The position numbers and the translations under genes were made by a program. From contig JAPPFW010000061.1 in assembly GCA_028821575.1 (NCBI GenBank), positions 1 through 64,000 of the forward strand: a stretch of DNA of 64,000 nt, written 5' to 3'. The notes under the pieces were generated by a model that made no database searches, was not told the origin of the DNA, and saw only the letters and a program-made list of their open reading frames with translations. Each line of letters starts with the position of its first letter. Position 1 is the first letter of the stretch. This DNA is from a bacterium. GTDB lineage: Bacteria; Actinomycetota; Acidimicrobiia; Spongiisociales; Spongiisociaceae. Positions 1-64,000 of this stretch are shown here, piece after piece.

Positions 1-391
1 TTGCTCCACACCCACGAGGCGGCCCCGCCGCCGACTTGACAACCGTAGGAGCATCTTCATGTTTCCCGACACACCCACCGACGAAAGGCCACTTCAGGCC
101 TGTTTTCGCGGCTCGGTCCGCATGCACCCGACGGGTGACGGTGGATGTCGGCTCGGACGGGCTTGTCGAGTCCGCCCTTATACCAGGTCAGGAGTCCGAT
201 CAGAAGCCCCTTCTTCGATCAGACAAACCCCGTGCATGAAGAATCGGGGCTAGTCAGTAGTTGTTAGTCGGTAGCTAGCAATCATCGGTTAGCGATGGAT
301 CGAGTCTGTTCCGTCCCGGTGCACTCATTGGCGACCAGCAGGCCGACCACCCGCACTGTCTTCGGTAGTCTCCAAGCAAGGAGGTCTCCGA
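1..391. other. Intergenic region with hairpins and heptamer repeat
   Basis: I see no convincing gene here. A terminator-like hairpin lies at 86-101 (AGGCC, six-base loop, GGCCT) and is followed by GTTTTCGCGG at 102-111. A second inverted repeat is at 198-220 (GATC-AGAAG / CTTCT-TC-GATC). Four degenerate 7-bp units beginning with TAG occupy 251-278. A perfect-looking ribosome binding site (AGGAGGT) precedes the gene that starts at 392. Any gene belonging upstream of position 1 is cut off by the window edge. Confidence 0.5.
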
Positions 392-1807
392 ATGATCCTG
401 TTCGACAATTGCCGGTTTCTGATCACGACGCCAAACCCCGACGGCGTGATCGAGAGGGGTTGGGTACTGGTCGATGGGCCACTCATCGATTCGGTCGGTG
501 GACCGGCGGAATCGCCGGCCGAGCGGTTGGACGCCGAAGGTGCCGAAGTCGTGGACTGCAGCGACAAGCTGGTGATGCCCGGGATGATCGACAGCCACAA
601 CCACCTTGCCAACTATCCCTACAACCTGCTTCCCGGCATCGATCCTTCGTCGATGGACTTCAACGGGATATCGGAGTGTCTGGAGAAGCTCATCTGGCCC
701 GCCTACACGTGGGCCACCGACGCGAGCACCTACGACCTGACTGTGCTGGCGATGTGCAACGCCATCAAACACGGAACCACCACCATCACCAGCGCGTTCC
801 CGTGGCCCGACGCCACCTACCGGGCCGGGGTGACATCGGGGATCAGAACCATCATCCAACCCCAAGCGGTCAGCAACGTGGCGCTCGGAGACGGTCTGGA
901 CGACGAGGGATACCTCGCCCAGACCGAGGAGGTGATCCAGAACTACCACAACGCCGAGGATGGGCGGATCCAGGTGGCGGCGCATCCCCACACCACCTAC
1001 TCCTGTTCGGAGGGACTGCTGCTCGGCTGCATGGAGCTCGCGGAACGCTACGACGTGGGATTCGCCATCCACATGCTCGAGAGCATCGAGGATCGCCACC
1101 TCTCCGACGCTCAGTTCGCCGAGTGGGGAGGCATCATCAACTACTTCCACGCAAAGGGACTGCTCCAGGAGAGAACGCTGTTCTTCCACTGCGACCAGAT
1201 GAACATGCGCGAGGCCGAGATGATCGCTGAAGCGGGGGTCGCCATCTCCCACAACCCGCAATCCAACGCCACCTATCACGGCTCGGTTGCCGACGTGCCT
1301 ACGCTGCGGGCCGCCGGCGTCACCCTCGGCCTCGGCACCGACATGCCCGCCGGGAACCTGTTCGACAACATGTACACCGCGTTCATCGTCAACGCCACGG
1401 TCCCCCCCGACCAGGAAGCGCAGTACGAACCCTGGGTCCCGCTCGAGTTGGCAACCATCGGGGGTGCCAGGGCACAGCGGCTGGGCGACGAGATCGGCAC
1501 GCTCGAAGCCGGCAAGCGGGCGGACTTGATCACCGTCGACCTGAGCCGCAACACGACCCTGCACCCGCTCAACGCCGGGAACCTCCTCTTCTGGCTCGTG
1601 AGCCAGGGCGCGGGCACGGTCGTGGAGGACTCGATGGTCGACGGAGAATTCCTGAGGCGAGACGGGGAGTTCACGCAGATGGACGAAGAAGCGATCATCG
1701 CCCGCTCTTACGAGTGGATGGCCAACTTCGAGTCCTGGTACAGCCACCGCAAGGCGACCGGGCAAGCCGTTACCGTCAGGAAGTACCCCGACTACGAGAG
1801 TCGCTAG
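392..1807 (+). CDS. Amidohydrolase of the cytosine deaminase/chlorohydrolase family
   Basis: A 471-residue metal-dependent amidohydrolase, probably a cytoplasmic hydrolase or deaminase of a heterocyclic or guanidine-type substrate. The family layout is complete: N-terminal beta-sandwich strands, then SHNH at 68-71 (two metal ligands), His227 in AIHMLES, His266, the HNPQSN motif near 287 and Asp317 in GLGTDMPAGN, ending with the usual EAGKRADLITVDL strand. The ATG has an excellent AGGAGGT site seven bases upstream. Family members deaminate S-adenosylhomocysteine, guanine or triazines; nothing here fixes the substrate. Confidence 0.85.
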   Translation: MILFDNCRFLITTPNPDGVIERGWVLVDGPLIDSVGGPAESPAERLDAEGAEVVDCSDKLVMPGMIDSHNHLANYPYNLLPGIDPSSMDFNGISECLEKLIWPAYTWATDASTYDLTVLAMCNAIKHGTTTITSAFPWPDATYRAGVTSGIRTIIQPQAVSNVALGDGLDDEGYLAQTEEVIQNYHNAEDGRIQVAAHPHTTYSCSEGLLLGCMELAERYDVGFAIHMLESIEDRHLSDAQFAEWGGIINYFHAKGLLQERTLFFHCDQMNMREAEMIAEAGVAISHNPQSNATYHGSVADVPTLRAAGVTLGLGTDMPAGNLFDNMYTAFIVNATVPPDQEAQYEPWVPLELATIGGARAQRLGDEIGTLEAGKRADLITVDLSRNTTLHPLNAGNLLFWLVSQGAGTVVEDSMVDGEFLRRDGEFTQMDEEAIIARSYEWMANFESWYSHRKATGQAVTVRKYPDYESR

Positions 1808-1828
1808 GCCTGTCCCGGCAGGCTCGAG

Positions 1829-2725
1829 ATGGTACGGGGTCGGGTCGTGGCGGATTCCGTCGAGTACGAGCGGCTTCGCCCAGCGCTTAGCGCGCTTCGA
1901 TCCGGCGACGCCGACGGGCTGGGGGTAATCCTCGACCGTGACCCGGAGTTGGTGAACCTTCCGGTGGGCGACTCCACCATGCTCGAGCTGATGACCCAAC
2001 CCGATGCCGGACCTCCCTCACCCGATACCGTCGGCGTGCTCATCGACGCGGGCGCCACATTGGATCGGGCCTTGAATCTCGCCGCCTGCTGGAACCTGGC
2101 GGATCTATGCTCCCAGTTGCTTGCGGCCGGCGCCGATCCGGCTGCCCGGGCCGACGCCGGCATCACTCCGCTGGAATCCGCCGCTATGCACAGCTCCACC
2201 GAGGCCGCCGATGTGCTGGTCGAACACGGTCTCCACCGGCGGACGCTGTGGCTGGCTGCGGCCTCGGGTCTGCTGCCGATGGTTCGGAACTGGGTAGCGG
2301 CGGACGGTTCACTGCTGGCGGATCCGGGCCCCTACCGGCCGGACTGGGCCGACGTGGGCCGTCCGGCCGGCGGTCCACGTACCGATGATCCGGCTGAGAT
2401 CGCGGGCGAGGCCTTCGTGTTCGCGGCCGCCAACGACCGCCACCACGTCGTCGGATACCTGCTGGATGCGGGCGTGGATGTCGACGCTCGACCGTACCGA
2501 AACACGACCGGGTTGCATCTCGCCATCCAGTTCCGGCGGCCGAGGATGGTCCGGCTTCTCCTGGAGCGCGGCGCATCCGTCACCATCGAGGACCACAATC
2601 ACCGGTCGGATGCCCCCGGTTGGGCGCGCGCGTGCGACGACGGCAGCGAAGACGCCATCGGCATACGCCGGATGGTTCGATCCGCCCGTTTCCCCGACGG
2701 CTTCCCGCCGGAACGAGTCCGGTGA
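1829..2725 (+). CDS. Ankyrin-repeat protein
   Basis: A 298-residue protein with degenerate ankyrin repeats. Visible units include VGVLIDAGATLDRALNLAA near 70, CSQLLAAGADPAARADAG near 95, ESAAMHSSTEAADVLVEHG near 120 and, after a spacer, VVGYLLDAGVDVDARPYRN near 210 and MVRLLLERGASVTIED near 245. It has no signal peptide or membrane segment, so it is probably a cytoplasmic protein-binding scaffold. It starts 21 bases after the amidohydrolase stop and is probably cotranscribed with it. The partner is unknown and the ribosome site before the ATG is weak, so the start may lie slightly downstream. Confidence 0.75.
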   Translation: MVRGRVVADSVEYERLRPALSALRSGDADGLGVILDRDPELVNLPVGDSTMLELMTQPDAGPPSPDTVGVLIDAGATLDRALNLAACWNLADLCSQLLAAGADPAARADAGITPLESAAMHSSTEAADVLVEHGLHRRTLWLAAASGLLPMVRNWVAADGSLLADPGPYRPDWADVGRPAGGPRTDDPAEIAGEAFVFAAANDRHHVVGYLLDAGVDVDARPYRNTTGLHLAIQFRRPRMVRLLLERGASVTIEDHNHRSDAPGWARACDDGSEDAIGIRRMVRSARFPDGFPPERVR

Positions 2726-2744
2726 TCGCCGAGCCCCTCCGGCC

Positions 2745-3488
2745 TTGATTACAGGCACCGACTCGCCCTTGGGAGCAGGTCCTCGTCCCTACCGGCGTGA
2801 TTGCCTGATCCTGGGGGTCGCGGTCTGGGTGACGGGGGTGACGTTCGGGGTGTTCGCCGACGCGGCAGGTTTCGACCTGGCCAGGATCGTGGTGATGTCG
2901 GCGCTCATGTTCACCGGGGCTTCGCAGTTCGCAGCGGTCGGCGTGATCAACGACGGTGGCACCGGCGGCGCGGCGGTCGGCGCGGCCCTCCTTCTGGCAG
3001 CCCGCAATACCCTCTACGGCCCGGTGGTGCGGCCGGCCGTACCTGCCTCGGCCCCGGCCCGGCTGGCGGCAGCCCACTTCATCGTTGACGAGACCACCGC
3101 CATCGCCGCCGCCCAGACCGACCGCGGTCAAGCCTCGGGCACCTTCCGGTTCATGGCGGTCACGCTGTGGCTCTCCTGGAATCTGGGCTCGGTAGTCGGG
3201 GCGATAACCGGCTCCTTGGTGGGAACCCCCGAGACATGGGGACTCGACGCTGCCTTCCCGGCCGTCTTCGTAGCGCTGGCCGCCACCCACCTCCGTACGG
3301 CGGCCGGGAGGGTCACCGCAGGCGTCGCGGCTGCCATCGCGCTGGGCGCGGTACCGTTCACCGCACCGGGGATCCCGATCCTCCTGTCCGTGCTCGCCTT
3401 GCCGGCTGCGCTGTTCGTTCTCGCTCGCCGGCGGCCGTCATCGAGTGACGGAGACGGACGGGCCACCAGGTCGGGAACTGTTTCGTGA
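2745..3488 (+). CDS. azlC: AzlC family branched-chain amino acid exporter, large subunit
   Basis: About 247 residues, hydrophobic throughout, with the AzlC signature: a first helix around LILGVAVWVTGVTFGVFADAAG, then the MFTGASQFAAVGVIN motif and the AARNTLYGPVVRP stretch. AzlC pairs with AzlD to export branched-chain amino acids or analogues across the inner membrane. The start is uncertain. The reading frame is open far upstream into the ankyrin gene, and a TTG at 2745 gives the usual family length. The stop overlaps the next start as GTGA, so azlC and azlD are translationally coupled. Confidence 0.8.
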   Translation: MITGTDSPLGAGPRPYRRDCLILGVAVWVTGVTFGVFADAAGFDLARIVVMSALMFTGASQFAAVGVINDGGTGGAAVGAALLLAARNTLYGPVVRPAVPASAPARLAAAHFIVDETTAIAAAQTDRGQASGTFRFMAVTLWLSWNLGSVVGAITGSLVGTPETWGLDAAFPAVFVALAATHLRTAAGRVTAGVAAAIALGAVPFTAPGIPILLSVLALPAALFVLARRRPSSSDGDGRATRSGTVS

Positions 3489-3784
3489 GCTGGCTGTCGA
3501 TCGCCTTGCTGGTGGCGGGTTGCTATGGCTTCAAGGCCTTGGGGGTAACCGCGTTCGGCAGCTTCGTCGAACGCCGGTTCGGCCAGGTCGTCGTTTTGCT
3601 TCCGGCCGCGCTGTTCACCGCACTCGTCGTGGTCCTGACCTTCGAGGAGGCAGGTCGCCTGGTCGTCGACGCCCGGGTCGCGGGCGTGGCCACCGGGGCT
3701 CTGGCCGCGTGGCGCAAGGCGCCCCTCATCGCCGTGGTGCTGACCGCAATGGGGGTAACCGCCGTCATCCGGGCCCTGTCCTGA
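3485..3784 (+). CDS. azlD: AzlD family amino acid transport subunit
   Basis: A 99-residue protein with three to four hydrophobic segments, the normal size and profile for AzlD, the small partner of AzlC. The conserved GCYGFKALG element near residue 15 and the LPAALFTALVVVLTF helix fit the family. It begins with GTG inside the azlC stop codon (GTGA), so the two subunits should be made together. The gene ends 33 bases from the convergent aminotransferase, and no strong terminator hairpin is visible in that gap. Confidence 0.85.
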   Translation: MSWLSIALLVAGCYGFKALGVTAFGSFVERRFGQVVVLLPAALFTALVVVLTFEEAGRLVVDARVAGVATGALAAWRKAPLIAVVLTAMGVTAVIRALS

Positions 3785-3817
3785 ACGTCTGGCTACTGTC
3801 GCTGGCTCGGAGTCGGG

Positions 3818-5152
3818 CTAGAGGGTCCCCGACACGCTATCGGTGGCCAGCAGCGCGCCCTTCATGGCGTCGATCACAGCCGCGATGTCCTCGTCGCTGT
3901 GTGCGGTCGAGGTGAGCGCCAGATGGTCCCCCGGGATGAGCACCCCCTCCAGCATCAGGCGGATGTAAAACTCCTGCTCGGCCCGTGCCAGCGAGCGATC
4001 GACGTCGCGGGCCGTCACGATCGGGCCCGCCTGGAAACGCAGGTGGATCATCGAATGGGCCGCCAGGACCTGCACCGGTATCGAACGGCGCCGGCAGAAT
4101 CCTCCGATCTGGTCGCTGAAGCTCTGCCCATGCCGGGCGAGCCGCTCGTAGAGATCGGGATGGGATCGCAGATGACCGATCGCAGCCGTACCGGCGACCA
4201 TCGTCAGCGGGTTGCCGCCGAAGGTTCCCCCTGCGAACACCTTGTCCTGCTCGACGTCGTGCTTCTGCCACTCGAAGCGGCGCATGATACCGGCTCGGCC
4301 CGCGACCGCCCCTATCGGCAGACCTCCTCCCAGCGCCTTGCCGTAGGCCGCTAGGTCGGGCGTCACCCCGAACTCCTCCTGCGCCCCGCCGAAGGCGAGG
4401 CGGAATCCGGTTACCACCTCGTCGAACAGGAGCAGGACGCCTGCCTCCCGGCAGACGGCGGACAACTCGCGGAGGAAGTCCCCGCACTCGAGGGTGGGAT
4501 TCGATCCCTGCACGGGTTCGATCAGCACCACTGCCAACCGGTCCCGGTTCCGGCGGATGAGGTCGAACGCGGCCTCGTGGCGGTAGGGGAGCATCAGCAC
4601 GTCGTCCAGCGCGGCGCTGGGAATTCCTCGTCCCATGGGAACCGGAGCGGGCCGGTCCCGGGGACTCCCGTGCTCGGCCTGCACCAGCACCGCATCGTGG
4701 GCCCCGTGGTAGGAACCTTCGAACACCGCGATCCCCGACTTGGCGGTGTGGGCCCGGGCCACCCGGATGCCGTACATGGTCGCCTCGGTCCCGGTGTTGC
4801 AGAACATCACCAGGTCCGCGCAGGGCACCCCCTCGCGCAACAGTTCGGCCAGCGGCTCCTGGTAGGGCGTGTGTATGCCGAACTGGGTCCCGCGGGACAC
4901 TGCTTCCTGGACGGCGGCCACGATCTCGGGATGTGCGTGGCCGAGCACGTGGCTGCCGAAGCCCATGGTGAGATCGATGTACTCGTTGCCGTCCACATCC
5001 ACGACCTTGGAGCCGGAACCTTCCGCGATGTAAACCGGGTAGGGCATGTCGACGGTGCCGACCACCTCGAGGGCGATCGACCCTCGAGACCGCTCGTAGA
5101 GTTCTCGCGATCTCGGGGTCCGGCGGAGGAACTCCTTGTAGGGGTCTGGCAT
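3818..5152 (-). CDS. Class III PLP-dependent aminotransferase (glutamate-1-semialdehyde aminomutase-like)
   Basis: About 444 residues. The PLP enzyme fold is clear: CNTGTEATMYG near 118 binds the phosphate, FDEVVTGFR near 243 carries the ring-nitrogen Asp, and AYGKALGGGLPIGAVAG near 269-285 carries the Schiff-base lysine; GGTFGGNPLT follows. This resembles the glutamate-1-semialdehyde 2,1-aminomutase branch, but a heme-biosynthesis context is absent and the neighbour is an alcohol dehydrogenase, so catabolism of an amino compound is more likely. A TTG at 5158 is an alternative start to the ATG at 5152. It follows the dehydrogenase by about 30 bases and is probably in one operon with it. Confidence 0.8.
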   Translation of the reverse strand: MPDPYKEFLRRTPRSRELYERSRGSIALEVVGTVDMPYPVYIAEGSGSKVVDVDGNEYIDLTMGFGSHVLGHAHPEIVAAVQEAVSRGTQFGIHTPYQEPLAELLREGVPCADLVMFCNTGTEATMYGIRVARAHTAKSGIAVFEGSYHGAHDAVLVQAEHGSPRDRPAPVPMGRGIPSAALDDVLMLPYRHEAAFDLIRRNRDRLAVVLIEPVQGSNPTLECGDFLRELSAVCREAGVLLLFDEVVTGFRLAFGGAQEEFGVTPDLAAYGKALGGGLPIGAVAGRAGIMRRFEWQKHDVEQDKVFAGGTFGGNPLTMVAGTAAIGHLRSHPDLYERLARHGQSFSDQIGGFCRRRSIPVQVLAAHSMIHLRFQAGPIVTARDVDRSLARAEQEFYIRLMLEGVLIPGDHLALTSTAHSDEDIAAVIDAMKGALLATDSVSGTL

Positions 5153-5181
5153 AAGCAATCCGTTGTTGTCGGATGTTCCGG

Positions 5182-6201
5182 TCAGGGAATCAGCACGGCC
5201 CTCCCTCGGACCTTGCCTTCCTCCAGCCGGGTGAACACCTCGTTGATGCTATCAAGAGGGTGGCGCTCGACCACCGGCGTGACCCGTCCTTCCCTGGCGA
5301 GGGTTATGACCTGGCTGAGTTCGTCCCGGCTTCCCCAGTAAGCGGTGTACAGATCCACCTCGGCCGGAAAGTCGAGGAACGAGTACGGAAGCGTGCCCAG
5401 GCCCAGCCCGACGATGACGATCAGGGACTGGCGCTTCACGACTTGCTTCGCCACCGCCAGGGTGGCGTCGTTGCCCACGAAGTCGAGCACCACATCGGCG
5501 CCCTCCCCATTCCCAACATCCCTGACGGCCTCGACGACATCCACTTCGCCCGGATCGAGCACCACGTCGGCGCCGAGCCTCGCGGCGAGTCCCCGAGCAT
5601 CGGACGACGTGTCGACGGCCACGACCCGGGCGGTCGAGAGGACCTTGAGGTACTGCAAGCCCATGTGCCCCAGACCGCCGATCCCGATGGCCACGGCAAG
5701 GGAGCCGGGTACCAGCCGAGGCAGCGCCCGCCGGACTGCGCGGTAGGGGGTGAGTCCGGCATCGGTCAGGCACGCCGCTTCGACCGGATCGAGACCACCG
5801 ATCGGTTCCAGGTGGCGCCGCGCAGGAACCAGGAGGTACTCGGCGTAACCACCCGGAGGGCCGTGGCCGACCCAGCGTGACTCGTCGCACATGTGCTCCA
5901 GACCGGAAGTGCAGTAGGAGCAGATCCCGCAGCCCCAAGCCCCGAACACCGCCACCGGTTCTCCCAGTTCGAGACCCTCCACCCCGGGACCGAGCGCCGC
6001 CACGCGTCCCGCGTTCTCGTGTCCGAGGATCATGGGGAACTCGTCGATGATCGGGAACTTGCCCTCCATCACCGACAGGTCGGAATGACAGGCCCCCGCC
6101 CCCGCCACCTCCACCAGGACCTCACCCTGTCCCGGCTCGGGGGTCGGAACCTCCCGAACCTCCCAGGGTGAGTTGTAGCCGTCCAGCAGAGCAGCCTTCA
6201 T
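5182..6201 (-). CDS. Zinc-dependent alcohol dehydrogenase, MDR family
   Basis: A 339-residue medium-chain dehydrogenase oxidising an alcohol with NAD(P). The catalytic zinc site is seen in GACHSDLSVMEGK (Cys/His near 37-40) and GHENAGRVAALGPGVEG (His and Glu near 60). The structural zinc cysteines are in the CGICSYCTSGLEHMC segment near 90, and the Rossmann glycines are in AIGIGGLGHMGLQYLKV near 170. Length is typical of ADH-A type enzymes. Only ten bases separate its ATG from the stop of the upstream HEPN-like gene, so it may be transcribed with it, although no functional link is evident. Confidence 0.88.
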   Translation of the reverse strand: MKAALLDGYNSPWEVREVPTPEPGQGEVLVEVAGAGACHSDLSVMEGKFPIIDEFPMILGHENAGRVAALGPGVEGLELGEPVAVFGAWGCGICSYCTSGLEHMCDESRWVGHGPPGGYAEYLLVPARRHLEPIGGLDPVEAACLTDAGLTPYRAVRRALPRLVPGSLAVAIGIGGLGHMGLQYLKVLSTARVVAVDTSSDARGLAARLGADVVLDPGEVDVVEAVRDVGNGEGADVVLDFVGNDATLAVAKQVVKRQSLIVIVGLGLGTLPYSFLDFPAEVDLYTAYWGSRDELSQVITLAREGRVTPVVERHPLDSINEVFTRLEEGKVRGRAVLIP

Positions 6202-6211
6202 GTGGGGAAGA

Positions 6212-6580
6212 CTACGCGTCGGATGCCGGCGACTGCTGCAGGGTTCGCACCAGATGTTCCGTCTGACGGATCCATCGCTCCAACTCGGCGGCGGTGGGAC
6301 CGAGTTCGTAGTGATGGTGATGGCAGGCCCTGCTCAACGACGCCCATGCCGATCGCGCATCGGCTACGAGTCCGGCGTCCGTGATCATCAGCCCGAGGCA
6401 GGTGAGTTGCGTGGCGCGGCTAGCACTCGCCACACCCGGGTGGATTGCCAGCCAAAGCCGGTCCAACGCGTCCTCGAGAACCTGGCGAGTCAGCAGCGCT
6501 GCGGCGCGCGGCCAGACACCCTCCGACCCTTCCTGTCGCTCGATCAGGGAGCGGGCATGGTCGAGCAGGTCAGCGGTCAC
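6212..6580 (-). CDS. Small helical HEPN-like protein, partner of the upstream ATPase
   Basis: A 122-residue, probably all-helical protein. The C-terminal half has RACHHHHYELGPTAAELERW (residues about 84-103), whose Arg-x4-His spacing matches the R-x4-6-H motif of HEPN-domain ribonucleases; the N-terminal WPRAAALLTRQVLEDALDRLW helix also looks HEPN-like. It starts with GTG inside the ATPase stop codon (GTGA), so it is translationally coupled to the ATPase. HEPN proteins are often RNA-cutting effectors controlled by an ATPase or antitoxin. The assignment is from motif and context only. No specific family was recognised. Confidence 0.55.
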   Translation of the reverse strand: MTADLLDHARSLIERQEGSEGVWPRAAALLTRQVLEDALDRLWLAIHPGVASASRATQLTCLGLMITDAGLVADARSAWASLSRACHHHHYELGPTAAELERWIRQTEHLVRTLQQSPASDA

Positions 6581-8983
6581 AGTCGACGGAGCCGCTCGGC
6601 CAGCCCTTGGCAGTCGTTTATCAGGCCCTTCAGGGAGCCATCGAACGGTTCATGGGTGCCCCGGTTCGCATCCCAGAAGGCATCTGCGAAGCGCCCTTTC
6701 CACTTGCCGGTCATGCGACGGGAAATGTCGCCTCCCGCCCGGCCGGCATCGTCAAAGAGCGCTAGCGACGCCTTCTGCTTCAACGTCCGCGTTCGTTCCA
6801 GAAGATCATCCACCGCGTTGTGAGGCTCACCCCTTCCGAGACGGCGCCGGCGCACCGCTTCGATGCAGGCCGCCTCCAGGCCTTCGCGGCACATGCCAGG
6901 AATCACCCTCCACGCCACTTGCTGCGGCAGATCGGAGTCCAGGACAACAGATCGAGCATCCATGAAGTACTGGATGACCGGATCCCTCTTCTCCCGGACC
7001 TCCACCCCTCGATCCGGGACGGCGTGTCACCTGCTTGCAGGTGTGTTCGATGCGGAGGCGCCGGAGTGATTCGGGCAAGCGGTCGTCGTGCGTGAACACG
7101 ACCAGTTGGCGGTCTGCGGCGATAGCAGCGAAGACCCGGGCCAGACCGTCAACCCGGGCTGGGTCCATGGACTGCACGGGGTCGTCGATCACGAGAAACC
7201 GGAACGGGTTTGCCGGCAACGTGGCGCGAGGGAAGAACAGCGAAAGGGCAAGGCAGCTGATCTCCCCCTGGCTGGCCACCGCAAGGCCCTGCGCCCCTGC
7301 CCCATCTACATCGACGGGTAGGTCGACATGGCGCCGGTTGCGGGTACCCGCCAGCTGCACGGACCTCAGATCGACGTTGCTCTGGAGTCGGAGTTGTTCC
7401 CAGAGTCGCAAGGCCTTGGACTCGATGGGCCGCCACCGAGCAGCCCGAAGGGACACTGACACACCCTTGAGTGCTTCCTCGGCTCTCTTGATCTGCCGCA
7501 CGACATCTCGGGATGCAACGGCCGAGCGAGCCCTCTGCTCCCACGCCATCAAGATGGGGAGGATGGAACGCCACTGCTCTTCCTGCCGCGAGTAGCTCTC
7601 CTCCGCGAGTGCAGCGACGCGAGCCACCTCCTCAGCCAGCTCTCCGTGGAGCCCCAGCAGGTGGTCGGACATCTCGCCCGGATCGCCGGGCAACTCGCCC
7701 CATTGCGTCCAGAGTCCGCGTGCGGCTGCCGTGTCGACCGTAGGAGAGTCCGGAATCAGGGGAACGGCAACCAGAGACCGCGCTCCGTCTACGGCACGTC
7801 GCAGGCGTAGCGTCGCCGACCTGTACCGGTCCGCCCTCTCACGCAGTAGTCCCAATTGCCTCTCGGTCGCGGCACGCCACTCGGCATCCAGGATTCCGAC
7901 TCCGCACACGGGGCACTGGTTGCGGTCGTGGGCCTGATGATGGTCTAGGGCTATCGTGAGAAGCCTCACCAACCGCTCGTCCTCTTCGATGCCTGTACCT
8001 TCCAACGCCGCTAGCTCCGATACGGCACTATGCAACTCGTCAGCAGCCTCCAGGATCACCTCTTCATCGGGCACCCGGAGCGACAGCAGCTCGGAGAGTG
8101 CGTCGCGGCCGGGATCCGATGCCGTCCCCAATCGGACCAAGGCTTCGAGATCCCAGACCCTCTTGCTGAGCAGCGAACCGGCCCGGTCGGCCCGGTCGTC
8201 GTCGAGGACCGCGAGCGCAGGAAGGATGGACTCCTTCAGGTCCTGCCTGACTTGCCTGTCGAACCTCTCCCGCCTGAGGCGGGTGCCGGCGAGCGCCTTA
8301 AGCGCAACATCTATGGACTCGAGACCGAGGACCGCGGTGAGAGTGTCGAACAGCTCTGTGGGTCTGGCGCCGATCATCCCGAGTTCGTTGTAGGACAGGA
8401 GCGGCCGGTACAAGTCCAGGGGCCCGTCCCATCCGATCCCGGCCAGGTCTTTTCTCTTCTCCCCGTGGTGCTGGGCGGTTCCGGCACCCTCTTCGAGAGT
8501 CGAATCAGGGTTCCACGATCTCGCTACAGTCGTGGATCCCACTTTGCCCTCGACCTGGAAGCGGGCCGAGATGCTGGGAGATAGCCCATGGTGGAGGTTT
8601 CTCCAGCCTTCCTTCCAAGGCCCGCTCCGGTCCTCCCACCGGAGGGCATTGCCGGTGAGCAGCACCTCGAGGGCCTCCGCAAAGCTGGATTTCCCGGAAC
8701 CGTTCCGTCCGACCACCACGGTAAGGCCGGGACCCGGCGGGAGCTCCAGCTTCACCTCTGGACCGATGCCCCTAAAGCCCGACACCGTGATGTCTTGGAG
8801 AAAGACGGAGGAGGCCGTTTCCTGCTCACCGTTCGCTCGGTCGGATGCGTAGACCTCGGATTCTCCCGCGATCACCCGCTCCACAGCATCTTCCCCCTGC
8901 AGGGAGGCCATGACCAGATCGAGCGTGCGGTCATCCACGTCCAGTTCGGCGAGTTCCGCCAGTATCTCCTGATACAACGTCAT
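6577..8983 (-). pseudogene. Rad50/RecF-like AAA ATPase, one-base frameshift near the C-terminus
   Basis: A DNA-repair-type ABC ATPase of about 800 residues when the frame is repaired. Walker A is VVVGRNGSGKSSFAEAL near 90, a central coiled coil contains a CPVCG zinc-hook motif near 365, the ABC signature region is ASQGEISCLALSLFF and Walker B is FRFLVIDDPVQSMDP, followed by the switch His in FTHDDRL. After TRRPGS the frame breaks at 7005-7008, where the coding strand has GGGG; removing one G restores the continuation VEVREKRDPVIQYF down to the stop at 6577. The ATG at 8983 has GGAGG upstream. The shift may be real or a homopolymer error. Confidence 0.75.
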
Positions 8984-9100
8984 CGGGTCCTCCACGCCGC
9001 GCCGCCGTTGTGGCCAACATAGAGAACGGCTGTGACACCCGCCCTCTCGCGAGCGCCCTGGAAGACGGCCAGAGCGGCTGCCGGGTAGCATTCCGGGCGG

Positions 9101-10192
9101 ATGGCGGCATATCGAGACCAGTATGTGGATCTTCTGCGATCGATATCGCTGGTGGTGGTGGTGATATGGCACTGGGTCTTCACCATCCTGGTGGTCTCGC
9201 CGGAGACCGTGTCGCCCTCCAACCCGATCGGCTTCACCCGTGGCCTCTGGGTGGCGACCTGGGTGCTACAGGTGATGCCGGTGTTCTTCTTCGTGGGCGG
9301 TTACACCCACCACCGCTCCTTCCGCAACTACACGCGAGGGACATCCCGGCGGTTCCTCAAGCGGCGGATGGGACGGCTGCTCGGACCTGCACTAGGACTG
9401 GTGGCGGTGTGGGTCGTCATCGGTTGGACACTCGAAGTGACTCTCGACCCCGCCTGGATATGGTCGGCCGTAATCCTGGTGCTATCGCCGCTGTGGTTCC
9501 TGGTCGTGTACGTGGTGATGGTCCTCATCGCTCCGATCGCCATCCGGGCCCACTGGCGCTGGGGGGAGATCGCACCGGTATGGCTTCTAGGCCTCGCGGG
9601 CGTGCTGGACGTGCTCCGTTTCACCCAAGGTCAAGGCTGGGCGGCGTGGGCCAACTTCCTGGTCATCTGGGGACTGGCCCACCAACTGGGTTTCTTCTAC
9701 GACCGGCTGGTTGCCGCCCCTCCGCGCACCGGCTGGATGATGTTCTGGGCCGGCCTGTTCGCGCTAGTCGCCCTCACCAACATGGGCTTCTACCCGCGCT
9801 CCCTGGTAGGCGTCCCCGGTGAGCGCTTTTCCAACATGGGCCCGCCCACCCTCGCCATCGTCGCGTTGACCTTCCTTCAAGTGGGCCTCGTACTGGTGAT
9901 CCGTCCCAAGGTGCTGGCCTGGCTCGAGAAGGGTTCCCTGGCTCAGCGGGTAGTCGGATGGATCAACGAGCACGCCATGCCCCTCTACCTGTTCCACTCC
10001 ACCGGGATGGCCGTCGTAGTGGCGATCCTGTTCGGCTTCGGCTACGTGCCGCCCGCCGAGCCCACCCTCGAGTGGTGGCTCACCAGACCCCTCTGGCTCA
10101 TCGGCCCTGCCATAGCCACCTGGCCGCTCCTAGCCCTCTACCGGGTAACCAAACGCCCCACCGCAACCACTATCCCGAAACCTGCCGACTAG
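9101..10192 (+). CDS. Acyltransferase family 3 membrane protein
   Basis: A 363-residue integral membrane protein with about ten hydrophobic segments, beginning with the YVDLLRSISLVVVVIWHWV helix that carries the family His near 22. Acyltransferase-3 enzymes move acyl groups (often acetyl) onto sugars or lipids at the membrane. The motif FFFVGGYTHHRSF near 66 and the late HAMPLYLFHSTG near 290 fit the family. The gene diverges from the ATPase across 117 bases. TAGCAT at 9086-9091 ends nine bases before the ATG and no ribosome site is visible, so the transcript may be leaderless. The substrate is unknown. Confidence 0.8.
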   Translation: MAAYRDQYVDLLRSISLVVVVIWHWVFTILVVSPETVSPSNPIGFTRGLWVATWVLQVMPVFFFVGGYTHHRSFRNYTRGTSRRFLKRRMGRLLGPALGLVAVWVVIGWTLEVTLDPAWIWSAVILVLSPLWFLVVYVVMVLIAPIAIRAHWRWGEIAPVWLLGLAGVLDVLRFTQGQGWAAWANFLVIWGLAHQLGFFYDRLVAAPPRTGWMMFWAGLFALVALTNMGFYPRSLVGVPGERFSNMGPPTLAIVALTFLQVGLVLVIRPKVLAWLEKGSLAQRVVGWINEHAMPLYLFHSTGMAVVVAILFGFGYVPPAEPTLEWWLTRPLWLIGPAIATWPLLALYRVTKRPTATTIPKPAD

Positions 10193-10238
10193 CCAGGTAC
10201 CAACTCACACAGAAACCAGCCACCCAGCCACCAGCCGC

Positions 10239-10475
10239 TCAGTCCTCCGGCTCGTGGCCGACCATTCGTTGGATTCGCACTATGTCGCCGGCCCAGCCGC
10301 AGGTGTTGCACCAGGTGTGGAAGACCCTCCGGTCGGCTTCCCAGTACTCGACCGATATGCCTTCCGTGCCCGTGACTGCGCCTCCGCAGTTGGGACAGAA
10401 GCGGGGCATGTCCGCTAGGTGGGCGATCCGGTCGGGGTCCCACCAGTGGGTGCCGGAGACGCGCGGCTCGGTCAT
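10239..10475 (-). CDS. Small zinc-ribbon protein at the end of the aromatic operon
   Basis: A 78-residue protein with two Cys pairs, CPNC at 27-30 and CNTC near 56, spaced as in a zinc ribbon or rubredoxin-like knuckle. It starts four bases after the stop of the Rieske oxygenase and so should be coexpressed with it. It could be a small accessory or electron-transfer protein for the oxygenase, or a structural zinc protein; rubredoxins normally have CxxCG pairs with more intervening aromatic residues, so electron transfer is only a guess. No family was recognised. Confidence 0.6.
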   Translation of the reverse strand: MTEPRVSGTHWWDPDRIAHLADMPRFCPNCGGAVTGTEGISVEYWEADRRVFHTWCNTCGWAGDIVRIQRMVGHEPED

Positions 10476-10479
10476 CGCG

Positions 10480-11790
10480 TCACATGGTCCGCGGCGTGCC
10501 CGCGTCGAATGGCTGCCTCACCGCGTACTCGTCCGAGCTCGGAACCTCACCCCTCGCCCTGGCCGCCTCGAGGTGGATCTTGCGCAAGGTGTCGAGGGCC
10601 GGCGAGTACCGGGTCGAGCCCATGTCCAGCCAGGCCAGAGCGAAGTCGATTCCGGCGCCGAACTTCTTCTTCTCGCACGGAAGCTCGATCCGCTCCTGAG
10701 GCACGCGGGTGAAGGCGACGGTCGGATCCTTGCCCGCTTCCACCCGGGCGATCTGGGCCTTGAACATGCGCCTGATCATGATGACCCCGATGTCGGACTT
10801 GCCGATGTGTTCGGAGGTCCGGTCCGCGATCTTGCCCTGGCTCACCCAGGCCATCACGTCCTGGCCTTCGATGTAGTCGACGATGTGGCGGCCCTTGTCG
10901 TCGAGCCACTGGTACTCGTAGTCGACCGGGTAGATCTGCTCCGGGTAGGTGTCGAGACCTTCGGGATGGTGGTTCGAGTAGAACATCGCCCAGGTGGTCG
11001 TGTCGTCGATCGGGACCCTGATCTGCATCTGGTCGATACCGGCACCGCCTACTCGCATCGAATGGGGGAACACCAGCGGGTGGCCCACGGCCCAGTCGTC
11101 GTCCTCCTCGGTGTGGCCCTCCAGAACCCGTCGCTTGAGGATGCCCCACTCCATGGCGTCGAACCCGACCTTCAGGTGCTTCTTCTGGAAGGATTTGGGA
11201 GCCACGAAGCCTTGCTGCGCTCCCAGGAACTCGAAGTAGCGACCGTGCAACCACTCGACATGGTGAGGATCGACCGAGTTCTCCATTATCTGGAGCCAGT
11301 TGCACGGCAGCATCGAGTGTCCCACGTCGACGAACCCGGGATCCACGAACACGTCGAACCGCGGCAGTTCAGGAGCCGGGTCGGGGCCTATGTAGGCCCA
11401 CACCATCCCACCGAGGGCTTCAGCCTTGCCCGCGAAGGCCTTGACGTGGCGCATGAAAGCGGTCTTCCCAGGCTCGGCCGGCTGCTCGATACAGTTGCCG
11501 GAGCAGTCGAACTTCCACCCGTGGTAGCCGCACCGGAGACCGTCCTCCTCGACCACACCGTAGATCAACGAAGCCGCCCGGTGCGGGCATGCCTCCTGCA
11601 CGATGCCGTAACCGCCCTGTGGGGTCTTCCAGAGGGCGAAGTCCTCACCGAGCAACCGCACCTTGCGGATGGGCCACTCGTCCAGTTCCCGCACGAAGGC
11701 GACCGGGTACCAGTAGCGGCGAAGTAGCTCGCCCATCGGCGTACCCGGACCGACCCGGGTGAGCCGTTCGTTCTGCTCCTTGGAAAGCAT
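10480..11790 (-). CDS. Rieske-type aromatic ring-hydroxylating oxygenase, alpha subunit
   Basis: A 436-residue oxygenase of the phthalate 4,5-dioxygenase-like class. The Rieske [2Fe-2S] ligands are CPHR (Cys68, His70) and CGYHGW (Cys87, His90). The mononuclear iron site is in NSVDPHHVEWLH (residues 171-182), with a bridging Asp and two His. Such enzymes need a ferredoxin and reductase; a Rieske ferredoxin lies at 26720-27091, but no reductase is seen in the window. It follows the kinase subunit genes and precedes a zinc-ribbon gene, all on the minus strand. The ATG has AGGAGAGAGG upstream. The substrate is inferred to be a phenol or phenyl phosphate. Confidence 0.85.
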   Translation of the reverse strand: MLSKEQNERLTRVGPGTPMGELLRRYWYPVAFVRELDEWPIRKVRLLGEDFALWKTPQGGYGIVQEACPHRAASLIYGVVEEDGLRCGYHGWKFDCSGNCIEQPAEPGKTAFMRHVKAFAGKAEALGGMVWAYIGPDPAPELPRFDVFVDPGFVDVGHSMLPCNWLQIMENSVDPHHVEWLHGRYFEFLGAQQGFVAPKSFQKKHLKVGFDAMEWGILKRRVLEGHTEEDDDWAVGHPLVFPHSMRVGGAGIDQMQIRVPIDDTTTWAMFYSNHHPEGLDTYPEQIYPVDYEYQWLDDKGRHIVDYIEGQDVMAWVSQGKIADRTSEHIGKSDIGVIMIRRMFKAQIARVEAGKDPTVAFTRVPQERIELPCEKKKFGAGIDFALAWLDMGSTRYSPALDTLRKIHLEAARARGEVPSSDEYAVRQPFDAGTPRTM

Positions 11791-11811
11791 TGCCTCTCTC
11801 CTTTGTGTCCT

Positions 11812-11857
11812 AGGAGGGTGCCGGAAAACTACCCGGCCGGGCTTTCAGCACCCTCCT
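11812..11857 (-). promoter_or_regulatory. Nested hairpin just upstream of the Rieske oxygenase gene
   Basis: A 10-bp perfect inverted repeat (AGGAGGGTGC / GCACCCTCCT) encloses a 26-base insert that itself contains GAAA/TTTC and CCCGG/CCGGG pairs, so the mRNA could fold into one long nested stem. It sits between the kinase alpha-subunit stop and the Rieske ribosome site. It may be an intercistronic stabiliser, processing site or attenuator. There is no T-run directly after it on the coding strand, so a simple terminator is less likely. Confidence 0.5.
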
Positions 11858-11895
11858 TATCCGCGTACGCCTCGTTCCTTCTACCTCGTCCGCTG

Positions 11896-13680
11896 TCAGT
11901 CGAGAACGGTCACCGTGCCGGCGCTGCCGTCGACCCGCAGCATCGTCCCGGTCTCGATGTCCCTGGTGCCGAACGCTGTTCCGGTGACGGCCGGCAGGCC
12001 GTACTCCCGGCACACGATGGCGGCATGGGACATCATCCCACCGATGTCGGTGACCGCCGCGCCGATCGTGCCGAAGGCGGGCGCCCAGCTCGGCGCGGTG
12101 ATCGGCGCCACCAGGATCTCACCGTCCTGCAGCTGGCCGATGTCGTCGGCCGACATGATGACCCGGGCGGGACCTTCCGCCACTCCGGGAGAGGCGGCGA
12201 AGCCGCGCAGGCCGCCGTCGGCGTCGTCCCCGGCGCCCAGCCACATGCCGATGCTCTCGGAGGTGATACCCCACAGCATGATCGTGAACGGCTCGGTGAC
12301 CACCTCGGGCGGCTCGCCGAGGGCCGGTGGCGGGCTCCACTGCCGCAGGGCGTCGACGATGCCCCTGCGCCGGGTCACCTCCCGCGGCCAGTAGGCCGGG
12401 CCGCGCGGGCTGGTCCCCACCGCCCAGGCCGAGTACATGTCCCAGAGCGCCTCGTTGACCTCGTCGCGCTTCATGTAGAAGACGTCGTCCCGGGATGCCA
12501 GGAAGCCTTCCTTGACGAACACGTCGCCGAGTTCCTTCATCTTGCGGAACATCACCGAGTGGCTCCAGTGCTCCACGTAGAAGTTGTGGTTCTCCACGTA
12601 GGGGAAGACCACCCGGGCCAGGCCCAGCTTGCCCTGGAAGGCCTCGCGGTCCTCGTCCGACGACAGCAGCGCCGTGTACTCATCCACGATCCGGTCACGC
12701 TCGGCGCGGATCCTCTCGATCGGGCGGGAGATGTCCTCGCCGGCCTTGATGCGCTCGACATACCCGGCTACGAAGCCCGGCGGGATCTCCGGATGCTCGA
12801 TCCAGACCTTGTCGCTGTGGTAGAAGCCGTTGCCCGCCGAGTAGTTGAACCAGGGGTGCTTGACCGAATTCCAGTGGTCCATGAACGGCGTCCCCTCGAG
12901 GGCACTCAAGCCTCCGGCCAGCTGGTCCTCCAACCCGTTGTCGACCACGATGCCGGCGAGGGTCTTGAGCTCCTCGTCCGGCCGGAACAGGTCCACCTCG
13001 ACGCCGGCAACCATCCGGGCTATCGCCAAGTCGGGGATGTTGGGGAAGGCTTGCTTGCAGAACCCGAAGTAGTCCAGGTAGGCCGCGTATCCCAGGTTCA
13101 GGAACTCGAAGTGGTAGTGCCACAGCTTGAGGCCGAGGTTCAGGAGCCCCCGGTACTCCTCCTGGATGGTGAGGCCCGAACCGGTCCCGTGCCCTTCGGT
13201 GATGACCTCCAGGTCCTCCTTCTCCGGCAGGGGCGAGAAGCTGATGGCCTCCATCTCGGCGATCAGGTCCTTCATCTTGACGAGCCACTTGTCGTACAGG
13301 TCGCCCCAGTTCATGAAGTAGAAGCCGGCCCGCTCCATGAACTGCGGGACGCGCGCCTCGATCTCGGCCCCGTCCAGGACGGGCACCGGAGTCAGGTACG
13401 CGTAACCGTTCAGCACCCGGTAGTCGATCCCCAAGGCAGGCGGGATCAGGTAGTGACGGGTGTTGTACTGGGACAGCGCCGCGATCGCGTACTCGTACCA
13501 GGTGGCGTCCCAAGGTGTGAGCGGCTCCGCCCAGTGGATGCTGTCCTGGAACCAGAAGGTGGCCTCCTCGTAGTCCCGTCGATCATCGGAGAACGGGAGG
13601 GAGTACGTGTAGAGATCCTGCCACCCCTCGGCTCCGGGTGGGGTCTCCGCCTCGAACGGACTAGGGAAGCGGTTGGCCAT
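11896..13680 (-). CDS. PEP-synthase-like kinase subunit with phosphohistidine swivel domain (phenylphosphate synthase/CreHI alpha type)
   Basis: A 594-residue protein ending in a PEP-utilising-enzyme mobile domain. The phosphorylated His is His552 in GGMMSHAAIVCREYGLPAV. The PEP/pyruvate-binding TIM barrel of true PEP synthase is absent; about 480 residues of a different, tryptophan- and tyrosine-rich domain take its place. Sizes and order match the two-subunit phenylphosphate synthase of Thauera (about 70 and 40 kDa) and CreHI of Corynebacterium, which phosphorylate phenols with ATP. The ATP-binding half is encoded 85 bases upstream. The ATG has AAGGAG upstream. The substrate is inferred, not seen. 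Confidence 0.7.
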   Translation of the reverse strand: MANRFPSPFEAETPPGAEGWQDLYTYSLPFSDDRRDYEEATFWFQDSIHWAEPLTPWDATWYEYAIAALSQYNTRHYLIPPALGIDYRVLNGYAYLTPVPVLDGAEIEARVPQFMERAGFYFMNWGDLYDKWLVKMKDLIAEMEAISFSPLPEKEDLEVITEGHGTGSGLTIQEEYRGLLNLGLKLWHYHFEFLNLGYAAYLDYFGFCKQAFPNIPDLAIARMVAGVEVDLFRPDEELKTLAGIVVDNGLEDQLAGGLSALEGTPFMDHWNSVKHPWFNYSAGNGFYHSDKVWIEHPEIPPGFVAGYVERIKAGEDISRPIERIRAERDRIVDEYTALLSSDEDREAFQGKLGLARVVFPYVENHNFYVEHWSHSVMFRKMKELGDVFVKEGFLASRDDVFYMKRDEVNEALWDMYSAWAVGTSPRGPAYWPREVTRRRGIVDALRQWSPPPALGEPPEVVTEPFTIMLWGITSESIGMWLGAGDDADGGLRGFAASPGVAEGPARVIMSADDIGQLQDGEILVAPITAPSWAPAFGTIGAAVTDIGGMMSHAAIVCREYGLPAVTGTAFGTRDIETGTMLRVDGSAGTVTVLD

Positions 13681-13764
13681 TTGTGAGTCTCCTTTTTCGG
13701 TTTCGGCTGGGTACCTGTGGTCGGCTGCGAACTGTCGATGGGATTCTGCCTTGTTCCGGTCCTG

Positions 13765-14871
13765 TCACTCCTCCTTGCTGCCGGCGGATTCAGGATCCCG
13801 CGTATGTATCGGGGAGAGCAGGGTGGACACGATGCTGTCCATGAACCCCGACGAGGGCTCGGACACCTGGCGGGGGGCCTTGCGGCTCCAGACCGTCTCG
13901 GGCCGGCTCTGGAGCATCACGACGTTCCGACCCTCGGGCAGGTGACGGTCGACTGCCCACTCGATGTCCTGGGGAGCCCCGAAGTACCGTTCCGCAGCTT
14001 TGGCCATGCGGGTGATCTCGAGCAGTTCGGCATCGCTCGCCGACGGGCTCTGCTGCCGGGTGGAGGCGACCTCACGCCATTCCACCCCGTCCCCGTCCGC
14101 ACGCATCACCAACTCGGTGTGCTTGGGGGAGATGGTGCGCGAGTGGATCTCGAGGATCACCTTGTCCACCAGGAAGTTGTCCGGCGTGACCTCTCCCGAC
14201 ACGACCGCCTCGCCTAGCCCCCATGAGGACTCGATGGCGACCTGGGACCGGTCCCCCGTGGCCGGATCGAGCGTGAAGGCCACCCCGGCCGACTTGGGAT
14301 CGACCATCTGCTGGACGGCCACCGACATCGACACCACCTGATGGTCGTACCCCATCTCGTGGCGGTAGGACATGGCGCGGTCGGTGAACAGGGACGACCA
14401 GCACCGCCTGACGTGCTCGACGACGGCGGTGGCGCCCCGCACCCACAGGAACGTGTCCTGCTGGCCGGCGAAGCTGGCGTCCGGAAGGTCCTCGGCGGTG
14501 GCGCTGGAGCGGACCGCCACGGGTACGTCGTCCTGGTTGCAGCGCGAGCACAACTCCGCGTAGGCGGAGCGAATCGCGTTCTCCACAGCCGCGGCCATCG
14601 GTACGTCCTCGATCACGGAACGGATCCTGCCCGACAGTTCACGGATTCCGGGTGGATCGCCGAAGTCGACCAGCGCGAGGAGATCGCGAACCTCCTCGAC
14701 CGCCCGGGGGTGGTCCCTGATGGTCTCGAACCCATCGGTGGTGACTGCGAACCCCGGCGGGACCGGCAGATCCGCCTTGATCATCTCACCCAAGCCGGCG
14801 TTCTTCCCTCCGATCCTGGGCCTGTCGTCGGGCCGGTAGTCGTTGAACCAGACAATGAACCGGTTGCTCAT
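13765..14871 (-). CDS. PEP-synthase-like kinase subunit, ATP-grasp domain (phenylphosphate synthase/CreHI beta type)
   Basis: A 368-residue protein equal to the N-terminal ATP-binding domain of PEP synthase/pyruvate phosphate dikinase. Visible motifs are GGKNAGLGEM near 20, VPPGFAVTTDGF near 34, VAVRSSATAEDLPDASFAGQ near 126, GVAFTLDP near 208 and ESSWGLGEAVVSGEVTPD near 224. It should transfer the beta-phosphate of ATP to the His of the next gene product. The ATG at 14871 has an ideal GAGGAGGTG site; the frame stays open upstream, but that part lacks any ribosome site. Standing alone without a swivel domain is typical of the phenol-phosphorylating enzymes. Confidence 0.75.
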   Translation of the reverse strand: MSNRFIVWFNDYRPDDRPRIGGKNAGLGEMIKADLPVPPGFAVTTDGFETIRDHPRAVEEVRDLLALVDFGDPPGIRELSGRIRSVIEDVPMAAAVENAIRSAYAELCSRCNQDDVPVAVRSSATAEDLPDASFAGQQDTFLWVRGATAVVEHVRRCWSSLFTDRAMSYRHEMGYDHQVVSMSVAVQQMVDPKSAGVAFTLDPATGDRSQVAIESSWGLGEAVVSGEVTPDNFLVDKVILEIHSRTISPKHTELVMRADGDGVEWREVASTRQQSPSASDAELLEITRMAKAAERYFGAPQDIEWAVDRHLPEGRNVVMLQSRPETVWSRKAPRQVSEPSSGFMDSIVSTLLSPIHTRDPESAGSKEE

Positions 14872-14960
14872 GAAAGGCACCTCCTCGCGGACGGAGTCCG
14901 GGTGGGGAAGGTTGGCTTCGGGGGCAACGGTGGGACACGCATCACACACGGCGGTGGTCA

Positions 14961-15012
14961 GTTGCCGGTGGGCGGTTGCCCATGGTCGTTGGCCAGTGGG
15001 CAGTGGGCGGTG
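14961..15012. repeat. Degenerate 7-bp tandem repeat (GTGGGCG/GTTGCCG type)
   Basis: Seven consecutive 7-bp units follow one another (GTTGCCG, GTGGGCG, GTTGCCC, ATGGTCG, TTGGCCA, GTGGGCA, GTGGGCG). They lie in the 176-base gap between the phosphatase stop and the ATP-grasp subunit start. This is one of many such heptamer tracts in this window; no coding function is apparent. Confidence 0.7.
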
Positions 15013-15047
15013 TTCCAATCAACGCGGTCGGCATGGTCTGGTCGGGT

Positions 15048-16124
15048 TCAGGCATCGTGTTTCCCGAATTGCCGTGGCGGTGTCCAATCCTCTTCGAGGG
15101 ACCAGGTGGGTAGATCACCGATCTCGGGGACCAAGACCTCCTGGACCCGGTTGCGGTAGACGACCAGGGCTTCGCGACCGCCCTCCATCAGCTTCACCCG
15201 TACATGCTCGGTGTTGTACGGCTCGCCCGGGTCGTACCCGAAGGCCCAGATGGCGAAAGCGCGGATGGGTCCCGAGTGCGTGGCTATGACGATGCGGGCC
15301 GCCGGGTCGGCGGCGGCCAGGGTTCTGATCCCGGTCCAGAAGCGCCGCACGCACAGAGCGGGCGGTTCGAAGTGCAGCATGGGAGTGGTGAGCCAGTGCT
15401 GGATCGGATCCCCCCCGCCCTGCTGGGTACGCCAGAACCGGTCGATCTCGACCAGCCAGGCGGGACGGTCGCCCAGAGCGATCCGCTCGAAGCGCTCGAG
15501 CACCGAGTAGTAGAGACGGAACGCGGAGGTTACGTCCATGATGCCGTCCGGGGTCGCCACCATGAAGTTGCGGAACTCGTCGTACGCCCTCGGGTCGATG
15601 ACCTTGACATCCTTCTCGAACAGCTCCAGCCCGTCCAGCACCGACCGATGGATCTGTTCGATCGTCTGGCCGGCCCGGTTGGTGGCCGCATGCGCCAGCA
15701 CGATCTTCTCCCCGGCGCCGACCCGACGGGCGAGGGTGTGGCCGACGGAGCGCGCCTGCCAGGCGCCCAGCGGGGTGATACCCGCCTCCGCTGAGTAACC
15801 CTGGGTCTCGGCGTGCCGGACCAGGTACACATCGTTGACCACCGGGCGCGTGGCCTGGGGCGGGGCCCCGATCTCCTTGTTGCGGTTGTCCTCGCTGAGC
15901 ACCATCTGCATGCCGTGGTCCGACCGCTCCCAGAGGGGTGGAAGCGGAGCGGTGATGGTCTCCGTCGAGCGACGGTTGCGGAAGCGGCGCAGGTAGAGGG
16001 GGGTGGTGTCGTCGGGATCCTCGTCGGGATCGGGCGCCCGGGTGGCCCGCTCGAGATAGCGGGCGAGATACATGGGCGCCTCGTCCCGTTCGGTGCGGGG
16101 AAGATCGGGACGCCGGTCGCTCAC
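15048..16124 (-). CDS. Histidine phosphatase superfamily protein with N-terminal extension
   Basis: A 358-residue protein. Residues 1-95 are a charged, proline-rich extension; the phosphatase domain begins at VNDVYLVRHAETQG with the RHAE motif at 103-106, and the second catalytic His is in IATHSGPIRAFA near residue 290. It removes phosphate from small molecules in this family. It starts with GTG inside the stop of the upstream catechol dioxygenase (GTGA), so it is coupled to ring cleavage, and it precedes the kinase subunits. I infer that it dephosphorylates an aryl phosphate intermediate, the job of CreD in the cre pathway; a phosphoglycerate mutase role is less likely. Confidence 0.75.
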   Translation of the reverse strand: MSDRRPDLPRTERDEAPMYLARYLERATRAPDPDEDPDDTTPLYLRRFRNRRSTETITAPLPPLWERSDHGMQMVLSEDNRNKEIGAPPQATRPVVNDVYLVRHAETQGYSAEAGITPLGAWQARSVGHTLARRVGAGEKIVLAHAATNRAGQTIEQIHRSVLDGLELFEKDVKVIDPRAYDEFRNFMVATPDGIMDVTSAFRLYYSVLERFERIALGDRPAWLVEIDRFWRTQQGGGDPIQHWLTTPMLHFEPPALCVRRFWTGIRTLAAADPAARIVIATHSGPIRAFAIWAFGYDPGEPYNTEHVRVKLMEGGREALVVYRNRVQEVLVPEIGDLPTWSLEEDWTPPRQFGKHDA

Positions 16125-17032
16125 GAGTGCACCGTCATGAAGCGTTGGTCCACCACGCCTTCGTAGTAGAACACCGCCCGCCCGATTTCGGCCTCGGTCC
16201 AGGTGACCGGCTCGCGGTCCGGGTCGGCCCAGTAGCCGCCGGTGTAGACCTCGTTGCGGTTGCCGGCCGGGTCGAAGAAGTAGAGGCCGTGCCCGCGGGT
16301 GGCGCCGTGGCGGGTGGGACCTGCGTCGATGGGAATCCCGTGGTAGGAGCAGATGTCGGCCGCTTTGCGGACTTCGTTCCAGTCGTCGAGCCAGAAGGCC
16401 ACGTGATGGAAGGCCCCGTTCGGCCCGGTGATGAAGGCGATGTCGTGCGGGGTGTGGGTGCGTTCCAGGAAGGTCACCAACTGATGGCCGTCGTCGGCCA
16501 GGATCTGTTCCGTGAGGCGGAAGTCGAGCACGTCCGTGTAGAAGGCGGTGGTCTCGTCCACGTCCTCGCACATCAGGAAGATGTGGTCGAGACGGGGCGG
16601 GTGGATCCCCACCAGGCCGTGCGGTTCCGGTGGCGGGTTGGTCAGCGGCAGGAGGTTCCCGACCTGCGCCATGCCCCACACCAGCTCGGTCGTGTGACCC
16701 GAGGGGGCCGTGAACTGGACCGTCGCTCCCGACCCGAAACCGAGCTCTCCGGGCTCGAATCGTTTGGTGGCTATCCCGGCCGCTTCGACCCTGGCCGCCA
16801 GTTCGGCCAGGTCGGACTCGTGCTCGACCTTGAACCCGAACCGTTCCAGACCGTAGGTCGCGGCGTACTCGAGGATCACGCTGTGGTGCTGGTGTTCGTC
16901 CCAGCACTTCATGTACACCCGCTCGGGTTCACGCGCGGTCTCGATCAGCCCCACGACCTCCGAGTAGTAGGCCGTGGCCAACTCGATATCGGGAACCCGG
17001 ACCACCACGTGCGAGAGCCGCAAAACCCCCAT
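16121..17032 (-). CDS. Catechol 2,3-dioxygenase, copy 1
   Basis: A 303-residue extradiol dioxygenase of the XylE/DmpB type, opening catechol to 2-hydroxymuconic semialdehyde with Fe(II). The iron ligands align with the family: His150 in RLDHIFL, His210 in FHHVAFWLDDW and Glu261 in GNRNEVYTGGY. The C-terminal signature VTWTEAEIGRAVFYYEG...RFMTVHS is also present. The ATG at 17032 has AGGGAGA upstream; a TTG three bases earlier is less likely. It is translationally coupled to the downstream phosphatase gene and lies 151 bases after a second dioxygenase. Confidence 0.92.
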   Translation of the reverse strand: MGVLRLSHVVVRVPDIELATAYYSEVVGLIETAREPERVYMKCWDEHQHHSVILEYAATYGLERFGFKVEHESDLAELAARVEAAGIATKRFEPGELGFGSGATVQFTAPSGHTTELVWGMAQVGNLLPLTNPPPEPHGLVGIHPPRLDHIFLMCEDVDETTAFYTDVLDFRLTEQILADDGHQLVTFLERTHTPHDIAFITGPNGAFHHVAFWLDDWNEVRKAADICSYHGIPIDAGPTRHGATRGHGLYFFDPAGNRNEVYTGGYWADPDREPVTWTEAEIGRAVFYYEGVVDQRFMTVHS

Positions 17033-17033
17033 C

Positions 17034-17185
17034 AATGGTCTCCCTGTGGAATGGCGCTGTGGTATGCGACGCCAGCGGCGTTCGTCGCAAGACCCGCCGA
17101 CGAAGGCGTACCGGCAGCGTACGTCGAGGAGGCGGACCGTCGCTGGCTAGCAGACCGCAGCAAGTTACTTCGCAGGGAGACCATT
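17034..17185. repeat. 152-bp intergenic segment bounded by a 13-bp perfect inverted repeat
   Basis: AATGGTCTCCCTG at 17034-17046 and its exact complement CAGGGAGACCATT at 17173-17185 bracket the spacer between the two catechol dioxygenase genes. The left arm holds the ribosome site of copy 1 and the right arm overlaps the stop codon of copy 2. The interior has a 50-codon plus-strand frame (17052-17204 region) with no ribosome site. It could be a small inserted element or an inverted duplication. No target-site duplication is evident. Confidence 0.45.
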
Positions 17186-18092
17186 AGGTGTGGACTTTCA
17201 TGAAGCGTTCGTTGAGTTCGCCCTCGTAGTAGAAGATGGCCTTGCCGATGTTGTCCTCGGTCCAGGTGATGGTGGGGAAATCGGGGTCGGGCCTGTAACC
17301 GCCGGTGAAGACCTCGTTGCGGGTGCCCATCGGATCGAAGAAGTAGATGGTGCTGCCACGGGTGATCCCATGCCGGGTGGGTCCGACATCGATCTGGATG
17401 GCGTGGTAGGCGAGGATGTCGGCCGAGCGGCGGACGTGGTCCCAGTCGTCGAGCCAGAAGGCGAAGTGGTGCAGCCCACCGTTGGGCCCCGAGACGACGG
17501 CCAGGTCATGGGGGGAGTGGCTGCGCTCCAGCCAGGTGCCGATCTGGCGGCCCTCCCCATCGAGAAGCTGCTCGGTGATCCTGAACCCGAGGATCTCTCG
17601 GTAGAACTTGGTGGCCTCACCCACCTCCTCGGCGGTGACCAGCAGGTGATCCATCCGGGGCGGTGCGATACCCGGGAGGTCGGGTGGCACCGGGGACGGG
17701 TTGAGCTTGGGCAGCAAACCACCCACCCGCTCCACCTCCCGCACCAACTCCATCGTGTGGCCGGACGGGGTGGCGAACCGGATCGACTCGCCCTGGCCGA
17801 CCTCCTCCCCCTTCGAGATCCGCTCGACCCGGAAGCCGAACGACTCCACCCGGTCCTCCAGTTCAGCCAGATCCTCGTCGTCCTCGACTTTGAACGAGAA
17901 GCGGTCGATACCCACCCGGGGGTCGTAACGGACCGCCAGCGAGTGATGGTCCTCCTCGTCCCAGCACTTGAAGAATGCCCGGTCCGAGGTCCGCTCCACC
18001 TCGATCATCCCCATCACGCCGGTGTAGTAGGCCGACGCCAGATCGAGGTCTGGAACCGTGATGTCCACATGGCTCAACCGGAGAATGCCCAT
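17184..18092 (-). CDS. Catechol 2,3-dioxygenase, copy 2
   Basis: A 302-residue paralogue of the adjacent dioxygenase, with iron ligands His149 (RMDHLLV), His209 (LHHFAFWLDDW) and Glu260 (GTRNEVFTGGY) and the same VGPTRHGITRG and ITWTEDNIGKAIFYYEG signatures. It is the first gene of the minus-strand aromatic set. The ATG at 18092 is chosen because it starts the MGILRLSHV core shared with copy 1; the reading frame continues upstream without a ribosome site. A candidate IclR operator lies 64 bases upstream. The two copies may differ in specificity for substituted catechols. Confidence 0.92.
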   Translation of the reverse strand: MGILRLSHVDITVPDLDLASAYYTGVMGMIEVERTSDRAFFKCWDEEDHHSLAVRYDPRVGIDRFSFKVEDDEDLAELEDRVESFGFRVERISKGEEVGQGESIRFATPSGHTMELVREVERVGGLLPKLNPSPVPPDLPGIAPPRMDHLLVTAEEVGEATKFYREILGFRITEQLLDGEGRQIGTWLERSHSPHDLAVVSGPNGGLHHFAFWLDDWDHVRRSADILAYHAIQIDVGPTRHGITRGSTIYFFDPMGTRNEVFTGGYRPDPDFPTITWTEDNIGKAIFYYEGELNERFMKVHT

Positions 18093-18155
18093 CAGCACGC
18101 AATCCGTAGCAACTAACCGATAACCTACGGCCCCGGCCCCATCCGGGGAAGCAAT

Positions 18156-18173
18156 GTTCCGCATAGAAGAACG
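18156..18173. promoter_or_regulatory. Candidate IclR operator, copy A
   Basis: GTTCCGCATAGAAGAACG, an imperfect GTTC/GAAC palindrome. It lies 64 bases upstream of catechol dioxygenase copy 2 in the divergent region shared with the IclR operon. Identical to copy B and differing from copy C at one base. Confidence 0.65.
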
Positions 18174-18235
18174 TTTGGCCCGTTTGGCCGTGAACGGGTA
18201 CCACCGTCCTACTGACCACGGACCGACTAGGACCG

Positions 18236-18277
18236 GCCACAAGCCACCAGCCACAAACCACAAACCACTAGCCACCG
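18236..18277. repeat. Degenerate 7-bp tandem repeat (GCCACAA type)
   Basis: Six consecutive heptamers (GCCACAA, GCCACCA, GCCACAA, ACCACAA, ACCACTA, GCCACCG) end exactly where operator copy B begins. Confidence 0.7.
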
Positions 18278-18294
18278 TTCCGCATAGAAGAACG
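18277..18294. promoter_or_regulatory. Candidate IclR operator, copy B
   Basis: GTTCCGCATAGAAGAACG again, 20 bases upstream of the ATG at 18315. It covers the expected -35 position of a promoter whose -10 would be TAGCAT at 18301-18306, so a bound regulator would block transcription of the IclR operon itself (autoregulation). Confidence 0.65.
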
Positions 18295-18314
18295 AGCGGG
18301 TAGCATGGACGGCC

Positions 18315-18983
18315 ATGCCCAAACCCCGTCCGGAAGACATCCGGGCTGCCATGGCCGACTACGTGGGCAACGTCCACGCCGCCTATGCCAGAGTTGCCTT
18401 CACCTACCCGCCCGCCGTCCAGGGAGGCCTCGAACTGCTGGCCAGCCCGTTCACCGTGGTGGCGGCCGGCGCGCGAAACCTACACGTGATCGCCACCGGC
18501 GAACGCCTCGCGGCTCCTCGTGGACCCGAGGTCTCGGCCGACTTCGAGCAGGATGGCATGGTCTGGACTCTCCGGTTCCTGGATCCGGTCGTCCTCCCCG
18601 CCCTCGGGACGGCCGAGTCCGGCGAACAGCCCGATCCACGTTCGGTGAGGAGGGCGGTGGGGATCGGGAGGTACCACTACCACCTGGTGGTTCGTCCGGG
18701 TTCGGACCTCACGGCCCACCACGCGACCCACGCGGGCACAGGTCTGGCCAACGCCCATCTCGCCGCCGCCCGTGACTACGAGTCCATCCGTGCCCACGCA
18801 TCCGGCAATCCGGGGTTGGTCGACGAGTTGGCTGCAGCCGACGCAGCCGGACTGACCCGGGCCCATGGACTGCTGGCCTGCGCTCTGGTCCCGTGGAGCG
18901 AAGGAGTGAAGGAGTCCTTGGCCTCCGGCGACCGCAAGAGGGTACGCAGGGCCGTGGTGGCGGCGCTGAGAGGACCCGGTTGA
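18315..18983 (+). CDS. Conserved-looking protein of unknown function, coupled to IclR regulator
   Basis: A 222-residue soluble protein that I do not recognise. It has a mixed N-terminal domain (SPFTVVAAGARNLHVIATGE near 45-64) and a helical, alanine-rich C-terminal half; a GRYHYHLVVRPGSDLTAHHATHAGTGLANAH stretch near 120-150 is rich in histidine and might bind a metal or ligand. No signal peptide is seen. It ends in TTGA overlapping the start of the IclR gene, so both are made from one mRNA whose promoter carries operator copy B. A role in the aromatic pathway is inferred from position only. Confidence 0.6.
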   Translation: MPKPRPEDIRAAMADYVGNVHAAYARVAFTYPPAVQGGLELLASPFTVVAAGARNLHVIATGERLAAPRGPEVSADFEQDGMVWTLRFLDPVVLPALGTAESGEQPDPRSVRRAVGIGRYHYHLVVRPGSDLTAHHATHAGTGLANAHLAAARDYESIRAHASGNPGLVDELAAADAAGLTRAHGLLACALVPWSEGVKESLASGDRKRVRRAVVAALRGPG

Positions 18984-19741
18984 GCGGCCGGACCCTCTCC
19001 TCGGTCCGCAATGCCGCCCGGGCGCTCAAGGAGTTCTCCTCCGAACGCCCCGAACTCGGTGTCTCGGAACTCTCCCGGTGCCTCGATCTCGGCAAGTCCA
19101 CGGTGCACCGACTGCTCACCACCCTTACCGAAGAGCACCTGCTGGTGAAGAACCCCGACACGGGTCGCTACCGGCTCGGTCTCGCCATGTATGACCTCGG
19201 CAACACTGCGGTGACCGGCTTGAACCTGCATGCCGCACTGACACCACCGATGAACTGGCTGCAGGACGTGACCGGCGGGACGGTGCATGCCGGCGTTCTC
19301 GACCTCCGCGAGGTGATCTACATCGAACGCCTCGACTCCCCTCACATGCTGCGTCTCTTCATCAAGGTGGGACGCCGCCAGCCGGCCCATTCCACCAGCA
19401 CCGGCAAGTGCCTGCTGGCCCATCTGGACAGCACCACGCTCCATCGGATACTGGACGGCTGGAAGATGGAACCGAAGACCGTTCACACGATCACCGACCC
19501 GGCCGTTCTGCGGAAGCAACTGGTGGACATTCAGCGCCTCGGTTACTCCTGCAATCTCGAGGAGTCGGAACTGGGGGTCATATCGGTCTCGGCCGCGATC
19601 CGCGATCGTAGCCGTACGGTCGTAGCAGCTGTCTCGGTGGCCGGCCCGAAGTCGCGCTTCGGGTCCAAGCTGCTCGGTCTCTCCCAATCCGTTCGCGAGG
19701 CTGCAGCAGTCGCATCACATCAACTGGGATATAAGCGGTAA
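18980..19741 (+). CDS. IclR family transcriptional regulator
   Basis: A 253-residue regulator. Residues 1-65 form the winged helix-turn-helix (VSELSRCLDLGKSTVHRLLTTL), and residues 80-250 the IclR effector-binding domain with GGTVHAGVLDLREVIYIERLDS, ARPAHSTSTGKCLLAHL-like and GYSCNLEESELGVISVSAAIRD motifs. It starts with TTG overlapping the previous stop (TTGA). IclR regulators of aromatic operons are either activators or repressors. Three identical or near-identical sites flank the operons around this gene, making it the likely controller of both gene sets. Confidence 0.88.
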   Translation: MSGRTLSSVRNAARALKEFSSERPELGVSELSRCLDLGKSTVHRLLTTLTEEHLLVKNPDTGRYRLGLAMYDLGNTAVTGLNLHAALTPPMNWLQDVTGGTVHAGVLDLREVIYIERLDSPHMLRLFIKVGRRQPAHSTSTGKCLLAHLDSTTLHRILDGWKMEPKTVHTITDPAVLRKQLVDIQRLGYSCNLEESELGVISVSAAIRDRSRTVVAAVSVAGPKSRFGSKLLGLSQSVREAAAVASHQLGYKR

Positions 19742-19758
19742 TCCGTAATCCGTGATGG
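19738..19758. repeat. Short 7-bp tandem repeat (GTAATCC)
   Basis: GTAATCC, GTAATCC, GTGATGG in tandem, starting at the stop codon of the IclR gene. Same period as the other heptamer tracts. Confidence 0.5.
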
Positions 19759-19791
19759 TGTAGGCGCTTGAGAAGGTTGGTTCCAAGTAGA

Positions 19792-19828
19792 TTACGTCTT
19801 GACGTAAGGCGCAGAGTCACGGTACACT
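19792..19828 (+). promoter_or_regulatory. Promoter of the NYN gene with palindromic operator
   Basis: TTGACG (19799-19804) and TACACT (19823-19828) are 18 bases apart, a good -35/-10 pair. The palindrome TTACGTC-TT-GACGTAA (19792-19807) overlaps the -35 and could be a regulator site. Confidence 0.5.
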
Positions 19829-19864
19829 TCCTCTCACTTCCCCTATCGCTTCGCCGGTAGGGCC

Positions 19865-19889
19865 GAGACCGCCCCGACGGGGCGGTCTC
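19865..19889 (+). terminator. Strong hairpin in the leader of the NYN gene
   Basis: An 11-bp perfect stem (GAGACCGCCCC / GGGGCGGTCTC) with a three-base loop, followed by TGTCTT. It lies nine bases before the AAGGGG ribosome site of the NYN gene. It is terminator-like but lacks a clean T-run, so it could be an attenuator or a protective 5' stem. Confidence 0.5.
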
Positions 19890-19908
19890 TGTCTTGCAAG
19901 GGGTAACA

Positions 19909-20531
19909 CTGACTACCAACGTGTATGTCGACGGGTTCAACCTCTACTACCGTGCTCTGAAGGATGGGCCGTTCAGGTGGCTGGACCTGTCGACGCTGGC
20001 CGAGACTCTCTTTCCCGAGGACACCATCCATAGGATTTGCCACTTCACTGTCCGGCTTGACTCGCGTCCGGGCAACCCGTTGCAACCGCGTCGCCAACTC
20101 GTCTACCTGAGAGCACTGGCCACCTTGCCGAACTTCGAGATCCACTATGGCGCTTTCAGGTCAGGTGTCAAGCGTCGACCCCTGGCCGAGCCCGTTGCAG
20201 GGCTCCCTGCCCATGTTCTCGTCAGAGACTCGGAGGAGAAGGGATCCGACGTGAACCTGGCCACCCGCCTCTTGGTGGACGGTTTCAATGGTGATTACGA
20301 ACAGGCGGTGGTCGTTTCCAATAAGCGGACTTCGCAGCTGCGATGAAGTACGTGAGGGATGACCTCAACCGGCGCGTCGCCTTGGTGAACCCCGATCGCA
20401 GAAACACCAGCCCGACGGAGTTGGCACAGTCGGCCACTTACGTCAAGCGTCTCTGGAAGAGCCACCTGAAACGGAGCCGGTTTCCCGAAACTCTGCGCGA
20501 CGAGATCGGAGTCAAACCGCTCGGCTGGTAA
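19909..20531 (+). pseudogene. NYN-domain ribonuclease-like protein, disrupted by a one-base deletion
   Basis: NYN (PIN-like) nuclease of about 206 residues when repaired. The first part (TTNVYVDGFNLYYRAL, then GSDVNLATRLLVDGF) carries two of the acidic metal-binding residues. It runs out of frame after VVVSN at 20320-20325 and would stop at 20346. The next frame continues with ADFAAAMKYVRDDLNRRVALVNPDRRN to 20531, exactly the family's continuation, so one base is missing in AATAAGCG. The start is uncertain: CTG at 19909 follows AAGGGG by five bases; TTG at 19894 is the alternative. It may be a decayed gene or a sequence error. Confidence 0.65.
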
Positions 20532-20559
20532 CAGCAACCGACCCCTGGCACCCGGCACC

Positions 20560-20577
20560 CGTCCCGCATAGAAGAAC
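20560..20577. promoter_or_regulatory. Candidate IclR operator, copy C
   Basis: GTCCCGCATAGAAGAACG, one base different from copies A and B. It lies 67 bases upstream of the first gene of the meta-cleavage operon, placing that operon in the same predicted regulon. Confidence 0.6.
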
Positions 20578-20644
20578 GGTGTTCACGAGATCCTGGGCCG
20601 CCTGGGTACGGTAAGAGAGTCAGGCCAGGCAAGGACAGCAACCA

Positions 20645-21412
20645 ATGACCACCGCCCAAGATAGGGCCGAGGCGCTGTACGCGGCCCGCAGGGACCGCCG
20701 TCCCATCGAACCCTTCACCGACGCTGATCCCGCCATGACCGCCGACGACGCCTACGAGGTGCAGACCCGATTCGCGTCGGAGCTACTGGCGGACGGCGAT
20801 GCGATCTCGGGCTACAAGTTGGGCCTGACCTCCAAGGCGATGCAGCAGATGATGGGCATCTCCGCCCCGGACTACGGACCGGTGCTCCACTCGATGGTCC
20901 ACGACGGCGCACTCGACACCGACTCCTTCATCCGGCCGAGGGCCGAGGCCGAGATCGCCCTCGTCCTCGACCGGCCTCTAGCAGGGCCGAACGTCACCAA
21001 CATCGAGGCGGCCCGGGCGGTGGGCGGTGCGGTAGCCGCCATAGAGGTGGTCGACTCCCGGATCGCCGACTGGCGGATAAGGCTGGCCGACACCATCAGC
21101 GATCTTGCCTCGATCGGCGGGGTGGTCCTGGGCAGCCGCATCGTGCCCGTCGACTTCGACCTCCGGCTGGTGGGCATGACCTTCTCGCTGAACGGATCGA
21201 TCGTCGCCACCGGCGCCGGGGCTGCCGCCCTCGGAAACCCGATCACTGCCCTGGCATGGCTGGCCAATACCCTCGCTCCCCACGGAGTCACCCTGGAACC
21301 GGGCATGTTCATCATGACCGGGGCGCTGCATGCCGCGGTGGACGTGGACGCCGGCGACGTAGTGCGAGCCGACTTCGACCGGCTCGGGCCGGTCTCGCTG
21401 AGGATGGCCTGA
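20645..21412 (+). CDS. dmpE: 2-hydroxypenta-2,4-dienoate hydratase (2-keto-4-pentenoate hydratase)
   Basis: A 255-residue member of the hydratase/decarboxylase family, adding water to 2-hydroxypenta-2,4-dienoate to give 4-hydroxy-2-oxovalerate. The [49 protein letters not shown] and [21 protein letters not shown] motifs match DmpE/MhpD hydratases more closely than decarboxylases. It is the first gene of a tightly packed operon (20645-27091) whose products complete catechol meta-cleavage. A purine-rich AAGGACAG precedes the ATG. Confidence 0.82.
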
Positions 21413-21423
21413 CTTTGAGCCCG

Positions 21424-22311
21424 ATGCGTTGCGCCATCGTCGGCAGTGGGAACATCGGCACCGACCTGCTCTACAAGCTTCTCCGCTCCGATGTCCTGGA
21501 AGTCGGAGCCATGGTGGGCATCGACCCGGACTCGGAAGGACTCGCCAGGGCAAGGGCGGAAGGGGTCGAGGCGACCTCGGAAGGCGCCGACTGGCTGATC
21601 GGACATGCCGACCAATTCGACCTGGTGTTCGAGGCCACCTCCGCCTGGGTCCACCGGATGAACGCCCCCCGCTACCAGGAGTCAGGGCTCACGGCGATCG
21701 ACCTGACCCCGGCCAAGCTGGGGCCCCTTGTGGTCCCCCCGGTGAACCTCGACGCCCACCTCGACGGCCCCAACCTCAACCTCATCACCTGCGGCGGGCA
21801 GGCCACCGTCCCCATCGTGGCGGCGGTCGTGGCCGTGGCGCCGGTCCCCTACGCGGAGATCGTGTCGACGGTGTCGTCGGTGTCGGCCGGTCCGGGCACC
21901 CGCCAGAACATCGACGAGTTCACCAAGACCACCTCCGCATCGCTGGTCGAGGTGGGAGGCGCCGACCACGGCAAGGCCATCATGATCCTCAACCCCGCCG
22001 AACCTCCCATCCTGATGCGCAACACCGTCTACTGCGCCTTGGGAGACGGGTACGACCGGGACGAGGTGGCCGACTCGATCACGGAGATGGTTCGCACTGT
22101 GGCCTCGTACGTTCCCGGGTACCGCATCAAGGCGGAGCCGGTCTTCGACGAGGACCTGTTCCGCACCCCCGGCGGGGATGTGAAGGCCAGGGTGGTGGTG
22201 CTTCTGGAAGTGGAGGGAGCCGCCGACTACCTGCCTCCGTACGCAGGAAATCTCGACATCATGACCGCGTCGGCCGTCCGGGTGGGCGAGGCCGTGGCTG
22301 CCGCCATATGA
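21424..22311 (+). CDS. dmpF: Acetaldehyde dehydrogenase, acylating
   Basis: A 295-residue enzyme converting acetaldehyde, CoA and NAD to acetyl-CoA, normally channelled from the aldolase encoded next. The Rossmann motif is [17 protein letters not shown] near residue 7, and the catalytic Cys is Cys123 in [45 protein letters not shown] is the family's CoA-binding region. ATG 21424 gives the family N-terminus; a TTG at 21415 is possible. Its stop overlaps the aldolase start as ATGA, fitting the known DmpFG complex. Confidence 0.9.
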
Positions 22312-23336
22312 CCGCTGCCTTCCGCCTCACCGACTCCACCCTGCGCGACGGTTCCCACGCGGTCGCACACCAACTCACCGAGGACCAGGTCCGGAGGGTC
22401 GTGGCCGGGCTCGACCAGGCCGGCGTGCCGGTCATCGAGGTCACCCACGGCGACGGGCTGGGCGGATCCTCCTTCAACTACGGTTTCTCGCACACCAACG
22501 AGATGAACCTCATCCGGGTGGCTGTCGAGACGGCGGTCACCGCCAAGATCGCGGTGCTGATGCTCCCGGGGATCGGGGTGAAGGACGACCTCCGACGCGC
22601 AGCCGGCATGGGAGTCCGGGTCGCCCGCATCGCCACCCACTGCACCGAGGCGGACATCTCCGGGCAGCACATCGCCCTGGCCAAGCAACTCGGGATGGAA
22701 GCAGTGGGCTTCCTGATGATGTCCCACATGATCGAACCGGAGGCGCTGCTGTACCAGGCCCGGCTCATGGAGTCCTACGGAGCCGACGTGGTGTACACGG
22801 TCGATTCGGCTGGGGCGATGACCATCGACGACGCCCGCCGCCGGGTGGCCGCCCTCAGGGCCGGCCTGTCATGCCAGGTGGGCATCCACGCCCACAACAA
22901 CCTCTCCCTGGCGGTCGCCAACTCGCTCGCCGCCCTCGAGGAAGGGGTGGACCAGATCGACGGGTGCATTACCGGTCTGGGCGCCGGGGCCGGCAACTGC
23001 CCGACCGAGGTCCTGGTGGCGGCGTGCGAGAAAACCGGTTGGGAGACCGGTATCGATCCGATCTCCCTCATCGAGGTGGCGGACCGGGCGGTACGCCCCA
23101 TCCGCCCCGAACAGGGTGTCATCGACGGTGACGGGCTGCTGCTGGGCTACGCGGGCGTCTACGGATCGTTCCTCCTCCACGCCAAGCGGGCAGCAGAGAG
23201 ATACGGGGTCGCGACCAGGGACATACTGCTCGAGTTGGGCGAGCGAAGAGTGGTGGGAGGCCAGGAGGACATGATCATCGACGTGGCGATGGAGTTGCAG
23301 GCCCGAGCGGCGGCTGCGCAACCCGCTCTCACCTGA
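22308..23336 (+). CDS. dmpG: 4-hydroxy-2-oxovalerate aldolase
   Basis: A 342-residue aldolase of the HMGL-like TIM-barrel family, cleaving 4-hydroxy-2-oxovalerate to pyruvate and acetaldehyde. It opens with [17 protein letters not shown] (metal-binding Asp and catalytic Arg near 11-13), has the metal ligands in [15 protein letters not shown] near 186 and ends with the communication domain that contacts DmpF. The frame is open far upstream, but the ATG at 22308 overlapping the dmpF stop gives the standard N-terminus. Both partners of the channelling complex are therefore coupled. Confidence 0.92.
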
Positions 23337-23346
23337 GAGACGGATC

Positions 23347-24135
23347 GTGATACGCCCAGCACCCGCCGGCGATCTGGTAGAGCGTTTCGCGGCCAGGCTG
23401 GCGGAGGCCGTCGAGAGCCGGACGGCCATCAGCTCCCTGACCGACGAGCATGGGTTCACGGTCGATGCCGCCTACGACATCCAGGACACGGTGCTGGCCC
23501 GTTCCGAGGCAGCCGGGGAGACCATCGTGGCGGCCAAGCTCGGCCTGACCAGCCGGGCCAAGCAGGAGCAGATGGGAGTGTCCGAAGCGCTGTACGGATG
23601 GTTCACCGACCGGCACCGCCTGAACCCCGGACAGCCCCTCGACAGCGGGCGCCTCATCCAGCCCCGCGCCGAGCCGGAGATCGCCTTCATCACCTCACGT
23701 GACCTCGAAGGGCCGGTGGGACTCCACGATGTCCTCGCCGCCACCGAAGCCGTGGCGCCGGCGCTGGACATTCTCGACTCCCGCTTCGCGGGCTACGCGT
23801 TCACCCTGGCCGACGTGGTAGCCGACAACTGCAGCGCCGGCGCGTTCCTGGTGGGGAACCCGGTTCCGCTGGGTAGCTTCGACCTGGCGCGGATCGGTTG
23901 CGTGTTCGAGAAGAACGGCGAGATGGTGGGAACCGCAGCAGGCGCCGCTGTGCTTGGCCACCCGGCCGCGGCCATGGCCTGGTTCGTGCGGAAGCTGGCC
24001 GGGCGGGGGGAGGGCCTCCCTGCGGGATCCCTAGTTTTACCTGGAGCGCTGACAGGATCGGTGCCGGTGGGCCCGGGGGATTCGGTCGTGGCGTCCTTCG
24101 ACCGGATCGGGCAGATCGGACTGTCCGTGGTATGA
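23347..24135 (+). CDS. Hydratase/4-oxalocrotonate decarboxylase family protein (extra copy)
   Basis: A 262-residue paralogue of the flanking hydratase and decarboxylase. Motifs AAKLGLTSRAKQEQMGV, IQPRAEPEIAFI, LDSRFAGYAFTLADVVADNCSAG and AAGAAVLGHPAAAMAWFVRKL lean towards the decarboxylase DmpH. It begins with GTG ten bases after the aldolase stop and overlaps the next gene as ATGA. A normal meta pathway needs one hydratase and one decarboxylase, so this third copy may act on a substituted ring-cleavage product or be redundant. Its exact reaction cannot be told from sequence. Confidence 0.75.
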   Translation: MIRPAPAGDLVERFAARLAEAVESRTAISSLTDEHGFTVDAAYDIQDTVLARSEAAGETIVAAKLGLTSRAKQEQMGVSEALYGWFTDRHRLNPGQPLDSGRLIQPRAEPEIAFITSRDLEGPVGLHDVLAATEAVAPALDILDSRFAGYAFTLADVVADNCSAGAFLVGNPVPLGSFDLARIGCVFEKNGEMVGTAAGAAVLGHPAAAMAWFVRKLAGRGEGLPAGSLVLPGALTGSVPVGPGDSVVASFDRIGQIGLSVV

Positions 24136-24965
24136 AGGACCCGGCGGCGGAGCCACGCCTCGACACCGATACCATCGAGGCCCTCGCGGCCCGCCTCGAC
24201 CGGGCTCGCCGCTCCCGGACCCCCACGACGAGGCTCACCGACGAGCGGCCTGACCTCACCGATACCGACGCCTACGCGATCGCCCGGAGGGGAATCACGA
24301 TGCGAGAGGCGGCCGGCGAGCGGGTGGTGGGCGCCAAGCTCGGCTTCACCTCCGCCGCCATGCAGGAAGCCCTAGGCGTCGACGCGCCCAACTATGGATG
24401 GCTCACCGACTCGACGATCGTCTCGGACGGGCAGGTGTCGCTCGGCGAGTTGATCCACCCCAAGGCCGAACCGGAGATCGCGTTCGTGCTCGGCGAGGAC
24501 CTCGAGGGCGCCACCGTTTCCGCTCAGGATGTCCTATCCGCAACCGAATACGTCATGCCGATAATCGAGGTGGTCGACTCGCGCTTCGTCGGCTTCCGTT
24601 TCCGGGCCCTCGACAACACGGCGGACAACTCGTCGGCCGGCAGAGTGGTGCTCGGTTCGCAGGCCACCGAGCCGGACTTCGACCTGTCCGCTGTCGGCGT
24701 GGTCGTGACCGTGGACGGGGAACTGTTCCAGACCTCGTCCGGCGCGGCCGCACTCGGCCATCCCGCAGCCGGTGTCGCCTGGCTCGCCCGGCGGCTGGCC
24801 GCCCAGGGACGAGGGCTCGAGTCCGGCCATCTGATCATCTCCGGAGGCCTCACCGGACCTATAGAGCTCGGCCCAGGGACTGAAGTGTTCGTAGAGATCG
24901 ACCGGCTCGGCAGCGCATCGATGCGAGTGGACGGGCAATCAACGGAGGACCAGGTCGATCCATGA
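24132..24965 (+). CDS. dmpH: 4-oxalocrotonate decarboxylase
   Basis: A 277-residue enzyme removing CO2 from 2-oxohex-3-enedioate (4-oxalocrotonate keto form) to give 2-hydroxypentadienoate. GAKLGFTSAAMQEALGV, HPKAEPEIAFVLGEDL, EVVDSRFVGFRFRALDNTADNSSAG and SGAAALGHPAAGVAWLARRLA fit DmpH; the LTDERPDLTDTDAYAI N-terminal segment also resembles it. The ATG overlaps the preceding stop (ATGA). It directly precedes the tautomerase, its pathway neighbour. Assignment over the adjacent paralogue is by motif similarity from memory. Confidence 0.75.
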   Translation: MKDPAAEPRLDTDTIEALAARLDRARRSRTPTTRLTDERPDLTDTDAYAIARRGITMREAAGERVVGAKLGFTSAAMQEALGVDAPNYGWLTDSTIVSDGQVSLGELIHPKAEPEIAFVLGEDLEGATVSAQDVLSATEYVMPIIEVVDSRFVGFRFRALDNTADNSSAGRVVLGSQATEPDFDLSAVGVVVTVDGELFQTSSGAAALGHPAAGVAWLARRLAAQGRGLESGHLIISGGLTGPIELGPGTEVFVEIDRLGSASMRVDGQSTEDQVDP

Positions 24966-24981
24966 GGAACCAGGAGCAACA

Positions 24982-25236
24982 ATGCCGATAATCACCGTCA
25001 ACCTGTTGGAGGGCCGCTCTGCGGAGAACATCGAAAAGATGATCACCCAGGTATCGGAGGCGGCCGCGAGCAGCCTCGACGCCCCTATCGAGACGGTGCG
25101 GGTCATGGTCAACGAGATGCCGGCCCACACGTTCGGGATAGGCGGGCGTCCCGCTTCGGTGGTGATGGCCGAACGCCGCGCAGCCGCCTCGGCAACCTCC
25201 GACGGAAAGACCGAAGCCCGGGAGGAACCAGGATGA
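24982..25236 (+). CDS. 4-oxalocrotonate tautomerase
   Basis: An 84-residue tautomerase converting 2-hydroxymuconate to its 2-oxo isomer. Pro2, which becomes the catalytic N-terminal proline after Met removal, begins PIITVNLLEGRSAENIEKMI. The conserved active-site Arg is probably within the ETVRVMVNEMPAHTFGIGG segment. It is slightly longer than the classic 62-residue form, with an alanine-rich tail. It overlaps the semialdehyde dehydrogenase start (ATGA) and has GGAGCAAC before its ATG. Confidence 0.88.
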   Translation: MPIITVNLLEGRSAENIEKMITQVSEAAASSLDAPIETVRVMVNEMPAHTFGIGGRPASVVMAERRAAASATSDGKTEAREEPG

Positions 25237-26684
25237 TCACGCTAAGACACTTCATCGCAGGCGAGTTCGCCGACTCGTCCTCAGGCGAGACCTTCGAGTC
25301 GATTAGCCCGATCGACAACACACCCATCGCTACGGTCGCCAGGGGCGGCCCCGACGACGTAGACCGGGCGGTCTCGGCAGCCCGCGCCGCCTTCCCGTCC
25401 TGGGCGGGCATGGATCCCGCCGAGCGGCGCAGGATCCTGTTCCGAGTCGCCGAGGGCATCGAGGCCCGTCTCGACGAGTTGGCCCGCTGCGAGGTCCGGG
25501 ACATGGGCAAGCCGATAGGCGCCGCCCGGACCAAGGACATGCCCAGGTCGGCCCACAACTTCCGGTTCTTCGCCGAGGCCGCCGAGCACGCCGCGACCAA
25601 GGCGTTCTCCAAACCATGGGACGGGGTTCTCACCTACGAACTGCGGGAGCCGCTCGGGGTGGTGGGCGCCATCTCCCCGTGGAACTTCCCGCTGATGCTG
25701 CTGACCTGGAAGGTGGCGCCGGCGCTCGCATACGGATGCACCGTGGTGGCCAAGCCCGCCGAGCAGTCGCCTGTTACTGCAACCCTGCTGGCGGAGATCT
25801 GCCGTGACGCGGGAGTGCCCGACGGAGTGTTCAACCTGGTCCACGGCTTCGGACCCGGGGAGGCCGGTGAGGCACTGGTCGCCCATCCCGATGTGGAGGC
25901 CATCACGTTTACTGGAGAGTCAGCGACGGGCAGGGCGATCATGGCCACCGCCGCTCCCAGCCTGAAGAAACTCTCCTTCGAGCTGGGCGGTAACTCACCC
26001 AACATCGTCTGCGCCGACGCGGACCTTGACAAGGCGGTGGCCGGATCGCTGAAGGGCATCTTCACGAACCAGGGCGAGGTGTGTCTCGCCGGGGCGCGAC
26101 TACTCGTCGAGAGACCCATCTACGACGAGTTCGTGGCCCGAATGGTGGCTGGGGCGGAAGGCTACGTGGTGGGCAACCCGCTAGACCCGGCCACCGGGAT
26201 GGGACCGCTCGTCTCGACCGAGCACATGGAGAAGGTCCTGTCCTACATCGATCTGGCCGTAGAGGAGGGGGCCAAGCTGATGACCGGCGGCTACCGGATC
26301 ACGGACGGGGAGCTAGCCAGGGGCAACTACGTGGCGCCAACCGTATTCGCCGACGCCGACAACCACATGCGGTCGTGCCAGGACGAGATATTCGGACCGG
26401 TGGAGATGGTCATCCCCTTCGACGACTTGGACGAGGCGATCGAGGTGGCGAATGCCACCCGCTACGGACTGGCCGGGATGGTCTGGACCACCAACGTGAA
26501 CACCGCCCACAGGGTGGCGCGTGAGGTGAAGGCGGGCACCATGTGGGTGAACTGCTTCTTTGTCCGGGACCTGAGAGCGCCCTTCGGCGGCTACGGGGAC
26601 TCCGGGATCGGCCGGGAGGGCGGCGATTACAGCTACGAATTCTTCACGGAGTCGAAGGCCGTGGTCATGAAGCTGGACGCCTAG
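25233..26684 (+). CDS. dmpC: 2-hydroxymuconic semialdehyde dehydrogenase
   Basis: A 483-residue aldehyde dehydrogenase oxidising the ring-cleavage product 2-hydroxymuconic semialdehyde to 2-hydroxymuconate with NAD. Glu250 (FELGGNSPN) and Cys284 (NQGEVCLAG) are 34 residues apart, the standard ALDH geometry, and SPWNFPL near 150 and FGPVEMVIPFDD near 380 are present. Family members in meta operons share GGYGDSGIGREGG near the end. No semialdehyde hydrolase (DmpD) gene is seen, so flux goes only through this dehydrogenase branch, which suits catechol and 4-substituted catechols. Confidence 0.88.
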   Translation: MITLRHFIAGEFADSSSGETFESISPIDNTPIATVARGGPDDVDRAVSAARAAFPSWAGMDPAERRRILFRVAEGIEARLDELARCEVRDMGKPIGAARTKDMPRSAHNFRFFAEAAEHAATKAFSKPWDGVLTYELREPLGVVGAISPWNFPLMLLTWKVAPALAYGCTVVAKPAEQSPVTATLLAEICRDAGVPDGVFNLVHGFGPGEAGEALVAHPDVEAITFTGESATGRAIMATAAPSLKKLSFELGGNSPNIVCADADLDKAVAGSLKGIFTNQGEVCLAGARLLVERPIYDEFVARMVAGAEGYVVGNPLDPATGMGPLVSTEHMEKVLSYIDLAVEEGAKLMTGGYRITDGELARGNYVAPTVFADADNHMRSCQDEIFGPVEMVIPFDDLDEAIEVANATRYGLAGMVWTTNVNTAHRVAREVKAGTMWVNCFFVRDLRAPFGGYGDSGIGREGGDYSYEFFTESKAVVMKLDA

Positions 26685-26719
26685 GAGCGTGCTGTGTCTG
26701 CGAGAGACCGCTGACGCTC

Positions 26720-27091
26720 GTGCCCACGGTTAGCGCCGGCGCATTGCACGACCTGCCACCCAACAGTTGCGTTGCTATCGCGGGAGACCGAGCGGTGGTC
26801 GTCCGGGTTGACGACCAGGCATACGCATACCGGAACGAGTGCCTCCATCAGGCATCCCCGCTGGCCGGGGGGCTGGTGAAGAACGGGGTGATCACCTGCC
26901 CCCTCCATTTCTGGCGCTACGACGCCACGACCGGGGTCAAGTGCGGCGAACCGGAACTCCGGCTCGACTCCTACCCGGTGAGGCTCGAGTCCGGAACGGT
27001 GCTGGTCGAGATGCCCGAGCCGGCACCGGTTCGATCGATGCGGGAGACGATGCTCGACCACGCCCGGGAGTGGGATCGCGGGGATGGCTGA
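26720..27091 (+). CDS. Rieske [2Fe-2S] ferredoxin
   Basis: A 123-residue Rieske protein, the electron donor type used by ring-hydroxylating oxygenases. The cluster ligands are in CLHQ (near 43-45) and CPLHFW (near 60-63). It lacks a signal peptide or membrane anchor, so it is a soluble carrier rather than part of a bc complex. It starts with GTG 35 bases after dmpC and overlaps the next gene by eight bases. I infer that it feeds the Rieske oxygenase encoded at 10480-11790; the required NADH reductase is not in the window. Confidence 0.82.
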   Translation: MPTVSAGALHDLPPNSCVAIAGDRAVVVRVDDQAYAYRNECLHQASPLAGGLVKNGVITCPLHFWRYDATTGVKCGEPELRLDSYPVRLESGTVLVEMPEPAPVRSMRETMLDHAREWDRGDG

Positions 27092-27734
27092 AATCCGGGC
27101 CGTCATCTGGGACATGGGTGGCATCCTCTACCCGACCCCATTCGAACTGCTCGACGGTCTGGAAGCTTCGAGTGGTTGGGCTCCGGGCACCCTGCCCCGG
27201 GGACCCTTCTCACCTGAGGGTGATCCCGAATACGCGAAGTGCTCGACCGGGGAACTGGCCGAGAGTGAGTACTGGAGGAGGTACCAGCAGGCCAGCGCCG
27301 CCAACGGCCACCCCCTCGACCTGAAGCGGGAGATCGACTGGACCGGTACGGAACGGCCGGAAGTGATGGCCACTATCGAGACCCTCGGGCGACGGTTCCG
27401 CCAAGCCACCCTGTCGAACGACTCGAGTGAATGGTTGGGGTACGGATGGTGGGACTCCTGGCCCTTCGCCCACCTGTTCTGCCACGTCATCGACGTGGTG
27501 ACCCTCGGGGTCCGCAAACCGCATCCCGTCGCTTACACGACCACCGCCGAGCGAATGGGCCTCGATGTCGCTGAGTGCCTGTTCGTGGACGACATGCAGA
27601 TCAACATCGAGGGCGCCGAAGCCGTCGGCATGCCCGGCTTCTTCTTCGACCACACCGAGGTGGCCACCAGCTGCTCGCGCCTCGTGAGCTACCTGGACCG
27701 CGGCTATGCCCGACAGAGGGAAATATACCGCTAA
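27084..27734 (+). CDS. HAD family hydrolase
   Basis: A 216-residue haloacid-dehalogenase superfamily protein. Motif I is VIWDMGGIL, with the nucleophile Asp but Gly at the usual second Asp, as in many DFGGV-type members; motif II is TLSND, motif III lies around VRKPHPVAY and motif IV is LFVDDMQINIEGAEAVGM. It may be a phosphatase or hydrolase of a small molecule. It overlaps the ferredoxin gene and so belongs to the meta-cleavage operon. It resembles the HAD gene at 30383-31027 on the other strand, including the DDxxxNIEGAE motif IV. Confidence 0.8.
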   Translation: MAEIRAVIWDMGGILYPTPFELLDGLEASSGWAPGTLPRGPFSPEGDPEYAKCSTGELAESEYWRRYQQASAANGHPLDLKREIDWTGTERPEVMATIETLGRRFRQATLSNDSSEWLGYGWWDSWPFAHLFCHVIDVVTLGVRKPHPVAYTTTAERMGLDVAECLFVDDMQINIEGAEAVGMPGFFFDHTEVATSCSRLVSYLDRGYARQREIYR

Positions 27735-27742
27735 CAAGCGTC

Positions 27743-27771
27743 TAGACATCTCCATCATGGCTCTGTACATT
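27743..27771 (+). promoter_or_regulatory. Leaderless promoter of the toxin-antitoxin pair
   Basis: TAGACA (27743-27748) and TACATT (27766-27771) are 17 bases apart. The ATG at 27779 begins seven bases after the -10, so the predicted transcription start is at or next to the ATG. GTACATTGTAC here is palindromic about one central base and may be an operator. Confidence 0.55.
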
Positions 27772-27778
27772 GTACTGT

Positions 27779-28159
27779 ATGGATGCCAAACTTCTTGCTG
27801 ACTCGTTGGACGACGGCATGGTCGAGCCCTCGCGGATGCCCGATACCCCGCGTCGCGACGAGGACGGGGATCAGACGGTTCGGGCCGGGCATCGGTCTAC
27901 CGGGCCACCAGAGCCATCAGGACTCGTAGCGATCCAGATCATCAGCATGGGCGGCCCTGCGGATCCCGTGCTGGCCGACGCCATGGAGAAGGCATTCGAG
28001 GCGTTGGACCGGAACCCGAACGACCTCCACAACAATCCGGAGAAGCGGCGCGAAGCGGCGAAGGGATTCCGCAGGCTGATGGAGGAGTGGCAGGCGGAGA
28101 ACGGGGCCTTCACCGAGGAGGAGCTCCGGCGGGGCCGCGCCATCCTTGGTAGACCGTGA
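27779..28159 (+). CDS. Putative antitoxin of a VapBC-like pair
   Basis: A 126-residue protein preceding a PIN-domain toxin gene and overlapping it as GTGA. The first 40 residues are charged and probably disordered. From about 55 on it is helical (PVLADAMEKAFEALDRNPNDL, KRREAAKGFRRLMEEWQAENG). No known DNA-binding fold is recognised, so the antitoxin role rests on position. ATG 27779 is chosen because the promoter lies immediately upstream; TTG 27770 would fall inside the -10. Confidence 0.6.
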   Translation: MDAKLLADSLDDGMVEPSRMPDTPRRDEDGDQTVRAGHRSTGPPEPSGLVAIQIISMGGPADPVLADAMEKAFEALDRNPNDLHNNPEKRREAAKGFRRLMEEWQAENGAFTEEELRRGRAILGRP

Positions 28160-28551
28160 CTCTCGTGCTCGATGCCGGCGCTCTGATCCAAGTGGACCGC
28201 GGCAACCGAACCATACTGTCCGCACTCGATACCGCTTTCGACAAGGGCGAAGTTGTCGATGTTCCCACCGGCGTGATCGGCCAGGCCTGGAGGAACCCAG
28301 ACCGTCAAGCCGTGCTGTCGCGAATGCTCAAGCGATGCAACGAGGTCGATCTCGACGGAGCGATAGCTCGCGCCTGCGGCCAGCTATGCGGCCGGGCGGC
28401 CACGAACGATGTGATAGATGCGTCTGTCGCGCTCGCGGTGGCACGCGCTCGGCGCTCGGGCAAAGAGGTCACGTTGCTGACATCGGACTCCGATGAGTTG
28501 GGGATGCTGCTCTCTGTGCTGGATGCACGAGCCCGAATCATCGAAGTGTGA
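28156..28551 (+). CDS. PIN-domain ribonuclease, VapC-like toxin
   Basis: A 131-residue PIN protein. The metal-binding acidic residues are visible in LVLDAGALIQVDRG (Asp near 5), NDVIDASVALAVAR (Asp near 79) and LLTSDSDELGMLL (Asp near 113). VapC toxins cut tRNA or rRNA and are neutralised by the partner encoded just upstream. It begins with GTG within the preceding stop. The TVLTSD end and spacing fit the family length of about 130 residues. Confidence 0.82.
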   Translation: MTLVLDAGALIQVDRGNRTILSALDTAFDKGEVVDVPTGVIGQAWRNPDRQAVLSRMLKRCNEVDLDGAIARACGQLCGRAATNDVIDASVALAVARARRSGKEVTLLTSDSDELGMLLSVLDARARIIEV

Positions 28552-28649
28552 ACTGACCAGGAGGCTTCTGGCTGCGCCCGCCTCGTAATCCATCTCGACG
28601 GAGGCGTGATACGGCGTCATCCGCCACAGGACCAGACGGAAGCTAGCCG

Positions 28650-28714
28650 TATACTGCGGCGATCCCGGCGGCGGGAAGAGTCCACAATGGTTCCCGGCCT
28701 GCCCGGGAACCATT
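28650..28714 (+). promoter_or_regulatory. Promoter -10 and 12-bp hairpin in the leader of the symporter gene
   Basis: TATACT (28650-28655) is a good -10 element; the -35 is weak. The leader then contains a perfect 12-bp inverted repeat, AATGGTTCCCGG / CCGGGAACCATT (28686-28697 and 28703-28714), with a five-base loop, ending 28 bases before the symporter ATG. There is no T-run after it. It may be an operator or an RNA control stem. Confidence 0.5.
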
Positions 28715-28742
28715 ACGAATCACGGCACAGGGTGGCCCTCGC

Positions 28743-30326
28743 ATGTCTGAATGGGTTTGGATACTGATCGTTTTCGTCCTGTACTTCTGCATCCTTATCG
28801 GTATCGCCGCCTACCGGTCGAATCGCATGACGACCATGGGCGACTACGTCCTCGGTGGCCGCAGGCTCGGCAGTTTCACCGCTGCCCTCAGCGCCGGTTC
28901 CTCCTCTGCTAGTGGCTGGACGATGCTGGTGTTGCCGGCGCTTGCCTTCGCGGGCGGTCTCATGCATCTCTGGACCGCGGTCTTCATCGTTCTGGGCATG
29001 TGGCTTGCCTGGATCGTCACCGCCAAGCGGCTGCGCCGCTACACGATCAGCGCCTCCAATGCCCTGACCATCCCGGAGTTCTGGGAGAAGCGCTTCGGCG
29101 ACACGACCGGTGCCTTGCGGGGCCTCGCCGCCTCCATCAGCCTCTACTTCATCACGCTCTACGTTTGTTCAGGCCTGATCTCGGGCGCCAAGCTCCTCGA
29201 CGAGGTCTTCAACTTGGATGAGGCGGGCACGGGCCACGACATGGCGATTCTCATCACTCTGCTGGCGGTCCTCTCGTACACTTTCATAGGCGGGTTTCTC
29301 GCCGTCTCGCGCACCGACGTGTTCCAAGCTCTGATCATGCTGGGCGGATTCGTCATCATCCCCATGACCCTCATGGTGATCAGCAGCAACCCCTTCGAGA
29401 GCCTCGGATCAGCCGCTCCCGGATTCTGGAACCCGTTCACCGACACGGACGGCAAGACGCTGGGCTTGCTGACGTACGTCTCCGCGCTCGGGTGGGGGCT
29501 GGGCAGCTTCGGATCTCTCCGCCTTCTGGCACGGTTCATGGCGATGAAGGACGAGGGCCAGATCCCTCAGAGCACCTACATAGCCGTGGGCTGGGGCGGC
29601 CTCATGTTCTTCCTGGGGCTGCTGATGGGTTTGGTCGCCGCCCCGGCGCTGGCCGCCCGCGGCGTGGGCATTCCCGACGCGGAACGGCTCTATCTCGTGG
29701 TCTCGTCGGTCTTCTTCCACCCCATCGTGGGCGGCCTGCTGCTGACGGGCGTGGTAGCCGCCGTCATGAGCACCGCCGACTCGCAACTGTTGCTGGCTTC
29801 CGCCATCGCTTCGAGCGACGTGCCGTGGCTGAAGCGGATCACCGAGCAGATGCGAACCGGGGGGCGCGTGGCGATGGGAAGGTTGCTGCTCGTCACGGTC
29901 GGTGCGCTGGCCGCCGTGGTCTCGATCGTCTCGCCGGACTCGGTCTTCGCCCTCGTCTCACTCGCCTGGGGCGGCATGGGCGCAGCATTCGGCCCGGTTA
30001 CCGTCCTGGCCCTCTACTGGAGACGCTTCAACCTGGCCGGGGCCTTCACCGGACTCATATCGGGCACTGCCGTCTCCACCTTCTGGTGGCTGATGGACCT
30101 CGGCAACCAGGGACTGCTCAACCTGACCGAGTCTCTCGGCTTCGCTTCCATGGTCAGGAGCTTCCAGGAGATCGGCATATGGGAGATCAACCCGGCCGTT
30201 CCGGGTGTAGCGGCCGCGACCGTCCTGGCGGTCGTGGCGACCTTGCTGACCTCTCCCCCCTCCGAGGAGATTACCCATCTCTTCGACGAGGTCAACAGCC
30301 CGGACTGGGTGGACCTCACACGATAG
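28743..30326 (+). CDS. Sodium:solute symporter, sodium/proline (PutP-like)
   Basis: A 527-residue membrane transporter of the SSS family with about 13 hydrophobic segments. Characteristic pieces are GDYVLGGRRLGSFTAALSAGSSSASGWTMLVLPALAF near 38-75, where PutP has its sodium and proline site, and NALTIPEFWEKRFGD near 107. It probably takes up proline or a related solute with sodium at the inner membrane. It stands alone with its own promoter. The PutP label is by similarity of the N-terminal half; other SSS substrates are possible. Confidence 0.82.
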   Translation: MSEWVWILIVFVLYFCILIGIAAYRSNRMTTMGDYVLGGRRLGSFTAALSAGSSSASGWTMLVLPALAFAGGLMHLWTAVFIVLGMWLAWIVTAKRLRRYTISASNALTIPEFWEKRFGDTTGALRGLAASISLYFITLYVCSGLISGAKLLDEVFNLDEAGTGHDMAILITLLAVLSYTFIGGFLAVSRTDVFQALIMLGGFVIIPMTLMVISSNPFESLGSAAPGFWNPFTDTDGKTLGLLTYVSALGWGLGSFGSLRLLARFMAMKDEGQIPQSTYIAVGWGGLMFFLGLLMGLVAAPALAARGVGIPDAERLYLVVSSVFFHPIVGGLLLTGVVAAVMSTADSQLLLASAIASSDVPWLKRITEQMRTGGRVAMGRLLLVTVGALAAVVSIVSPDSVFALVSLAWGGMGAAFGPVTVLALYWRRFNLAGAFTGLISGTAVSTFWWLMDLGNQGLLNLTESLGFASMVRSFQEIGIWEINPAVPGVAAATVLAVVATLLTSPPSEEITHLFDEVNSPDWVDLTR

Positions 30327-30367
30327 GCCGGTGGCCGGTGGCCGGTGGCCGGTGGCCGGTGGCCGGT
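30326..30367. repeat. Perfect 7-bp tandem repeat (GGCCGGT) x6
   Basis: Six perfect copies of GGCCGGT run from the symporter stop codon onward and are followed by one degenerate unit (GGCTGAT). This is the cleanest heptamer tract in the window and sits between two convergent genes. Copy number may vary between isolates. Confidence 0.85.
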
Positions 30368-30382
30368 GGCTGATGGCCGAGA

Positions 30383-31027
30383 CTAGGAGACTGCGTCCAG
30401 CACCCGCCTGATCGAGGTCGGGCGGTCGAGGACATCAAAGTGGACTGCTTGCATGCCTACATTCTCGGCGCCTTCGATGTTGACGGGTTGGTCGTCGACG
30501 AAGAGCACCTGGTTGGTGGGCAGACCCAAGCCGTCGAGCACGCGCCGGTATCCCCTCGGGTCGGGCTTGAGAATGCCGGTGTTGGAGAGATCCACGAACG
30601 GGTCGAACTTATCGAGCACGTCCATCCGCTCGATCCAGGCAGGGTCGTGGAAGCGGCTGAGGTCGTTGGTCAGCGCCGCGACCCGCAACCCGCTGCCGAT
30701 CAGCGTTCGGCGCAACTGCCAAGTGTCGGGACGAAGGACCTCGTCCCTCGGCGCCTCGAAGAGGGCGTCCATCAGGCTCCGCAGGCGGTCCTCGCCGGCA
30801 TCGATCATCTCGGCGTGGCGGTCGGCTTGGCGTTGCCAGTACTCAAGTTCGGTGAACTCCCCGCCCCGGAACCTTCGCCACAGTGGATCCGCGGCGGGGT
30901 TGAAGGGTCCGGCCAGGTCGATTGCGCCCGGCGCCAGCCCGAGCCGCCGCTCGAGGCCGGGGGCCATCTCGAACGGAGTTCGGATGACCACGCCGCCGAA
31001 GTCGAACACAACTGCACGTATCGCCAT
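30383..31027 (-). CDS. HAD family hydrolase, second copy
   Basis: A 214-residue HAD protein with motif I VVFDFGGVV (residues 6-14), TNDLSRF near 137, the motif III lysine in GILKPDPRGYRRVL near 172 and motif IV LFVDDQPVNIEGAENVGM near 190. This DFGGV variant is common in HAD-IA phosphatases and epoxide-hydrolase-like proteins. It shares an overall plan with the HAD protein at 27084-27734, including PFEM/PFEL after motif I and a GPF-N/S-P-ADP/GDP loop, so the two are probably paralogues. The substrate is unknown. Confidence 0.82.
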   Translation of the reverse strand: MAIRAVVFDFGGVVIRTPFEMAPGLERRLGLAPGAIDLAGPFNPAADPLWRRFRGGEFTELEYWQRQADRHAEMIDAGEDRLRSLMDALFEAPRDEVLRPDTWQLRRTLIGSGLRVAALTNDLSRFHDPAWIERMDVLDKFDPFVDLSNTGILKPDPRGYRRVLDGLGLPTNQVLFVDDQPVNIEGAENVGMQAVHFDVLDRPTSIRRVLDAVS

Positions 31028-31042
31028 GAGCCGGCGACCACG

Positions 31043-31375
31043 TTACTCCGATGCCGGCCCGCGGCGAACTCGGGGGTCGGCTCCATCTCTACTCGGCTGC
31101 CGCGAGACCACCACCGACAACTCGGGAGGTATCGGGAGCCCGCAGCCCTCCAGCGCCAGAGCCGTACCGAGGAGCGTTGTGGCAACTCCTGCTATCACTT
31201 CGGCCGCCTCTGCGCTCAGGAAGTGCCCTTGGTGCTTGCGGCGTAGATGACGGTAGAGCTCCTTGCCCACTTGTCGCTGGGCTCTGATCTCCTCCTGCAT
31301 CGTGGCCGGTAGTTGCTTTGCGAGTCCCGCATGGGGGAAGTCAGGAATCATCAATGTGTATTTCCATCTATTCAT
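31043..31375 (-). CDS. Small protein of unknown function, paralogue of the 33451-33735 product
   Basis: A 110-residue protein that I do not recognise. It starts MNRWKYTLMIPD and has a basic middle (RQVGKELYRHLRRKHQGHFLS), a helix (AAEVIAGVATTLLGTALALEG) and the ending CGLPIPPELSVVVSRQ. The product of 33451-33735 has the same plan, with RAFEAAGLPVPVEITVTTR at its end, so both belong to one small family. The last 17 residues are extra and low-complexity. Its promoter appears leaderless. No partner is evident. Confidence 0.55.
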   Translation of the reverse strand: MNRWKYTLMIPDFPHAGLAKQLPATMQEEIRAQRQVGKELYRHLRRKHQGHFLSAEAAEVIAGVATTLLGTALALEGCGLPIPPELSVVVSRQPSRDGADPRVRRGPASE

Positions 31376-31382
31376 AACGTGA

Positions 31383-31411
31383 GATATACATCACCATATA
31401 GGCCGTGACAA
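31383..31411 (-). promoter_or_regulatory. Leaderless promoter of the 31043-31375 gene
   Basis: Read on the minus strand, TTGTCA (31406-31411) and TATATC (31383-31388) are 17 bases apart, and the ATG at 31375 follows the -10 by seven bases. This is the same geometry as at 27766-27779 and 33735-33748. Confidence 0.55.
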
Positions 31412-31492
31412 GACCCCTGACATTGCTGGTGTCGTCCGTCGCCGGGAAGAAGTCAGGGCCCCAGCCACGGCGCCGGGGAGGATCCCGGAAGG

Positions 31493-32509
31493 TCAGGGAC
31501 GGTCGAGCAGGCGGGCGGGATTCTCGACCAGCATCCGGTTCAGGTCCCGTGACCCCAGCCCGAACTCTTCCCTCAGGAACGGGACGATCCGCCCCATGAC
31601 GTGGGCGTAGCCCATCCCTCCGTACGCGGTGAGCATCATCTTGAGGTGCACGTCGCCGGCCAGCACCAGCCGGTCGGCGTAGCCTTCCGAGACCAGGAGC
31701 GCAACGGCCTCCATCCGCTCGTAGTCGGTCGCGTAGTTGCCGCGGCCCGGGTAGTAGAACTCGGTGCCGAACAGGTCGTACTCGACGGTGGCGCCTGAGT
31801 CCATCAGGCCGCGGTGGTTGTCGAGGTCGAGGATCTCGTCCGAGTGGCCGAACACGACCCGGGTCGGGTCCGCTCCGTGGCGCACGAGCCAGTCGAGGAT
31901 GCGCGGAGCCTGATACTGGCCCTGCGGGTCGAGGTGGACGCTGATGGCGGCACCGGTCCGCACCGCGGCGATGGCCGAGCCTTGAAGAACCTTGAACTCG
32001 TTCTCCGTGACGGGATCCGTGGTCCCTATCTCACCGATGATTGCCGGACGGATGCCCGTCCCGTCCAACCCGTTGTCCAGTTCATCGATGAAGTAGGCCG
32101 CCACGTCCTCCGCCGATACCTCGCGGATCCATGGAGGATGGCTCGGTCCACGGTAGAAGCCGCACCCCAGCATGATGTGGACCCCGCTGCGTTCCGAGAT
32201 GGCTGGCAACTCGGCCACGCGCCGACCGATCCCGATGGGGGTCACGTCGACGAGACCCCGGCCTCCCGCTGCGTGGAACCGCCGTAGCTCGGCGACCGTG
32301 ATCTCCGGATCGTCTAGCGAGAGGTTGAACCTGTTCGACACTGCGTTCCAGCGGAGGTCGCCTAACTGGTCGATGGTTATGGGACGGTCGACTGTCTCGG
32401 TGTCGGGATCGTCGAGAGCTTCCACCGCATTGATGAGCAGGTGCTCGTGCATGGTGGTCGGCCCGAGATCCCGGGGATCGATGGGTCCGAGAACGGTGTT
32501 GATAGGCAT
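31493..32509 (-). CDS. Phosphotriesterase-like metal hydrolase
   Basis: A 338-residue TIM-barrel hydrolase of the phosphotriesterase family. Metal ligands are visible in TMHEHLLIN (His-x-His near 20-22), SVHLDPQGQ (His near 190), VFGHSDEI (His near 219) and LAGDVHLK (Asp near 285). At the usual bridging-lysine position the sequence reads IIGEIG, so a Glu may bridge the metals instead. Most relatives are lactonases or esterases rather than true pesticide hydrolases. It diverges from the SDR gene across 73 bases that contain a near-palindrome. Confidence 0.8.
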   Translation of the reverse strand: MPINTVLGPIDPRDLGPTTMHEHLLINAVEALDDPDTETVDRPITIDQLGDLRWNAVSNRFNLSLDDPEITVAELRRFHAAGGRGLVDVTPIGIGRRVAELPAISERSGVHIMLGCGFYRGPSHPPWIREVSAEDVAAYFIDELDNGLDGTGIRPAIIGEIGTTDPVTENEFKVLQGSAIAAVRTGAAISVHLDPQGQYQAPRILDWLVRHGADPTRVVFGHSDEILDLDNHRGLMDSGATVEYDLFGTEFYYPGRGNYATDYERMEAVALLVSEGYADRLVLAGDVHLKMMLTAYGGMGYAHVMGRIVPFLREEFGLGSRDLNRMLVENPARLLDRP

Positions 32510-32550
32510 GGTGTGGTCCGTTGCCGGTTGTCGGCAATACTGGGCCCTTA

Positions 32551-32566
32551 GTTGGCGATCGTCAAC
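32551..32566. promoter_or_regulatory. Near-palindrome between divergent hydrolase and SDR genes
   Basis: GTTGGCGATCGTCAAC is self-complementary at 14 of 16 positions and lies in the 73-base divergent gap. It is a candidate operator controlling one or both genes. A second inverted repeat (TTGCCG / CGGCAA) is at 32521-32537. Confidence 0.4.
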
Positions 32567-32582
32567 CTAATGTGGGGTGGAG

Positions 32583-33392
32583 ATGCCGGAAATCGCTTTC
32601 GACCAGTTGATTCCGAGCCTCCGCCTCGACGGGCGGACGGCTGTTGTCACCGGTGCCGGAAGGGGTATCGGCCGTGAGACCGCCCGGACCCTGGCCGCGG
32701 CCGGAGCCGACGTTCTGGTAACGGACATCGACGAACCCTCGGCGCGAGCCGCCGCCGACTGGATTCGCCGCGAGGGTGGCTCGGCCGAACACCACATCCT
32801 CGATGTAACGGACGAGGTCCAGGTGTCGGCGTTCGCCGCCGAGGTTGAGCGGGCCGCGGGAGTGATACAGATTCTGGTCAACAATGCCGGCATCGTCACG
32901 ATGGCTCCCTTCCTCGAGCTACGGGAGGACGAATTCGACGCGGTGGTGGCAGTGAGCCTGAGGGGGACCTACCTGATGACCAGGGCGCTGCTTCCCGGGA
33001 TGAGGAGATCGGGTTGGGGTCGGGTGATCTCGCTCTCCTCGATGCTCGGCAAGACACCCGCCCCGTACACGGCCCACTACTCGGCCGCGAAAGCAGCGAT
33101 CATCAGCTTCACCCAGGCGATCGCCAAGGAAGCTGCCCCTGAAGTGACCGTCAACTGCCTATGCCCGACGAATGTCGTGACCGGCATCATGGACGAAGAT
33201 TTCGAGTTCTTCGGCGAGAGGGAAGGCATCTCGGCCGAGGAGCTCATGAAGCGCTGGATCGAGGCCATCCCGATGGGCCGGCTCGGCCAACCCCTCGACG
33301 TGGCGAGAGCGGTTCTAATCCTGGCCGGCGAGGCAGGAGCGTTCACCACCGGCCAGGCGCTGAACGTGAGCGGCGGCGAAGAGGTGCACTGA
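32583..33392 (+). CDS. Short-chain dehydrogenase/reductase
   Basis: A 269-residue SDR oxidoreductase. The cofactor motif is VVTGAGRGIGRETA near 21; Asp near 45 (VTDIDEP) favours NAD(H) over NADP(H). NNAGIV is near 101, the catalytic Ser is in VISLSSMLG near 147 and Tyr/Lys are in HYSAAKAAIISF near 161-165. The C-terminus (TTGQALNVSGGEEVH) is typical of the FabG-like classical SDRs. A GTG at 32577 is an alternative start. It is paired divergently with the phosphotriesterase-like gene and may act on the same substrate line. Confidence 0.85.
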   Translation: MPEIAFDQLIPSLRLDGRTAVVTGAGRGIGRETARTLAAAGADVLVTDIDEPSARAAADWIRREGGSAEHHILDVTDEVQVSAFAAEVERAAGVIQILVNNAGIVTMAPFLELREDEFDAVVAVSLRGTYLMTRALLPGMRRSGWGRVISLSSMLGKTPAPYTAHYSAAKAAIISFTQAIAKEAAPEVTVNCLCPTNVVTGIMDEDFEFFGEREGISAEELMKRWIEAIPMGRLGQPLDVARAVLILAGEAGAFTTGQALNVSGGEEVH

Positions 33393-33450
33393 GTGGCTGG
33401 TGGCTGGTAGACCATTCGCTCTCCTCTGTGCACCATCCACCATTCACCAC

Positions 33451-33735
33451 TCACAGGGAGCGGGTGGTAACGGTGATTTCGACGGGAACGGGTAAGCCTG
33501 CGGCTTCGAAGGCCCGCGCGGTGGCCAGCACCGCGGAAGCGGCTGCAGCACCCTGGTCGGCCGCCTGGAGTTTCACGAAGAAGCCGTACCGCTTGTGGCC
33601 ACGGTGCCGGTATATCTCCAGGCTCACCCGCTCCTCGGATCCGGCTTCGCTCTGGAGAGCTCGGGCGATCCGCATCCCCAGCGGTAGGCTGGCCGCCGGG
33701 TCGGGGACTCTCACTTCTGACTGCCAGTTCAGCAT
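33451..33735 (-). CDS. Small protein of unknown function, paralogue of the 31043-31375 product
   Basis: A 94-residue protein with a predicted alpha/beta pattern: MLNWQSEVRVPDPAAS, a helix around LGMRIARALQSEAG, a basic strand (VSLEIYRHRGHKRYGFFVKL), a long helix and the ending GLPVPVEITVTTRSL. The frame is open upstream, but the ATG at 33735 is favoured because TACATT on the minus strand (33743-33748) ends seven bases before it, as in the paralogue and the antitoxin gene. No family name was recognised. Confidence 0.55.
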   Translation of the reverse strand: MLNWQSEVRVPDPAASLPLGMRIARALQSEAGSEERVSLEIYRHRGHKRYGFFVKLQAADQGAAAASAVLATARAFEAAGLPVPVEITVTTRSL

Positions 33736-33742
33736 TCTGCAC

Positions 33743-33750
33743 AATGTACA
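33743..33750 (-). promoter_or_regulatory. Leaderless-type -10 of the 33451-33735 gene
   Basis: On the minus strand TGTACATT lies seven bases before the ATG at 33735. The surrounding CTGTACATTGT is identical to that upstream of the antitoxin gene (27764-27774). Confidence 0.45.
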
Positions 33751-33891
33751 GGTGTGGTTCGCCGGTCGGCGACGATCACCTGCTCCATAAGGATCATCGA
33801 GCGATAGCGTGGCGTGGACAAACCGAGCCGCAAGATTCAGGGCGGGCCGGGTGGCACCCGCCTGCACCTGATGTGGACGAGAGGGGTAGCC

Positions 33892-35052
33892 ATGCGTCGA
33901 GGCATCCGATCACTGATGACCGTTCTGACGGCCGTAGTGGTCGTGGCCGCGGCATGCGGGGATTCGTCCACCGATGACACCATCTCCGACACTACGCACG
34001 TCTCGGTGACCGAGCCGGATTCCCAACAGATGAGCGGTGATGTGGCTTCGGGACCGTCCACGACCATCACCTCCACCTATACGACGTCCGCACCCTCGAC
34101 CACCGCCTCAAAGGCTGATGGCGAACCCGATCCTCCGGCTCCGGATACACCGGAGGAGGAGCTTGAACCGGCAATCTCCAGCACGAGCCCGGACGACGAA
34201 GTCGATCGACCATCTCCGGTCCCGGCAGACCTCGACGCTTCGGCGCTCTTATCTGCGGCCAGTGAGGCATCCGTGGGGCAGCCGGTGCGGGGGGAGTTCA
34301 CGGTCGCCATGTCCCCGGGCACCGACACTGTGCTCGCCTCAGCGACATTCGAGACCGGCGCGGACGGCAACACTGCCATGACCTTCTCCTTCTTCGGTTC
34401 CCTCGACATGGAGTTCAGATTCGTGGATGGAGCGGCATACGTTCAGCTTCCACCACTGTTCCTGTCTTCCCTGGGGGTGGAGACAAATGTCCCGGACCCG
34501 TGGCTGACCTTGGACGAGGCATCGGCGGCGGAACTGGGAGTCGGTTGCCCGTCGCCACTCTCCTTCCTGGATCCCGAGGGATCGATGTCGGCGTGTGACC
34601 CGCTGGGCGATACCGCCATGTTGCTACCGGAGTTTGTCGACGACGCGACCATCGTCGGCCGGGAGACCCTGCGCGGGTTCGAGACAACCGTGATCCGACT
34701 CACCCTGTCTGTTCAGGACCTGATCGGCGCCGGCCTGGAATCAATCCCGGACTTGGAGAACGGCGGCGACGATCCTGAAGCCCTCGAGGGGATGTTCCCG
34801 GCCGACGCCGAGATCCAGGCCGATATATGGATCGACGACGACCTGCGGATACTCCGCACCGTCATCGACCTCGGCTCGCTCATGGCGGGCCTCGCCGGTT
34901 CGGACGGCGAGGGATTCGAGGACATGCCCCGACTCGTGTCGACGACCGACTACTACGACCACGGCGCCGCTATCGTCGTGGAGGCCCCCCTTCCTGAGCA
35001 GGTGATCGGCGACCTCGCCGACCTGCAAGGCTCCGGGCCGGACAGTTACTGA
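33892..35052 (+). CDS. Secreted lipoprotein, LppX/LprG-like
   Basis: A 386-residue exported lipoprotein. The signal is MRRGIRSLMTVLTAVVVVAAAC with lipobox VAAAC, so the Cys near 22 should be lipidated. A Ser/Thr/Pro/Glu-rich linker of about 90 residues follows, then a beta-rich domain with LLSAASEASVGQPVRGEF, FSFFGSLDMEFRFVDGAAYVQLPP and ETTVIRLTLSVQDL, which resembles the LppX/LprAFG lipid-carrier fold of actinobacteria. The ATG at 33892 has GAGGGG upstream. The family carries lipids to the cell envelope; that role here is inferred. Confidence 0.7.
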   Translation: MRRGIRSLMTVLTAVVVVAAACGDSSTDDTISDTTHVSVTEPDSQQMSGDVASGPSTTITSTYTTSAPSTTASKADGEPDPPAPDTPEEELEPAISSTSPDDEVDRPSPVPADLDASALLSAASEASVGQPVRGEFTVAMSPGTDTVLASATFETGADGNTAMTFSFFGSLDMEFRFVDGAAYVQLPPLFLSSLGVETNVPDPWLTLDEASAAELGVGCPSPLSFLDPEGSMSACDPLGDTAMLLPEFVDDATIVGRETLRGFETTVIRLTLSVQDLIGAGLESIPDLENGGDDPEALEGMFPADAEIQADIWIDDDLRILRTVIDLGSLMAGLAGSDGEGFEDMPRLVSTTDYYDHGAAIVVEAPLPEQVIGDLADLQGSGPDSY

Positions 35053-35104
35053 CCTCTAAGGTCAGTGGTCAACCCGTCCACCCTCGGTAGACGACCAACA
35101 CCTC

Positions 35105-35130
35105 ACGGACGACGGACAACGGACAACGGG
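35105..35130. repeat. Short 7-bp tandem repeat (ACGGACA)
   Basis: ACGGACG, ACGGACA, ACGGACA, ACGGG in tandem in the gap between the lipoprotein and racemase genes. Related units recur at 50709-50733. Confidence 0.6.
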
Positions 35131-35144
35131 TTGGTGTCTGCTCG

Positions 35145-35888
35145 CTATCTGCCCCCGGTACGGGCAAGCATCTCCGCGTAGAGGAGCGGGGTGACCAGCG
35201 GGTCGAGGACCCGCACCGGGAGTTGCTCCCGGATGTGGCCGAGCAGGCCGGACCACAGCGTGCAGGCGAAGAAGATCACCGACGCGTCATGGTCACGCCA
35301 GGCCCTCTCCGCTGCCTGGAGAGCCGAACCCCGAGCCGACGCGGCCATGTCCGCGCGGACCGCAGCCCGCAGCCCGTCAGGGTTCTCGGCCAACAGTCTG
35401 CTCACCTCATCCGCTGGCGGATGACCGCTCGGCGCGGAGAACACCCCTGCGAAGATCGAAGATGCCTCGTAACGGTGGATAAGACGGCGAACCCAATTGG
35501 CGTCCTGGGGAAGGTTCTCCCCCTCCCCGCTCTCGATACGGGGACACACCACTGCCAGACGGCCTAGGCCCCGGCCGGCCGCGACCGCCGCCTCCATCGG
35601 CGCGGTCACCGGGATGCTCACCAGATCCTTGGCATCCTCCAACCCGGGATCGGCGGCGCACCCGATCACGACCGCGTCGAAGCCGTCCCGCTCGGCCTTC
35701 TCGACCTGGGCGAGCATCTGGTTGAGGAACAGGGAAGCAGCCGGGAGGAACGCCGTGGGGGGAACACCGGTACCGGCCAGCGAACACACCTCCACCTTGG
35801 TGTCGGGTGACGCCACTCCCCCGATCGCCCGCTCGACCATCGGGTCGTACACGTCCACTCCCAGCGGGTTGATAATCAGGATTCGCAT
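35145..35888 (-). CDS. Aspartate/glutamate racemase family protein (hydantoin racemase-like)
   Basis: A 247-residue racemase-fold protein with two candidate catalytic cysteines, VIGCAADPG near 75 and FACTLWSGLLG near 207, the two-Cys arrangement of Asp/Glu and hydantoin racemases. The start MRILIINPLGVDVYDPMVERA is typical of the hydantoin racemase branch. The ATG has GGAGG ten bases upstream. It diverges from the MmgE/PrpD operon across 174 bases. A maleate isomerase or racemase function cannot be separated from sequence alone. Confidence 0.8.
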   Translation of the reverse strand: MRILIINPLGVDVYDPMVERAIGGVASPDTKVEVCSLAGTGVPPTAFLPAASLFLNQMLAQVEKAERDGFDAVVIGCAADPGLEDAKDLVSIPVTAPMEAAVAAGRGLGRLAVVCPRIESGEGENLPQDANWVRRLIHRYEASSIFAGVFSAPSGHPPADEVSRLLAENPDGLRAAVRADMAASARGSALQAAERAWRDHDASVIFFACTLWSGLLGHIREQLPVRVLDPLVTPLLYAEMLARTGGR

Positions 35889-36062
35889 GACTGAGGAACC
35901 TCCAAGACTCGGCTGCTCGTATCCGGATGCCCGATCGACCGTCCAACCGGGATGGCATCAGACACCATCGTAGAGTCTCCCTCGGCACGGCGTATCGGTG
36001 CAACGACGTACCGATGCCTCGTTCTCGGTAGCATCGACCCTCGGTCCGTATCATGATCCCTC

Positions 36063-37445
36063 ATGGCAGAGCCTTCCGGTCCCAGCGTTTCCGAGATCCT
36101 CGCTGAACGAGTCAGCCGCTGCCGGCCCGGTGACCTCCCCTCCCGAGCGGTCGACGCGACCAAGACCTTCATCCTCGACACCATTGGTGTGGGTCTCGCG
36201 GGGGCCGGGACACCGGAGAGCCGCAGCTTGGTGGAAACGGCCCGGGGATGGGGCGGGCCGGCCGACGCCTCGGTGTGGGGGAGGAACCTGTCTCTTCCCG
36301 CGTGGGGCGCCGCCATGGTCAACAGCCACCAGGCCCACTGCCTCGAGTTCGACTGCGTCCACGAGCCGGCGGTGATCCACCCGATGACCGTGGTGCTGCC
36401 AGCGGCGGTCGCCGATGTCCAGGCCCGCTCCCGGCACGGGGAGAGCACCTCGGGAGAGGAACTGATCACCGGGGTCGCCCTGGGGGTGGAGGTCGCCGCC
36501 GGGCTGGGGACGGCCACCACCACCGCCCTGCGCTTCTTCCGACCCTGCACGAACGGATTGTGGGGGGCCGTGGCGGCCCTGGCGCGCCTGCGGGGTATGA
36601 GCCCCGCTATGACGGCCCACGCTCTGGGGATTGCATACGGCCAACTGTCGGGCACTATGCAACCCCACTCGGAAGGCTCCGCGCTCTTGGCGCTGCAGAT
36701 GGCGTTCAGCGCCCGCAGCGCCCTCACTTCGGTCGACCTGACCGAGGCCGGGCATGCGGGACCCCGGCAGGTCATAGAGGGCGAGTTCGGGTTCTACGGG
36801 CTGATCGAAGCCGCGGGAGACACCGACCGGCTGCTCGACGAGTGGACCCGTCCCTGGCGGGTCACCCAGATCTCCCACAAGCCTTTCCCCAGCGGGCGCG
36901 CCACCCACTCGGCCATCGACGGGACGCTGAGGCTCCGGCGCCACCACGACCTCCGTGCCGATGAGGTGGAGAGCGTGGTCGTGCATGTCCCGCCGATGAT
37001 CAAGCATCTGTGCTCCCGGCCGATGGTTGCCGACGCCACCCCCAACTACCTGCGCCTCTGCATTCCCTACCAGATCGCCGGGGCCTTGGTGGACGGGTTC
37101 GTCGACCTCACCACGGTCCGCCAGGAGCGACTCGCCGACCCGACCTTCGGCGACCACGCGGCCAAGGTGAAGATCGCGGTCAACGACACAACCGATCCCA
37201 ACGCCTTCAGTCCCCAGACCGTGACCATCACCCTCAAGGACGGCACCACGCGCTCCCTCACCGTCACCGAGTTGCCCGGCTCGCCGGAAACTCCGCTCAG
37301 CCCCGCAGAGCGCGTGAGCAAGTTCGAGTCGTGCGTCGGGTACGGGGCGGAGGGCTGGGACTCCGATCGCACCGAGCGTGTCATCGAGCTGGTGGAGCGG
37401 CTGGAGGACCTCGAAGACGTGACGGAGTTGACGGATCTCCTATGA
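36063..37445 (+). CDS. MmgE/PrpD family protein
   Basis: A 460-residue protein of the 2-methylcitrate dehydratase-like family. The N-terminal helical domain has DTIGVGLAGAGTPESRSL near 40 and NSHQAHCLEFDCVHEPAVIHP near 87. Relatives dehydrate 2-methylcitrate or isomerise substituted acids such as iminodisuccinate. It heads an operon coupled by ATGA and GTGA overlaps with a CoA ligase and an amidase, so it probably belongs to degradation of a carboxylic acid or amide rather than the propionate cycle, none of whose other genes are here. Confidence 0.85.
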   Translation: MAEPSGPSVSEILAERVSRCRPGDLPSRAVDATKTFILDTIGVGLAGAGTPESRSLVETARGWGGPADASVWGRNLSLPAWGAAMVNSHQAHCLEFDCVHEPAVIHPMTVVLPAAVADVQARSRHGESTSGEELITGVALGVEVAAGLGTATTTALRFFRPCTNGLWGAVAALARLRGMSPAMTAHALGIAYGQLSGTMQPHSEGSALLALQMAFSARSALTSVDLTEAGHAGPRQVIEGEFGFYGLIEAAGDTDRLLDEWTRPWRVTQISHKPFPSGRATHSAIDGTLRLRRHHDLRADEVESVVVHVPPMIKHLCSRPMVADATPNYLRLCIPYQIAGALVDGFVDLTTVRQERLADPTFGDHAAKVKIAVNDTTDPNAFSPQTVTITLKDGTTRSLTVTELPGSPETPLSPAERVSKFESCVGYGAEGWDSDRTERVIELVERLEDLEDVTELTDLL

Positions 37446-38809
37446 GTTCCACCTTCTTCGAGGCTCTGGACATCCCCCGACTGTTCCGCGAGTACCCGTC
37501 GGGCGCCGCCTTCCCCGGCGTGTACCAGGCGATGAGCACCGACGAGTTGCGAGCCATCCAGGAGAGGCGCCTCCTCAGGGTGATGCGCAGGGGTTGGACG
37601 ACGCCCTTCTACCGCCGGCTCTGGGGTCGGGAGGGGATCGAGCCGGGTGACATCTCCGGACTGGACGACCTCCACCTGCTGCCCGTGTACGACAAGTCCG
37701 ACATCATGGCAGCCGTGGAGGCCCACCCCCCTTTGGGAGGCATGACGGGGACGGCTGCCAACGCCCGGGGAGGAGGCCCGCCGATGATCCTCCACACCAC
37801 GAGCGGCACCACCGGAACCCCCCAGCCGCTGATCTTCGGGCCCTGGGGACGGGAGGTGGCCAACCTGCTGGTGGGCAGGATGTACACCTGGCAGGGTCTC
37901 GAGGCCGGCGACGTCGTCCACTCCGTGTACGGCCACGGGATGGTCAACGGCGGCCACTACATACGGGAGGCCGTCACCCACTTCACCCCGGCCCTGTTCC
38001 TCTCCGCGGGTACCGGGAACGAAACCCCCTCCAGGCACCAGGTCCGCCTCATGAACCGATTCGGCGCCACCGTGCTGGTGGGTTTCGTCGACTACCTCCG
38101 ACGGCTGGCCGAGGTGGCCGAGCGCGAGGGCTTGGATCCCGGACTCGACATTCCGGTGCGCATGATCATCGGTCACTTGGGAACGGGTGGACGCCGGGAG
38201 ATCGAGCAGGCCTGGGGTGGCGCGCCGGCCTACGACTGGTACGGGGTTGCCGACACCGGATCGGTGGCGGGCGAGGGCCCGGACCGCGACGGGATGTACG
38301 TGTGGGAGGACGCCCACTGCTTGGAGGTGCTGGATCCCGAGAGCGGAGAAGCCACCACCAAAGGAGACATGGTGATCACCTGCCTCTACAAGGAAGACCT
38401 GGCCCCGGTCATCAGGTTCAACACCCACGATGTCACCGAGTGGCTGGCCGGATCGGGCGCAGCCGGGCTGGTGTTCCGCCGCATACGGGGATTCTTGGGG
38501 CGGTCCGACAACATGGTGAAAGTCAGGGGCGTGAATGTCTATCCGGACTCGCTGGCGGGGTGGATCGCGGTCCAGCCCGGCTGCAACGGCGCCTACTACT
38601 GCCGTGTCACCCGTGACCCCTCAGGCCGGGAGGAGTTGACGGTGGTGGTCGAGGGGACCTCGGGGAACACCGACCGCCTGGCTCACGAACTCCGCCTGCT
38701 TCTTGGAGTCGTGGTCCACGTGGACCTGCAACCCCCCGGATCAACCGCCATGGTGACCGGTGTGGACCGGCGCCAGAAGCCCATCCGGCTGGTCGACGAG
38801 CGCAAGTGA
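37442..38809 (+). CDS. Phenylacetate-CoA ligase-like AMP-forming enzyme
   Basis: A 455-residue ANL-superfamily adenylate-forming enzyme of the PaaK type. The P-loop is HTTSGTTGTPQPLIFG near 117, the Y-G-x-A/T motif YDWYGVADTG near 265, the DPESGE / GDMVIT strand near 300 and the hinge R-x-x-G-R-S-D-N-MVKVRGVNVYP near 356-365. It should activate an aromatic or other carboxylic acid as a CoA thioester. The ATG overlaps the previous stop. Relative to PaaK it has the usual length. The substrate is unknown, but an upstream racemase and a downstream amidase suggest a xenobiotic or amino-acid derivative. Confidence 0.82.
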   Translation: MSSTFFEALDIPRLFREYPSGAAFPGVYQAMSTDELRAIQERRLLRVMRRGWTTPFYRRLWGREGIEPGDISGLDDLHLLPVYDKSDIMAAVEAHPPLGGMTGTAANARGGGPPMILHTTSGTTGTPQPLIFGPWGREVANLLVGRMYTWQGLEAGDVVHSVYGHGMVNGGHYIREAVTHFTPALFLSAGTGNETPSRHQVRLMNRFGATVLVGFVDYLRRLAEVAEREGLDPGLDIPVRMIIGHLGTGGRREIEQAWGGAPAYDWYGVADTGSVAGEGPDRDGMYVWEDAHCLEVLDPESGEATTKGDMVITCLYKEDLAPVIRFNTHDVTEWLAGSGAAGLVFRRIRGFLGRSDNMVKVRGVNVYPDSLAGWIAVQPGCNGAYYCRVTRDPSGREELTVVVEGTSGNTDRLAHELRLLLGVVVHVDLQPPGSTAMVTGVDRRQKPIRLVDERK

Positions 38810-40083
38810 TCGCGCGACAGATCAGTCGTCTCGACCGAGGCGAGGTGACCGCCAGACAGCTTGCCGTTGCATGCCTGGCCGAGATCGCCGACCGGGACGC
38901 TCACCTGCGGTGCTTCCTCGAAGTCGACCGCGCCGGGGCACTGGACCAGGCGCAGGCCTCGGATCGCCGCAGGAGGGACGGCCGGACACTTGGCCCTCTC
39001 GACGGGATCCCCGTCGCGGTCAAAGCCAACCTGGCGGTGGAGGGATTCGCCTGGTCGGGGGGAATTGACGCCCGTTCGGAAATCACGGCGGCGCGGGACG
39101 CCCCGGCGGTAGACGCTCTCAGAGCGAGCGGTGCGGTCATCCTGGGAACCACCAACCTCCCCGATGCGGCACTAGGGGCAGTGACCGCCAATCCGTGGTT
39201 CGGAGTGTGCCGGAACCCCCGACTCCCCGGCCGTCACGCAGGCGGGTCGAGCGGCGGCTCGGCGGCAGCCGTGGCGGCCGGGATGGCATTGGTCGCCCTC
39301 GGGTCGGACACCATGGGATCGGTGAGGATCCCGGCTGCCTGGTGCGGGGTGGCCGGGTGGAAGCCCTCCGAGGGTCTGGTCCCGACGGTGGGACTGCTCC
39401 CTCTCTCGGCCCGTCTCGACACGGTCGGCCTGCTGGCCTCGACTGCCGAAGAGCTGATGGTCACCGCGAAGGCCGCGGGGTTCCTGAGCCCCTCCCCGCC
39501 CGATCGCCAACCACCGCACCTGCTGGTTCCGGTCGACCTGGTGGAACGAACGGAACCCGGGATACAAGACGTCTTCTGGGGAGCAGTCGCAGAACTCGGA
39601 TGGAAACCGGAGAAGATCCGTCTCGGTCTCGACCCGACCAGGGTGCGCCTGGCAGGACTTCTGGCCCTCGAGGCCGAGGCGTACCTGTTCTACCGCGAGG
39701 CTCTCCATGCAAACCCTCAAGGGTTCTCACCGGAGGCCCGCTCGCTGCTCGAGTACGCGGAGGCCGCCCCGGCCTGGAAGCTGGCGAGGTCCTACCGGAT
39801 CCTGGATGGGGTGCGCCGACGCATGGCGGAACTGTTAACAACGGCTCAGCACATCCTCGCCCTGCCCACCACTCCGTACCCACCCGTTCGGATCGGCGAT
39901 CCCGTACCGCCCGAGCTCGCGGATCTGACCGCCTTCGTCAACGCGGTGGGAGGCTGCGCCATCTCGATACCGGTCCTGACCGTCGCCGGAGGGCCCGTGG
40001 GACTGCAGCTTGTTGGGCGTCCTCGAGGGGATTGGTTCCTCCTCCGGACCGCCCGAGAGGCCACCGAACGCTTGGCGTCCTAA
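38806..40083 (+). CDS. Amidase signature family hydrolase
   Basis: A 425-residue amidase. The catalytic triad is seen as Lys in IPVAVKANLAVEG near 67, the cis-Ser in [18 protein letters not shown] near 145 and the nucleophile Ser in GSDTMGSVRIPAAWCG near 170; the family usually has GSDTGGS, so Met replaces a Gly there. It starts with GTG inside the ligase stop (GTGA). It hydrolyses an amide to acid and ammonia; the acid could be the substrate of the coupled CoA ligase. A second, unlinked amidase is at 53749-55233. Confidence 0.85.
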   Translation: MIARQISRLDRGEVTARQLAVACLAEIADRDAHLRCFLEVDRAGALDQAQASDRRRRDGRTLGPLDGIPVAVKANLAVEGFAWSGGIDARSEITAARDAPAVDALRASGAVILGTTNLPDAALGAVTANPWFGVCRNPRLPGRHAGGSSGGSAAAVAAGMALVALGSDTMGSVRIPAAWCGVAGWKPSEGLVPTVGLLPLSARLDTVGLLASTAEELMVTAKAAGFLSPSPPDRQPPHLLVPVDLVERTEPGIQDVFWGAVAELGWKPEKIRLGLDPTRVRLAGLLALEAEAYLFYREALHANPQGFSPEARSLLEYAEAAPAWKLARSYRILDGVRRRMAELLTTAQHILALPTTPYPPVRIGDPVPPELADLTAFVNAVGGCAISIPVLTVAGGPVGLQLVGRPRGDWFLLRTAREATERLAS

Positions 40084-40409
40084 GGAGTAATTGGTAGTTG
40101 GTAGTCGGTGATCGGCGTTGGATCGGGTCGTTTCCGGCCTCGGATGGGCTGTCCCGGTTTCACGTCGCACCGACGCGTGGCCCAACAGAACAGGAGAGGG
40201 GGGACCGCAGCAAGGGAGACGGACGTATTCGAGTCACAGCTGTATTGGGCATCGTTGTGTGCCGATGGTTCGGTGTGATCGCTTCAGTCGGATCCCTTGG
40301 AAATACCCGTCTAAATCCCAATCCGGCATGGCTCCCCGCTTCGAGGCAGCCCAGCTGTCGGATGGCCCAAGGATCTTGACGGAGGCCCGAGCGCGAACAC
40401 CGCAACAGA

Positions 40410-40612
40410 GGGGTTGAACATGTCACCACGGTGTTGCAGACTGCTGGGTAGCCGATGCACCACCGGTCCGAAGGGGCGCCAGCCGGGCCGGGGCGGGATC
40501 ATGTCGCCGATCCCTCCGAGGGGATGGAGGGACACGCGTCCGAATCACGGAGGTGGTGGTTGGGGGAGGGCCCGCGGGAGAGTTCCCGAAGAGCGATTTT
40601 CGCGTTCTCGCC
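40410..40612 (+). repeat. 203-bp repeated intergenic element, copy 1 (candidate small-RNA gene)
   Basis: Begins with a promoter-like TTGAAC (40414-40419), 17 bases, CAGACT (40437-40442) and ends with CGATTTTCGCGTTCTCG (about 40595-40611). Between them are a stem CCCTCC/GGAGGG region and a conserved GGAGGTGGTGGTTGGGGGAG block near 40548. A short stem CGGGA-GAGT-TCCCG (40575-40588) precedes the T-run. The distance from -35 to T-run is 183 bases, as in copy 2, and 184 in copy 3. It lies upstream of the HNH gene. Confidence 0.7.
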
Positions 40613-40777
40613 CTACAAATCCGCGTTGATGGGCTCGAACGGCACCGTGGTGATGTGATCGGAACGTTTCCCGAGTATCCAACCTGGTCTTTCTTGTCAT
40701 TGGGTCCTCGCCCCGGCCGTGGTCCGGCTGACTGCGAGAGTTCAATGGATAGTTAAGGACTTAGCACTCTGTAGCCG

Positions 40778-40806
40778 GTGTCAGTGTCACACAGGTGCGC
40801 TACAAC
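40778..40806 (+). promoter_or_regulatory. Leaderless promoter of the HNH gene
   Basis: GTGTCA (40778-40783) and TACAAC (40801-40806) are 17 bases apart and the ATG at 40814 follows after seven bases. The segment GTCAGTGTCACAC matches the start of the 203-bp repeated elements, suggesting shared regulation or ancestry. Confidence 0.5.
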
Positions 40807-40813
40807 TAGAAAC

Positions 40814-42097
40814 ATGAGCAACCGATCGACGTTCCCGCTGTTCGAGGACCACAACGAATCCGGTGCCGGAGCCATGACGTCACCGAATGGTTCACCCGGC
40901 GAAGCTACAGCCGGGATCAGCGCTGCGCTCCGAGAGTTGAACCAGGTCGAGATAGGGACGATATCCCGAATCGAGGCAGAGAAGATCCTGCGGCTGCTGA
41001 GCCGGACACGGTCGGTCGTCGACTCCTTGATGTGCGACGTGACACGTGTGGTGAGTGACTCGGACTCCCGCACCGACCCCGCGGAGTTCTTGCGTCAGGG
41101 AGCGCGGCTAACGACCAGGGAGTCCAAGCGGATGGCGAAGGTGGCTAGTCAGCTGAGCGAGATGCCGAGAGTGAGGGAAGGGTTCGCGTCCGGGGAGATC
41201 ACCACGGACCACGTCAACGCATTGGCGAACGCCGCCGAGAGAGTCGGCCCTCGAGCAGTCGAAGCCGACAGCAGCCTGATGGAGGCAGCAGACCGGATGC
41301 TGCCCGACAGCTTCGACCGGCATGCACGTAGATGGTCCCGCCAGAAGCTGATCGAAGCCGGCATCGACCCACTTGAGCAGCAGCGCAGGGCCAGGGAAGC
41401 GCGACTCTGGGTGGACAGGGAGACCGGGCTCGGTGTACTGATGGCCAAACTTCCCCGCCCCCAGTTCGAGCACCTCCGGCAGGCCTTAGAAGCCCACTAC
41501 CGGGACCGGCTCCGCCAAGACGGCACCGCCGGCCGGGATCCCGACGGGGTCCGCACCCCCAAGCAACGACTGGCCGATGCGGTGTTCGAGTTGCTCACCA
41601 ACCGCCATGCCAGAACCGCGGAGTCCATCACTCCGCAAGCCGGGATCAAGGCCAAGGCCTCCACCCAGCTCATCCTCGTGGCCCCGTACGGTGTAGTTGA
41701 CGGCACCAACCCCCGCGGCCAAGTCGAGGTCATCGGCGTGGGGCCCGTACCCCGCCACATCCTGGCAACACTCACCCCCGACACAGAACTAGCCGGAATG
41801 ATCTTCGACCGGCGGGGACGGCCCCTCTGGCTCGGTCGCAACCAACGCCTAGCCAACGCGGCCCAGCGCCTCGCGGTGGCCGTCCGTGACGGCGGATGCT
41901 TCGAATGCGGTGCCCCCATGCACCAATGTGAACTCCACCATATCCGGGAGTGGCACCGCGACGGTGGACCCACCGACGTCGACAACCTCGTCGCTGTCTG
42001 CCGACGGCACCACAGGTGGCTCGAAGCCGAGAACCTGGCAGTAGTACGGACCGGTGCCGGACACGAGGCCCGACCGCGACACGGACCCAGCCCCTAG
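40814..42097 (+). CDS. DUF222-type HNH endonuclease protein (13E12 repeat family-like)
   Basis: A 427-residue protein. The N-terminal two thirds form the helical DUF222 region (SAALRELNQVEIGTISRIEAEKILRLLSRTRSVVDSL; GEITTDHVNALANAAERVGPRA). The C-terminus is an HNH nuclease with CFECGAPMHQCELHHIREWHRDGGPTDVDNLVAVCRRHHRWLE, split here as CFECG, ELHHI and CRRHH motifs. Such proteins are abundant and repeated in actinobacterial genomes; their role is unclear and some may be mobile. The ATG at 40814 is preceded by a leaderless-type promoter and by a 203-bp repeat element. Confidence 0.85.
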   Translation: MSNRSTFPLFEDHNESGAGAMTSPNGSPGEATAGISAALRELNQVEIGTISRIEAEKILRLLSRTRSVVDSLMCDVTRVVSDSDSRTDPAEFLRQGARLTTRESKRMAKVASQLSEMPRVREGFASGEITTDHVNALANAAERVGPRAVEADSSLMEAADRMLPDSFDRHARRWSRQKLIEAGIDPLEQQRRAREARLWVDRETGLGVLMAKLPRPQFEHLRQALEAHYRDRLRQDGTAGRDPDGVRTPKQRLADAVFELLTNRHARTAESITPQAGIKAKASTQLILVAPYGVVDGTNPRGQVEVIGVGPVPRHILATLTPDTELAGMIFDRRGRPLWLGRNQRLANAAQRLAVAVRDGGCFECGAPMHQCELHHIREWHRDGGPTDVDNLVAVCRRHHRWLEAENLAVVRTGAGHEARPRHGPSP

Positions 42098-42285
42098 GAG
42101 AACAGGGCGGCACCCGCCGGCTAACCGCTGCCCGGGTACGTCTAACGGAGGATCGAAAACCGTTGAGGGTCACGGTGGATGCTGATAGCGCAGGCGCGAG
42201 AGCGCATCGGTCGGTTCCGGTAACAACAGGACCTGGGCACCGCGTGTACCGATCGTCTACACCAGCCGGGAGGCCTTCCTCCAGA

Positions 42286-43068
42286 TCAGCGGTAACGGAA
42301 CTGCGGCGACCGTCGGTCGAAGAAGGCGGTCAGGCCTTCCACGTGGTCCTCACCCTCCAAGGCCCGGACTGCCAGACCCACGGTCTCCTCGTTCTCCTCG
42401 GTGAGTCCGTCTTCGATGAGATGGATGATCCGCTTGGTCGCTCGCACCGAGAACTGGGACACAGAAGCGACTTTGGCGGACAGTTCATCGACCTCGCCAT
42501 CCAGTTGCTCCGGTTCGACCAAGCGGTCGAGCAGACCGATTCGCTCTGCTTCGGTGGCGTCGAATACCTCCCCTGTGTACAGAAGTCGCTTAGCCTCCGA
42601 CCCACCGACCAGCCGCACGAGTTCCACCGTACCGGGGAAGGTATAGACCATCCCCATTCGAGCGGGCGAGACAGAGAAGTAGGCAGTCGTGTCTGCCATC
42701 CGGAAGTCTGAGGCGAGGGCGAGAGCTACCCCACCCCCGAAACACGCTCCTCTGATGGCGCTAATCGCAGGTTTCGCCATCTCCCTCACCGCGACCAAAG
42801 CCCCCGAGACCAGTTCTCGGCTGCGATCGCCGCGCTCCGGGTCGCCGATGTGCCGCCGGTACTCGTTGACATCGGCGCCGGCGGAGAAAGCATCTGCTGT
42901 CGAACCCCGGATCACGAGCACTTTCGCCTGCGGATCGGCATCGACTGCCGCCACCAGTTCCGGAATCTGGCCCCACATGGCATCCGTGATGCAGTTCTTC
43001 TTCCGGGGACGGTTGATCACCAGCGTGGCAACGTCTCCGGATCTGGATACGTACAAGGGTCCATCCAC
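42286..43068 (-). CDS. Enoyl-CoA hydratase/isomerase family protein
   Basis: A 260-residue crotonase-fold enzyme. Oxyanion-hole strands are seen in AFSAGADVNEYRRH near 60 and AIRGACFGGGVALALASDFRMAD near 105. PARMGMVYTFPGTVELVRLVG near 135-153 covers the catalytic region; a Glu appears only in the second half (TVELVR). It hydrates or isomerises an enoyl-CoA, probably in fatty or aromatic acid degradation. It diverges from the polysaccharide deacetylase gene across 29 bases that contain a shared TATATA (43079-43084), and converges with the HNH gene. Confidence 0.85.
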   Translation of the reverse strand: MDGPLYVSRSGDVATLVINRPRKKNCITDAMWGQIPELVAAVDADPQAKVLVIRGSTADAFSAGADVNEYRRHIGDPERGDRSRELVSGALVAVREMAKPAISAIRGACFGGGVALALASDFRMADTTAYFSVSPARMGMVYTFPGTVELVRLVGGSEAKRLLYTGEVFDATEAERIGLLDRLVEPEQLDGEVDELSAKVASVSQFSVRATKRIIHLIEDGLTEENEETVGLAVRALEGEDHVEGLTAFFDRRSPQFRYR

Positions 43069-43078
43069 GCCCCCAGGC

Positions 43079-43084
43079 TATATA
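43079..43084. promoter_or_regulatory. TATATA shared by two divergent genes
   Basis: The self-complementary hexamer lies 10 bases from the minus-strand ATG (43068) and 13 bases from the plus-strand ATG (43098), so it could serve as the -10 of both promoters, making them mutually exclusive. The -35 elements are weak in both directions. Confidence 0.4.
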
Positions 43085-43097
43085 ACCTCCACCTTCC

Positions 43098-43967
43098 ATG
43101 AGTGCTCACACCACCTACCGCTGGCCGCAAGGAGCTTCGCTGGCGCTCTCTGTGGTCGTCAACGTGGAGGAGGGCGCGGAGATGTCGGTGCTGGACGGCG
43201 ACAGGGGCCCGGAGCCGGTTGACGAGATGGGCATCGTGCTCAAGCGACCGATCCGCAACCGCGCCAACGAGAGCAACTACCGCTACGGACTGCAGGAAGG
43301 CTTCCGCCGGGTGGCGCAGGCACTGGACGAGCGCGCAATACCGGCCACATGGACAGCCGCGGCCCTGGCGCTGGAGCGGGCGCCGGAGGTCGCCCGGTTC
43401 ATCGCAGGACGCGGTGACGAAGCCGCCAGCCACGGCTACCGCTGGTCTCACCAGTTCCGCATGGACGAGACGGAGGAGCGGGAGTTCATCCGCGGCGCCG
43501 TGCGCTCGATCACCCGTACAACGGGCAGGCGCCCGGTAGGTCATCTGTCCCGGTATCTGGTCAGCGACAACACCCGGCGGATCCTTGCCGAGGAGGGCTT
43601 CCTGTACCACATGGACGACTACTCGAGGGACGAACCGTTCTGGGAACTGGTCGACGGACGGCCTTTGGTGATCATGCCCTACGCGCTCGACACCAACGAC
43701 ATGAAGATGTGGGCGGAACCCTCCTATACGCCTCGCCAGTGGCTGGACTACGCCATCGACACCTTCGAGTGCCTGCACGCGGAAGGCGCCGATCGACCAC
43801 GGATGATGTCACTGGGGCTGCACCTGCGCGTGATTGGTCGTCCCGGAAGGATCCGGGCACTCCACCGCCTCCTCGAACATGTGGAGTCCAGAGGCGACGT
43901 ATGGATAGCCACCCGCCGTGAGATCGCCGAGCATTTCGCGTCCAGGGTTCCGCCGCCCGCGTCCTAG
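43098..43967 (+). CDS. Polysaccharide deacetylase family protein (PuuE-like)
   Basis: A 289-residue NodB-fold protein of the PuuE/allantoinase-like group. SLALSVVVNVEEGAEMS near 15-30 takes the place of the usual Asp-Asp metal strand, SHGYRWSHQF near 110 provides His ligands and GHLSRYLVSDNTRRIL with GFLYHMDDYSRDEPF follows. Relatives hydrolyse allantoin, formyl groups or chitooligosaccharides; substrate is unclear. It lacks a signal peptide, so it is cytoplasmic. It is followed by copy 2 of the 203-bp element. Confidence 0.78.
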   Translation: MSAHTTYRWPQGASLALSVVVNVEEGAEMSVLDGDRGPEPVDEMGIVLKRPIRNRANESNYRYGLQEGFRRVAQALDERAIPATWTAAALALERAPEVARFIAGRGDEAASHGYRWSHQFRMDETEEREFIRGAVRSITRTTGRRPVGHLSRYLVSDNTRRILAEEGFLYHMDDYSRDEPFWELVDGRPLVIMPYALDTNDMKMWAEPSYTPRQWLDYAIDTFECLHAEGADRPRMMSLGLHLRVIGRPGRIRALHRLLEHVESRGDVWIATRREIAEHFASRVPPPAS

Positions 43968-44436
43968 CTACCCGAGTTCTGTTCCGCTGCGTTCCGAGAC
44001 CTGCAAGGGGGTTGACAGTGTCACAGGCCTACCGCACACTGTGGGTAGCCGCAAGCACCGCCCGTTCGTTTCCGACGTCGAACGGATGGCCGGGATCAAT
44101 ACGCCGCCGTCGACCCTCCCAGGGGGGTAAGGCGCGGCCCGGAGCCGAGGAGGTGGCGGTGGGGGTGGGCCCTCGACAGCGTTACGGTCGGGCGTTTTTC
44201 GCGTTCTTGGTTGGTATGGCCTCTTGGTGGAACTACCGCGATCCCGAACAGCTGTTGCTCGGGTCACTCCCCGGTTCCCAAAGCTGCTAAACGCTCCCAG
44301 CGGAGGCAGGCACCCTCGGTCCCGTCGTTGCGCCCCGTGAATCTGTCTCTCTCCGTGTTCAGCGAAGCCCATCCGCTGAAGACCCAGGGCGTCGCTCTAT
44401 GGAGCCTGCGTACGGCCCGCGGGTAGCCTACGCCAG
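43968..44436. other. 469-base intergenic region
   Basis: It holds copy 2 of the 203-bp repeat (44008-44210) and, beyond it, a 225-base stretch with an imperfect CCCGA/TCGGG hairpin near 44240. The end contains TAGCCT (44424-44429), seven bases before the GTG of the adenosine deaminase gene. No convincing coding sequence is seen. Confidence 0.55.
44008..44210 (+). repeat. 203-bp repeated intergenic element, copy 2 (candidate small-RNA gene)
   Basis: Begins with the best promoter of the three: TTGACA (44012-44017), 17 bases, CACACT (44035-44040). TGACAGTGTCA over the -35 is a palindrome. It ends with a GC-rich hairpin (GCCC..GAC at 44169-44177 pairing with GTCGGGC at 44187-44193) followed directly by GTTTTTCGCG, a standard factor-independent terminator. 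The predicted transcript is about 155 bases. Confidence 0.75.
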
Positions 44437-45519
44437 GTGGCCGCTCCGGATACCGACCTGGGAACACCGCCGACCGCGGCAAGCCTTCAGCGGGCGCCCA
44501 AAGTGCTGCTCCACGACCATCTCGACGGCGGTCTGCGGCCGTCCACGATCGTGGAACTCGCCGAAGCGACCGGCTACAGGGACCTGCCGACCCACGACCC
44601 CGAGGCACTGGCGGCGCACCTACGCGCCGGGGCCCGGAGGCGCAGTCTCGAGTTGTATCTGGAGATGTTCCGGCACACCTTCGGCGTCATGCAGACCGAT
44701 CGAGCCCTGTATCGGGTGGCGGCCGAGTGCGCCGAGGATCTCGCGGCTGACGGGGTGGTCTATGCGGAGGTGCGCTTCGCTCCCGAACTACACCGTGCCG
44801 GAGGGCTGTCGCTCGACCAGGCCATAGAGGCCGTCACGTCGGGTTTCCGCGACGGGAGTGAGGGACGGGGCATCCGTGTCGGCACGCTCGTGACGGCCAT
44901 GCGCACCGGTATCCGGAGCCTGGACGCCGCCGAAGCGGCTATCCGGAACCGGGATCGGGGAGTCGTCGGTTTCGACATCGCCGGAGCGGAAGCCGGATAC
45001 CCGCCATCGCAGCATCTCGCCGCCTTCCAACTGCTGCGCCGGGCACGGTTTCCCTTCACTATCCACGCGGGCGAGGCCTACGGCCTCGCTTCCATCAGAG
45101 ATGCCGTCCATGGATGCGGGGCCGACCGTATCGGCCACGGCATCCGCATCGTCGACGACATGGGAAACGACTGGAGCCTTGGACCTCTCGCCCGTCACGT
45201 GCGTGACACGGCGATCCCTCTAGAGCAGTGCCCGACCTCGAACGTTCACATCGGGGCCGTCGGCGCCATCTCCACCCATCCGGTCGGACGCCTCCTCGAT
45301 CTCGGCTTCCGGGTGACCGTCAACACGGACAACCGGCTGATGAGCGGCACCTTCCTCACGAGAGAACTGGATCGCTGCCGCGCCGCCTTCGGGTGGTCAT
45401 GGGACGAAGTGCGACAGCTGACCGTCAACGCAATCGAAGGAGCCTTCCTGCCTGCGGACGAACGCCGGGAGATCGTCACCGGAGTAATAGAGCCGTGGTA
45501 CGCGTCGCGGGCCGGATGA
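44437..45519 (+). CDS. add: Adenosine deaminase
   Basis: A 360-residue adenosine deaminase. Zinc ligands are in LLHDHLDGGLRP (His-x-His near 25-27), FTIHAGEAYG (His near 207, catalytic Glu beside it), and the family's late Asp-Asp, seen here as VTNDN-like VNTDNRLMSGT near 290 with only one Asp. GCGADRIGHGIRIVDD near 228 has the catalytic His. It converts adenosine to inosine in purine salvage. The GTG start at 44437 follows TAGCCT by seven bases, so the mRNA may be leaderless. Confidence 0.88.
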   Translation: MAAPDTDLGTPPTAASLQRAPKVLLHDHLDGGLRPSTIVELAEATGYRDLPTHDPEALAAHLRAGARRRSLELYLEMFRHTFGVMQTDRALYRVAAECAEDLAADGVVYAEVRFAPELHRAGGLSLDQAIEAVTSGFRDGSEGRGIRVGTLVTAMRTGIRSLDAAEAAIRNRDRGVVGFDIAGAEAGYPPSQHLAAFQLLRRARFPFTIHAGEAYGLASIRDAVHGCGADRIGHGIRIVDDMGNDWSLGPLARHVRDTAIPLEQCPTSNVHIGAVGAISTHPVGRLLDLGFRVTVNTDNRLMSGTFLTRELDRCRAAFGWSWDEVRQLTVNAIEGAFLPADERREIVTGVIEPWYASRAG

Positions 45520-45551
45520 CCGGTCGGCGGGTCGGCCGCCGGGGAAGTCGC

Positions 45552-46475
45552 TCAGGGAATGGCGCGTAACTCCGGCCCATCCGCCTTCAGGCGCCGCTCC
45601 CGATGTTCCGCCAGCAGTTGCTCGGCGGACGCCTGGACCATGTGGTAGGACTCGGCGTCGGTCGGGAACCCGCCGGCCCGGACGTCGGAGATCCATTCGG
45701 TGATCGCTCCCGTTGCCTCATCCGCCAAGTCCGCATAGCGCCTGACGAACTTCGGGTAGTGACCGAAGTTGAAGCCGAGAAGGTCATGCATGACCAGCAC
45801 CTGGCCATCGGTGTGGGGTCCGGCGCCTATACCGATGGTCGGTGCCGACACCTCCTCCGTGATGACCTGGGCGAGGGTTACCGGAACACCCTCGAGCACC
45901 AGAGCGAACACCCCGGCCGCGTCGAGCGCCCTCGCGTCGCCGACCAACCTCCGAGCATCGTCCAGCCCCCTACCCATGACCCGGTAACCGCCCATCGAGT
46001 GGACGGACTGCGGGGTCAGGCCGATGTGTCCCATCACCGGGATCTCGGCGGAGCGGATCTTGTGAATCATCTCCACCCGCTCTGCTCCCCCCTCCAGCTT
46101 GACCGCCTCGGCGCCTCCTTCCCTTACCAGCCGGGCCGCGTTGTGCAGGGTCTCGTCCGGATTGACGTGAAAGCTCATCCACGGCATATCGCCGATCAGC
46201 AGCGCTCTCGGCCGCGATCGGGCCACCGCCGCCGTGTGGTGGATCATGTCGTCCAGGGTCACCTCGTTGGTGGTCTCGTATCCGAGGACCACGTTGGCGA
46301 CCGAGTCTCCCACCAGGATCATGTCGGCCCCGGCCTGATCGGCGACCTTGCCGCCGGGGAAGTCGTAGGCGGTCACCATGGTGAGCTTCTGCCCGCCCTT
46401 CCGGGCCTGAACCGCGGGTGCGGTGACCTTCTTGGCGGCAGCACCGGGCGTGTGGTTCGACGTCGAGTTCGACAT
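45552..46475 (-). CDS. panB: 3-methyl-2-oxobutanoate hydroxymethyltransferase (ketopantoate synthase)
   Basis: A 307-residue PanB, making ketopantoate from 2-oxoisovalerate and methylene-tetrahydrofolate for pantothenate and CoA. Motifs are KLTMVTAYDFPGGKVADQAGADMILVGDSVANVVLGY near 30-65 (metal-binding Asp), AVKLEGGAE near 125, MGHIGLTPQSVHSMGGYRVMGR near 147 and VLEGVPVTLAQ (catalytic Glu). ATG 46475 has GGAG five bases upstream; the frame is open further but without a ribosome site. The leader carries two adjacent hairpins. Confidence 0.92.
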   Translation of the reverse strand: MSNSTSNHTPGAAAKKVTAPAVQARKGGQKLTMVTAYDFPGGKVADQAGADMILVGDSVANVVLGYETTNEVTLDDMIHHTAAVARSRPRALLIGDMPWMSFHVNPDETLHNAARLVREGGAEAVKLEGGAERVEMIHKIRSAEIPVMGHIGLTPQSVHSMGGYRVMGRGLDDARRLVGDARALDAAGVFALVLEGVPVTLAQVITEEVSAPTIGIGAGPHTDGQVLVMHDLLGFNFGHYPKFVRRYADLADEATGAITEWISDVRAGGFPTDAESYHMVQASAEQLLAEHRERRLKADGPELRAIP

Positions 46476-46490
46476 AGCTGCTCCGTTTCT

Positions 46491-46536
46491 CCCCACCGTC
46501 GAGGTTGGGGGACACCTCCCGGCCTTGGCCGGAGAG
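46491..46536 (-). promoter_or_regulatory. Two adjacent hairpins in the panB leader
   Basis: On the RNA strand the nearer stem is CCCC-A-ACC / GGT-GGGG with a bulged A (46491-46510); the farther is CTC-T-CCGGCC / GGCCGGGAG with a two-base loop (46516-46536). They sit 15 bases from the ATG and cover the approach to the ribosome site, so a cis-regulatory role is possible. Resemblance to the known pan RNA motif (bulged A stems before pantothenate genes) is only partial. Confidence 0.35.
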
Positions 46537-46640
46537 CAAATCGGTCCTGTCGATCCGCCGCCGGAACTCACCCGCCTAAAGAAAGGTCGCGCGTCTCCGG
46601 CACGGAGTTATCCGCAAGTGTAGTGCCCGGCCTGGCCCCC

Positions 46641-47258
46641 CTACCAGCCTCGGGCGATCCACTCGGGCAGGTCGGGACGTTCTTTCCCGATCGTGGTGGC
46701 CGTCGGACCGTGCCCCGGATAGACCTCGGTTGCGTCATCGAGGGCGAGGAGCCGCTCCTTGATGCTCTTGATGATGGTGTCGAAGTCGCCGCCTTCGTAC
46801 TGGGTGGCGCCGGGACCACCCGGAAAGAGCGTATCCCCCGAGAAGAGCACTCCGGGGCTGAGGAAGGACACCGAACCCGGAGTGTGACCCGGCGTATGCA
46901 TGGTCAGAAGGCTTGTCTCCCCCAAGGGGATCACCTCCCCGTCCGCCAGAGCGGTCGGAGCGACCGGGGTGGTTCGAGCCGCCAACTCGTAGTCGGCCGG
47001 ATGAAGCAGGAAAGGTACGCCGAGGGCCTCTACCACAGGAGCCACGGCCCGCAGATGGTCGTAGTGCCCATGCGTGGTGAGCAAGGCCTCGACCTCCACT
47101 CCGTCGGTCAACTCGAAGACGCGGTCGGGCTCGGCGGCGGCGTCGATTATCACGCCTCTTCCCGTCTGAGCGCAAGCCACCACGAAGGCGTTGTTGTCGT
47201 ACTCCCCTACCAAGGCCGCCTTGGTCAGGATGGTGCCGTTATCGAAGGTCCAACTCAT
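46641..47258 (-). CDS. MBL-fold metallohydrolase (glyoxalase II-like)
   Basis: A 205-residue metallo-beta-lactamase-fold hydrolase. Metal ligands are clear: THGHYDHLRA (H-x-H-x-D-H near 62-67), MHTPGHTPGS near 118, FSGDTLFPGGPG near 138 and VYPGHGPTTT-type YPGHGPTATTIGKE near 180. This set is typical of hydroxyacylglutathione hydrolase-like and persulfide-dioxygenase-like proteins that hydrolyse thioesters. It lies 165 bases upstream of panB on the same strand. The exact substrate is unknown. Confidence 0.88.
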   Translation of the reverse strand: MSWTFDNGTILTKAALVGEYDNNAFVVACAQTGRGVIIDAAAEPDRVFELTDGVEVEALLTTHGHYDHLRAVAPVVEALGVPFLLHPADYELAARTTPVAPTALADGEVIPLGETSLLTMHTPGHTPGSVSFLSPGVLFSGDTLFPGGPGATQYEGGDFDTIIKSIKERLLALDDATEVYPGHGPTATTIGKERPDLPEWIARGW

Positions 47259-47718
47259 AGTGCCCCCACTCTAGGAGGGTCGGTTACCGGTTGGCCGGTG
47301 GCCGTTGCTGCTGCGGTCTCTCCGTCACAACACTCGGCCTGGTTGAGCCCGAACATCGGACAGGCCCCGTCGAGGCAAGCCCCGTGGCCATGGACGTAAG
47401 CGAGCGCGCCGGCGCACCAGGAACAATTCAAGGACCACCTCCTTCTCCCGCCCGACCGAGCTCCTCCGCAACGCTACTCGCAGACATCGTGCGAGGAGTG
47501 CATATCCACCTTGCGCGGAACGAGTAGTGGAAGGGATAAACTTGATAGGCTCCGACTTAGATTTTATGGCATAATTGACTAGTGATCGGTGTTTGAACAA
47601 GTAGAGAACGAATCGGATCTGGAGGACACAGGTAGTCGGCGGAGCGCGCAGTCGAATCCCCGCCAGCCACCAGCCACCAGCCACCAGCCACCAGCCACCA
47701 AGAGGGGACAGCCAGCGG
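47259..47718. other. 460-base intergenic region upstream of clpB
   Basis: It contains heptamer tracts at 47281-47308 (GGTTACC-like) and 47663-47700, and an AT-rich promoter zone at 47540-47585 with TTGATA, TATGGC and CATAAT elements. CTTGATA, seven bases, ACTTAGA at about 47551-47571 loosely resembles the HspR-binding HAIR element (CTTGAGT-N7-ACTCAAG). No convincing gene is seen. Confidence 0.5.
47663..47700. repeat. Perfect 7-bp tandem repeat (CCAGCCA) x5
   Basis: Five perfect CCAGCCA units and a partial sixth end 18 bases before the clpB ATG, so they lie in the clpB leader between the promoter zone and the ribosome site (AGAGGGGAC). Confidence 0.85.
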
Positions 47719-50316
47719 ATGGACGCAAGCAGGTTCACACAGAAGTCACAGCAGGCACTGGTATCGGCCAGGGATCTGGCAGAGGCGAGCAACCACCCGT
47801 CGGTCGAGCCCGCCCACCTGCTGCTGGCCATGCTCGGACAGCCCGACACCATCGCTCTTCCCCTGCTCGCCAGGCTCGAAGTGGTTCCCGCTCACCTGCG
47901 CCAGCAGGCCGCCAGCCTCGCCGACTCGCTCCCGAGAGCATTCGGAGCGGGGGAGACCGGTTACTCGCGCGACACGCTCCGCGTGCTTGAGGCAGCCCAG
48001 AAGGAGATGGACGCCGCTGGCGACACCTACACCTCCGTCGAACACCTGCTGCTTGCTATCGCCGCCTCCAAGACCCAGGCGGGGGAACTCCTTCGGGATG
48101 CGGGCATCACCCGGCAAGCCATCATCGACGTGCTGGGCGAGGTGAGAGGGGCCCGGAGGATCACCACCGACAATCCGGAGGCAACGCAAGGAACTCTCGA
48201 ACAGTACGGGCGCGACCTGGTGGCCCTGGCCGCCGAAGGAAAGCTGGACCCGGTGATCGGACGGGACGACGAGATCCGGAGGATGATCCAGGTGCTCAGC
48301 CGTCGCACGAAGAACAATCCGGTGCTCATCGGCGAACCGGGCGTCGGCAAGACCGCCATCGCCGAGGGGCTCGCCCTACGGATCCTCGACGGCGACGTGC
48401 CCGAAGGCCTGAAGAACAAGCAAATCGTGACCCTCGACCTCGGGGCCATGGTGGCGGGCACCAAGTACCGGGGGGAGTTCGAGGAACGCATGAAAGCCAC
48501 CCTCGACGACATCAAGGCCGCCGAAGGGCGGATCATCACCTTCATCGACGAGATGCACACCATCGTGGGTGCGGGGGCCGCCGAGGGCTCGATGGACGCC
48601 TCCAACATGCTCAAACCCCTTCTCGCCAGAGGAGAACTGAGGATGATCGGCGCCACCACCCTCGACGAGTACCGAAAGCACATCGAGAAGGACGCCGCTC
48701 TGGAACGTAGATTCCAGCCTGTGATGGTGGAGCCTCCGACCATCGACGAGACAGTGGGCATCCTGCGCGGGCTGAAGGAGCGCTACGAGGTACATCATGG
48801 CGTGCGCATAACCGACGGGGCCCTCATAGCCGCGGCGGTGCTCTCCGACCGCTACATCACCGCGCGTCATCTTCCCGACAAGGCCATCGACCTCATGGAC
48901 GAGGCGGGCTCCCGCCTCCGGATCGAGATCGACTCGATGCCCGAGGAGATCGACACCCTGACGCGGCGCCTCCGGCAGCTCGAGATCGAGGCCAACGCTC
49001 TGCAGAACGAGCCCGACGATGGTGCCAGGGCGCGCCTGTCGGCGGTCCGCGAGGAGATGGCCGAGGTCACCGAGGAACTCGACCGCTTGTCGACCCACTG
49101 GCAGCACGAGAAGGATCAGATCGATGCGATCCGGACCACCAAGCAGAAGATCGAGGACGCCAGAGTCGAGTCGGAGCGCGCCACCCGGGCCGGTGACCTC
49201 CAGCGGGCGGCCGAACTCCAGTACGGGGTGCTACCAGGGCTGGATTCCGAGATGGCGGCTCGGGAGCAGGAATTGGCCGAACTGCAGTCCGTGATGACCA
49301 TGCTCAGCGAGGAGGTGACCGACGAGGACGTCGCCTCGGTCGTGTGCCGCTGGACCGGGATCCCAGTCTCCCGCCTGATGGAGAGCGAGATGGCCAAGCT
49401 CGTTCGGCTCGAGGACCACCTGCACCGGCGGGTTGTGGGCCAGGATGCCGGAGTCGCGGCGGTTGCGGGCGCCATCCGCCGCAGCCGGGCCGGGTTGGCT
49501 GACCCCAACCGTCCGATCGGTTCGTTCCTGTTCCTGGGTCCCACCGGCGTGGGCAAGACGGAGTTGGCCAAGGCGCTGGCGGTCTTCATGTTCGACGACG
49601 AGCGGGCGATGGTGCGCTTGGACATGTCCGAATACATGGAGAAGCACTCGGTGAGCCGCCTGCTGGGCGCCCCTCCTGGCTACGTCGGCTACGACGAGGG
49701 CGGCCAACTCACCGAGGCTGTCCGCCGGCGGCCCTACGCTGTGATCCTACTCGACGAGGTTGAGAAGGCCCACGCGGACGTCTTCGGCGCGCTGCTCCAG
49801 GTCCTCGACGATGGCAGGCTGACCGACGGCCAGGGTCGCACGGTCGACTTCAGCAATTCGATACTCATCATGACCTCCAACCTGGGGTCCGAGATGATCG
49901 CCCCCGACTTGCCCCAGGAAGCAATCCGGAACCGGGTGATGGGGGTGGTCGGGCGGCACTTCCGACCGGAGTTCCTCAACCGGATCGACGACATAATCGT
50001 CTTCTCCCGGCTCACCGAGGACGACCTTCGCCAGATCGTCGATATCCAGTTCGCCAGGCTCGCGGAACGCGTCAGCGGTCAGGGCATCGAGCTGGAGTTG
50101 ACCGATGCGGCGGGGCGATGGCTCGCGACGGAGGGCTACGACCCGGCATACGGGGCCAGGCCGCTCAAACGCCTACTCCAGACCGCGCTGCTCGATCCGC
50201 TGGCACTCGGATTGCTCGACGGGCGGTTCAGGGCAGGGGACACGGTCACCGTCGCCACAGACGACCGGGGCCTCTCGCTGGAGCGCGGCCAATGGCCCGT
50301 GGCCAACTGCCGGTAG
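47719..50316 (+). CDS. clpB: ATP-dependent chaperone ClpB
   Basis: An 865-residue protein disaggregase that works with DnaK to rescue aggregated proteins. The order is standard: Clp N-domain repeats (1-145), first AAA module with Walker [10 protein letters not shown] near 208 and Walker [13 protein letters not shown] near 275, a coiled-coil middle domain (about 410-520), second AAA module with GPTGVGKTE near 610 and [16 protein letters not shown] near 675. It ends in the usual C-terminal D2-small domain plus a short tail. Heat-shock regulators control clpB in actinobacteria; a weak HspR-like site lies upstream. Confidence 0.95.
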
Positions 50317-50322
50317 TTCGGT

Positions 50323-50343
50323 TGCCCGTTGTCCGTTGTTGCT
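50323..50343. repeat. Short 7-bp tandem repeat (TGTCCGT)
   Basis: TGCCCGT, TGTCCGT, TGTTGCT in tandem, seven bases after the clpB stop codon; complementary in type to the units at 50709-50733. Confidence 0.5.
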
Positions 50344-50419
50344 TGCCAGTACCAGAGACGGTGCGCCGCCTTGGCGTATTCGGCTCCGCCGACATCCTGA
50401 TGGCAGGCCGGGAAACCTA

Positions 50420-50689
50420 GTGCAGAGGACGAACGAGTCAAGGGTGCGTCTCTGGGCGGTGTTGATGGTGATGACCGCACTCCTCACAGTTTCCTGCAGA
50501 AGTGCGGAACCCAGGAGCGACCTCGAGTACCTGGTCTGGGAGGTGTGCCGCCAGATCAGAGCCGAAGGAGTGACAGCCGACCAGGTAGCCGGCATCCTTC
50601 ATGACGCCACGCGACACGGACCGGTGATGGAACTGATCGAGGCCGAGTGCGGCGACGACATTACCGACATCTACTCCCCCGATCCTTGA
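50420..50689 (+). CDS. Small putative lipoprotein of unknown function
   Basis: An 89-residue protein. An N-terminal signal (VRLWAVLMVMTALLTVSC) with lipobox LTVSC suggests export and lipid attachment at Cys near 26. The mature part, about 63 residues, is acidic and helical (LEYLVWEVCRQIRAEGVTADQVAGIL, then VMELIEAECGDDITDIY). GTG at 50420 or GTG at 50444 could be the start; the later one gives a more normal signal peptide of 18 residues. No family was recognised. Confidence 0.5.
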   Translation: MQRTNESRVRLWAVLMVMTALLTVSCRSAEPRSDLEYLVWEVCRQIRAEGVTADQVAGILHDATRHGPVMELIEAECGDDITDIYSPDP

Positions 50690-50708
50690 CCGTGGGTCGG
50701 GGGCTGAT

Positions 50709-50733
50709 CGGACAACGGACAACCGACAACGGG
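50709..50733. repeat. Short 7-bp tandem repeat (CGGACAA)
   Basis: CGGACAA, CGGACAA, CCGACAA in tandem between the convergent lipoprotein and endonuclease IV genes. Confidence 0.6.
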
Positions 50734-50735
50734 TA

Positions 50736-51497
50736 CTACAGCCGATCCCGTAACCAGGCGAGATCGGCTCGGTGCTGATCGGCACCGCCGGGAGTCTCGA
50801 TGATCAGGGGGGCGCCGGCTTCCTTCACTACCTCCACGAGCAGATCACCGGGAACGTGCCCCTGGCCCAGGTTGGCGTGACGATCCCGCCGAGCGTCGAA
50901 CCGATCACGGGAGTCGTTCAGGTGGAGGAGGTCGATACGGCCGGTCGCCTCGAGAACCCGCCCGACGAGGCCTTCGAGCCGTTCGCCACCCGCCCAAGCG
51001 TGGCACGTGTCGAGGCAGAAACCGGGATCGAGGTCTCCGATCACGTCCCAGAGTCCGGCCAGGTGTTCCAACCTACGGGCCTGCGCGTTGTCGCCCGAGG
51101 CCGTGTTCTCGATCAGGATTGGAATGTCGGTCTCGAGCATCGCCAGGGCCTTGCGCCAGCGCGGGAACCCGTCCTGCACCCGCTCGTCCTTGGTCACATG
51201 TCCCCCGTGGACGATGATCCCGGCCGCGCCTATCTGTTCGGCGCCCTCCACCGTGTTGGCGAGGATCTTGCGGCTCGGGATGCGGATACGGTTGTTCCGG
51301 TTGACGACGTTGACCAGATACGGCGCGTGTACGTAGATGTCGACGCCGGAGCTACGGAGCTGGGAGGCATCGGTTCGGGGTGGAGGCTTCTTCCACGACT
51401 GGGGATTGCCGAGGAAGAACTGGACGGCGCCGACCCCCCGAGCCTCGGCCTCGGCCAGCGGATCGGCGGAGGGAACATGGGCGCCCAGAGTGATCAC
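50736..51497 (-). CDS. nfo: Endonuclease IV (apurinic/apyrimidinic endonuclease)
   Basis: A 253-residue TIM-barrel DNA repair nuclease cutting at abasic sites. It opens with [18 protein letters not shown] and [12 protein letters not shown]. The metal ligands follow the family: His in VHAPYLVNV near 58, HGGH near 97, Glu in ILIENTASG near 130, [11 protein letters not shown] near 165 (Asp, His), [24 protein letters not shown] near 195 and the final IIETPGG Glu. GTG 51497 overlaps the stop of the upstream membrane protein gene (GTGA), so the two are coupled. Confidence 0.9.
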
Positions 51498-52177
51498 GCC
51501 GAGTGGCCTTCCGTGTGCTCGGCCCCGGCCGGGACTGCTTTCCCCTCCTCCGCCTCGGTGGCCGGATCCCGGTCCGTGCGGACCCAACCGGCTGCGTCTT
51601 GGAGTTCGGCCTGCTCTCCGGACGGCCCTGCATGCGCCATCCGCACCTCTCGCAGATGCTCGGCCACCCCGGCCGGGTCGACGGCCCATCCCTCCGCCGA
51701 GACCGAGAGGATTCCCCCGTCCAACCATCGCGCTCCCCACGGCCGCCCGGGAAACAGTCTCGCGTCCTCCACCCCGACCAGCAGGACGGGAAAAGCTCCG
51801 AAATCGTCCGAACCCTCCCGGGTCTCCACCTCCCCGACCTGACCCCAAGGAATCAGGGTCAGCCGCCCCAGGGGACCTCCCAGAGGGAGGTGAAGACCTT
51901 CTGCGTCCGCTCGGATGACCTGCCGCCGCCCGACGAGGCGGAAGACCATCCACACCAGAAGCGCCCCGCCGACGATCAGAAAGACCCAGGCCCAGGCGAG
52001 GTCACGGCTCTCGAATGCCGGCGGCTCCTTGTTCGGGTACAGCAGGTCCAGGATGCGGGGAACGGGGGTCCATCCGAACAGGACGCCCCCACCCTGCAGA
52101 ACCATGATCAACCCCACCAGGGACAGATACCAGCGGGCCGGGAGTCGGGACCGCGGCGTTACCTCGTACTCGCTCAA
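51494..52177 (-). CDS. Membrane protein with two N-terminal helices and a PH-like domain
   Basis: A 227-residue protein with two transmembrane segments, [21 protein letters not shown] near 16-36 and [21 protein letters not shown] near 61-81, then a cytoplasmic beta-rich domain ([35 protein letters not shown]) resembling bacterial PH domains. The C-terminal 40 residues are acidic and probably disordered. Its stop overlaps endonuclease IV and its start overlaps the pyrE-like gene stop. No function is known. Confidence 0.65.
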
Positions 52178-52749
52178 GCAGGGCTCCCCGGTCGATCCTC
52201 GCTGAGGCCCAGGTCCTCCGGAGTCAGAACTGCCGTGTAAGGGATCCCCTGTGCCGAGATCAGCCGCCCGGCCTCCCCGCGCGACCCGTCCGCCAGGACC
52301 AACACCTGCACGATGTGGAGACTCTCGCTTTCGGCCACCCCGATGGCCTCCAGGAGGGTTCCTTCCTTTGTCACGGTGTCCTCCAGCATCACGATCCGGT
52401 CACCTGCCCGAACCGGCCCACGAGACGACCCCCCGTCCCGTGATCCTCGGCGGCTTTGCGGATCGAGAAAGCCTTGAGTGGCATGCCCTGGCCCACGGCG
52501 CGGATCGCGGTGGCGACCGCTATGGGACCCGCTCCCATGGTCATCCCTCCCACCGCGTCTGCTTCCACCGGTTGTTCCGATATCGCAGCGCCGACCAGGC
52601 GGGCGCCCTCGCCGTTGAAGGTGGTCTGGCGAGCTTCGACGTACCGGTCGCTCACCTTCCCCCGACCGCAGCACGAAGGGCCCATCCGTCCTGACGCCGT
52701 TGGTTCGGAGGTGATGGGCGACGGCTGCCTGATCGGCGGAGAGGGTCAC
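52174..52749 (-). pseudogene. pyrE: Orotate phosphoribosyltransferase-like gene with two compensating frameshifts
   Basis: An OPRT-like protein of about 190 residues split over two frames. The first part (ADQAAVAHHLRTNGVRTDGPFVLRSG) is in the outer frame. The middle (KVSDRYVEARQTTFNGEGARLVGAAI ... GGMTMGAGPIAVATAI ... FSIRKAAEDHGT) is in another frame. The end (VRAGDRIVMLEDTVTKEGTLLEAIGVAE, the PRPP-binding motif) returns to the first. The shifts map to a five-C run at 52659-52663 (one base too many) and to CCGGCCC near 52413-52419 (one too few). Together they restore the frame, a pattern typical of read errors. Starts with GTG. Confidence 0.7.
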
Positions 52750-52767
52750 AGGATCAGGTTACCAAGG

Positions 52768-52788
52768 TGGTGGCTTGTGGCTTGTGGA
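52768..52788. repeat. Short 7-bp tandem repeat (TTGTGGC)
   Basis: TGGTGGC, TTGTGGC, TTGTGGA in tandem between the pyrE-like start and the isoprenyl synthase stop. Confidence 0.5.
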
Positions 52789-52814
52789 GCACACCGCGAA
52801 ACACGAATCGCCGG

Positions 52815-53606
52815 TCAGCGCCCGAAGCGGCGGTCGGCGGCCGAGTAATCTCTCAAAGCCCGGATGAAGTCCACCCGCCGGAAGGCGGGCCAGTACACAT
52901 CCACGAATGCATACTCGGCATAGGCCGCCTGCCATAGAAGGAACCCCGAGAGCCGTGACTCGCCCGACGTCCGGATAACGAGGTCGGCGTCCGGCTGGTC
53001 GGGTTCATAGAGATGGGCGGCGATGGCCTGCGCATCGACGTGCTTCGCCATGTCGTCGGCAGAGACCCCGCGTGCTGCCATACCCTCCACGAGATCCCGG
53101 CATGCGTCGACTATCTCCTGCCGGCCTCCGTAACCCATGGCGATGGTCAACTGCCGCGAGCCTGACTTCGTTGCCTCGATCGCCTGCTTGGCGCTGCTGA
53201 CCAGCCGGGCCGGAAGCAGATCGCGGCTCCCGATGACGTTGAGTTGGTAGCCGAGGCGACCGGCGTGAGCGGGAACCCGTTCGAACATCTCGCGTAGGGT
53301 GTCGAAGTACGGCTCGATCTGCTCCGCCGGTCGATCCAGGTTCTCAGTCGACAGCACCCAGGCGGTGATCAGCGGAATGGGCAACTCGGCCGCCCATCCG
53401 AGGAACTCCTCGAACCTGCGCATCCCGCTCCGGTAGCTGTCCGTATAGGTGTCGAGACCCTCGGCGCGGGCATAGCGGCGGTGGCCGTCGAGGATGATGC
53501 CTATGTGCCGGGGCAGGCGTCGAAGATCCAGGTGGCGGAGGAGGCGACGTTCGTAGAGACGGTACAGCGGTACGGTCAGTCTCGGTTTGCGCGCCGCTTG
53601 CTCCAT
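52815..53606 (-). CDS. Cis-isoprenyl diphosphate synthase (UppS/Rv1086-like)
   Basis: A 263-residue cis-prenyltransferase making polyprenyl diphosphate for cell-wall carriers. The catalytic Asp region is IGIILDGHRRYARAEG near 35-48 (the family has DGNRRYA/W, here DGH), followed by RRFEEFLGWAAELPIPLITAWVLSTENL, RLGYQLNVIGSRDLLP and RTSGESRLSGFLLWQAAYAEYAF near 222-243, with the FVDVYWPAF ending. It resembles the shorter actinobacterial Z-farnesyl synthase branch; chain length cannot be read from sequence. It diverges from the amidase gene. Confidence 0.88.
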   Translation of the reverse strand: MEQAARKPRLTVPLYRLYERRLLRHLDLRRLPRHIGIILDGHRRYARAEGLDTYTDSYRSGMRRFEEFLGWAAELPIPLITAWVLSTENLDRPAEQIEPYFDTLREMFERVPAHAGRLGYQLNVIGSRDLLPARLVSSAKQAIEATKSGSRQLTIAMGYGGRQEIVDACRDLVEGMAARGVSADDMAKHVDAQAIAAHLYEPDQPDADLVIRTSGESRLSGFLLWQAAYAEYAFVDVYWPAFRRVDFIRALRDYSAADRRFGR

Positions 53607-53748
53607 AATCTCCCTCAGAGCGACCGTGGATCCACAGGTAGTTGGATGCCGAGCCGAATGTTAGCCTTCGCCCGGGATCGGCTCCGGCGGTCATCCGCCC
53701 GGCGTTGCGCCCAACTGCTGAAACCTCCTCACCCCATCGGCATCGACC

Positions 53749-55233
53749 ATGAATCTGCTCGCAGGCTATATCCACCAAGATGCCGTGGCGCTCGGCGCTC
53801 TGATCCGCTCGGGGGATCTTCACCCGAGGGAGGTGGTGGAGGCGGCCGTTGACCGGATAGGACGGTACGACAGCGACATCAACGCCGTCTCATGGCGTCG
53901 CTTCGAGATGGCGTTGGAGGAGGCCGAGCGTCCCCTTCCCCGCTCACCGGTGTCGGGTGTTCCGTTCCTCCTCAAGGACCTCTCTCAGTCACTCGAGGAT
54001 GCGCCGCACACGCTGGCGTGCCGGATGCGCGCGGGCGTGGTCGCCGACTACGACTCGGCGCTGGTGGCCCGTTACAAAGCCGCGGGCCTGCTGATCGTCG
54101 GACAGACCACCTCGCCCGAGTTCGGGGCATCCCCCGAGACCCGCTCCTCGCTCTTCGGGATCACGCGCAATCCATGGGATCTGGAACGCTCACCGGGAGG
54201 GTCCAGCGGGGGATCGGCGGCCGCCGTGGCCGCCCGGTACCTACCGGCGGCGCACGCCAGTGACGGAGGCGGCTCGATCCGCATTCCCGCCTCCATGTGC
54301 GGCTTGGTCGGCCTCAAACCGACCCGGGGCCGCACCCCCAAGGGGCCGGACGCTGCCGAAGGGTGGTTCGGACTGTCCGTCGAACATGCCGTGACGCGAA
54401 CGGTCCGCGACAGCGCTGCGCTGCTCGATGTCTCACAGGGACCGGATCCGGGAGCACCCTATTACCCGCCTCCCCCGGAGCGGCCCTACCTTGCGGAAGT
54501 CACGCGCCGTCCCGGTTCCCTCAGGATCGCTATCTCGACGGAACCAATGCTCTCCGATCACATGGACATCCAATGCGTACGGGCGGCCGAGACCACGGCC
54601 GGGATGCTCGAAGAACTCGGTCACCGGGTCACCGAGGCCCGCCCGGAAGTCGACAGCGCCCTGATCAAGGAAGCCTTCTGGACCATGATCGCCGCCGACA
54701 TGGCATGCACCATCGACGCGGCCGCCCGTGCCGCCGGGCGGAGGCCCTCGGAGGATCGGTTCGAGACCGCGTCGTGGCTCATCGGCCTGGTCGGTCGACG
54801 CGTGACCGCCGGCGACTTCATCACCGCCCTCGAGTACATCCGCAACGTGGGACGGTCCACCGCTCCTTTCTTCGACACCTACGACGTGTTCGTGGAGCCC
54901 ACGATCGCCCGCCGCCCATGGAAGAGCGGCACCTTGTACCCCGCTTTCAACAAGCGGATGGCCAAGGCGGTCATTCGGCTTGGGGGACGCCGCAAGGCTC
55001 TGAGTGCCATCGCCAGACAGGGTGAGCCGGCTTTCCGGGCGGTACCCAACACCGCCCTATGGAACGTCACCGGCCAGCCGTCCATGTCGCTACCGCTCCA
55101 CTGGGACGGCGGCCTGCCCATCGGTGTGCAGTTCACCACCCGTTATGCCGACGAAGCCCTCCTATTCCGACTGGCTGCTCAACTCGAGCGGGCCTGCCCG
55201 TGGATAGATCGCCTCCCTCCGATCCTCGCCTAG
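53749..55233 (+). CDS. Amidase signature family hydrolase, second copy
   Basis: A 494-residue amidase. The catalytic Lys is in [14 protein letters not shown] near 75, the cis-Ser in [14 protein letters not shown] near 150 and the nucleophile Ser in [24 protein letters not shown] near 175. It is longer than the amidase at 38806-40083 and not closely related. The C-terminal [18 protein letters not shown] and [22 protein letters not shown] are typical of amidases acting on aryl or aliphatic amides, including 6-aminohexanoate dimer hydrolase-like members. It stands alone. Confidence 0.88.
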
Positions 55234-55600
55234 TCGGATAATGGATCCGGACACTCGGGGCAGCCGACCTGCCCATCCGGGTGCCCGCCAGCCGAGAACG
55301 CGAAAAACATCCGAGAGCTTCCCCTGCGGGCCCTCCCCCAACCGCCACCTCCGAGGCTCGAAGCGCGACACCCTATCCCCCTGCGGGGTCGGATTCGACG
55401 ATGTGATCCCGCCACGGTCCGATCGACGCCGGAAGGGACCGATGGTGCTTGCGATTGCCTCCAGTGTGCGGTGCGGGTGTGACACTGTCAACCCCTTTGG
55501 GTGGCGGCGACAGCCCGGCATTGAACCAGCGCGGTCGGCGCGCGTCCTCCGAGCATCCAGGTCTGGGAATCGGACGTGCCGGAGCCCGGTTACCGGGAAG
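55234..55600. other. 367-base intergenic region
   Basis: Between two convergent genes. It is mostly copy 3 of the 203-bp repeat (55292-55495, minus strand). The rest shows nothing recognisable. Confidence 0.55.
55292..55495 (-). repeat. 203-bp repeated intergenic element, copy 3 (candidate small-RNA gene)
   Basis: On the minus strand it begins TTGACA (55486-55491), 17 bases, CACACT (55463-55468), identical to copy 2 in both boxes and over GTTGACAGTGTCACA. It ends GATGTTTTTCGCGTTCTCGG (55292-55311 region). GAGGGC and GCTCTC near 55316-55338 can pair before the T-run. The GGAGGTGGCGGTTGGGGGAG block is shared with copy 1 almost exactly. Confidence 0.75.
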
Positions 55601-57091
55601 CTACCGCGCAGCCAGGTAGGGCACCCGTGGTGCGTCGGCGCAGAGAGCCTCGACCTGTTCGGGATCGGTCGGCACGTCGGCCGTCAGATTGTCGTGGCCG
55701 GCTTCGGTGATAACGATGTCGTCCTCGATCCGGATGCCGATTCCTCGAAAGGCCTCCGGCACGCGATGCTTCACGGTGGGTGCAGCCTCTCGCTCCCGCT
55801 TCTCGATTTCCCTGGCCTTCGCGGCACCGAGCAGCATCCGCCGCTCGGTCCACCCGTCAAGGTCGTACTCGAGCATCGGCAACTCGATCTCGGCCCTCTC
55901 CGGGTCCACATAGATTCCCGGCTCCACCGTGAACGCCATGCCCGGGGCGAGGGGTCGGGGTTCGCCTTCGACTCCGTACGCACCGGCGTCGTGCACGTCC
56001 ATGCCCAACCAGTGTCCGGTGCCGTGCATGAAGTACTCGCGGTAGTGGTGCATACGGACCGCGTCCTCGGTCGTTCCCGGCAGCAGGCCGAGGTCGACCA
56101 ACCCCTCGGCGATGGTCGCCACCGCTTGCTCGTGCAGCCTCTTCATGGTGGATCCCGGTCCGGCCAGCGCCAACGCGGCATGCTGAGCCCTCAACACGAC
56201 CTCGTAGAGTTCTCGCTGGGGACCGCTGAACACGCCGGATGCCGGGAACGTGCGGGTGATGTCCGCGGAGAAGTACCCGTACTCGGCTCCTGCGTCGATC
56301 AGCACCAGATCCCCCTTTTCGATCCTGCGGTCGTTCTCCGTGTAGTGCAGGATGCAGGCGTTGGCACCCGACGCCACGATGGACGGGTAACCATCGCGGC
56401 GGGCTCCCCGAGCCCGGAAGGCGTACTCCAGGGCGGCTTGGACCTGGTATTCGTACCGGCCCGGCCGGGTAAAGCGCATCGCCTCCGCATGGCCCTCGGC
56501 CGTGATCTCGCACGCGACCCTCAGCCGTTCGACCTCCTCCACGGTCTTGTGCAAGCGCAGGTCGCCCAGTAGCGGCGAGGCATCACGTACCTCGGTGGGT
56601 ACGACCCTGCCGTACCGGTTTGCCAACCCTCCCAGCGAGCGAACCATCGTCATCACCCGCCGGTGGAACGCAGCATGGCCGAACGGCAGGTAGACGACCC
56701 GGCGTCCCAGCAGCCTCCTGCGCAGGATCCCATCGAGTTCCGACAACGGGTGGGAGGCGTCGGCGTCGAAGCGCTCCTTAGCCCCATCCACACCGGCCCT
56801 GCGGCCGTCCCAGATCTCCCGCTCCCGATCTCGTGGCCGGACGAACAGCACGTACTGCTCGGCGCGGGCGGACGGATCGAGCAGCATCACGGCGTCCGGC
56901 TCGTCGAACCCGGTCAGGTAGTAGAAGGCCGAGTCCTGGCGAAACGGATGCTCCACATCGTTGTTCCGGATCGTCTCCGCGGCGGCCGGCACCAAAGCTA
57001 TGCCATCGTCCACCAGCGCAGCGAACCCGGCCCGGCGCTTTGCATGCAGCACTCGATCGGGGTGGACCTGGCCGGACCGGCTCTCTGTCAT
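55601..57091 (-). CDS. pepP: Xaa-Pro aminopeptidase (aminopeptidase P)
   Basis: A 496-residue peptidase removing N-terminal residues before proline. The N-terminal domain has FYYLTGFDEPDAVMLL near 57. The pita-bread catalytic domain has metal ligands in VLIDAGAEYGYFSADITRTFP (two Asp near 255-266), FMHGTGHWLGMDVHD (His near 350), GMAFTVEPGIYVD (Glu near 383) and GIRIEDDIVIT (Glu near 440). ATG 57091 is chosen because the upstream residues of the open frame are not family-like and TAGCCT lies eight bases before it on the minus strand. Confidence 0.9.
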   Translation of the reverse strand: MTESRSGQVHPDRVLHAKRRAGFAALVDDGIALVPAAAETIRNNDVEHPFRQDSAFYYLTGFDEPDAVMLLDPSARAEQYVLFVRPRDREREIWDGRRAGVDGAKERFDADASHPLSELDGILRRRLLGRRVVYLPFGHAAFHRRVMTMVRSLGGLANRYGRVVPTEVRDASPLLGDLRLHKTVEEVERLRVACEITAEGHAEAMRFTRPGRYEYQVQAALEYAFRARGARRDGYPSIVASGANACILHYTENDRRIEKGDLVLIDAGAEYGYFSADITRTFPASGVFSGPQRELYEVVLRAQHAALALAGPGSTMKRLHEQAVATIAEGLVDLGLLPGTTEDAVRMHHYREYFMHGTGHWLGMDVHDAGAYGVEGEPRPLAPGMAFTVEPGIYVDPERAEIELPMLEYDLDGWTERRMLLGAAKAREIEKREREAAPTVKHRVPEAFRGIGIRIEDDIVITEAGHDNLTADVPTDPEQVEALCADAPRVPYLAAR

Positions 57092-57181
57092 CGTGCAGAA
57101 GGCTAACCGGGCTGGCGATCCCTTACCTTCGCGCATCCGGGTGCCCGGGGCGACGAGGTCTCGAAGCGGGGCTGAAGACTG

Positions 57182-58045
57182 TCAGCAGGCCGGATACCAA
57201 CCGGCGATCGCGGTTCCGATGAGGTCCGGGGAATCCTCCTGGATGAAGTGGATTCCTGGGACGGTGACCTCGGTCTGGTTGGGCCAGGATCGACATAACT
57301 CGCGAGCTCGGCCCACCAGGATCGAACCCGGGTCGGCGTTGATGAACAGCTTCGGCACGTCCCATCCCGCCAGCCTCGCCGAGTAGTCCTCGACCAGCGC
57401 ATGGACATCGGCCGGGTGACCTCCGAGAGGGATCTCCCGCGGCCACGTGAGCATGGGCCGGCGATCCTCCCCCGGCTCCAGGAAGGGACGGCGATACTCG
57501 TCCATCTCGCCCGGCGTCAAGTCCCGGAGTATCGAGGCGGGGAGGATCCGCTCCACGAACACGTTCTTCTCCAGGACGATCTGCTCACCCGCCTCCGAGC
57601 GCATGGCCCGGAAGATGGGACGGGCGGCCTCCGGCCAGTCCTCCCAGGTAACAGGGGTGACGATCGCCTCCATGTAGACGATGCCCCTGACGGAGTCGGG
57701 ATGCCGGACAGCCCAGTCGAAGGCCAGGACCGATCCCCAGTCGTGTCCGACCAGCGTGACCCCGTCTCGCACATCCAGCAACCGGAGCAGTTCATCGAGA
57801 TACCCACGGTGTTGGACGTACCGGTAGGCGTCCGGCCCGGACTCGCCGAGCTTGGCCGAATCGCCCATCCCGATCAGGTCGGGAACGATGCAGCGACCCA
57901 GGCCGGCGACATGGGGGATGACCCCGCGCCACAGATGGGACGACGTCGGGTTGCCGTGCAGGAACACGATCGGGTCGCCCGTTCCGATCTCCACGTATGC
58001 CATATCCAGATCGAACACGCGGCGGGTCCGCTTTTGGAGACCCAT
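57182..58045 (-). CDS. Haloalkane dehalogenase
   Basis: A 287-residue alpha/beta hydrolase of the LinB/DhaA (subfamily II) type, which hydrolyses carbon-halogen bonds. [11 protein letters not shown] near 30-40 gives the halide-binding Asn; the nucleophile Asp is in VGHDWGS near 101 with the halide-binding Trp next to it; the acid is probably Glu in VYMEAIV near 126; the base His is in [11 protein letters not shown] near 267. The ATG has GGAGG eight bases upstream. Nothing nearby suggests a halogenated-compound operon, so it may act alone on an environmental halocarbon. Confidence 0.88.
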
Positions 58046-58145
58046 GACATGATCCTCCTTGTCCCTGATCGCCTCAGGTCAACGCGAGCGCTTACGGGAA
58101 GCTCCTACCTGCATGTCGCCCGGACGGCCGGACGCGACCACCTGG

Positions 58146-58811
58146 TCAGCCCTCAAACCCCACTTTCTTGTGGGATCCGTCGCAGAGGGGCTTGTTGGAG
58201 GAGTGGCCGCACCGGCACAGGGTCACCCGGTTGCGGGTCTCGAACGGCTCGCCGTCCGCCCGTTCGACCGCGATACCGCCGGTCAACCAGAGCGGACCGT
58301 CGGCGATCACCGAAATCTCGACAGGCAACGCCGGCTCGACATCGGCGCCGTCCACGGAGTAGGTGAGCGCTCCTGAAGGGCAACGTTCGACCATGGCCAT
58401 GACCTGGGCCCGGACCACACTGTCATCGGTCTCCCTGGTCATCTTCCAGACATTGGATACCCGGTTACCGCAGAACCCGGCATGGACACAGATGCTGCGG
58501 TCGTCCGACACCTGCATGCCGATCCCGCCCAGGTCGGCGCACCGCTCCCGGAAGGAGTCGGTCGCCGCCGTCTCCGTGCCGTCGAAGCCCGTCTTGGCGT
58601 GGGTACCGTCACAATACGGCTTGCTGGAGGACTCTCCGCACCTGCACAACGCGTAGATCCGGCTCTGTTCGCTCGGATGATCGTCGCCCTGCCATGTGAG
58701 CGGCTCCCCGTGTTCGGAGGTGACCGGGCGCCTGACCCTCAGGGGTACGGACCCCGAAACGATGTACGGGCCGTCGGGTCGAACGCTGACGGTCACGGGT
58801 TGCTCGGCCAT
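58146..58811 (-). CDS. CDGSH iron-sulfur protein with central Fer4_19-like domain
   Basis: A 221-residue protein with two CDGSH [2Fe-2S] domains, CRCGESSSKPYCDGTH near 56-71 and CRCGHSSNKPLCDGSH near 199-214. Between them is a ferredoxin-like domain of the Fer4_19 (divergent 4Fe-4S mono-cluster) type, around ICVHAGFCGNRVSNVW and VERCPSGALTYSVDG. MitoNEET-like proteins handle electrons, clusters or sulfur. The symmetric arrangement with clusters at both ends is seen in some bacterial proteins of unknown role. The ATG has GGAGG five bases upstream. Confidence 0.82.
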   Translation of the reverse strand: MAEQPVTVSVRPDGPYIVSGSVPLRVRRPVTSEHGEPLTWQGDDHPSEQSRIYALCRCGESSSKPYCDGTHAKTGFDGTETAATDSFRERCADLGGIGMQVSDDRSICVHAGFCGNRVSNVWKMTRETDDSVVRAQVMAMVERCPSGALTYSVDGADVEPALPVEISVIADGPLWLTGGIAVERADGEPFETRNRVTLCRCGHSSNKPLCDGSHKKVGFEG

Positions 58812-58929
58812 TTGAACCTCCGGGGATGGGCTGATGGTCCCGCGAGACTATACGGACCCCCGGTCGCTATTACCTCGAGTCCTCGTATGGCCTGTCTCCG
58901 AGGCAACAGTGTGCTATGCGAACGGACCG

Positions 58930-60285
58930 CTAGCCGAGACGGTCCCTCAAGGTCCGGAGTTGCTCTCGCACCGAGGCAAAGCTCGCCCCGCCTGTCGACC
59001 GTCGGCGGCGGACCGACTCGACCGGTTCGGTCAGGGCCAAATCAGCCGGCTCGAACCTGAGATCCACCGCGTCCAGGTCCTCGGTGGTGGCCGCCGACAG
59101 CGTCCGCCCGTCAGCAATCAGGGATGCCACCAGCGCGCCCACCGCCTCGTGGGCCTCCCGGAACGGAACGCCCCTCTCGACCAGAGCCTCGGCGAGGTCA
59201 AGGGCAGTTACGGACGAGTCCGGAAGGGACGGGTGGAACTCGGCGCTCCGGATCAGTGCGCCCATCGCCTCCAACGCCCCCGCCAGGGCGTCGTCGATGG
59301 CGAACAGCGCCGCCTTGTCCTCCTGCAGATCCCGGTTGTAGGTCATGGGCAGGCCTTTCTGCAAGCCCATCAGTCCTGTCAAGTGCCCTATGGCGATGGC
59401 CGCCCGGCCGCGGGTGAGCTCGGCGATGTCGGGGTTCTTCTTGTGCGGCATGGCCGACGACCCGGTGGTGAGCGCGTCGCTGAAGGTGATCCATCCGAAC
59501 TCTGTGGTGGTCCAGAGCACGCACTCCTCGGCCAACCGGGACAGGTGAACCAGTGCTTGGGCGCAGGCGAAGGCGTACTCGGATACATGATCCCGGGCAG
59601 CCACCGCGTCCATCGAGTTGACGAACCTGTTCGCCATTCCCAGCAGCCTGGCTGAGCGGTCCGGGTCGAGGGGAAGGCTGCTGCCGCCCAACGCCCCGGC
59701 GCCTAGCGGGGAGACGTCGAGGCGCCGGCCCAGATCCTCGAATCTCTCGATATCCCTCAACGCAGCCGACGCGTAGGCCAGCAGGTGATGGGCCAGAGGA
59801 ACCGCCTGCGCCTGCTGGAGGTGGGTATAGCCGGCGACAACCGTCTCCCCGACCGACTCGGCAGCGGCCGCCATCGTCAGCGCGAAGCCCCGCAGCTGTG
59901 CCACCCGCTCCTCCGCCGAGCGCCGCAGGTAGAGGCGAAGATCCAGCGCCACCTGATCGTTGCGGGAACGGCCGGTGTGGAGCTTGCCGGCCACCTCTCC
60001 CACCAGTTCGCCCAGCCGCCGCTCCACGGCGGAGTGGACATCCTCGTCGCTGTCCTTGAACGAGAAGCTACCCGCTCCGGCCTCGGCCTCGATGGCCTTC
60101 AAGCCCCGTGTGAGAGCCTCGACTTCTCCGGGGCTCAGGAGCCCGGCGGCTCCGAGCATCGCCACGTGCGCGAGCGAGCCGGTGACATCGTCGAGCAGCA
60201 GGCGGCGGTCGGAGTGGTCCACCGTGAAACGCCACAACAACTCGTCGGGGCCCTCGGCGAACCCGCCTCCCCACATCTGGGCCAC
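58930..60285 (-). CDS. argH: Argininosuccinate lyase
   Basis: A 451-residue lyase splitting argininosuccinate to arginine and fumarate, the last step of arginine biosynthesis. Motifs are MWGGGFAEGPDELLWRFTVD at the N-terminus, HTGRSRNDQVALDLRLYLR near 105, GYTHLQQAQAVPLAHHLLAYA near 155 and the signature TTGSSAMPHKKNPDIAEL near 277 (GSSxMPxKKNP). The GTG at 60285 lies 46 bases after argG on the same strand, completing an argR-argG-argH order. Confidence 0.95.
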   Translation of the reverse strand: MAQMWGGGFAEGPDELLWRFTVDHSDRRLLLDDVTGSLAHVAMLGAAGLLSPGEVEALTRGLKAIEAEAGAGSFSFKDSDEDVHSAVERRLGELVGEVAGKLHTGRSRNDQVALDLRLYLRRSAEERVAQLRGFALTMAAAAESVGETVVAGYTHLQQAQAVPLAHHLLAYASAALRDIERFEDLGRRLDVSPLGAGALGGSSLPLDPDRSARLLGMANRFVNSMDAVAARDHVSEYAFACAQALVHLSRLAEECVLWTTTEFGWITFSDALTTGSSAMPHKKNPDIAELTRGRAAIAIGHLTGLMGLQKGLPMTYNRDLQEDKAALFAIDDALAGALEAMGALIRSAEFHPSLPDSSVTALDLAEALVERGVPFREAHEAVGALVASLIADGRTLSAATTEDLDAVDLRFEPADLALTEPVESVRRRRSTGGASFASVREQLRTLRDRLG

Positions 60286-60331
60286 CGCTACGCCCCCCGA
60301 TTCCCGGAAGGCGCGCCGCCCCTCATCGGGT

Positions 60332-61528
60332 TCACCCCAGACCCCGGCCGGCCTGCATCCGCAGCCGGAGGGCGTTGAGCCTGATGAATCCGGTGGCGTC
60401 GGCCTGGTCGTAGGTGCCGCCCTCCTCGAAGGTCACCGTCTCCTGGTCGTAAAGCGTGTGGGAGTCCGACCGGCGCCCGACGACCATGGCTCTGCCCTTG
60501 TAGAGGCGCATCCGGGCTTCGCCGGTGACACCGGACTGCAAGTCGTCCATGAGGTTCTGCAGGGCTCGCCTCTCCGGTGAGAACCAGAACCCGTAGTAGA
60601 CCATCTCGGCGTACTTGGGCATCAGCTGGTCGCGGAGGTGGGCCAGTTCGCGGTCGAGGGTGATCGACTCCACCGCCCGGTGTGCGTGATGCAGCAGGGT
60701 TCCCCCGGGCGTCTCGTACACCCCCCGGTTCTTCATCCCGACGAAGCGGTTCTCGACGAGATCCACCCGGCCGATCCCGTGCGCTCCCGCGACCCGGTTG
60801 CAGTGGGCGAGCAACTCCGCCGGTGACATCTCCGTGCCGTCGACCGCCACCGGGGTGCCCCTCTCGAACGACACGATGACCTCCTGGGCCTCGTCCGGCG
60901 CTTCCTCCGGATCGACGGTCAGGTTGAAGATTCCCTCGGGGGGACCCACCCACGGATCCTCCAGGACGCCGCCCTCGTAGGAGATGTGGAGCAGGTTGGC
61001 GTCGGTCGAGTAGGGCTTCTCGGCAGTGACCGGAACCGGGATGTCGTGCTTGTCGGCATACGCCACCAGGTCGGCCCGGCCCCTCATGCTCCACTCACGC
61101 CAGGGGGCCACCACGCGGATGTCGGGCTTCAGGGCGTAGGCGGACAGCTCGAACCGGACCTGGTCGTTTCCCTTGCCGGTCGCGCCGTGGGATATCGCCT
61201 CGGCGCCGAAGGTCTCTGCGGCCCTCACCAGGCCCTTGGCGATCACAGGCCGGGCGAGCGACGTACCCAGCAGGTAGTAGTTCTCGTACACGGCGTTAGC
61301 CCGTATCGCCGGCCACACGTAGTCCTCCACGAACTCCTCGCGCAGGTCCTCGGCCACGGCTTCGACCGCTCCGGTCGCGTATGCCTTGGCGACCGCCTCC
61401 TCGACTTCCTCGCCCTGGCCTACATCCGCGGTGTAGCAGACGACCTCGTAGCCCCGCTCCTCGATCAGCCATTTCAGGATGACCGACGTGTCCAGCCCTC
61501 CCGAGTACGCCAGTATCACCCGGCTCAT
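60332..61528 (-). CDS. argG: Argininosuccinate synthase
   Basis: A 398-residue synthase joining citrulline and aspartate with ATP. The P-loop-like [15 protein letters not shown] is at residues 7-21, followed by [26 protein letters not shown] near 90, [16 protein letters not shown] near 115 and [25 protein letters not shown] near 255. Its ATG overlaps the argR stop (ATGA), so regulator and enzyme are coupled. Length is standard. Confidence 0.95.
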
Positions 61529-61989
61529 CCATGCACTCCTATCTGTTCGATCAACCCGGCCACCGCTCGGCCGCCGGTTGCCTCCTCGGCGACGATGAGC
61601 ATCGTGTCGTCGCCGGCCACCGTTCCGAGGATCCCGTCGAGCCCGGAGTCGTCAACCGCGGCGGCGACCACATGGGCAGCGCCCGGAGGGGTCTTGACGA
61701 CCACCAGGTTGCCGCTTGCCGTGACCGACTTGGCGTACGTGGACAGGGTCATAGCCAGGACCTCCCTGGCGTTGGAGGACTGCGGAGACGTATCCCACAT
61801 GTAACGCATCGTCCCGTCCGCCAGCCTGGTCTTGACGGCACCGACTGCTCGCAGGTCTCTCGACACCGTAGCCTGGGTAACCTCGAATCCCTGCTCGGCC
61901 AGCAGCCGCGCAAGGTGCGCCTGGCTCGACACCACCTGCTCCGAGAGGATGGCCCGCAAGGCCCACCGGCGAGAGGTCGTCCTGTTCAT
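61525..61989 (-). CDS. argR: Arginine repressor
   Basis: A 154-residue ArgR. The N-terminal winged helix has [50 protein letters not shown]. The C-terminal arginine-binding hexamer domain has [38 protein letters not shown] near 95-132 (the GTVAGDDT motif). It represses arginine biosynthesis when arginine is plentiful. The promoter is directly upstream and overlaps two ARG-box-like palindromes, so autoregulation of the argRGH operon is predicted. Confidence 0.94.
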
Positions 61990-61990
61990 G

Positions 61991-62026
61991 GTGCACGATT
62001 ATGCACTTACGTGTATGAATATGCAA
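61991..62026 (-). promoter_or_regulatory. argR promoter with two ARG-box-like operators
   Basis: On the minus strand TTGCAT (62021-62026) and CATAAT (61998-62003) are 17 bases apart and the ATG at 61989 is eight bases beyond the -10. GTGCACGATTATGCAC (61991-62006) and GTGTATGAATATGCAA (62011-62026) are palindrome-like sites matching the TGCATA-type ARG box, one over each promoter element. Confidence 0.65.
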
Positions 62027-62183
62027 GGGCAGTGGGCAGCTAACGGCCACTAAACCTACCGGCATTCGGCGATCGGCAAGCATCGGGCGCACGCAAACAA
62101 ACCACCGGGCGACCGTTCTGCGGGAAGCCGCGTGACAACCGACTCACGAGCGGGCACGACGCGCGATACGACCCTCTAGGTCG

Positions 62184-62218
62184 CCACTAACCACTAAACA
62201 CTACCTACTAACCACTAA
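62184..62218. repeat. Degenerate 7-bp tandem repeat (CCACTAA)
   Basis: CCACTAA, CCACTAA, ACACTAC, CTACTAA, CCACTAA in tandem; the last unit overlaps the stop codon of the adenosylhomocysteinase gene, extending to its final codons. Confidence 0.7.
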
Positions 62219-63684
62219 TATCGGTATTCGTCTCGCTTGTAGGGTCCGTCGACGGGTACGCCTATGTAATCGGCTTGATCCTTGGTGAGTTCGGTCAGTT
62301 CCGCGCCCAGATGATCGAGATGGAGGCGGGCCACCTCCTCGTCCAGGTACTTGGGCAAGCGCATCACCTCCAGGTCGTACTCATCGGCGTTCTCGTGCAG
62401 ATCCAGCTGAGCGAGGACCTGATTGGTGAAGGAGGTGGACATCACGAAGCTGGGATGGCCGGTGGCACAGCCCAGATTCAAGAGCCTGCCCTCTGCGAGG
62501 ACCAGCACGCCGTGACCGTCCGGGAATACGAACTCGTCGTACTGCGGCTTGATGTTCCGTCTCACCACACCCTCGGTCGCCTTGAGGCCGGCGATGTCGA
62601 TCTCGTGGTCGAAGTGCCCGATGTTGCCGACGATCGCCTTGTCCTTCATCCTCGACATGTGCTCCGCGGTGATCACGTCGCGGTTGCCGGTGGCCGTGAT
62701 GAAGATGTCGGCCGTCTCGACCACGTCCTCCACCGTGCTGACCTCGTAGCCGTCCATGGCAGCCTGTAGGGCACAGATCGGGTCGATCTCCGAGACCACC
62801 ACCCGGCAGCCCTGGCCCCGCAGCGCCTGGGCACATCCTTTGCCCACCTCTCCGTAGCCGGCCACCAAGGCCACCTTGCCGCCCAGCATGACGTCGGTGG
62901 CGCGGTTGAGTCCGTCCACGAGGCTATGGCGGCATCCGTAGACGTTGTCGAACTTGGACTTGGTGACCGAATCGTTCACGTTCATGGCCGGGAAGGCCAG
63001 AGTGCCCATCTCCTGCATCTCGTAGAGGCGGTGGACCCCCGTAGTCGTCTCCTCACTCACCCCGCGGACGGAGGCAGCCACGCGAATGAAGTACTCGGGG
63101 TCGTCGGCGATCCGTTCGCTCAGCAGGCCGAGGATCACCCCCCACTCCTCAGATTCACTGGCCGGGTCGAAGGACGGGACGGCGCCCAGTCGACCGTACT
63201 CGGCGCCCTTGTGGACCAGCAGGGTGGCGTCGCCGCCGTCGTCGACGATCAGGGTCGGGCCGGCGAAGCCGCTCCACGCGAGCATGCGGTCGGTACACCA
63301 CCAGTACTCCTCGAGTGTCTCGCCTTTCCACGCGAAGACCGGCACACCCCGGGGATCGTCCGGCGTCCCACCCGTTTCCGGATGGCCCACCACCACCGCC
63401 GCCGCGGCGTGGTCCTGGGTGGAGAAGATGTTGCACGAGGCCCAGCGGACCTCCGCGCCGAGTGCCGCCAGGGTCTCGATCAACACGGCGGTCTGCACGG
63501 TCATGTGCAGTGATCCGGAGACGCGGGCACCTGCCAGCGGCCGGGCGGCTGCGTACTTGTCGCGCAGCGCCATCAGGCCCGGCATCTCGTGCTCCGCCAA
63601 CTCGATCTCGCGCCGGCCTCGTCCGGCCAGCCCGAGATCCCGGACTTTGAAGTCGAACGTCGCTCCAGGGGCGTTCTGCATCAT
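62215..63684 (-). CDS. ahcY: Adenosylhomocysteinase (S-adenosylhomocysteine hydrolase)
   Basis: A 489-residue NAD-bound hydrolase splitting S-adenosylhomocysteine to adenosine and homocysteine, regenerating the methyl cycle. Motifs are [17 protein letters not shown] near 57, [14 protein letters not shown] near 84, the NAD Rossmann [24 protein letters not shown] near 270 and [16 protein letters not shown]-like [22 protein letters not shown] near 297. It ends in the conserved KRDEYRY. It follows a methyltransferase gene by 26 bases on the same strand, and its product adenosine is a substrate for the deaminase encoded at 44437-45519. Confidence 0.95.
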
Positions 63685-63710
63685 CTGGAATCTGCTCCTT
63701 TGTCTATCTC

Positions 63711-64000
63711 TCAGCGGGATGCGGATGCTCGTTCCGGGCGGGCGCGCCGGCCCGCGGCCACGAAGAGGCCGGGACCGCTGGCGGAACTCTCGGGAGGTAG
63801 TGATCGAGTGACAACGCGATCAAACCCCACCCGGTGGAGGATGGCCTCCATGTTCGAACGATCGAATCCCAGCCACACATGGCCCATCCGCCCGGCAAGC
63901 CCTTCATCCTCGTGCTGCTCCATGTCGACGATCATCAACCGGGCGCCCACCTTCATGACTCTTGCCGCCTCGCGCATGACCCGGACCGGATCGGCCACAT
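63711..64000 (-). CDS. SAM-dependent methyltransferase, C-terminal part only (runs off the window)
   Basis: The last about 96 residues of a protein whose N-terminus lies beyond position 64000. [45 protein letters not shown] is typical of the class I methyltransferase strand-4 to strand-5 region in ArsR-methyltransferase fusions that often neighbour methionine-cycle genes. The MADPV start at 63998 is probably internal. It is 26 bases upstream of ahcY, which would remove its product S-adenosylhomocysteine. Confidence 0.7.

Follow-up and report, generated by a model that had tools for sequence, protein, structure and literature searches.

A Rad50-like zinc-hook ATPase gene and an overlapping gene for a small protein of predicted HEPN fold as a possible two-gene defence cassette

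Two overlapping genes and a frameshift in the window

The stretch of DNA that we analysed (64,000 nucleotides, called the window here) carries a gene for a Rad50/SMC-like ABC ATPase, followed on the same strand by a short gene for a small helical protein (Table 1). The first-pass annotation had picked out the motifs GRNGSGKSS, CPVCG and IDDPVQSMDP in the ATPase and a 122-residue helical protein containing RACHHHHYE. All of these are present at the locus, and the AlphaFold (AF2) model of the small protein is all-helical. The ATPase matches SMC_N, AAA_21 and AAA_23 in Pfam, and a PDB search gave Rad50 as its closest family. Its matches to the PADLOC PDC-S06 and Lamassu LmuB models were partial ones to the ATPase region, with none over the full length.

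Table 1. Features of the ATPase gene and the small gene in the window
Feature	Position	Strand	Remarks
Rad50/SMC-like zinc-hook ABC ATPase, in-frame part	6827..8983	-	718 aa, of which ~660 aa genuine, plus frameshifted tail
Walker A, GRNGSGKSS	8684..8710	-	Invariant or nearly so across 44 relatives
Zinc hook, CPVCG (CxxC)	7901..7915	-	C357, P358 and C360 invariant across 44 relatives
ABC signature-like SQGE	7262..7273	-	S571-E574 invariant (44 relatives)
Walker B/D-loop, IDDPVQSMDP	7160..7189	-	DDP form, as in RloC-type ATPases L095-L097
Frameshift site, AGGGGT	7004..7009	-	One base more than G022, G021 and G105 (DNA alignment)
ATPase C-terminal helical domain, out of frame here	6577..7005	-	142 aa; from alignment and AF2
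Conserved R-x3-E in ATPase tail (CREGLEA)	6871-6891	-	
Conserved G-x-H in ATPase tail (NRGTH)	6652-6666	-	
Small protein, predicted HEPN fold	6212..6580	-	122 aa; start overlaps ATPase stop by GTGA
R32-x3-E36, helix 2 of small protein	6473..6487	-	Each residue kept in 67/69
H87-x-H89-x-Y91 of small protein	6308..6322	-	69/69, 65/69 and 65/69

The two genes had been described as overlapping by GTGA, with the ATPase read as one frame over 6577-8983. The overlap stands but the single frame does not. The ATPase frame that starts at 8983 ends in about 60 nonsense residues, the correct sequence being lost after about residue 655, and the last ~142 residues are encoded by ORF 6577-7005, which is in another frame. 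It is the stop of this out-of-frame piece (TGA, 6577) that is overlapped by the GTG start of the small gene at 6580. Because DNA alignment with three relatives showed a single extra G in the AGGGGT run of the window, and because the ATPase ORF is unbroken in about 80 relatives, at about 800 aa, we regard the ATPase gene of the window as frameshifted. A programmed frameshift was ruled out since the frame is intact in the relatives and the window merely has an extra base. The extra base is either a mutation or a draft-assembly error, and if it is real the cassette of this genome is probably non-functional.

The displaced C-terminal domain was modelled by AF2 as helical (pLDDT 94). Across the 44 relatives, R699 and E703 in this tail are invariant, H777 is present in 43, and G775-x-H777 is nearly invariant.

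To define relatives of the ATPase, 84,980 species genomes were scanned and the best 80 were taken; their alignment ends at about residue 655, where the window goes out of frame. Identity to the ATPase is 36-45% in these best 80; for its in-frame part, relatives at about 40-63% identity were found. We compared 85 loci, drawn from the scan, from plasmid records and from genomes of the order to which the window belongs. The two genes are a co-inherited, conserved unit. The small gene lies at +1 after the ATPase gene in 81 of the 85 loci, and in 82 it begins within the last codons of the ATPase gene (-16 to -1 nt), with an overlap of -4 nt in 71, -16 nt in nine and -1 nt in two. Pairwise identities of the ATPases and of the small proteins are correlated across 80 loci (r = 0.93), and no permutation of 1000 exceeded 0.13. 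Among 397 genomes of the phylum, all profile matches to the ATPase tail except a marginal one co-occur in the genome with a match to the small protein. Some strains have two divergent copies of the pair (Micromonospora musae, L027 and L051). The small gene is probably translationally coupled to the ATPase gene. No other gene family is found at a fixed position beside the pair in the 85 loci; thus, no Mre11/SbcD-type partner recurs.

Fold and conserved residues of the small protein

The small protein matched no NCBIfam or PADLOC model and no credible Pfam family, and none of 69 members of its family gave a match to a Pfam HEPN profile at E 0.5. A PDB sequence search with the family returned chance matches only. 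We built an AF2 model from 67 relatives (pLDDT 92, pTM 0.85), which has helices at residues 2-14, 23-46, 55-65, 69-86 and 97-116. Foldseek matched this model to 2q00 (TM 0.69, probability 1.00) and 2hsb (TM 0.71), and further top PDB matches were the HEPN structures 1o3u and 1wwp and HepT (6m6w/6m6u). Non-HEPN bundles among the matches mostly had TM 0.3-0.4. Weak E-values are usual for small helical bundles, and because those against the HEPN structures were 0.09-1, the call rests on TM-score, probability and the consistency of the matches. The model supports a four-helix HEPN fold. The HEPN identity proposed in the first-pass annotation thus holds at the level of predicted fold but not at the level of sequence.

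That proposal had taken the R-x4-H motif within RACHHHHYE as its clue. The arginine of this motif, R84, is kept in just 38 of the 69 family members, and we dropped the canonical R-x4-H as the definition of the active site. The Rx4-6H pattern of HEPN proteins is incomplete in this family, although H87 and H89 are retained, and it is H87, H89 and Y91 that are conserved instead (Table 1). R25 is kept as often as R32 and E36 (67/69), and E92 in 63/69. In HEPN proteins helix 2 carries an acidic residue close to the site (PMC3710099), and E36 lies in the helix spanning residues 23-46. Families that have the histidine without the canonical arginine exist (PMC3710099), among them PaREP1 (2q00), the best Foldseek match of the model. 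The small protein is probably an RNA-cutting partner of the ATPase.

Distribution, insertion site and gene neighbourhood

Whether the pair might be a universally conserved housekeeping locus had been raised in the first-pass annotation as a point to check. Within the window's order the small gene was present in 6 of 138 genomes, which shows that the pair is not a housekeeping locus, and the pair occurs in about 20 of 397 genomes of the phylum. Degraded copies are also seen in the same order, one with a truncated or frameshifted ATPase gene (L013, G134) and one where the small gene alone is left as a remnant with an in-frame stop (L014, G107).

The junction between the acyltransferase gene and an aminotransferase-like gene is a variable insertion site. 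The acyltransferase gene that flanks the pair is present in 13 of the 15 genomes of the window's family. In sister genomes that lack the pair (such as G030, G027 and G034), an aminotransferase-like gene lies 0.1-0.8 kb from it, and its counterpart in G022 and G021 is about 8-10 kb off, with the pair in between. The same junction also holds a gene for an Mrr-like type IV restriction enzyme in G021 and for an NsnB/AriA-like ATPase in G022. The earlier remark that the adjoining genes reveal no defence island is correct for the window but not for these relatives. The best reading of the distribution is that the pair is a horizontally mobile, sporadic cassette, and this reading is part of the overall explanation given below. 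Carriage by phages found no support: phage records held no relatives, viral contigs gave only short matches of the P-loop or Walker B type, and a structure search of BFVD returned nothing.

Proximity to known defence genes, which the first-pass annotation had put forward for checking, was evident in the relatives. The type I restriction-modification (R-M) protein HsdM is encoded within the fetched flanks of 35 of the 85 loci and of 17 of 45 non-redundant loci. As a comparison, five of six genomes of the order contain 1-15 N6_Mtase matches per 2.6-4.9 Mb, from which we estimate that a random 16-kb stretch would hold one in a few per cent of cases at most. HsdR, GmrSD, DUF6119, kinase-DEAD and DUF4011-helicase-REase genes are also found beside relatives. 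At E<=1e-15, 102 neighbour proteins match 161 PADLOC families, including Wadjet JetABC, DarTG, AbiEii, Shango and type IV REase, as compared to five families matched by 50 other window proteins, a contrast that is only indicative because the controls derive from a single other genome. The genomic context in relatives supports an association of the pair with defence. The matches of the control proteins at this threshold include DolB/PDC-M37B, CARF_ADA and HEC-09, models that may represent generic enzyme domains.

Several other genes accompany the pair at particular loci. On plasmids of Streptomyces sp. M92 (L008) and S. anthocyanicus (L007) and in genome G328 (L157), the small gene is directly followed by a gene for a HelR/HelD-like ATPase of about 1185 aa; in G328 a clear small gene stands beside it without a Rad50-like ATPase gene. 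A three-gene Streptomyces variant is possible. A HelR-like helicase as a core third gene was rejected, being present in a few Streptomyces loci only. An RNase H-fold gene lies directly upstream of the ATPase gene in most of 13 Micromonosporaceae loci (e.g. L077:6708-7580). In Nocardia farcinica NCTC11134 (L009, 10801-14382) the pair adjoins rpoB2, the gene for a rifamycin-insensitive RNA polymerase beta, which is not the case in the other loci searched.

Comparison with known systems and competing explanations

The likeliest functional parallel is with RloC and PrrC. The anti-phage nuclease RloC cuts tRNA anticodons (PMC2610378), and activation of its ACNase requires linear DNA and its ATPase (PMC3874168). 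In both RloC and the pair the ABC ATPase resembles Rad50/SbcC, has a Walker B of the DDP type and carries a zinc hook as a CxxC insert. RloC and PrrC also have a HEPN nuclease module with an R-x3-E...H triad, to which the predicted fold of the small protein corresponds. Their published motif is Arg-X3-Glu-X36-52-His (PMC2610378), and R32-x3-E36-x50-H87 of the small protein falls within this spacing, with the three residues kept in 67/69, 67/69 and 69/69 members. By contrast, the E-to-H spacing in the ATPase tail is 73, outside this range.

A link to type I R-M, which guards PrrC, is the rule for PrrC and rare for RloC, and the pair shares it. The pair differs from both proteins in that their ACNase domain is fused C-terminally, whereas in the compared loci it corresponds to a separate, overlapping gene; another difference is an additional helical domain at the C-terminus of its ATPase, where a further R-x3-E and a G-x-H lie more widely spaced. 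Using RloC reference loci taken from plasmid records, we found that the small protein matched the RloC C-domain (hhalign, P 0.027) no better than unrelated controls, and membership of RloC by profile was rejected. An early match between the ATPase tail and RloC (P 9e-4) was inflated by the shared end of the ATPase and was gone after trimming. Because profile homology did not exceed the controls, we treat RloC as what the pair may work like and not as its family.

Other systems share single elements with the pair. PaREP1 (2q00, HEPN-T), AF0298 (2hsb) and HepT (6m6w) share the predicted fold of the small protein. PaREP1-type proteins likewise keep the H and lose the R, and some members of the small family have an end resembling RX4HXY, as in HepT. 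Unlike HEPN-T and HepT, the pair has a Rad50-like ATPase in place of a nucleotidyltransferase partner, and there is no match at the sequence level. PADLOC PDC-S06, LmuB (Lamassu), Mad3 and PtuA (Septu) are SMC/RecF-type ATPase domains in defence, but the matches of our ATPase to them are partial (about 50-80 bits) and its partner is neither LmuA nor PtuB nor anything similar. The HEPN effector of the type IX retron also lacks the canonical motif and cuts tRNA, with distant H and R residues forming the site (PMC13405049); it differs in acting in a complex with RT and msDNA without an ATPase sensor. We found no description of the pair among the open-licence papers searched.

We weighed several explanations for this two-gene unit, which is conserved but sporadic, has ATPase motifs and near-invariant R/E/H/H/Y residues, and often lies close to type I R-M genes. 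The one that we prefer, and to which we give about an even chance, is a mobile two-gene defence cassette acting in the manner of RloC, but with the nuclease as a separate protein. By analogy with RloC and PrrC, a dimer of the Rad50-like zinc-hook ATPase would sense an abnormal state of the DNA, the candidate triggers being broken or linear DNA or the loss of R-M control. The small HEPN-fold subunit would be held inactive within a putative complex with the ATPase, and firing of the ATPase would license it to cut host RNA, most likely tRNA, so that growth would stop before a phage or plasmid multiplies. If this is right, the pair would be an unnamed and widespread two-gene immune system of Micromonosporaceae, Nocardia, Streptomyces, acidobacteria and others, of which current defence annotation libraries miss the HEPN side and barely touch the ATPase side. 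The separate nuclease would allow subunit mixing to address the old question of how a tRNase is turned on by a Rad50-type DNA sensor, and the link with type I R-M would show the PrrC principle, in which restriction is guarded, at work in a further lineage.

The conserved R699, E703 and H777 of the ATPase tail raise the idea that the tail is itself a HEPN-like half that shares one RNase site with the small protein as a composite heterodimer. Among 37 profile comparisons, the one between small protein and tail ranked first in either direction (P 0.003-0.006), although the match spans about 45-49 columns and may reflect helical bias. The HEPN structures 1wol, HepT, 1wwp and 3jrt recur among the Foldseek matches of the tail, but these are weak (TM 0.25-0.44, E >0.8). 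We consider such a heterodimer rather unlikely, and are equally doubtful about its fuller form, an undescribed family in which the two halves would come together as a composite site only once the ATPase dimer has engaged aberrant DNA.

HEPN domains without the motif can be non-catalytic (PMC3710099), and with Rx4-6H incomplete in its family the small protein could be an RNA- or protein-binding regulator or an antitoxin, leaving the ATPase or its tail as the effector. Yet H87 is invariant and R32, E36, H89 and Y91 are each more than 90% kept in a family so diverged that mean column identity is about 30%, a pattern typical of an active site, and we judge a non-nuclease role to be unlikely. The first-pass annotation had named a damage-response system beside a defence module. 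A DNA repair or end-processing module of the SbcC/Rad50 type with no role in immunity would fit the zinc hook and the Rad50 structures as closest PDB relatives. The sporadic occurrence within the order, the lack of a recurring Mre11/SbcD-type partner and the defence genes beside relatives make this very unlikely, whereas the defence module is favoured by its distribution and by the type I R-M genes and PADLOC families around the relatives.
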